14,553 nt of DNA, taken from Solirubrobacterales bacterium (GTDB lineage Bacteria; Actinomycetota; Thermoleophilia; Solirubrobacterales; Solirubrobacteraceae). The stretch lies in assembly GCA_009781575.1 (NCBI GenBank), contig WQXW01000012.1, positions 1 through 14,553 of the forward strand, written 5' to 3'. This document shows positions 1 through 14,553 of the stretch, piece after piece. Each line of letters starts with the position of its first letter. Positions within the stretch are counted from its first letter, which is position 1. The translations under genes and the position numbers were made by a program. The notes beneath the pieces are model-generated. The model was not told the origin of the DNA and did not search any database. It worked only from the letters and a program-made list of their open reading frames with translations.

Positions 1-92
1 CAGGCAGTCGGCGTCGGTGCGGAACCAGGCGTGGAACTCGCTTAGCGAGCGCGGGTAGTGCTTTTCGGCTTGAGGACTAGCGATCCGGCCAT
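1..92 (-). pseudogene. IS1595-like transposase, N-terminal piece, frameshifted
   Basis: Reading leftward from position 69, the frame gives AEKHYPRSLSEFHAWF followed by RTDADCL and runs off the left edge. I recognise this as the usual N-terminus of IS1595-family transposases, just before their zinc ribbon. That frame has no ATG, GTG or TTG before its upstream stop. An ATG at 92 sits behind a good GGAG ribosome site, but it is in another frame and reads MAGSLVLKPKST before stopping at 42. The ATG and the AEKHYPRS frame are 23 bases apart, so one base is missing (or two are extra). I infer a broken start region or a sequencing slip; I see no classical slippery site. Only about 30 codons are visible, so the family call rests on this motif alone. 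Confidence 0.6.
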
Positions 93-120
93 TCTACTCC
101 GGTTAGATGGATACCCCACT
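1..120 (-). mobile_element. End of an IS1595-like insertion sequence (rest lies left of the window)
   Basis: The transposase start lies about 28 bp from a point where the sequence changes into a recognisable arm of the dispersed repeat (AAACAAAAAACG from 121). The bases between, read on the minus strand as GTGGGGTATCCATCTAACC, are therefore probably the element's terminal inverted repeat. The exact boundary could be 118-120. The matching far end and the target duplication are outside the window, so this is inference from the transposase motif and the abrupt junction. Confidence 0.5.
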
Positions 121-154
121 AAACAAAAAACGCAACGGACGGTGCTCGACCGGC
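121..154 (-). repeat. Half copy of the dispersed palindromic repeat, cut at the IS end
   Basis: AAACAAAAAACGCAACGG followed by a GGTGCTCGACCGGC-like stretch matches the outer arm of the full copies at 4386-4512 (reverse complement) and 9080-9206 (same orientation). The palindromic core and the other arm are missing here. They are replaced by the IS end. Confidence 0.6.
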
Positions 155-216
155 AGCGGCAAGCAAAATGAGGACCCCCCCGCTCCTCTGCTCGGCGAGC
201 CGCTCGTCCCCGCCCA

Positions 217-280
217 CCCGTCCCGGCCCGCCGGCCCGCCCGGCCCGCCCGGCCCGCCGGCCCGCCGGCCCGGCCGGGCG
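217..280. repeat. GC-only low-complexity tract (CGGCCCGCC-like units)
   Basis: The tract is built of GGCCCGCC/CGGCCCGCC units with a period of 8-9 bp and can fold on itself on either strand. It lies directly after the stop of the minus-strand crotonase gene. It could hinder polymerase as a strong GC hairpin, but no U-tract follows, so I do not call it an intrinsic terminator. The rest of 155-216 shows nothing recognisable. Confidence 0.6.
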
Positions 281-1108
281 CTACCGACCCGAGAAGCTCG
301 CCGGGCGCTTCTGGAGGAACGCGGTCACGCCCTCGACGAAATCGGCGCTGCCGGCCATCTCCTCCTGGATGCGCGCCTCGAGGTCGAGCTGCTCGGCCAT
401 GCGCCCGTACACCCAGCTGTTGAGCTGGCGCTTGATGCCGGCGTAGGCGCGCGTGGGCCCCGCGGCCAGGCGGCCCAGCAGCTCCTGCGCGACCTCCTCG
501 AGGCGCTCGTCGGGCGCCACGCGGTTGATCAGCCCCCACTCGAGCGCGCGCGCGGCGGGGATCCGCTCGCCCAGCATCGCCATCTCGGTGGCGCGCGCGA
601 AACCGGCGCGGCTGGGCAACAGCAGCGAGGAGCCGCCGTCGGGGACCAGCCCGATGTTGACGAACGCCAGCAGCAGGTAGGCGCTCTCGGCGGCGACGAT
701 CAGATCGCAGCACAGCGCCAGCGAGCAGCCGATGCCCACCGCGGGACCATTGACCACGGCCACCACCGGCTTGGGCAGCTCGCGGATGAGCTGCATGATC
801 GGGTGGTAGCGCTCGGTCAGCACGCCGTACACGCCGGTCGAGGCCTCCGCGTCGGCGTCGGCCTCGGGGGCGCTCATGTCCTTCAGGTCGGCTCCCGAGG
901 AGAACGCGCGTCCCGCGCCGGTGATCGCGATCGCCCTGACCGAGTCGTCCTCGGCGGCCGCGCGCAGCGCGGCGAGCACCTCGGCGGACAGCTGGTGGTT
1001 CCAGGCGTTCAGCACCTGGGGGCGGTTCAGCTCGATCCGCGCCACCCCCTCGCCGGAGAGCGAGAAGTTGACGGTCTCGAAGTCGCTGTGTGTGGTGGGG
1101 GTGCTCAT
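281..1108 (-). CDS. Enoyl-CoA hydratase/isomerase family protein (PaaG-like crotonase)
   Basis: This 275-residue protein has the crotonase fold, which binds acyl-CoA and stabilises a thioester enolate. The FSSGADLK loop (69-76) and VVNGPAVGIG (118-127) form the CoA site and oxyanion hole. The two hydratase glutamates are absent: Ser129 stands at the first position (CSLALCCD), and IGLVPDGG (152-159) carries no Glu at the second. Asp157 in that motif matches the catalytic Asp of PaaG-type isomerases, so isomerase activity in fatty-acid or phenylacetate breakdown is more likely than classical hydratase. The ending VTAFLQKRPASF is typical of the family. I chose the ATG at 1108 because AGAGGAG lies 7 bases upstream; the open frame continues further but without family similarity. 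The gene is divergent from the one at 1227. Confidence 0.9.
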   Translation of the reverse strand: MSTPTTHSDFETVNFSLSGEGVARIELNRPQVLNAWNHQLSAEVLAALRAAAEDDSVRAIAITGAGRAFSSGADLKDMSAPEADADAEASTGVYGVLTERYHPIMQLIRELPKPVVAVVNGPAVGIGCSLALCCDLIVAAESAYLLLAFVNIGLVPDGGSSLLLPSRAGFARATEMAMLGERIPAARALEWGLINRVAPDERLEEVAQELLGRLAAGPTRAYAGIKRQLNSWVYGRMAEQLDLEARIQEEMAGSADFVEGVTAFLQKRPASFSGR

Positions 1109-1205
1109 TGGCGAACTCCTCTCGTGGGGGCGGCGGGCGCCGTGGCCGCTGGGATTCGTGGGTGCCGGCGTGGGCGAGCGCCGGCGTGCGGCGAGTGCCG
1201 GCCCG

Positions 1206-1216
1206 TTAGATCCTAA
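1206..1216. promoter_or_regulatory. Small palindrome TTAG-ATC-CTAA in the divergent intergenic region
   Basis: A perfect 4-bp inverted repeat with a 3-bp centre lies 10 bp before the ATG at 1227, in the 118-bp gap between divergent genes. TTAGAT (1206-1211) could also serve as a -10 box giving a very short leader. No convincing -35 is visible. AAGG just before the start may be a weak ribosome site. Confidence 0.25.
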
Positions 1217-1226
1217 GGTTTGAGAC

Positions 1227-2000
1227 ATGCGACGGCCAACGATCGGTATGTGCACCGCGCTCGAGCACGCCACCTGGAGCGCCTGGCAGCAGGACGCGAT
1301 GCTGCTGGCGCGCAGCTACGTGGACGCGGTGCAGCTCGCCGGGGGGCTGGCGGTGCTGCTGCCGCCCGACCCGGTCGCGCTGGAGCAGCCGGAGCAGATG
1401 CTGGACCTGATCGACGGGCTGGTGCTGGCGGGCGGCGCCGACATCGACCCCGACGGCTACGGCGCGGAGCGCCACCCCGAAACCCTCGACACCGTGCCCG
1501 AGCGCGATCGCTTCGAGATCGCGCTGGTGCGCGCGGCGATCGAGCGCGACATGCCGGTGCTCGGCATCTGCCGCGGCATGCAGCTGATCAACGTGGCGCT
1601 CGGCGGCACGCTGCTCCAGCACCTCCCGGAGGTGTTCGGCCACCACGAGCACCTGCGCGTGGCGGGCACCTTCGAGGACTCCGATCACGATGTCGAGCTG
1701 CGCGACGGCACGCTCGCCGCGCGGGTCACCGGCGAGCGACACCACGTGACCAAGTCCCACCACCACCAGGGCGTGCAGCGCGCGGGGCGCGGGCTGTTGG
1801 TCAGCGGCGTCTGCCGCGAGGACGGGCTGGCGGAGGCGATCGAGCTGCCCGACCGGCGCTTCGTGCTGGGCGTGCAGTGGCACCCGGAGGCCGACCCCGG
1901 CAGCCCGGTGGTCGCCGCGTTCGTCGCCGAAGCCGCCCGCTGCGCGCTCGAGCGCGCCGGCGAGGACGAGCCGGAGGGCGAGCCGGCCGGCGCCGCCTGA
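1227..2000 (+). CDS. Class I glutamine amidotransferase-like gamma-glutamyl-GABA hydrolase (PuuD type)
   Basis: This 257-residue protein belongs to the peptidase C26 family. LVLAGGADIDPDGYG (66-79) is the oxyanion-side loop. GICRGMQL (113-120) contains the nucleophile elbow with Cys115. GVQWHPE (215-221) supplies the catalytic His219 and Glu221. KSHHHQGV (177-184) matches the substrate-side histidine motif of PuuD proteins. PuuD enzymes hydrolyse gamma-glutamyl-GABA in putrescine breakdown; related members cut other gamma-glutamyl amides, and no polyamine genes are nearby, so the substrate is uncertain. The ATG at 1227 gives a start of normal family length. The gene is 37 bp upstream of the PAP2 gene. 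Confidence 0.88.
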   Translation: MRRPTIGMCTALEHATWSAWQQDAMLLARSYVDAVQLAGGLAVLLPPDPVALEQPEQMLDLIDGLVLAGGADIDPDGYGAERHPETLDTVPERDRFEIALVRAAIERDMPVLGICRGMQLINVALGGTLLQHLPEVFGHHEHLRVAGTFEDSDHDVELRDGTLAARVTGERHHVTKSHHHQGVQRAGRGLLVSGVCREDGLAEAIELPDRRFVLGVQWHPEADPGSPVVAAFVAEAARCALERAGEDEPEGEPAGAA

Positions 2001-2022
2001 GCGAGGCCGCCTGGAGCGGCCA

Positions 2023-2028
2023 TATACT
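2023..2028 (+). promoter_or_regulatory. Candidate -10 box (TATACT) for a leaderless transcript
   Basis: TATACT ends 9 bp before the GTG at 2038, which has no Shine-Dalgarno sequence. A start of transcription about 7 bases after the box would fall almost on the start codon, as in the leaderless mRNAs common in actinobacteria. The same hexamer precedes trxR at 4547. No clear -35 is seen. Confidence 0.4.
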
Positions 2029-2037
2029 GCTCGCTCC

Positions 2038-3042
2038 GTGGGGCGGGCCAGGAGCGCGATCAGAGCAAGCGCCTGGGTGCTGGTGGCGGTTGGCGTGGCC
2101 GCCCCGCTCGTGCGCCGGCGCGTGCGCGCGCCGGCGCTGGCGATCCAGCTGGCCGCGTTCGGCGCGCCGCTCGGGCTCAGTGTGGCGCTGCGGCGCTCGC
2201 GCACACGGGATGTGGCGGTGTGCGCGCTGCACATGTGGGCGTACGTGCTGGCCTACAAGTCGCCCCACGACGACGAGCAGGCGCAGGCCGAACGGGTGCA
2301 CGTCGACTACCCGATCGCGCTCGACCGCGCGCTGGGTCTGGGAGAGCTGCCCACGGTGCGTCTCCAGCGCGCGCTGGCGTCCTCCGGCGAGTGGCGCGCG
2401 TTGGACCGCGTGCTGGTGTGGACCCACTGGTCGTGGATGCTGGCGCCCAACGCGGCGCTGGCCTACATCCTCTGGCGCAACCCGCGGCGCTTCCCGCGCG
2501 CGGCGGCGCTGACCTACGCGGTGTTCGACCTCGGCGCGTGCGTGTACTGGCTGGCGCCCACCGCGCCGCCCTGGTACGCGGCCGAGCTCAGCGCGCGCGA
2601 GCCGCGCGGCGAGCCGCGAGGCGGCGAACAGGGCGAGCTCCTCGGCGAGCCGCGGGGCGAGCGGGGGGGCGGCGAGCTGGTGGTGCGGCGCATGATGGCC
2701 GAGTATGGCGAGTTCTTCTGGCAGGACGGATGGACGCGCCTCTACAGTGTCTTTGGAGGCAACCCCCTGGCCGCGATGCCGTCGCTGCATTTCGCCACAT
2801 CGCTCATGTCGGCCCATCTGCTCGCCGAGCACGGGCGGCTGGAGGGCGCGCTGGCGCTGCTCTACACGCTCACCCTGGGCTTCGCGCTGGTGTACCTGGG
2901 GGAGCACTACGTGGTCGACCTGCTGGCCGGCGTGGCGCTCGTGGAGGCGGTGCGCCACGGCGCGCCCCGCGCGGGGCCCCCGATCGGGCGACTCGGGCGC
3001 GCGGTGGGGACACTCGAGGCGATCGCACACGAAAGCGGCTGA
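2038..3042 (+). CDS. PAP2-family membrane phosphatase / inositolphosphotransferase-like protein
   Basis: This is a 334-residue integral membrane protein. The phosphatase signature is split over AMPSLHFA (Ser249, His251) and YLGEHYVVDLLAG (His290, Asp294), the usual catalytic pair of PAP2 enzymes acting on lipid phosphates. The segment WLAPTAPPWY before them is typical of the PAP2_3 / inositol phosphorylceramide synthase-like group. Between these two parts, at residues about 186-213, is a low-complexity insert rich in Gly, Glu, Arg and Pro (repeats of GEPRG), which probably forms a soluble loop. The start is taken as GTG at 2038 because a TATACT box lies just upstream. It is followed after 15 bp by another lipid-type membrane protein, suggesting a shared role in phospholipid or cell-envelope lipid modification. 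The substrate cannot be told. Confidence 0.85.
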   Translation: MGRARSAIRASAWVLVAVGVAAPLVRRRVRAPALAIQLAAFGAPLGLSVALRRSRTRDVAVCALHMWAYVLAYKSPHDDEQAQAERVHVDYPIALDRALGLGELPTVRLQRALASSGEWRALDRVLVWTHWSWMLAPNAALAYILWRNPRRFPRAAALTYAVFDLGACVYWLAPTAPPWYAAELSAREPRGEPRGGEQGELLGEPRGERGGGELVVRRMMAEYGEFFWQDGWTRLYSVFGGNPLAAMPSLHFATSLMSAHLLAEHGRLEGALALLYTLTLGFALVYLGEHYVVDLLAGVALVEAVRHGAPRAGPPIGRLGRAVGTLEAIAHESG

Positions 3043-3057
3043 GCGCGTGAGCGGGGC

Positions 3058-4314
3058 ATGAGCGACGGGGCGCCAGCTCGCGGGTCGCGAATCGCTGCCC
3101 CCGAAGGAGCCACTCACGAGCGGGGCGCCGATGGGAGCTCACCTCCGGAGACCGACCCCACCGAGACCGACCCCACCGAGGCCAAGCCCACCGAGGCCAA
3201 GCCCACCGAGGCGCACGCGGAGGAGATGCCGCGTGTGGTGCTCACGCGCCGCAGGGCGATCTCCTTCGCGATCTTCGTGCTGTCGGCGATCGCGTTTCTC
3301 TACTACGGCCTGCCGAAGGTCACGGGCCTCGGCACCACGATCCACCGCATCCAGCGGGGAGATCCGTGGTGGATCGCGCTGGGGGTGGTGTTCGAGCTGC
3401 TGTCGTTCGCCGGCTATGTAGCCGTGTTCCGCGCGGTGTTCGCGCGGGGCAGCGCGCGCATAGGGCTGCGCGAGAGCTACCTGATCACGCTGGCGGGGGT
3501 GCTGGCCACCCGGCTCTTCGCCGCCGCCGGCGCCGGGGGGATCGCGATCACGGCGTGGGCGCTGCGCCGCTCGGGAATGGAGGCGCGGGTGGTGGCCACC
3601 CGTATGGTGGCCTTCCTGGTGCTCCTCTACTCGGTGTACGCGGGCTCGCTGGTGCTCAACGGTGTGGGACTCGGCGTGGGCCTCTTCCCGGGGGGCGGCT
3701 CGTTCGCGATCACGATCGTGCCGGCGATCATTGGCGCGTTCCTGATCGGAGTGGCCGTGGTGGCGGCGATGCTGCCGGCCGACATCGAGCCGCGCCTGGC
3801 GGGGTCGTCGTCCGGGCGCGGCCGCCCCCGCCCGTGGCAGCGCGCGGTGGCGCGTCTTGGCACCGTGCCGGCGATGGCGCGGAGCGGAACACGCCAGGCG
3901 ATCGAGATCGTGCGCACCCGCGATCCGGCACTGCTGGGCGCGGTGGCGTGGTGGGGCTTTGACATGGGTGTGCTGTGGGCGTGCTTCCACGCGTTCGGCG
4001 TGGCGCCGCCGTTCACCGTGATCTGGATGGCCTACTTCGTGGGCATGTTTGGCAACCTCCTGCCGCTGCCCGGCGGTCTCGGCGGCGTGGAGGGCGGCAT
4101 GATCGGGGCGCTGGCGGCGTTCGGGGTCGACATCAACCTCGCGGTGCTGGCGGTGCTGTCGTACCGCGCGATCTCCTTCTGGCTGCCGACGATCCCGGGG
4201 GCGATCGCCTATCTGCAGCTGCGCCGCACGGTGTCGCACTGGCGCGCGGAGGACCTCGGCGTGGCCGGCCCGGCGCGGGGCGCGCGCGTGGGGGTGGATG
4301 CGGTGCGGGCGTAG
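3058..4314 (+). CDS. LPG-synthase transmembrane-region / UPF0104 family protein
   Basis: This 418-residue protein starts with about 60 hydrophilic residues and then has roughly eight transmembrane segments, starting with AISFAIFVLSAIAFLYYGLP. The conserved family motif PLPGGLGGVEGG lies near residues 335-347, followed by SYRAISFWLP. The family (PF03706) includes the flippase part of MprF and AglD-like proteins; this one has no aminoacyl-transferase domain, so it is more likely a lipid flippase or glycolipid-related protein. The N-terminal tail contains a tandem pentapeptide repeat (ETDPT twice, EAKPT twice), probably disordered and cytoplasmic. It is 15 bp after the PAP2 gene and is probably co-transcribed with it. 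Confidence 0.85.
   Translation: MSDGAPARGSRIAAPEGATHERGADGSSPPETDPTETDPTEAKPTEAKPTEAHAEEMPRVVLTRRRAISFAIFVLSAIAFLYYGLPKVTGLGTTIHRIQRGDPWWIALGVVFELLSFAGYVAVFRAVFARGSARIGLRESYLITLAGVLATRLFAAAGAGGIAITAWALRRSGMEARVVATRMVAFLVLLYSVYAGSLVLNGVGLGVGLFPGGGSFAITIVPAIIGAFLIGVAVVAAMLPADIEPRLAGSSSGRGRPRPWQRAVARLGTVPAMARSGTRQAIEIVRTRDPALLGAVAWWGFDMGVLWACFHAFGVAPPFTVIWMAYFVGMFGNLLPLPGGLGGVEGGMIGALAAFGVDINLAVLAVLSYRAISFWLPTIPGAIAYLQLRRTVSHWRAEDLGVAGPARGARVGVDAVRA
3148..3207 (+). repeat. In-frame 15-bp tandem repeat, four units
   Basis: Four 15-bp units encode ETDPT, ETDPT, EAKPT, EAKPT in the acidic N-terminal tail of the UPF0104-type membrane protein. The first two units are identical to each other, as are the last two. 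Its in-frame length makes it a likely site of size variation between strains without loss of the frame. Confidence 0.85.
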
Positions 4315-4328
4315 CGGCGCCCGCGCGT

Positions 4329-4380
4329 GGGGCAGTCCCGAGGCTCCGGCGCTGCGGGCTGTCCCGAGGTCCCGTGCCCC
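4329..4380 (+). terminator. Possible GC hairpin after the 1227-4314 gene run
   Basis: GGGGCA at 4329-4334 pairs with TGCCCC at 4375-4380, enclosing a direct repeat GTCCCGAGG (4335-4343 and 4361-4369). It is the first secondary structure after the stop at 4314. No U-tract follows, so termination is uncertain. Confidence 0.25.
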
Positions 4381-4385
4381 GCGAT

Positions 4386-4512
4386 GCCGGTCGAGCGCCC
4401 GTCGAGCTCCGGCCGTTGCGTGTTTTGTTTTTTGGATTGGTTCCGCGCGGAATGAATCCTCTTTTTGAATCCCCCAACGGCGCCTCCGACAGGTGTGTTC
4501 GAGGCGACGCGC
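4386..4512 (+). repeat. Dispersed palindromic repeat, copy 1
   Basis: The 68-bp dyad runs from CCGTTG (4413) to CAACGG (4480). Its core at 4434-4459 is GGATTGGTTCCGC followed by GCGGAATGAATCC. The flanks also repeat: GCCGGTCGAGC on the left and CGCCTCCGACAGGTGTGTTC on the right, the latter with its own CGCCTC/GAGGCG stem (4481-4506). In this copy TCTTTTTG follows the core stem, so it could act as a terminator for plus-strand transcripts from the gene ending at 4314. About 21 of 34 positions pair across the full dyad. Confidence 0.85.
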
Positions 4513-4546
4513 CGGCCGGCAGCACCGTGTCCGCTCCCGCGCGCGC

Positions 4547-4552
4547 TATACT
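4547..4552 (+). promoter_or_regulatory. Candidate -10 box (TATACT) of trxR
   Basis: TATACT lies about 100 bp before the ATG at 4654. It is overlapped by the 19-bp palindrome described in the next entry. I see no good -35 hexamer in the GC-rich bases upstream. Confidence 0.45.
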
Positions 4553-4567
4553 TTACAAAGTGAAGTA
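4549..4567. promoter_or_regulatory. Operator-like palindrome TACTTTACAAAGTGAAGTA
   Basis: The two 8-bp arms TACTTTAC and GTGAAGTA are separated by AAA and pair at 7 of 8 positions. It stands out as AT-rich in a GC-rich region and overlaps the -10 box of trxR. A bound protein here would block initiation. The size and shape resemble operators of small winged-helix repressors such as HxlR/DUF24 or PadR, several of which sense redox or electrophile stress. No such regulator is encoded in the window, so the protein is unknown. Confidence 0.5.
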
Positions 4568-4653
4568 GGTAGGAGGGCATCGGAGCGGGAAGGCGCGTAG
4601 CATCGCCGGCGCGGCGCGGTCATCGGCTCGCCCACTCACCGACAGGAGCGCGG

Positions 4654-5676
4654 ATGGCATCCAAGGACATCGAGAGCACGATCATCGTGGGCAGCGGCCC
4701 GGCGGGGTACACCGCGGCGCTGTACACCGCGCGCGCCAACCTGCGCCCGCTGGTGATCGAGGGCTTCGCGTGGGGTGGCCTGTTGCAGCAGACGACCCAC
4801 GTGGAGAACTATCCCGGCTTCCCCGACGGCATCATGGGGCCCGAGCTGATGCCGCTCTTCCGCGAGCAGGCGCAGCGCTTCGGCGCGCGCCTGATCACCG
4901 ATCAGGCCGAGCGCGTGGAGCTGGCGAGCGAGGCGGGCGGCGTGCACTCGGTGTGGGCGGCCGGCGAGCAGCACCGCGCGCGCACCGTGATCCTGGCGAT
5001 GGGCGCGGAGCACAAGAAGCTCGGCATCCCCGGCGAGGAGGAGCTCGGCGGGCGGGGCGTGAGCTACTGCGCGACCTGCGACGCGGCGTTCTTCCGCGAC
5101 AGGCCCACGATGGTCGTGGGCGGCGGCGACTCGGCCATGGAGGAGGCGATCTTCCTCTCGAAGTTCGCCAGCGGGGTCGTGCTGGTGCATCGCCGCGACG
5201 AGTTCAGGGCGTCGAAGATCATGCTCGAGCGCGCGCGCGAGCAGCAGAACATCGAGTTCCTCACCCCGTTCACCGTCAAGGAGCTCAGGGCGGGCGAGGG
5301 CGGCGCGCTCACCGCGGCCACACTGGTGGACCAGCGCTCCGGGGAGGAGCGCGAGCTCCAGATCGGGGGCGCGTTCGTGGCGATCGGCCACCAGCCGCAG
5401 TCGCAGCTCGTGGCGGGCCAGGTGGAGCTGGACGACAACGGATACGTGGTGGTGCGCGGCCACTCCACGGCAACCAACCGCCCCGGCGTGTTCGCGGCGG
5501 GCGATCTCGTCGACCACACCTACCGCCAGGCGATCACCGCCGCCGGCTCCGGCTGCCAGGCGGCGCTGGACGCGGAGTGGTACCTGCGCGACACTCCCGA
5601 GGTGCCGATCCCCGCGGGCATGCACCTCGGCGACCCGGCCGAGGCCCAGTGGGCCCCAGCGGCCGACCCCGCCTGA
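4654..5676 (+). CDS. trxB: Thioredoxin-disulfide reductase
   Basis: This 340-residue FAD enzyme transfers electrons from NADPH to thioredoxin in the cytoplasm. The FAD-binding GSGPAG is at residues 13-18. The redox-active pair Cys139-Ala-Thr-Cys142 sits in SYCATCDAAFF. The NADPH domain shows VVGGGDSAMEEA near 155-166 and HRRDEFRASKIM, whose arginines bind the NADPH phosphate. GVFAAGDLVDHTYRQ is the C-terminal FAD motif. The length is slightly above the usual 310-330 because of a short C-terminal tail. AGGAG at 4644-4648, 5 bp before the ATG, fixes the start. The promoter carries an operator-like palindrome, consistent with stress control. No thioredoxin gene is adjacent. Confidence 0.95.
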   Translation: MASKDIESTIIVGSGPAGYTAALYTARANLRPLVIEGFAWGGLLQQTTHVENYPGFPDGIMGPELMPLFREQAQRFGARLITDQAERVELASEAGGVHSVWAAGEQHRARTVILAMGAEHKKLGIPGEEELGGRGVSYCATCDAAFFRDRPTMVVGGGDSAMEEAIFLSKFASGVVLVHRRDEFRASKIMLERAREQQNIEFLTPFTVKELRAGEGGALTAATLVDQRSGEERELQIGGAFVAIGHQPQSQLVAGQVELDDNGYVVVRGHSTATNRPGVFAAGDLVDHTYRQAITAAGSGCQAALDAEWYLRDTPEVPIPAGMHLGDPAEAQWAPAADPA

Positions 5677-5691
5677 GCCTTCGCGGCGCGC

Positions 5692-5721
5692 TCACCCGCG
5701 CCGGGTGATTTGGGATCACCC
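5692..5721 (+). promoter_or_regulatory. Overlapping alternative hairpins between trxB and the YccF gene
   Basis: Three segments can pair: TCACCC (5692-5697), GGGTGAT (5703-5709) and ATCACCC (5715-5721). The middle one can pair with either neighbour, each time across a 5-base loop, so the two hairpins exclude each other. There is no U-tract after the second. The element may be a weak terminator of trxB or a structural switch in the leader of the next gene. Confidence 0.35.
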
Positions 5722-5749
5722 AGCCGTGCGGCAGCTTTGATGTTGTCGC

Positions 5750-6169
5750 GTGCGCGTGCTGCTGAACATCATCTGGTTCCTGTTGGCGGGCCTGTGGCTG
5801 GCGCTGGCCTACGCGCTGGCGGCGTTGATCTGTTTCATCCTGATCATCACCATCCCGTTCGGGATTGCGTCGCTGCGGATCGGGATGTTCGCGCTGTGGC
5901 CGTTTGGGCGAACGGTTGTGCGGCGCGCGGACGCCGGCGCGGCGTCGACGATCGGCAACGTGCTGTGGCTCCTGCTGTGCGGGTGGTGGCTGGCGCTCGG
6001 GCACCTCATCAGCGGGGTGTTGCTGTGTCTGACGATCATCGGCATCCCGCTGGCGCTGGCGGACTTCAAGCTGATCCCCGTGTCGCTGCTGCCGTTCGGC
6101 CGCGAGATCGTGTCGGTCGAGCAGGCGCGCGCGATGGGTCTCACCCCGAGCGTCGAGGTGCCGCGCTAG
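5750..6169 (+). CDS. YccF-type small membrane protein with two repeated domains
   Basis: This 139-residue protein is made of two similar halves. The first has LNIIWFLLAGLWLAL, a second hydrophobic helix, then LWPFGRTVV. The second has GNVLWLLLCGWWLALG, a helix, then LLPFGREIV. This duplicated pattern of two helices followed by PFGR is the YccF (PF03733) arrangement. The molecular function of YccF proteins is not established. I took the GTG at 5750, which immediately precedes the conserved start; no ribosome site is visible, and another GTG lies two codons later. It is 73 bp after trxB on the same strand and may be read through from it. Confidence 0.82.
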   Translation: MRVLLNIIWFLLAGLWLALAYALAALICFILIITIPFGIASLRIGMFALWPFGRTVVRRADAGAASTIGNVLWLLLCGWWLALGHLISGVLLCLTIIGIPLALADFKLIPVSLLPFGREIVSVEQARAMGLTPSVEVPR

Positions 6170-6170
6170 G

Positions 6171-6198
6171 CGGCTGGGCGGCTGGGCGGCTGGGCGGC
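6171..6198. repeat. 8-bp tandem repeat CGGCTGGG, three and a half units
   Basis: Three exact CGGCTGGG units and a partial fourth begin right after the stop codon of the YccF gene. They fill most of the short gap to the converging 3-hydroxyacyl-CoA dehydrogenase gene. This is a slippage-prone spot outside coding sequence. Confidence 0.8.
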
Positions 6199-6218
6199 GC
6201 GGTGGTGGCGCTGCGCCG

Positions 6219-7847
6219 CTACGCCACCGCGCCGGAGCCGGGCGCGTACTGAAAGAAGCCGGCGTCGGTGGCGCGCCCGAGGCGGCCGGCCAGCACCATG
6301 CGGCGCAGCGCGGGCGCGGGGCGGTAGCGCTCCTCGCGGTACTCGCGCTGGAGCGCCTCCACCAGCGCCAGCACATTGTCGAGCCCGATCTCATCGCCCC
6401 ACGCGAGCGGTCCGCGCGGGTGTTTGAGGCCCAGGACCATGCCGGTGTCGATGTCGCGCGCGCTGCCGACCCCTTCGCCGAGCGCGAAGGCGCACTCGTT
6501 GATCAGCTGGCCCACGATGCGGCCCAGCACCAGGCCGGGCGCGTCGCCGACCCAGAGGACACGCTTGCCGAGCGTGGCGAAGAACCGCTCGGCGCGCTCG
6601 GCGGCGGCGGGCGAGGAGGAGTCGGCGGCGGTCAGCTCGACCAGGCGCGCGGCGGACAGCGGGGGCAGCACGTGGAAGCCCACCGCGCTGCCGCCGGGAT
6701 CGAGCGAGGCGAGCGAGCCGGACTGGCAGAGGATCACACGGGGCGCGCCCGCGGCGTGGGGGGGCTCATCGTGGGGCGGCTCCTCGCATTCGAGCACCAG
6801 CGCGGGGAGCTCGGCCTCCAGTGGATCGGAGGGCGAGCGCACCTCGTAGCCGGCCTCGGAGGCGGTGTGGCGCAGCTGACTCGCGAGCGGCGTGCGGCCG
6901 CCGATCACCACCACCGCCTCGCCGTGCGCGGGCCGCCGCGCCGGCTCGGGAGCGTCGGGGTCGGCCGGGCGGTGCGGCCGCGCGCCGCTGTAGTCGTAGT
7001 AGCCGCGCCCCGCCTTGCGCCCGTGCAGGCCGGCGGCCACGAGGCGCGCCTGGATCGGTGAGGGGCGCCAGCGGGGCTCGCCGAAGGAGAGCTCATAGAA
7101 GGAGCGCGCGACATCGAAACCGGTGTCCACGCCGACGAGATCGCTCAGCTCGAACGGCCCCATCGGGAAGCCGCCCTCCAGGCGGCAGATCTCATCGATC
7201 GCGCTCACCTCGGCGATGCGCTCCGCCAGCAGGCGCAGTGCCTCCAGGCCGAACGGGCGGTTGCAGCGGTTGACCAGGAAGCCGGGCCCGTCGGAGGCGC
7301 GGATCACGGTCTTGCCCATCGCCTCGCCGGTGGCGGTGGCGAGGGACAGCGCGCGCTCGCCGGAGCGCTCGCCGGCGATAACCTCGACCAGGCGCATCAC
7401 GGGCGCGGGGTTGAAGAAGTGCATGCCCACCACGCGCTCGGGATGGGAGGCGCCGGCGGCGACCGCGGTGACCGGCAGCGAGGAGGTGTTGGTGGCGAGC
7501 ACGCACTCCCCACCGACGACCTCGCACAGCTGGCGATAGAGCTCGTGCTTGAGCTGCAGGCGCTCGGGGGCGGCCTCGATCACCAGATCGCACTGCGCCA
7601 GCGCGGCCAGCTCGCCCGCGGCCTCCAGCCGATCGCCGGCGGCGGCGGCGTCGTGTGAGGAGATGCGGCCCCGCTGCGCTTCGCGCGCGAGCCCTTCGCG
7701 CGCGCGCGCCGCCCCGCGCTCGAGCGCGTCGGCGAGCGGGTCGTAGAGGAGCGCGCGCTCGGCGATGCGGCAGGCGAGCTGCGCGATGCCCGCGCCCATC
7801 GTGCCGGCGCCCAGCACGCCGATGATCCGCGCCGCGGGGGCGTCCAT
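6219..7847 (-). CDS. 3-hydroxyacyl-CoA dehydrogenase (PaaC/PaaH-like, two C-terminal domains)
   Basis: This 542-residue protein oxidises 3-hydroxyacyl-CoA to 3-oxoacyl-CoA with NAD. GAGTMG (13-18) is the NAD loop, LVIEAAPERLQLK (88-100) and NTSSLPV follow, and the catalytic His143 lies in GMHFFNPAPVMRLVEV. The first C-terminal domain is at about 188-290 (PMGPFELSDLVG). After a Pro-rich linker, residues 310-410 look like a worn second Rossmann domain: VVVIGGRTPLAS replaces the NAD loop and GFHVLPPLSAARLVEL echoes the active-site motif. A second C-terminal domain spans 430-510 (HPRGPLAWGDEIG). This duplicated layout is known from PaaC/PaaH-type enzymes. Its ATG is 4 bp after the acyl-CoA dehydrogenase stop, so the two are one operon. 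Confidence 0.92.
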   Translation of the reverse strand: MDAPAARIIGVLGAGTMGAGIAQLACRIAERALLYDPLADALERGAARAREGLAREAQRGRISSHDAAAAGDRLEAAGELAALAQCDLVIEAAPERLQLKHELYRQLCEVVGGECVLATNTSSLPVTAVAAGASHPERVVGMHFFNPAPVMRLVEVIAGERSGERALSLATATGEAMGKTVIRASDGPGFLVNRCNRPFGLEALRLLAERIAEVSAIDEICRLEGGFPMGPFELSDLVGVDTGFDVARSFYELSFGEPRWRPSPIQARLVAAGLHGRKAGRGYYDYSGARPHRPADPDAPEPARRPAHGEAVVVIGGRTPLASQLRHTASEAGYEVRSPSDPLEAELPALVLECEEPPHDEPPHAAGAPRVILCQSGSLASLDPGGSAVGFHVLPPLSAARLVELTAADSSSPAAAERAERFFATLGKRVLWVGDAPGLVLGRIVGQLINECAFALGEGVGSARDIDTGMVLGLKHPRGPLAWGDEIGLDNVLALVEALQREYREERYRPAPALRRMVLAGRLGRATDAGFFQYAPGSGAVA

Positions 7848-7851
7848 CGTG

Positions 7852-9012
7852 TCAGCTCGGCACGAGCGCGTTGACGCCGGTCATCGCGCGGCCGATGATC
7901 AGCTGCTGGATCTGCGAGGTGCCCTCGTACAGGGTGGTGACGCGCACGTCGCGGAAGTAGCGCTCGACGGGGTGGTCGTCGACGTAGCCGGCGCCGCCGT
8001 GCACCTGGATCGCGGTGTTGGAGCACCACACCGCGGCCTCGGTGGCGTGGAGCTTGGCGATCGAGGTCTCCACCGTGTTGGGGCGCCCGCGATCCTTCAG
8101 AAAGCCGGCGCGCCACACGAGCATGCGCGAGGCGTCGGTCTTCAGCACCATGTCGGCGATCATCGCCTGCACGAGCTGGAAGCTGGCGATCGGGCGGTCG
8201 AACTGCTCGCGCTCGGTGGCGTAGGCGACCGACTCCTCGACGCACCCCTGGCAGATGCCCACGCAGCCGGCGGCCACCGAGTAGCGCCCCGAGTCGAGCG
8301 AGGACATGGCCACCTTGAAGCCGTCGCCGATCTCGCCCAGCAGATCGTTCTCGCCGACCTCCACGTCTTCCAGCGCGATCGAGGCGGTGTCGGAGGCGTG
8401 CAGGCCCATCTTGTGCTCGATCGGGCTGGGCTGGAAGCCGGGCTGGTCGGTGTCGACCAGAAAGCAGCCCAGCCCGCGGTGGCCGAGCTCGGGATCGGTC
8501 TGGGCGAAGATCAGCGCCACCCTGGCGTAGTCGCCCATCGAGATCCACATCTTGGCGCCGTTGATCACCCAGCCGGAATCGGTGCGGCGCGCGCGCGTGC
8601 GCTGTTTGGCGGCGTCGGAGCCGGAGTCGGGCTCGGTGAGCCCGAAGCACCCGAGCCACTCGCCGGAGCAGAGCCGCGGCAGGTAGCGGTGCTTCTGCTC
8701 CTCGGTGCCCCACCGGAGGATCGCCGAGCAGACGAGCGAGGTCTGCACCGAGATGACCGTGCGCACCGATGAGCAGCCGCGCCCGATCTCCTCCACCACC
8801 AGGCCGTAGCTCAGATAGTCGAGGCCCGCGCCGCCGTACTCGCGGGGCACGATCGCGCCGAGGTAGCCCTGCTGGGCGAGCATGGCCACCAGCTCGAGGT
8901 CGAAGTGGTGGTTGCGCGCGTTCTGCTTGGCGCGCTCCACGATCTCCTTTTCGGTGAACTCGCGCGCGGTGCTGCGGATCAGCTGCTGCTCGTCGGTCAG
9001 GTCGAAATCCAT
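7852..9012 (-). CDS. Acyl-CoA dehydrogenase
   Basis: This 386-residue FAD enzyme introduces the first double bond in beta-oxidation of acyl-CoA. The signature CFGLTEPDSGSDAA lies mid-protein, with GAKMWISMGDYAR after it. The catalytic Glu363 sits in LYEGTSQIQQL near the C-terminus, as in short- and medium-chain acyl-CoA dehydrogenases. I chose the ATG at 9012 because AGAGGAG lies about 5 bases upstream and MDFDLTDEQQLI is the family's normal beginning. An in-frame extension to 9183 would run through the dispersed repeat and is rejected. It is first in an operon with the 3-hydroxyacyl-CoA dehydrogenase, and the two catalyse steps one and three of the cycle. Chain length cannot be told. Confidence 0.94.
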   Translation of the reverse strand: MDFDLTDEQQLIRSTAREFTEKEIVERAKQNARNHHFDLELVAMLAQQGYLGAIVPREYGGAGLDYLSYGLVVEEIGRGCSSVRTVISVQTSLVCSAILRWGTEEQKHRYLPRLCSGEWLGCFGLTEPDSGSDAAKQRTRARRTDSGWVINGAKMWISMGDYARVALIFAQTDPELGHRGLGCFLVDTDQPGFQPSPIEHKMGLHASDTASIALEDVEVGENDLLGEIGDGFKVAMSSLDSGRYSVAAGCVGICQGCVEESVAYATEREQFDRPIASFQLVQAMIADMVLKTDASRMLVWRAGFLKDRGRPNTVETSIAKLHATEAAVWCSNTAIQVHGGAGYVDDHPVERYFRDVRVTTLYEGTSQIQQLIIGRAMTGVNALVPS

Positions 9013-9079
9013 GTGTCTCCTCTGAGGGGGAAAATAGCGTTGAGGCGGCGGGCCGGTGGGCGGGCAGCGAGGACAGCGA

Positions 9080-9206
9080 CGGGAATCCGGCGCGGCGGCC
9101 GCGAACGCACCTGCCGCAGGCGCCGTTGGGGGATTTGTTTTGAGGATTCGTTCCGCGCGGAACGAATCCAAAAAACAAAACACGCAACGGCCGGAGCTCG
9201 GCCGCC
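9080..9206 (-). repeat. Dispersed palindromic repeat, copy 2 (perfect 26-bp core palindrome)
   Basis: Copy 2 is inverted relative to copies 1 and 3. Its core at 9144-9169 is GGATTCGTTCCGC followed by its exact reverse complement, a perfect 26-bp palindrome. The wider 68-bp dyad (9123-9190, CCGTTG to CAACGG) pairs at about 29 of 34 positions, because here TTTGTTTTGA faces AAAAAACAAAA. No U-tract follows the stem in either direction. It lies in the 324-bp gap between glyS and the acyl-CoA dehydrogenase gene. Confidence 0.88.
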
Positions 9207-9249
9207 ACCGCCACCGCTACCGGCACCGCCACCGGCACCGCCGCCGCTG
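9201..9249. repeat. Triplet-rich low-complexity tract
   Basis: The tract is made of CCACCG/GCACCG units and includes an exact 12-bp duplication of ACCGGCACCGCC (9219-9242). It sits in the glyS to acyl-CoA dehydrogenase gap beside repeat copy 2. I see no coding sense in it. Confidence 0.65.
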
Positions 9250-9260
9250 GGGCTGGCTCC

Positions 9261-9281
9261 GGCGCATTTTGCAGAAATCTG
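9261..9281 (-). repeat. Short second repeat module next to copy 2
   Basis: Read on the minus strand this begins CAGATTTCTGCAAAATG and matches 10966-10986 at 17 of 21 positions. In this region it precedes the palindromic core on the minus strand, whereas near copy 3 it follows it. The piece also contains a small stem GCAG/CTGC (9271-9282). The remaining stretch 9283-9336 shows nothing clear. Confidence 0.4.
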
Positions 9282-9336
9282 CGGCCGTTGTCCTCTCAGA
9301 GGCACACGCCTCCTCGACGCGGCGGTGGGCGGCACG

Positions 9337-10722
9337 CTAGCTCTCCCCGCCCAGCTTGGGGCTGCGCCACTCGCGCGCCACGCGCGCGGCGAGCTCGGAG
9401 GGGAGTCCCTCGATCGGCAACCGCTCCTGCACGAGCGTGTCGCGGTCGCGCACCGTCACGGTGCGGTCGTCGAGGCTCTGGTGGTCGATGGTCACGCAGT
9501 AGGGCGTGCCGATCTCGTCCTGGCGGCGGTAGCGGCGCCCGATCGCGCCCCCGTCGTCGTACTCGGCCTGTACCAGCGCGCGCAGCGCGCGCCACACCTC
9601 CCGGGCCAGCTCGGGCTGTGCGTCCCGGTTGACCAGCGGCAGCACGGCCACCTTGACCGGCGCGAGACGGGGGTGCAGGCGCAGCACGGTGCGCCGCTCG
9701 CCCTCGCCGGCGCCCTCGCGCGCGACCACTTCCTCGTCGTAGGCGTCGACCAGGAAGGCCAGCGTCGCGCGATCGGCCCCCGCGGCGGGCTCGATCACAT
9801 GTGGCACGTACCGCTCGCCGCTGCCCTGGTCGAAGTAGTCGAGCTTCTCGCCCGAGTGGCGCGCGTGCTGGGTGAGGTCGAAGTCGCCGCGGTTGGCGAT
9901 GCCCTCGAGCTCCGACCAGCGGGCTCCGCCGACGGAGTCGGTGGACGGGAAGAGGTACTCCACGTCGCTGGTGGCGGAGGAGTAGTGGGAGAGCTCCTCG
10001 GGATCGTGCGCGCGCAGGCGCAGGTGGTCGGGGCGGATGCCGAGCTCCACGTACCAGCGCATGCGCTCGGCCAGCCAGTACTCGAACCACCGCTCCGCGT
10101 CGTGGGGGGGCACGAAGAACTCCATCTCCATCTGCTCGAACTCGCGTGTGCGAAAGATGAAGTTGCCGGGCGTGATCTCGTTGCGAAACGACTTGCCCAC
10201 CTGGGCGATGCCGAAGGGCGGCTTCTTGCGCGAGAACTGGAGCACGTTCTTGAAGTTGATGAAGATGCCCTGCGCGGTCTCCGGGCGCAGGTAGGCCGTG
10301 GCGCCGGACTCCTTGACCGGCCCGATCGTGGTCTCGAACATGAGGTTGAAGTCGCGCGCGTCGGTGAGCGAGCATTCCTCGTATTCGCCGGGGTGCTTGG
10401 AGGGCTTGCGCCCGCACTGCAGCTCTCCAAGCTGATCGGCGCGAAAGCGCCGGCCGCAGGTGCGGCAGTCGACCATGGGGTCGGTGAAACCGGTGAGGTG
10501 GCCGGAGGCCTCCCACACGCGCGGGTGCTGGAGGATCGCGGAGTCGAGCGCCACGATGTCGTCGCGCTCGGAGAGCATCGCGCGCCACCATTCGCCCCTG
10601 ACGTTGCCCTTGAGCAGCACGCCGTAGTGACCGAAGTCGTAGGTGGAGCCCACGCCGCCGTATATCTCCGAGGAGGGAAAGATGAAGCCGCGGCGCTTGG
10701 ACAGCGCGACGATCTTCTCCAT
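9337..10722 (-). CDS. glyS: Glycyl-tRNA synthetase, alpha2 (eukaryote/archaeal-like) type
   Basis: This 461-residue class II synthetase attaches glycine to tRNA-Gly. The start MEKIVALSKRRGFIFPSSEI followed by YGG matches the normal beginning of this type. A likely zinc site is formed by Cys86, Cys89, Cys103 and Cys117. RPETAQGIFINFKNV (146-160) and motif 2 FRNEITPGNFIFRTREFEQ (179-197) belong to the catalytic core. The C-terminal anticodon-binding domain starts near RLHPRLAPVKVAVLPLVNR. I prefer the ATG at 10722, with GGAG about 9 bases upstream. The frame is open to a GTG at 10821, which would add a 33-residue Pro/Ser-rich tail; this cannot be excluded. I see no T-box sequence upstream. Repeat copies 2 and 3 flank the gene. 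Confidence 0.93.
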   Translation of the reverse strand: MEKIVALSKRRGFIFPSSEIYGGVGSTYDFGHYGVLLKGNVRGEWWRAMLSERDDIVALDSAILQHPRVWEASGHLTGFTDPMVDCRTCGRRFRADQLGELQCGRKPSKHPGEYEECSLTDARDFNLMFETTIGPVKESGATAYLRPETAQGIFINFKNVLQFSRKKPPFGIAQVGKSFRNEITPGNFIFRTREFEQMEMEFFVPPHDAERWFEYWLAERMRWYVELGIRPDHLRLRAHDPEELSHYSSATSDVEYLFPSTDSVGGARWSELEGIANRGDFDLTQHARHSGEKLDYFDQGSGERYVPHVIEPAAGADRATLAFLVDAYDEEVVAREGAGEGERRTVLRLHPRLAPVKVAVLPLVNRDAQPELAREVWRALRALVQAEYDDGGAIGRRYRRQDEIGTPYCVTIDHQSLDDRTVTVRDRDTLVQERLPIEGLPSELAARVAREWRSPKLGGES

Positions 10723-10847
10723 GGTCACCGGCTCCGCGGGCGACGGTGCAGGGGGGCTGGGCGGCGGTGTGTCGCTCACGGGAGGGGGATCGTATTGGGT
10801 GGGGCTCCCCTGGACGGACACAGCTCAGCCCTGGCTGGGTCGGCGAC
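10723..10847 (-). other. glyS upstream stretch, open but probably non-coding
   Basis: The glyS frame continues here as a Pro/Ser-rich stretch (PPPSPPAPSPAEPV) to a GTG at 10821 that lacks a good ribosome site. No clear promoter could be picked out. It is either the glyS leader or a disordered N-terminal extension. Confidence 0.4.
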
Positions 10848-10975
10848 GCCGGTCGCGAGCAGCGGCCGTGTCGTTTTTTGTTTTGAGGATTGGTTCCGCG
10901 CGGAACGAATCCTCTTTTCGAATCCCCCAACGCCGCCTCCGACAGATGTGTTCGAGGCCCCGCGCCAGATTCCCG
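10848..10975 (+). repeat. Dispersed palindromic repeat, copy 3
   Basis: Same orientation as copy 1. The core at 10887-10912 is GGATTGGTTCCGC then GCGGAACGAATCC, with one mismatched pair, and the stem extends by GA/TC to 10885-10914. The 68-bp dyad is 10866-10933; its outer ends have drifted (CCGTGT, AACGCC). The flank CGCCTCCGACAGATGTGTTC matches copy 1 at 19 of 20 positions. It lies between divergent genes, where there is no upstream plus-strand transcript to terminate, although TCTTTTCG follows the stem. Confidence 0.85.
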
Positions 10976-10999
10976 CAAAATGTGCATTTTCGCATTTTC
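10966..10999 (+). repeat. Second repeat module beside copy 3, with 8-bp duplication
   Basis: CAGATTCCCGCAAAATG (10966-10982) is the counterpart of the module at 9261-9281. It runs into the inverted repeat AAAATG/CATTTT (10977-10990) and an exact tandem GCATTTTC (10984-10991, 10992-10999). The AT-rich character against a GC-rich background is notable. The remaining stretch to the ATG at 11059 shows no clear motif. Confidence 0.4.
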
Positions 11000-11058
11000 G
11001 CGCCCAGAGCTCTGTCGCAGGAGACGGGCCCCCGGCGCCGCGCGGGCGTGCCCCTAAC

Positions 11059-11580
11059 ATGGCGGCGCCGATGGCGAGAGTGCTGATCGTTGGGGGCGGG
11101 TGCAGGGGCGTGGAGCTGGCGCGGGTGGCGTGCGCGGAGGGTCACGCGGTGCGCGTCGTCACGCGGCGCGGGGCGCGCGCGGGGGAGATCGAGCGAGTGG
11201 GCGCGGAGTGCGTGGTGGGCGACCCGGATCGCCTGGGCACGTTGCGCGGCGCGCTGGAGGGTGTGACGATCGCATGCTGGCTCCTCGGCACCGCGCGCGG
11301 CGAGGAGTGCCAGGTGCGCGCGTTGCACGGCGCGCGGCTGCGCGCGTTTCTGGCGCACACGATCGACACGACCGTGCGGGGCCTGGCGTATGAGGCGGCG
11401 GGCACCGTCGCGCCCGAGCTGCTCGCCGGCGGGTGGCGTGCGGTGGAGGAGGCGAGCGCGCGCCACGCGATCCCCGCGCGCGCGATCCGCGCGGACCCGG
11501 CCGAGCGCGGGCGTTGGCTGGCGGATGCGCGCGCGCAGCTCGACTCGCTGCTCAGTGGAGAGTGGCGCTATCCTCAATGA
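11059..11580 (+). CDS. Small NAD(P)-binding Rossmann-fold protein
   Basis: This 173-residue protein starts with a dinucleotide-binding strand-loop-helix, RVLIVGGGCRGVELARVA, at about residues 6-23. VRVVTRRG and GVTIACWLLGTARGEE follow, as in atypical short-chain dehydrogenase or NmrA-like proteins. It is much shorter than typical members (250-300) and lacks an evident YxxxK motif, so it may be a sensor or a reduced family member; I cannot name a substrate. ATGs at 11059 and 11071 are both possible and neither has a good ribosome site. It is 52 bp upstream of the sulfurtransferase gene on the same strand, probably in one transcript. Confidence 0.7.
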   Translation: MAAPMARVLIVGGGCRGVELARVACAEGHAVRVVTRRGARAGEIERVGAECVVGDPDRLGTLRGALEGVTIACWLLGTARGEECQVRALHGARLRAFLAHTIDTTVRGLAYEAAGTVAPELLAGGWRAVEEASARHAIPARAIRADPAERGRWLADARAQLDSLLSGEWRYPQ

Positions 11581-11632
11581 CAATCACCTGAAAGTCGATC
11601 GGAATTCCCAAAACCCAGAGGAGGGCGGCGCG

Positions 11633-12474
11633 TTGTCCGAGTATGCAAAGGAGGTCCTCGTCGAGCCGGGGTGGCTCGAGGAGCACCTCCACGACGACAG
11701 CATCCGGATCGTGGAGGTCGACGAGAACCCCGCGCTCTACGGGGAGGCGCACGTGCCGGGCGCGATCGGATTCGACTGGAAGGCCGACCTGCAGGACCCC
11801 GTGCGCCGTGACTTCCTCGGGCCGGAGGAGTTTGGCGCGCTGTTCGGCTCGCGCGGCATCTCCGACGACCACACGATCGTGCTGTACGGCGATCGCAACA
11901 ACTGGTTCGCCGCCTACACCTACTGGTACCTGAAGTACTACGGCCACGAAAAGGTGCTCCTGCTGAACGGCCCGCGCGAAAAGTGGATCGCCGACGGGCG
12001 GCCGACCTCGACGGAGGCGCCCGGCCACGAGCCGGAGGGGTTCACCGCGAAGCCCGCGGACGAGGCGATCAGGGCGCGCCGCGACGAGGTGCTGGGCGCG
12101 GTGCTGAGCGACACCAAGCTGGTCGACGTGCGCTCGCCGGCGGAGTTTGCGGGCGAGATCATCTCGCCGCCGGGCTACGAGCAGGAGGGAGCGCAGCGCG
12201 GGGGCCACATCCCCGGCGCGGCCTCGATCCCGTGGGCGCAGCGGTGCACGAGGACGGCACGGTCAAGTCGGCGGAGGAGCTGCGGGAGCTGTACGGCTCC
12301 AAGGGCGTGTTGGACGGCCAGGAGATCATCGCCTACTGCCGCATCGGCGAGCGCTCGGCGCACACCTGGTTCGTGCTCCACGAGCTGCTGGGCAAGAGCG
12401 ACGTCAAGAACTACGACGGCTCGTGGACGGAGTGGGGCAGCCTCGTGGGGGTGCCGGTCGCGACCGGTCCGTGA
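11633..12474 (+). pseudogene. Thiosulfate/3-mercaptopyruvate sulfurtransferase (SseA-like), one-base frameshift
   Basis: Two rhodanese domains are readable. The N-terminal one ([20 protein letters not shown]) has Asp in place of the cysteine, as is normal for this group. The C-terminal one holds the active-site loop [12 protein letters not shown], with the Cys codon at 12337-12339. Between [13 protein letters not shown] and [13 protein letters not shown] the frame changes near 12240-12244; one extra base would restore the usual WAQAVHEDG. The full product would be about 280 residues, transferring sulfur to cyanide or thiols. As written, the cysteine is lost and the first frame reads on as nonsense. 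Start: TTG at 11633, with GAGGAGG at 11618-11624. It may be a sequencing error in an intact gene. Confidence 0.85.
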
Positions 12475-13030
12475 GCGGCGCCACGCGCGCGAGCAGCTCG
12501 TCGATGATGCGCGCGGTGGCGCCCCAGACGAGGTTGCCTCCCACCAGGAACCCGTCGGTCTCGAAGGTGAAGCCGTGGCGTGTGATCGCCTGGCGGGTGC
12601 GCCCGGATGCGATGTCGTCCAGCGCGAGCTCCAGCACCGCGTCGACCTCTCCGGGCGACACCGTCCAGGCGGCGCGTGGGGATATGAGCCCGACGAAGGG
12701 CTGGATCGCGTAGTTGGTCACGAACGTGGATGTGCGCGGGAGCGCGCCCACCAGTGCGACCTCGCGGGCGGGCAGCCCGATCTCCTCCTCGGCCTCGCGC
12801 AGCGCGGTGTCGATCAGCGAGGCGTCGGCGGGATCGCGCCGTCCCCCCGGGAACGCGATCTCGCCGGCGTGGCGGCGCAGGTCGGCGCGCCGGCGCGTGA
12901 GCACCGCGTACAGGCGGCGGTGGCGCTCGAAGAGCGCCACCAGCACTGCGGCGGGCGCCTGGCCGTCCATCGGGGCCAGCTCGGCGGCGGCGCGGGCATC
13001 CAGCAGTGCTCCGCGCAGCTCGGCGGCCAA
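12404..13030 (-). CDS. Nudix hydrolase, probable CoA pyrophosphatase (NudL-like)
   Basis: The domain cleaves the pyrophosphate of coenzyme A or its esters. [20 protein letters not shown] (42-61) matches the CoA signature that precedes the Nudix box in this family. The box itself, [20 protein letters not shown] (63-82) followed by EIGL, has the one-residue-longer spacing found in NudL; the metal ligands are in REAEEE. Start unclear: GGAG follows the OsmC-gene stop in the same frame, but the codon at the right distance (13105) is GTC. TTG at 13030 is the first standard start, and ATG at 12970 is possible. The last 24 codons overlap the end of the sulfurtransferase gene tail to tail. Probably co-transcribed with the OsmC-like gene. 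Confidence 0.87.
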
Positions 13031-13114
13031 GCGGCCGCCCGGGCCGTCGGCCAGGTGGGCGGGGCCGTCGGCCGGCCGCGCGGAGCCGTCGGCGTGCGCG
13101 GTGACGGGGTCTCC

Positions 13115-13522
13115 TCAGGCGGTCAGCTGCACGCGCTCGACGCGTTCGCGGAACATGACCTCGCCGTCGAGCGCGCGGTGCACGGGGCACTTGGCGGCGA
13201 TCACGCAGAGGCGCTCGGCCTGCTCGTCGGAGAGCTCGGCGGGCAGGCGCAGCACGAGATCGAAGCGGGTGGGCGTGCCGCGCTCGGCGGGCGTGTACTG
13301 GACGTCCACCTCCACGTGGCCGACCCCCCAGCCCTTGCGCGCGGCGTACATCTCGAGCGTGATCGCGGTGCAGGAGGCGAGGCTGGCGGCCAGCAGCTCC
13401 TGAGGATCGGGCCCGGTGTCGGTGCCGCCGGCCTCCAGGGTCTCGTCCACGGTGATCAGATGCCCGCGCACGCGCACGGTGTGTCGGAACCCCGAGTTGG
13501 CGCGCTCGGCGGTGGCCTGCAT
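13115..13522 (-). CDS. OsmC/Ohr-family protein
   Basis: This 135-residue protein belongs to the OsmC family of thiol-dependent hydroperoxide reductases. The two expected cysteines are Cys51 in LLAASLASCTAITLEMYA and Cys112 in AAKCPVHRAL. GPDPQELL (37-44) is the common motif ahead of the first cysteine. The family reduces organic hydroperoxides in the cytoplasm. I took the ATG at 13522, with AAGGG about 9 bases upstream. A GTG at 13546 with GGAGG further upstream is an alternative adding eight residues. The stop codon overlaps the presumed ribosome site of the Nudix gene, so translation of the two is probably coupled. Confidence 0.9.
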   Translation of the reverse strand: MQATAERANSGFRHTVRVRGHLITVDETLEAGGTDTGPDPQELLAASLASCTAITLEMYAARKGWGVGHVEVDVQYTPAERGTPTRFDLVLRLPAELSDEQAERLCVIAAKCPVHRALDGEVMFRERVERVQLTA

Positions 13523-13653
13523 GCTTCTGGACCCTTGGTTGCTCACTGTGGATGCACCTCCATGGTATCTGGGTGGGGCCCTCCTCCAGGGGGTTCGGCG
13601 AGCGCTCGACCGTGGTGGTTGCGCCGACCATTTTGGCTGCCCATACGCGACCC

Positions 13654-14553
13654 CTATGTCAGCGGGTTGAACAGCAGGCCGGTGAGCAGCTTGGGGAAGA
13701 AGTAGGTGGACTTGGGCGGCATGTTCTCGCCCGCGTCGGCCAGCTCCCTCACCTGCGCGACCGGGGGCGGGCGCACCAGAAACGCGGCGTCGCAGCTGCC
13801 GGAGCGCACCAGCGAGAGCGCCTCCTCGGTGGAGCGCGCGTAGAAGAGGCCGTTGAGCTCGGCGATGTCGTGCCGGCTCATGCCCAGCGCGCCCTCCAGC
13901 AGCAGCGCCTCGAGCACGCCGGTGTCGAGGAGCCGGTAGGCGGGCGAGCGATCGCGCAGCGCGCGCTCGGCGATCGCCTGGTCGCGCAGGGTCAGACGGC
14001 GCGGCTGGCGGGTGCGTGTGTCGATGTAGCCGAGCTGCAGCGGCCCCGACCCCGGCGGGGGCGCGATCTCGCCGGGCGCGACCGCCTCGCTGAGGAAGCT
14101 CCGCTCGATCGCGGCGTCGAGCGCGGCCCACCGCGGGGCGTCCATCTTGGAGATCAGCCGATGTGTGGGAAACACCGTCAGGCCGGGATCCTCGAGCGCG
14201 ACGAGGCACATGAGCACGTAGCGGTGCTCGCCCTCGCCGCCGATTTCCTCGGCGTAGAGGCGTGCGGTCTCATAGCGGTGATGGCCGTCGGCGATCAGCA
14301 GCTCGGCGCCCGCTGTGACCGCCTGCACAGCGGCGATCGCCTCACGGTCGTTCACGCGCCATACCCGGTGGACGGTGCGGTCGCCGTCGCTCACCTCCCC
14401 CCAGGGCGCGTGCTCGCCGGCACCGGCGGCGGCCAGCGCCTGCCACCCCACCTCGTCGGGGTCGGAGTAGAGCGAGAAGATCGGGGAGAGGTTGGCGCGC
14501 GTGGCGCGCGTGAGCCGCAGCCGATCCTCCTTGGGCCCCGAATGGGTGCGCTC
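13654..14553 (-). CDS. DUF1015 family protein (5' end outside window)
   Basis: The last 299 codons of a DUF1015 protein (PF06245) are present; the frame is open to the right edge and the start is missing. The visible N-terminal part reads ERTHSGPKEDRLRL then RATRANLSPIFSLYSD, which is characteristic of the family. LIADGHHRYETARLY is the DGHHRY signature, and AGENMPPKSTYFFPKLLTGL is the conserved ending. DUF1015 is related to the SerK/SbnI type of ParB-like fold, which includes free-serine kinases, so a phospho-transfer role is possible but not shown. It lies 131 bp upstream of the OsmC-like gene on the same strand; I see no clear regulatory motif in that gap. Confidence 0.9.
   Translation of the reverse strand, partial: ERTHSGPKEDRLRLTRATRANLSPIFSLYSDPDEVGWQALAAAGAGEHAPWGEVSDGDRTVHRVWRVNDREAIAAVQAVTAGAELLIADGHHRYETARLYAEEIGGEGEHRYVLMCLVALEDPGLTVFPTHRLISKMDAPRWAALDAAIERSFLSEAVAPGEIAPPPGSGPLQLGYIDTRTRQPRRLTLRDQAIAERALRDRSPAYRLLDTGVLEALLLEGALGMSRHDIAELNGLFYARSTEEALSLVRSGSCDAAFLVRPPPVAQVRELADAGENMPPKSTYFFPKLLTGLLFNPLT

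Follow-up and report, generated by a model that had tools for sequence, protein, structure and literature searches.

A palindromic intergenic repeat present at hundreds of places in one Solirubrobacteraceae species and most likely spread by insertion

Why should similar palindromic sequences recur between the genes of a single short contig, and which of their properties is conserved? The 14,553-nt stretch of Solirubrobacterales DNA analysed here (the window) contains three full copies of a repeat, as an earlier note on this DNA had described; their conserved unit measures 103 bp. Copy 1 (4403–4505, + strand; core 4434–4459, with T replacing C at core position 19) is located between an LPG_synthase_TM gene and a pyridine nucleotide-disulphide oxidoreductase gene, copy 2 (9098–9200, − strand; core 9144–9169) between the glycyl-tRNA synthetase (GlyRS) and acyl-CoA dehydrogenase genes, and copy 3 (10856–10958, + strand; core 10887–10912) in the divergent gap separating the GlyRS gene from an NAD(P)-binding-domain gene. 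The 26-bp core of copy 2 is indeed a perfect palindrome, and the 21-bp arms beside the core, the common right flank (CGCCTCCGACAGRTGTGTTC) and the position of all three copies between genes were likewise confirmed. The core was matched six times in the window, counting both strands, and not once in 200 shuffles.

Other parts of the original description required adjustment. The copied unit, put at about 120 bp, was found to measure about 100–120 bp, with a conserved part of ~103 bp (−31 to +71 relative to the start of the core) and, in some copies, homology that reaches further into the flanks. The 68-bp dyad describes copy 2 correctly, whose AAAACA right-arm variant makes it nearly complete, but not for the family as a whole (below), and the outer CCGTTG ends fail in copy 3, which has CCGTGT. 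The half copy placed at 121–154 is repeat-derived, but actually occupies 116–155 (− strand); it is the left part of a fourth copy, the T-rich arm of which is interrupted by one end (GTGGGGTATCCATCTAACCGGAGTAG; 1–120, − strand) of an IS1595-type insertion sequence (IS) that runs off the contig edge. Two boxes of a further motif, family B, lie right of copy 3 (GATTCCCGCAAAATGTGC; 10968–10985, + strand; one mismatch) and left of copy 2 (GATTTCTGCAAAATGCGC; 9262–9279, − strand; two mismatches).

The high genome copy number suspected from the window was borne out when the core was counted in the genome and its relatives. In the draft genome to which the window belongs (2.25 Mb, 73% complete), the core was found at 334 places and a reversed-pattern control at none; 61 of its contigs (737 kb) yielded 114 full copies, or about one copy per 6.5 kb. 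The repeats are thus genuine, and the window alone gives far too low an idea of their number. The core was absent from the other 145 of the 146 Solirubrobacteraceae family genomes searched, including all 23 congeners that make up the genus set of 24 with the window's own genome, and from every one of the 71 family genomes of ≥90% completeness and low contamination. A 126-bp BLAST query matched none of the 23 congeners, and a profile of the element matched nothing in 1.2 Mb of the congener G009 or in ~0.65 Mb of further loci, taken from congeners and from less closely related bacteria. Scans of viral contigs and of phage and plasmid collections for the element gave no match, nor did Rfam covariance models match the window at gathering thresholds. 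Among open papers, no account of palindromic or intergenic repeats of Solirubrobacter was found, and none on miniature inverted-repeat elements in Actinobacteria concerned this group by title. Among the genomes examined, the family is therefore restricted to one uncultivated actinobacterial species, a soil bacterium.

The intergenic placement seen in the window extends to these 61 contigs. Of the 114 full copies, 105 lie in gene gaps, seven at contig edges and two in doubtful gene calls; genes and starts were taken from a purpose-built caller, which fused two genes round one copy (L280) and placed a low-score call over another (L065). Random midpoints, by comparison, fell inside genes in 86% of cases in a 339-kb part. 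Convergent gaps were more densely occupied per base pair (28 copies within 12.3 kb; chi-square p 0.005), and in 53 tandem gaps the copies were nearer the 3′ end of the upstream gene (64 nt) than the next start (124 nt; p 6e-4). Their orientation in tandem gaps was unbiased (34 same, 25 opposite; p 0.30), divergent gaps held 18 copies, and T and A arm variants were spread over all gap types. Loss or avoidance of copies within genes and promoters may account for the bias toward gene 3′ ends.

Gap lengths were compared with those of congeners. In 12 syntenic gaps bearing a copy, the median length was 345.5 nt as against 80 nt in G009 (median difference +222.5), whereas the median difference in 88 syntenic gaps without a copy was +4.5 (Mann-Whitney p 8e-5). 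Since G009 is distant (median orthologue identity 69%), empty sites are not alignable base by base and the comparison is one of gap length. Ten of the 12 gaps were longer than their counterparts in G009, the two exceptions being those of copies 1 and 3 in the window (339 vs 405 and 336 vs 386 nt, respectively). The gaps corresponding to copy-bearing ones were also longer than other gaps within G009 itself (p 0.009). At the locus of copy 2, the gap between the GlyRS and acyl-CoA dehydrogenase genes is 327 nt. Of 18 congener loci found to have these genes side by side, 16 have a gap of 7–83 nt and the remaining two have gaps of 139 and 255 nt. Taken with the genome-wide count, the absence from relatives and the placement between genes, the longer copy-bearing gaps point to insertion within one lineage as the most likely way in which the family spread.

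The borders of the unit are fuzzy. The family B box was found on one or both sides of 41 of 111 copies. It was near-intact (0–3 mismatches) in 23/113 right and 14/112 left flanks and in 0/380 controls, and intermediate (4–6 mismatches) in 7/113, 6/112 and 7/380, respectively. Because the box is mostly either near-intact or at background, erosion of flanks round a selected core was rejected and copied units of differing extent are indicated; imprecise copying of this kind could account for the roughly one third of copies that carry the box. A repeat of ~24 bp flanks some of the eight copies with both boxes. In 69 box-free copies, one reached a target duplication score of 12, as against 2% in mismatched pairs, a comparison in which duplications of 2–9 bp fall below detection. 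Within these fuzzy borders the consensus shows no terminal inverted repeat, its 25-bp ends agreeing at 6/25 positions and at 8 with the best shift, and the one IS found nearby in the incomplete genome has different ends.

Conservation was assessed in 106 copies aligned over 103 bp. Forty-seven of the 103 columns differed in at most three copies, and 14 differed in at least 25%. Base pairing did not follow this pattern: arm pairs −3 to −8, which belong to the proposed dyad, form in only 20–25% of copies and are unpaired in 75–80%, and a G-G mismatch occupies core pair 5/20 in 77 copies, the inner core pairs otherwise being formed in 80–100%. As RNA, copy 2 gave a good fold (z −3.6); copy 1, folded as DNA, did not (z −0.8). 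A hairpin or RNA reading was rejected, since pairing is not kept across the family despite the fold of copy 2. The conserved property is rather the duplex sequence, like that of a DNA site recognised by a protein.

No two copies are identical (0 of 5565 pairs). Median nearest-neighbour identity is 92%, and the best pair reaches 97.1%, so there is no sign of recent movement. Only 7/136 pairs of variable columns were associated at z >4, and columns −22, −16 and −12, which hold G or T in 97, 93 and 98 copies despite flanks of 71% G+C, were near independence in all eight combinations. Weak copies were few: 7/121 profile hits scored ≤70 bits, and contig ends or insertions truncate several of these. 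The count excludes strongly decayed copies, which would escape the profile cut-off (E 0.01).

Each of the four IS junctions found in the genome falls within the arm of a copy, the exact place in the arm differing between them, and the element itself does not include the IS end sequence. The transposase-like reading beside 121–154 was consequently rejected as the element's own transposase. A 31-aa transposase fragment in the window had no Pfam hit; a related full-length transposase (L293, 538–1593) matches PF12762 and PF12760. Transposase families searched in the window's own genome were PF01797 and PF12762, and PF12762 had no hit in this assembly, where the IS ends run off contigs. The AT-rich arms serve as landing sites for the IS1595-type IS, probably by virtue of their base composition in a G+C-rich genome, and for a second small element.

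Short dispersed repeats are familiar chiefly from Proteobacteria, Neisseria, streptococci and cyanobacteria, and are often tied to a RAYT or an IS (in part after PMC3733652 and PMC2229807). The suggestion of a REP/REPIN- or MITE-like family stands in so far as a REP/MITE-like element fits the distribution and the lineage-specific insertion: like REPs, these are high-copy extragenic palindromes. A MITE in the strict sense is possible. REPINs proper are not supported, since neither a Y1 transposase in the incomplete genome nor a conserved tag nor maintained pairing was found. The RAYT search that had been proposed (PF01797) gave no hit at E ≤1 in the 73% complete assembly, in the missing part of which the gene could sit, and the family matched in 1/24 genus genomes; 10/14 control genomes were positive, six over the cut-off, showing that the search works. 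Neither GTAG nor CGTC, the tags next to the stem as defined in PMC3733652, occurs in the 103-bp consensus on either strand. Counts in the 106 copies were GTAG 0, CTAC 1, CGTC 42 and GACG 12, with CGTC falling at variable column −22, ~20 bp from the core, only where that column suits.

The likeness to REP/REPIN-RAYT systems, as portrayed in PMC3116915 and PMC3733652, lies in the hundreds of short, lineage-specific intergenic palindromes that serve as IS targets. Those palindromes are GTAG-tagged, whereas the present element combines a 13-bp stem without a loop, arms unpaired in most copies and constraint on the duplex sequence. The CGTC-tagged palindromes (PMC3733652), which likewise have no dedicated transposase known, have 8–9-bp stems, 4–5-nt loops and a terminal CGTC, in contrast to a 103-bp unit with a 26-bp core and CGTC away from it. 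MITEs of the ERIC, RUP and Correia type (107–155 bp, with 108 copies of RUP; PMC2229807) are alike in size, intergenic placement, palindromy, high copy number and an often unproven enzyme; here, however, the palindrome is central, the consensus lacks a terminal inverted repeat, no long target duplication was seen and one species among 146 family genomes is occupied. IS ends inside repeat copies recall the insertions into REP sequences reported in PMC1525189, although here the IS is of the IS1595 type and the targets are AT-rich arms.

On balance, the family is somewhat more plausibly than otherwise a lineage-specific, non-autonomous REP/MITE-like element of ~103 bp, spread by insertion into the intergenic DNA of one Solirubrobacteraceae species and recognised by a putative protein. 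This protein, most likely the moving enzyme, would recognise the element as double-stranded DNA, as suggested by the near-invariant columns and by the lack of maintained pairing; the palindromic core would be a dimer site, and the T-rich arms and outer CCGTT/AACGG half-sites might also be contacted. The mobilising enzyme may sit in the unassembled 27% of the genome, belong to another family or be extinct. That it is specifically a RAYT encoded in the unassembled part, moving a REPIN/REP family, is improbable: the hundreds of lineage-specific palindromic copies near gene 3′ ends and the IS insertions into them would suit this, but the PF01797 results, the lack of GTAG, the position of CGTC away from the core stem and the unpaired arms speak against it. 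Very unlikely is a set of intrinsic terminators multiplied because each gene end benefits, with the core as hairpin ahead of TCTTTTTG (+ strand of the element) or the left end ahead of the T-rich left arm. A T tract does follow the palindrome in 84/105 gap-placed copies, copies favour 3′ ends and convergent gaps, and three of the window's five terminator-like sites are formed by the left end of copy 2 or 3 together with its T-rich left arm; yet those five sites compare with 3.1 in shuffles (sd 1.9) and none uses the core, orientation in tandem gaps is unbiased, arm variants occur in every gap type, and the divergent gaps, where no terminator is needed, hold copies too. Least probable of all is an origin from one known IS, such as the IS1595-type element at the window edge, as decayed ends or by internal deletion; an IS1595-type end abuts the half copy, but the scattered junctions, an IS end outside the element, the PF12762 result in an assembly where IS ends run off contigs, and the lack of a phage or plasmid match are against it.

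The earlier idea of a nucleoid-protein site survives as a possible multi-copy protein-binding site, but a conserved housekeeping nucleoid or partition site is unlikely because 145 of 146 family genomes lack the core. A related, distinctly less favoured possibility is domestication: after an earlier spread, the copies would today be duplex binding sites for a single abundant protein, maintained by purifying selection at the level of the host, with putative roles in chromosome organisation or in insulation at gene 3′ ends. So many near-invariant columns among copies that are not young, variable columns that assort almost freely, alleles that remain mostly G or T within G+C-rich flanks, the scarcity of degraded copies and the bias to 3′ ends would all be in keeping with it. 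On the other hand, the core is absent from the relatives, constraint over ~100 bp exceeds what is usual for a binding site, the binding protein is only putative, orientation is unbiased, gene conversion could likewise keep columns alike, and strongly decayed copies escape the profile. It is tentatively conceivable that a selfish repeat reached several hundred intergenic places in one species and then became a genome-wide duplex protein-binding array under purifying selection, its degenerate code (G/T at three left-arm columns, G/C at symmetric core positions) evolving copy by copy almost without linkage. In this family, strict column conservation and a near absence of linkage occur together in copies that are not young, with neither a RAYT nor an IS partner in the data, and the array offers a direct test of upkeep by a mobiliser, by gene conversion or by the host.

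Two minor observations concern the layout of copies along contigs. Six of 116 contig ends had a copy within 60 nt, with ~3 expected, and the spacing of copies had a CV of 0.59 in a small, contig-limited sample.

The intergenic repeat is a real, abundant and lineage-specific family. In the window's own assembly (a 2.25-Mb draft of 401 contigs, 73% complete, of which the window is contig 12), the core pattern, which equals its own reverse complement, was found at 334 places when up to 3 mismatches were allowed, and the reversed pattern used as a control was found at none. The high copy number proposed in the earlier note was thus borne out; extrapolated from this count and the completeness, the whole genome would carry roughly 460 copies. 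The pattern was present in 1 of 61 genomes in a set of relatives and in 1 of 146 genomes of the family (many of them drafts, 71 of the 146 at least 90% complete), in both cases the own genome only. A 126-bp BLAST query matched none of the 23 other genomes of the genus. The element profile gave no match in 1.2 Mb of the congener G009, nor in 1.85 Mb in total when congener loci and glycyl-tRNA synthetase (GlyRS) loci of more distant bacteria were included. In 556 kb of the own genome, 18-mers of the element reached 78 occurrences; no 18-mer exceeded 5 occurrences in 400 kb of G009.

In the window, cores were located at 4434-4459, 9144-9169 and 10887-10912 by a pattern scan that returned no matches in 200 shuffles. 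Judged column by column in 58 copies, the conserved unit extends from about -31 to +71 relative to the core start. Copying of a whole unit is supported, and its extent is revised from the 120 bp or so first suggested. Each full copy sits between two genes, as had been claimed: copy 1 (4403-4505, + strand) between LPG_synthase_TM and pyridine nucleotide-disulphide oxidoreductase genes, copy 2 (9098-9200, - strand) between acyl-CoA dehydrogenase and GlyRS genes, and copy 3 (10856-10958, + strand) between the GlyRS gene and an NAD(P)-binding-domain gene. The product that we take to be GlyRS has a class II synthetase domain and an anticodon domain, and its named relatives put the organism in Solirubrobacteraceae/Solirubrobacterales. 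An Rfam search of the window gave no match.

Intergenic placement held beyond the window. The 61 own contigs scanned, three of which were truncated at 20 kb, amount to 737,186 bases and gave 121 matches to the element profile, 114 of these above 70 bits. Of the 114, 105 fell between genes, 7 at the edge of a contig and 2 inside called genes; in a 339-kb sample, 86% of midpoints chosen at random were inside genes. One of the two in-gene copies lies in a gene call that scores just 8.3. The other lies at L280:1844-4285, where a stop-free open frame spans a presumed DnaC-like gene, the copy and a presumed adenylosuccinate-synthetase-like gene; the frame probably represents two separate genes that flank the copy, and possibly a read-through fusion. 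Tandem, convergent and divergent gaps held 59, 28 and 18 copies, respectively, against available lengths of 48.5, 12.3 and 18.7 kb (chi-square p 0.005). In the 53 single-copy tandem gaps, copies were closer to the 3′ end of the upstream gene (median 64 nt) than to the next start (124 nt; p 6e-4), and no orientation bias was detected in tandem gaps (34 same, 25 opposite; p 0.30).

The family was most likely spread by insertion. Among 100 gene pairs adjacent both in own contigs and in G009, the 12 gaps holding a copy had a median length of 345.5 nt, their G009 counterparts one of 80 nt, and the difference had a median of +222.5, whereas the 88 copy-free gaps had a median difference of +4.5 (Mann-Whitney p 8e-5). 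Speaking against a simple insertion picture, 2 of the 12 copy-bearing gaps, those of window copies 1 and 3, were shorter than their counterparts, and G009 gaps at copy sites were longer than other G009 gaps (p 0.009). Among the window copies, direct support for insertion is therefore confined to copy 2. Its gap measures 327 nt, and in 18 congener loci with adjacent GlyRS and acyl-CoA dehydrogenase genes the gap ranged from 7 to 255 nt, 16 of them not exceeding 83 nt. A further 4 loci had the pair in another arrangement, and 1 more yielded no second gene. A different motif, TATAGCGATGGTTATACAG-like, is repeated in two of the congener gaps (L088 and L092); other species in the genus may therefore carry small repeats of their own. 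In habit the family is REP/MITE-like, as the earlier note had proposed; by the features tested it is not a REPIN, and it may or may not be a MITE (literature considered: PMC3116915, PMC3733652, PMC8049555, PMC2229807, PMC1525189).

Of 113 copies placed, 7 were set aside for low gapless identity, and the other 106, aligned without gaps, were analysed for conservation. Of 103 columns, 47 differed in at most 3 copies and 14 in at least 25% of copies (variance/mean of changes per column, 18.8). Pairing was poorly kept: arm positions -3 to -8 paired with their mirrors in 20-25% of copies, the arms being mostly unpaired because in most copies the core has a T tract on either side, and core positions 5 and 20 were both G in 77 of 106. 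The 68-bp dyad consequently fails as a feature of the family; what is conserved is the sequence more than its pairing. To judge from this pattern, a putative protein probably recognises the element as duplex DNA. In the major groove G and T both present a keto group, which would fit the G/T columns -22, -16 and -12. In the 79 copies carrying one of these two bases at all three, these columns showed all 8 combinations at near independence (for example GGG 23 versus 20.4 expected, TTT 4 versus 3.7). Association among 17 variable columns was limited to 7 of 136 pairs at z above 4, five of them 1-5 bp and two 23-24 bp apart. Some of the uniformity could stem from gene conversion, although that process would hardly let columns 4 bp apart assort freely. 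No two copies were identical (0 of 5565 pairs; best pair 97.1%, median nearest neighbour 92%). That the copies form a domesticated, genome-wide set of putative protein sites we regard as unlikely.

Some of the flanks contain a second sequence. A box, GATTCCCGCAAAATGCGC, had 20 of 21 sites within about 120 nt of a core (3 mismatches allowed; 339 kb). Around 111 copies it stood on both sides in 8, on the right only in 19, on the left only in 14 and on neither in 70 (5 mismatches allowed), mostly near-intact or at background level with few intermediates. Longer flank profiles matched 43 of 85 left flanks (controls 0 of 425) and 30 of 85 right flanks (controls 1 of 425). The box is part of this second sequence, family B, which has palindromes of its own (AAAATGCGCATTTT; CCCGTGC...GCACGGG). 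Intergenic, double-palindrome B copies free of the element occur in both species: L073:1423-1548 (own genome) and L300:406-471 (congener G007). Two more own-genome matches had no nearby copy, one at a contig start and one resembling the second small element described below. By eye, the stretch preceding the box resembles the one preceding solo B in several of the 18 listed cases on the left, where B-left would thus seem to flank the element on both sides. When at most 2 mismatches were allowed, the box was counted 94 times in the own genome, twice in G007 and once in each of three other congeners; the reversed box had 1 site, in G009. The element may accordingly have originated by entry into a B copy, as one possible direction of events.

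Mobile elements were found in the arms. The own-genome contigs read contain the IS end GTGGGGTATCCATCTAACCGGAGTAG at 4 sites, each within the arm of a copy. One of these interrupted copies is the window's half copy (116-155, - strand), correctly noted before as partial, whose arm holds this end. A family member encodes a related, complete protein (L293:538-1593) with matches to the IS1595-family models PF12762 and PF12760; the related IS in G007 (L292) lies behind other AT-rich sequence, not behind the element. A second small element measures about 420 bp and has inverted ends (GGGTGCGGCTCTCC..., alternatively written GGGTGCGGCTCTCCTGGAGGGACG...); at L082:6441-6840 it lies within the AT-rich arm of a copy, with TTTGTTTTT on both sides, and another (L081:12956-13132) adjoins a copy near the end of L081. 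The interior of this second element contains AAAACAAATCCCCCA, as does one right-arm variant of the main element. G007 also has a Y1 transposase reading frame with a PF01797 match (L297, G007:C232:26800-28600), beside a frame that we take to be TnpB-like, as in IS200/IS605 elements.
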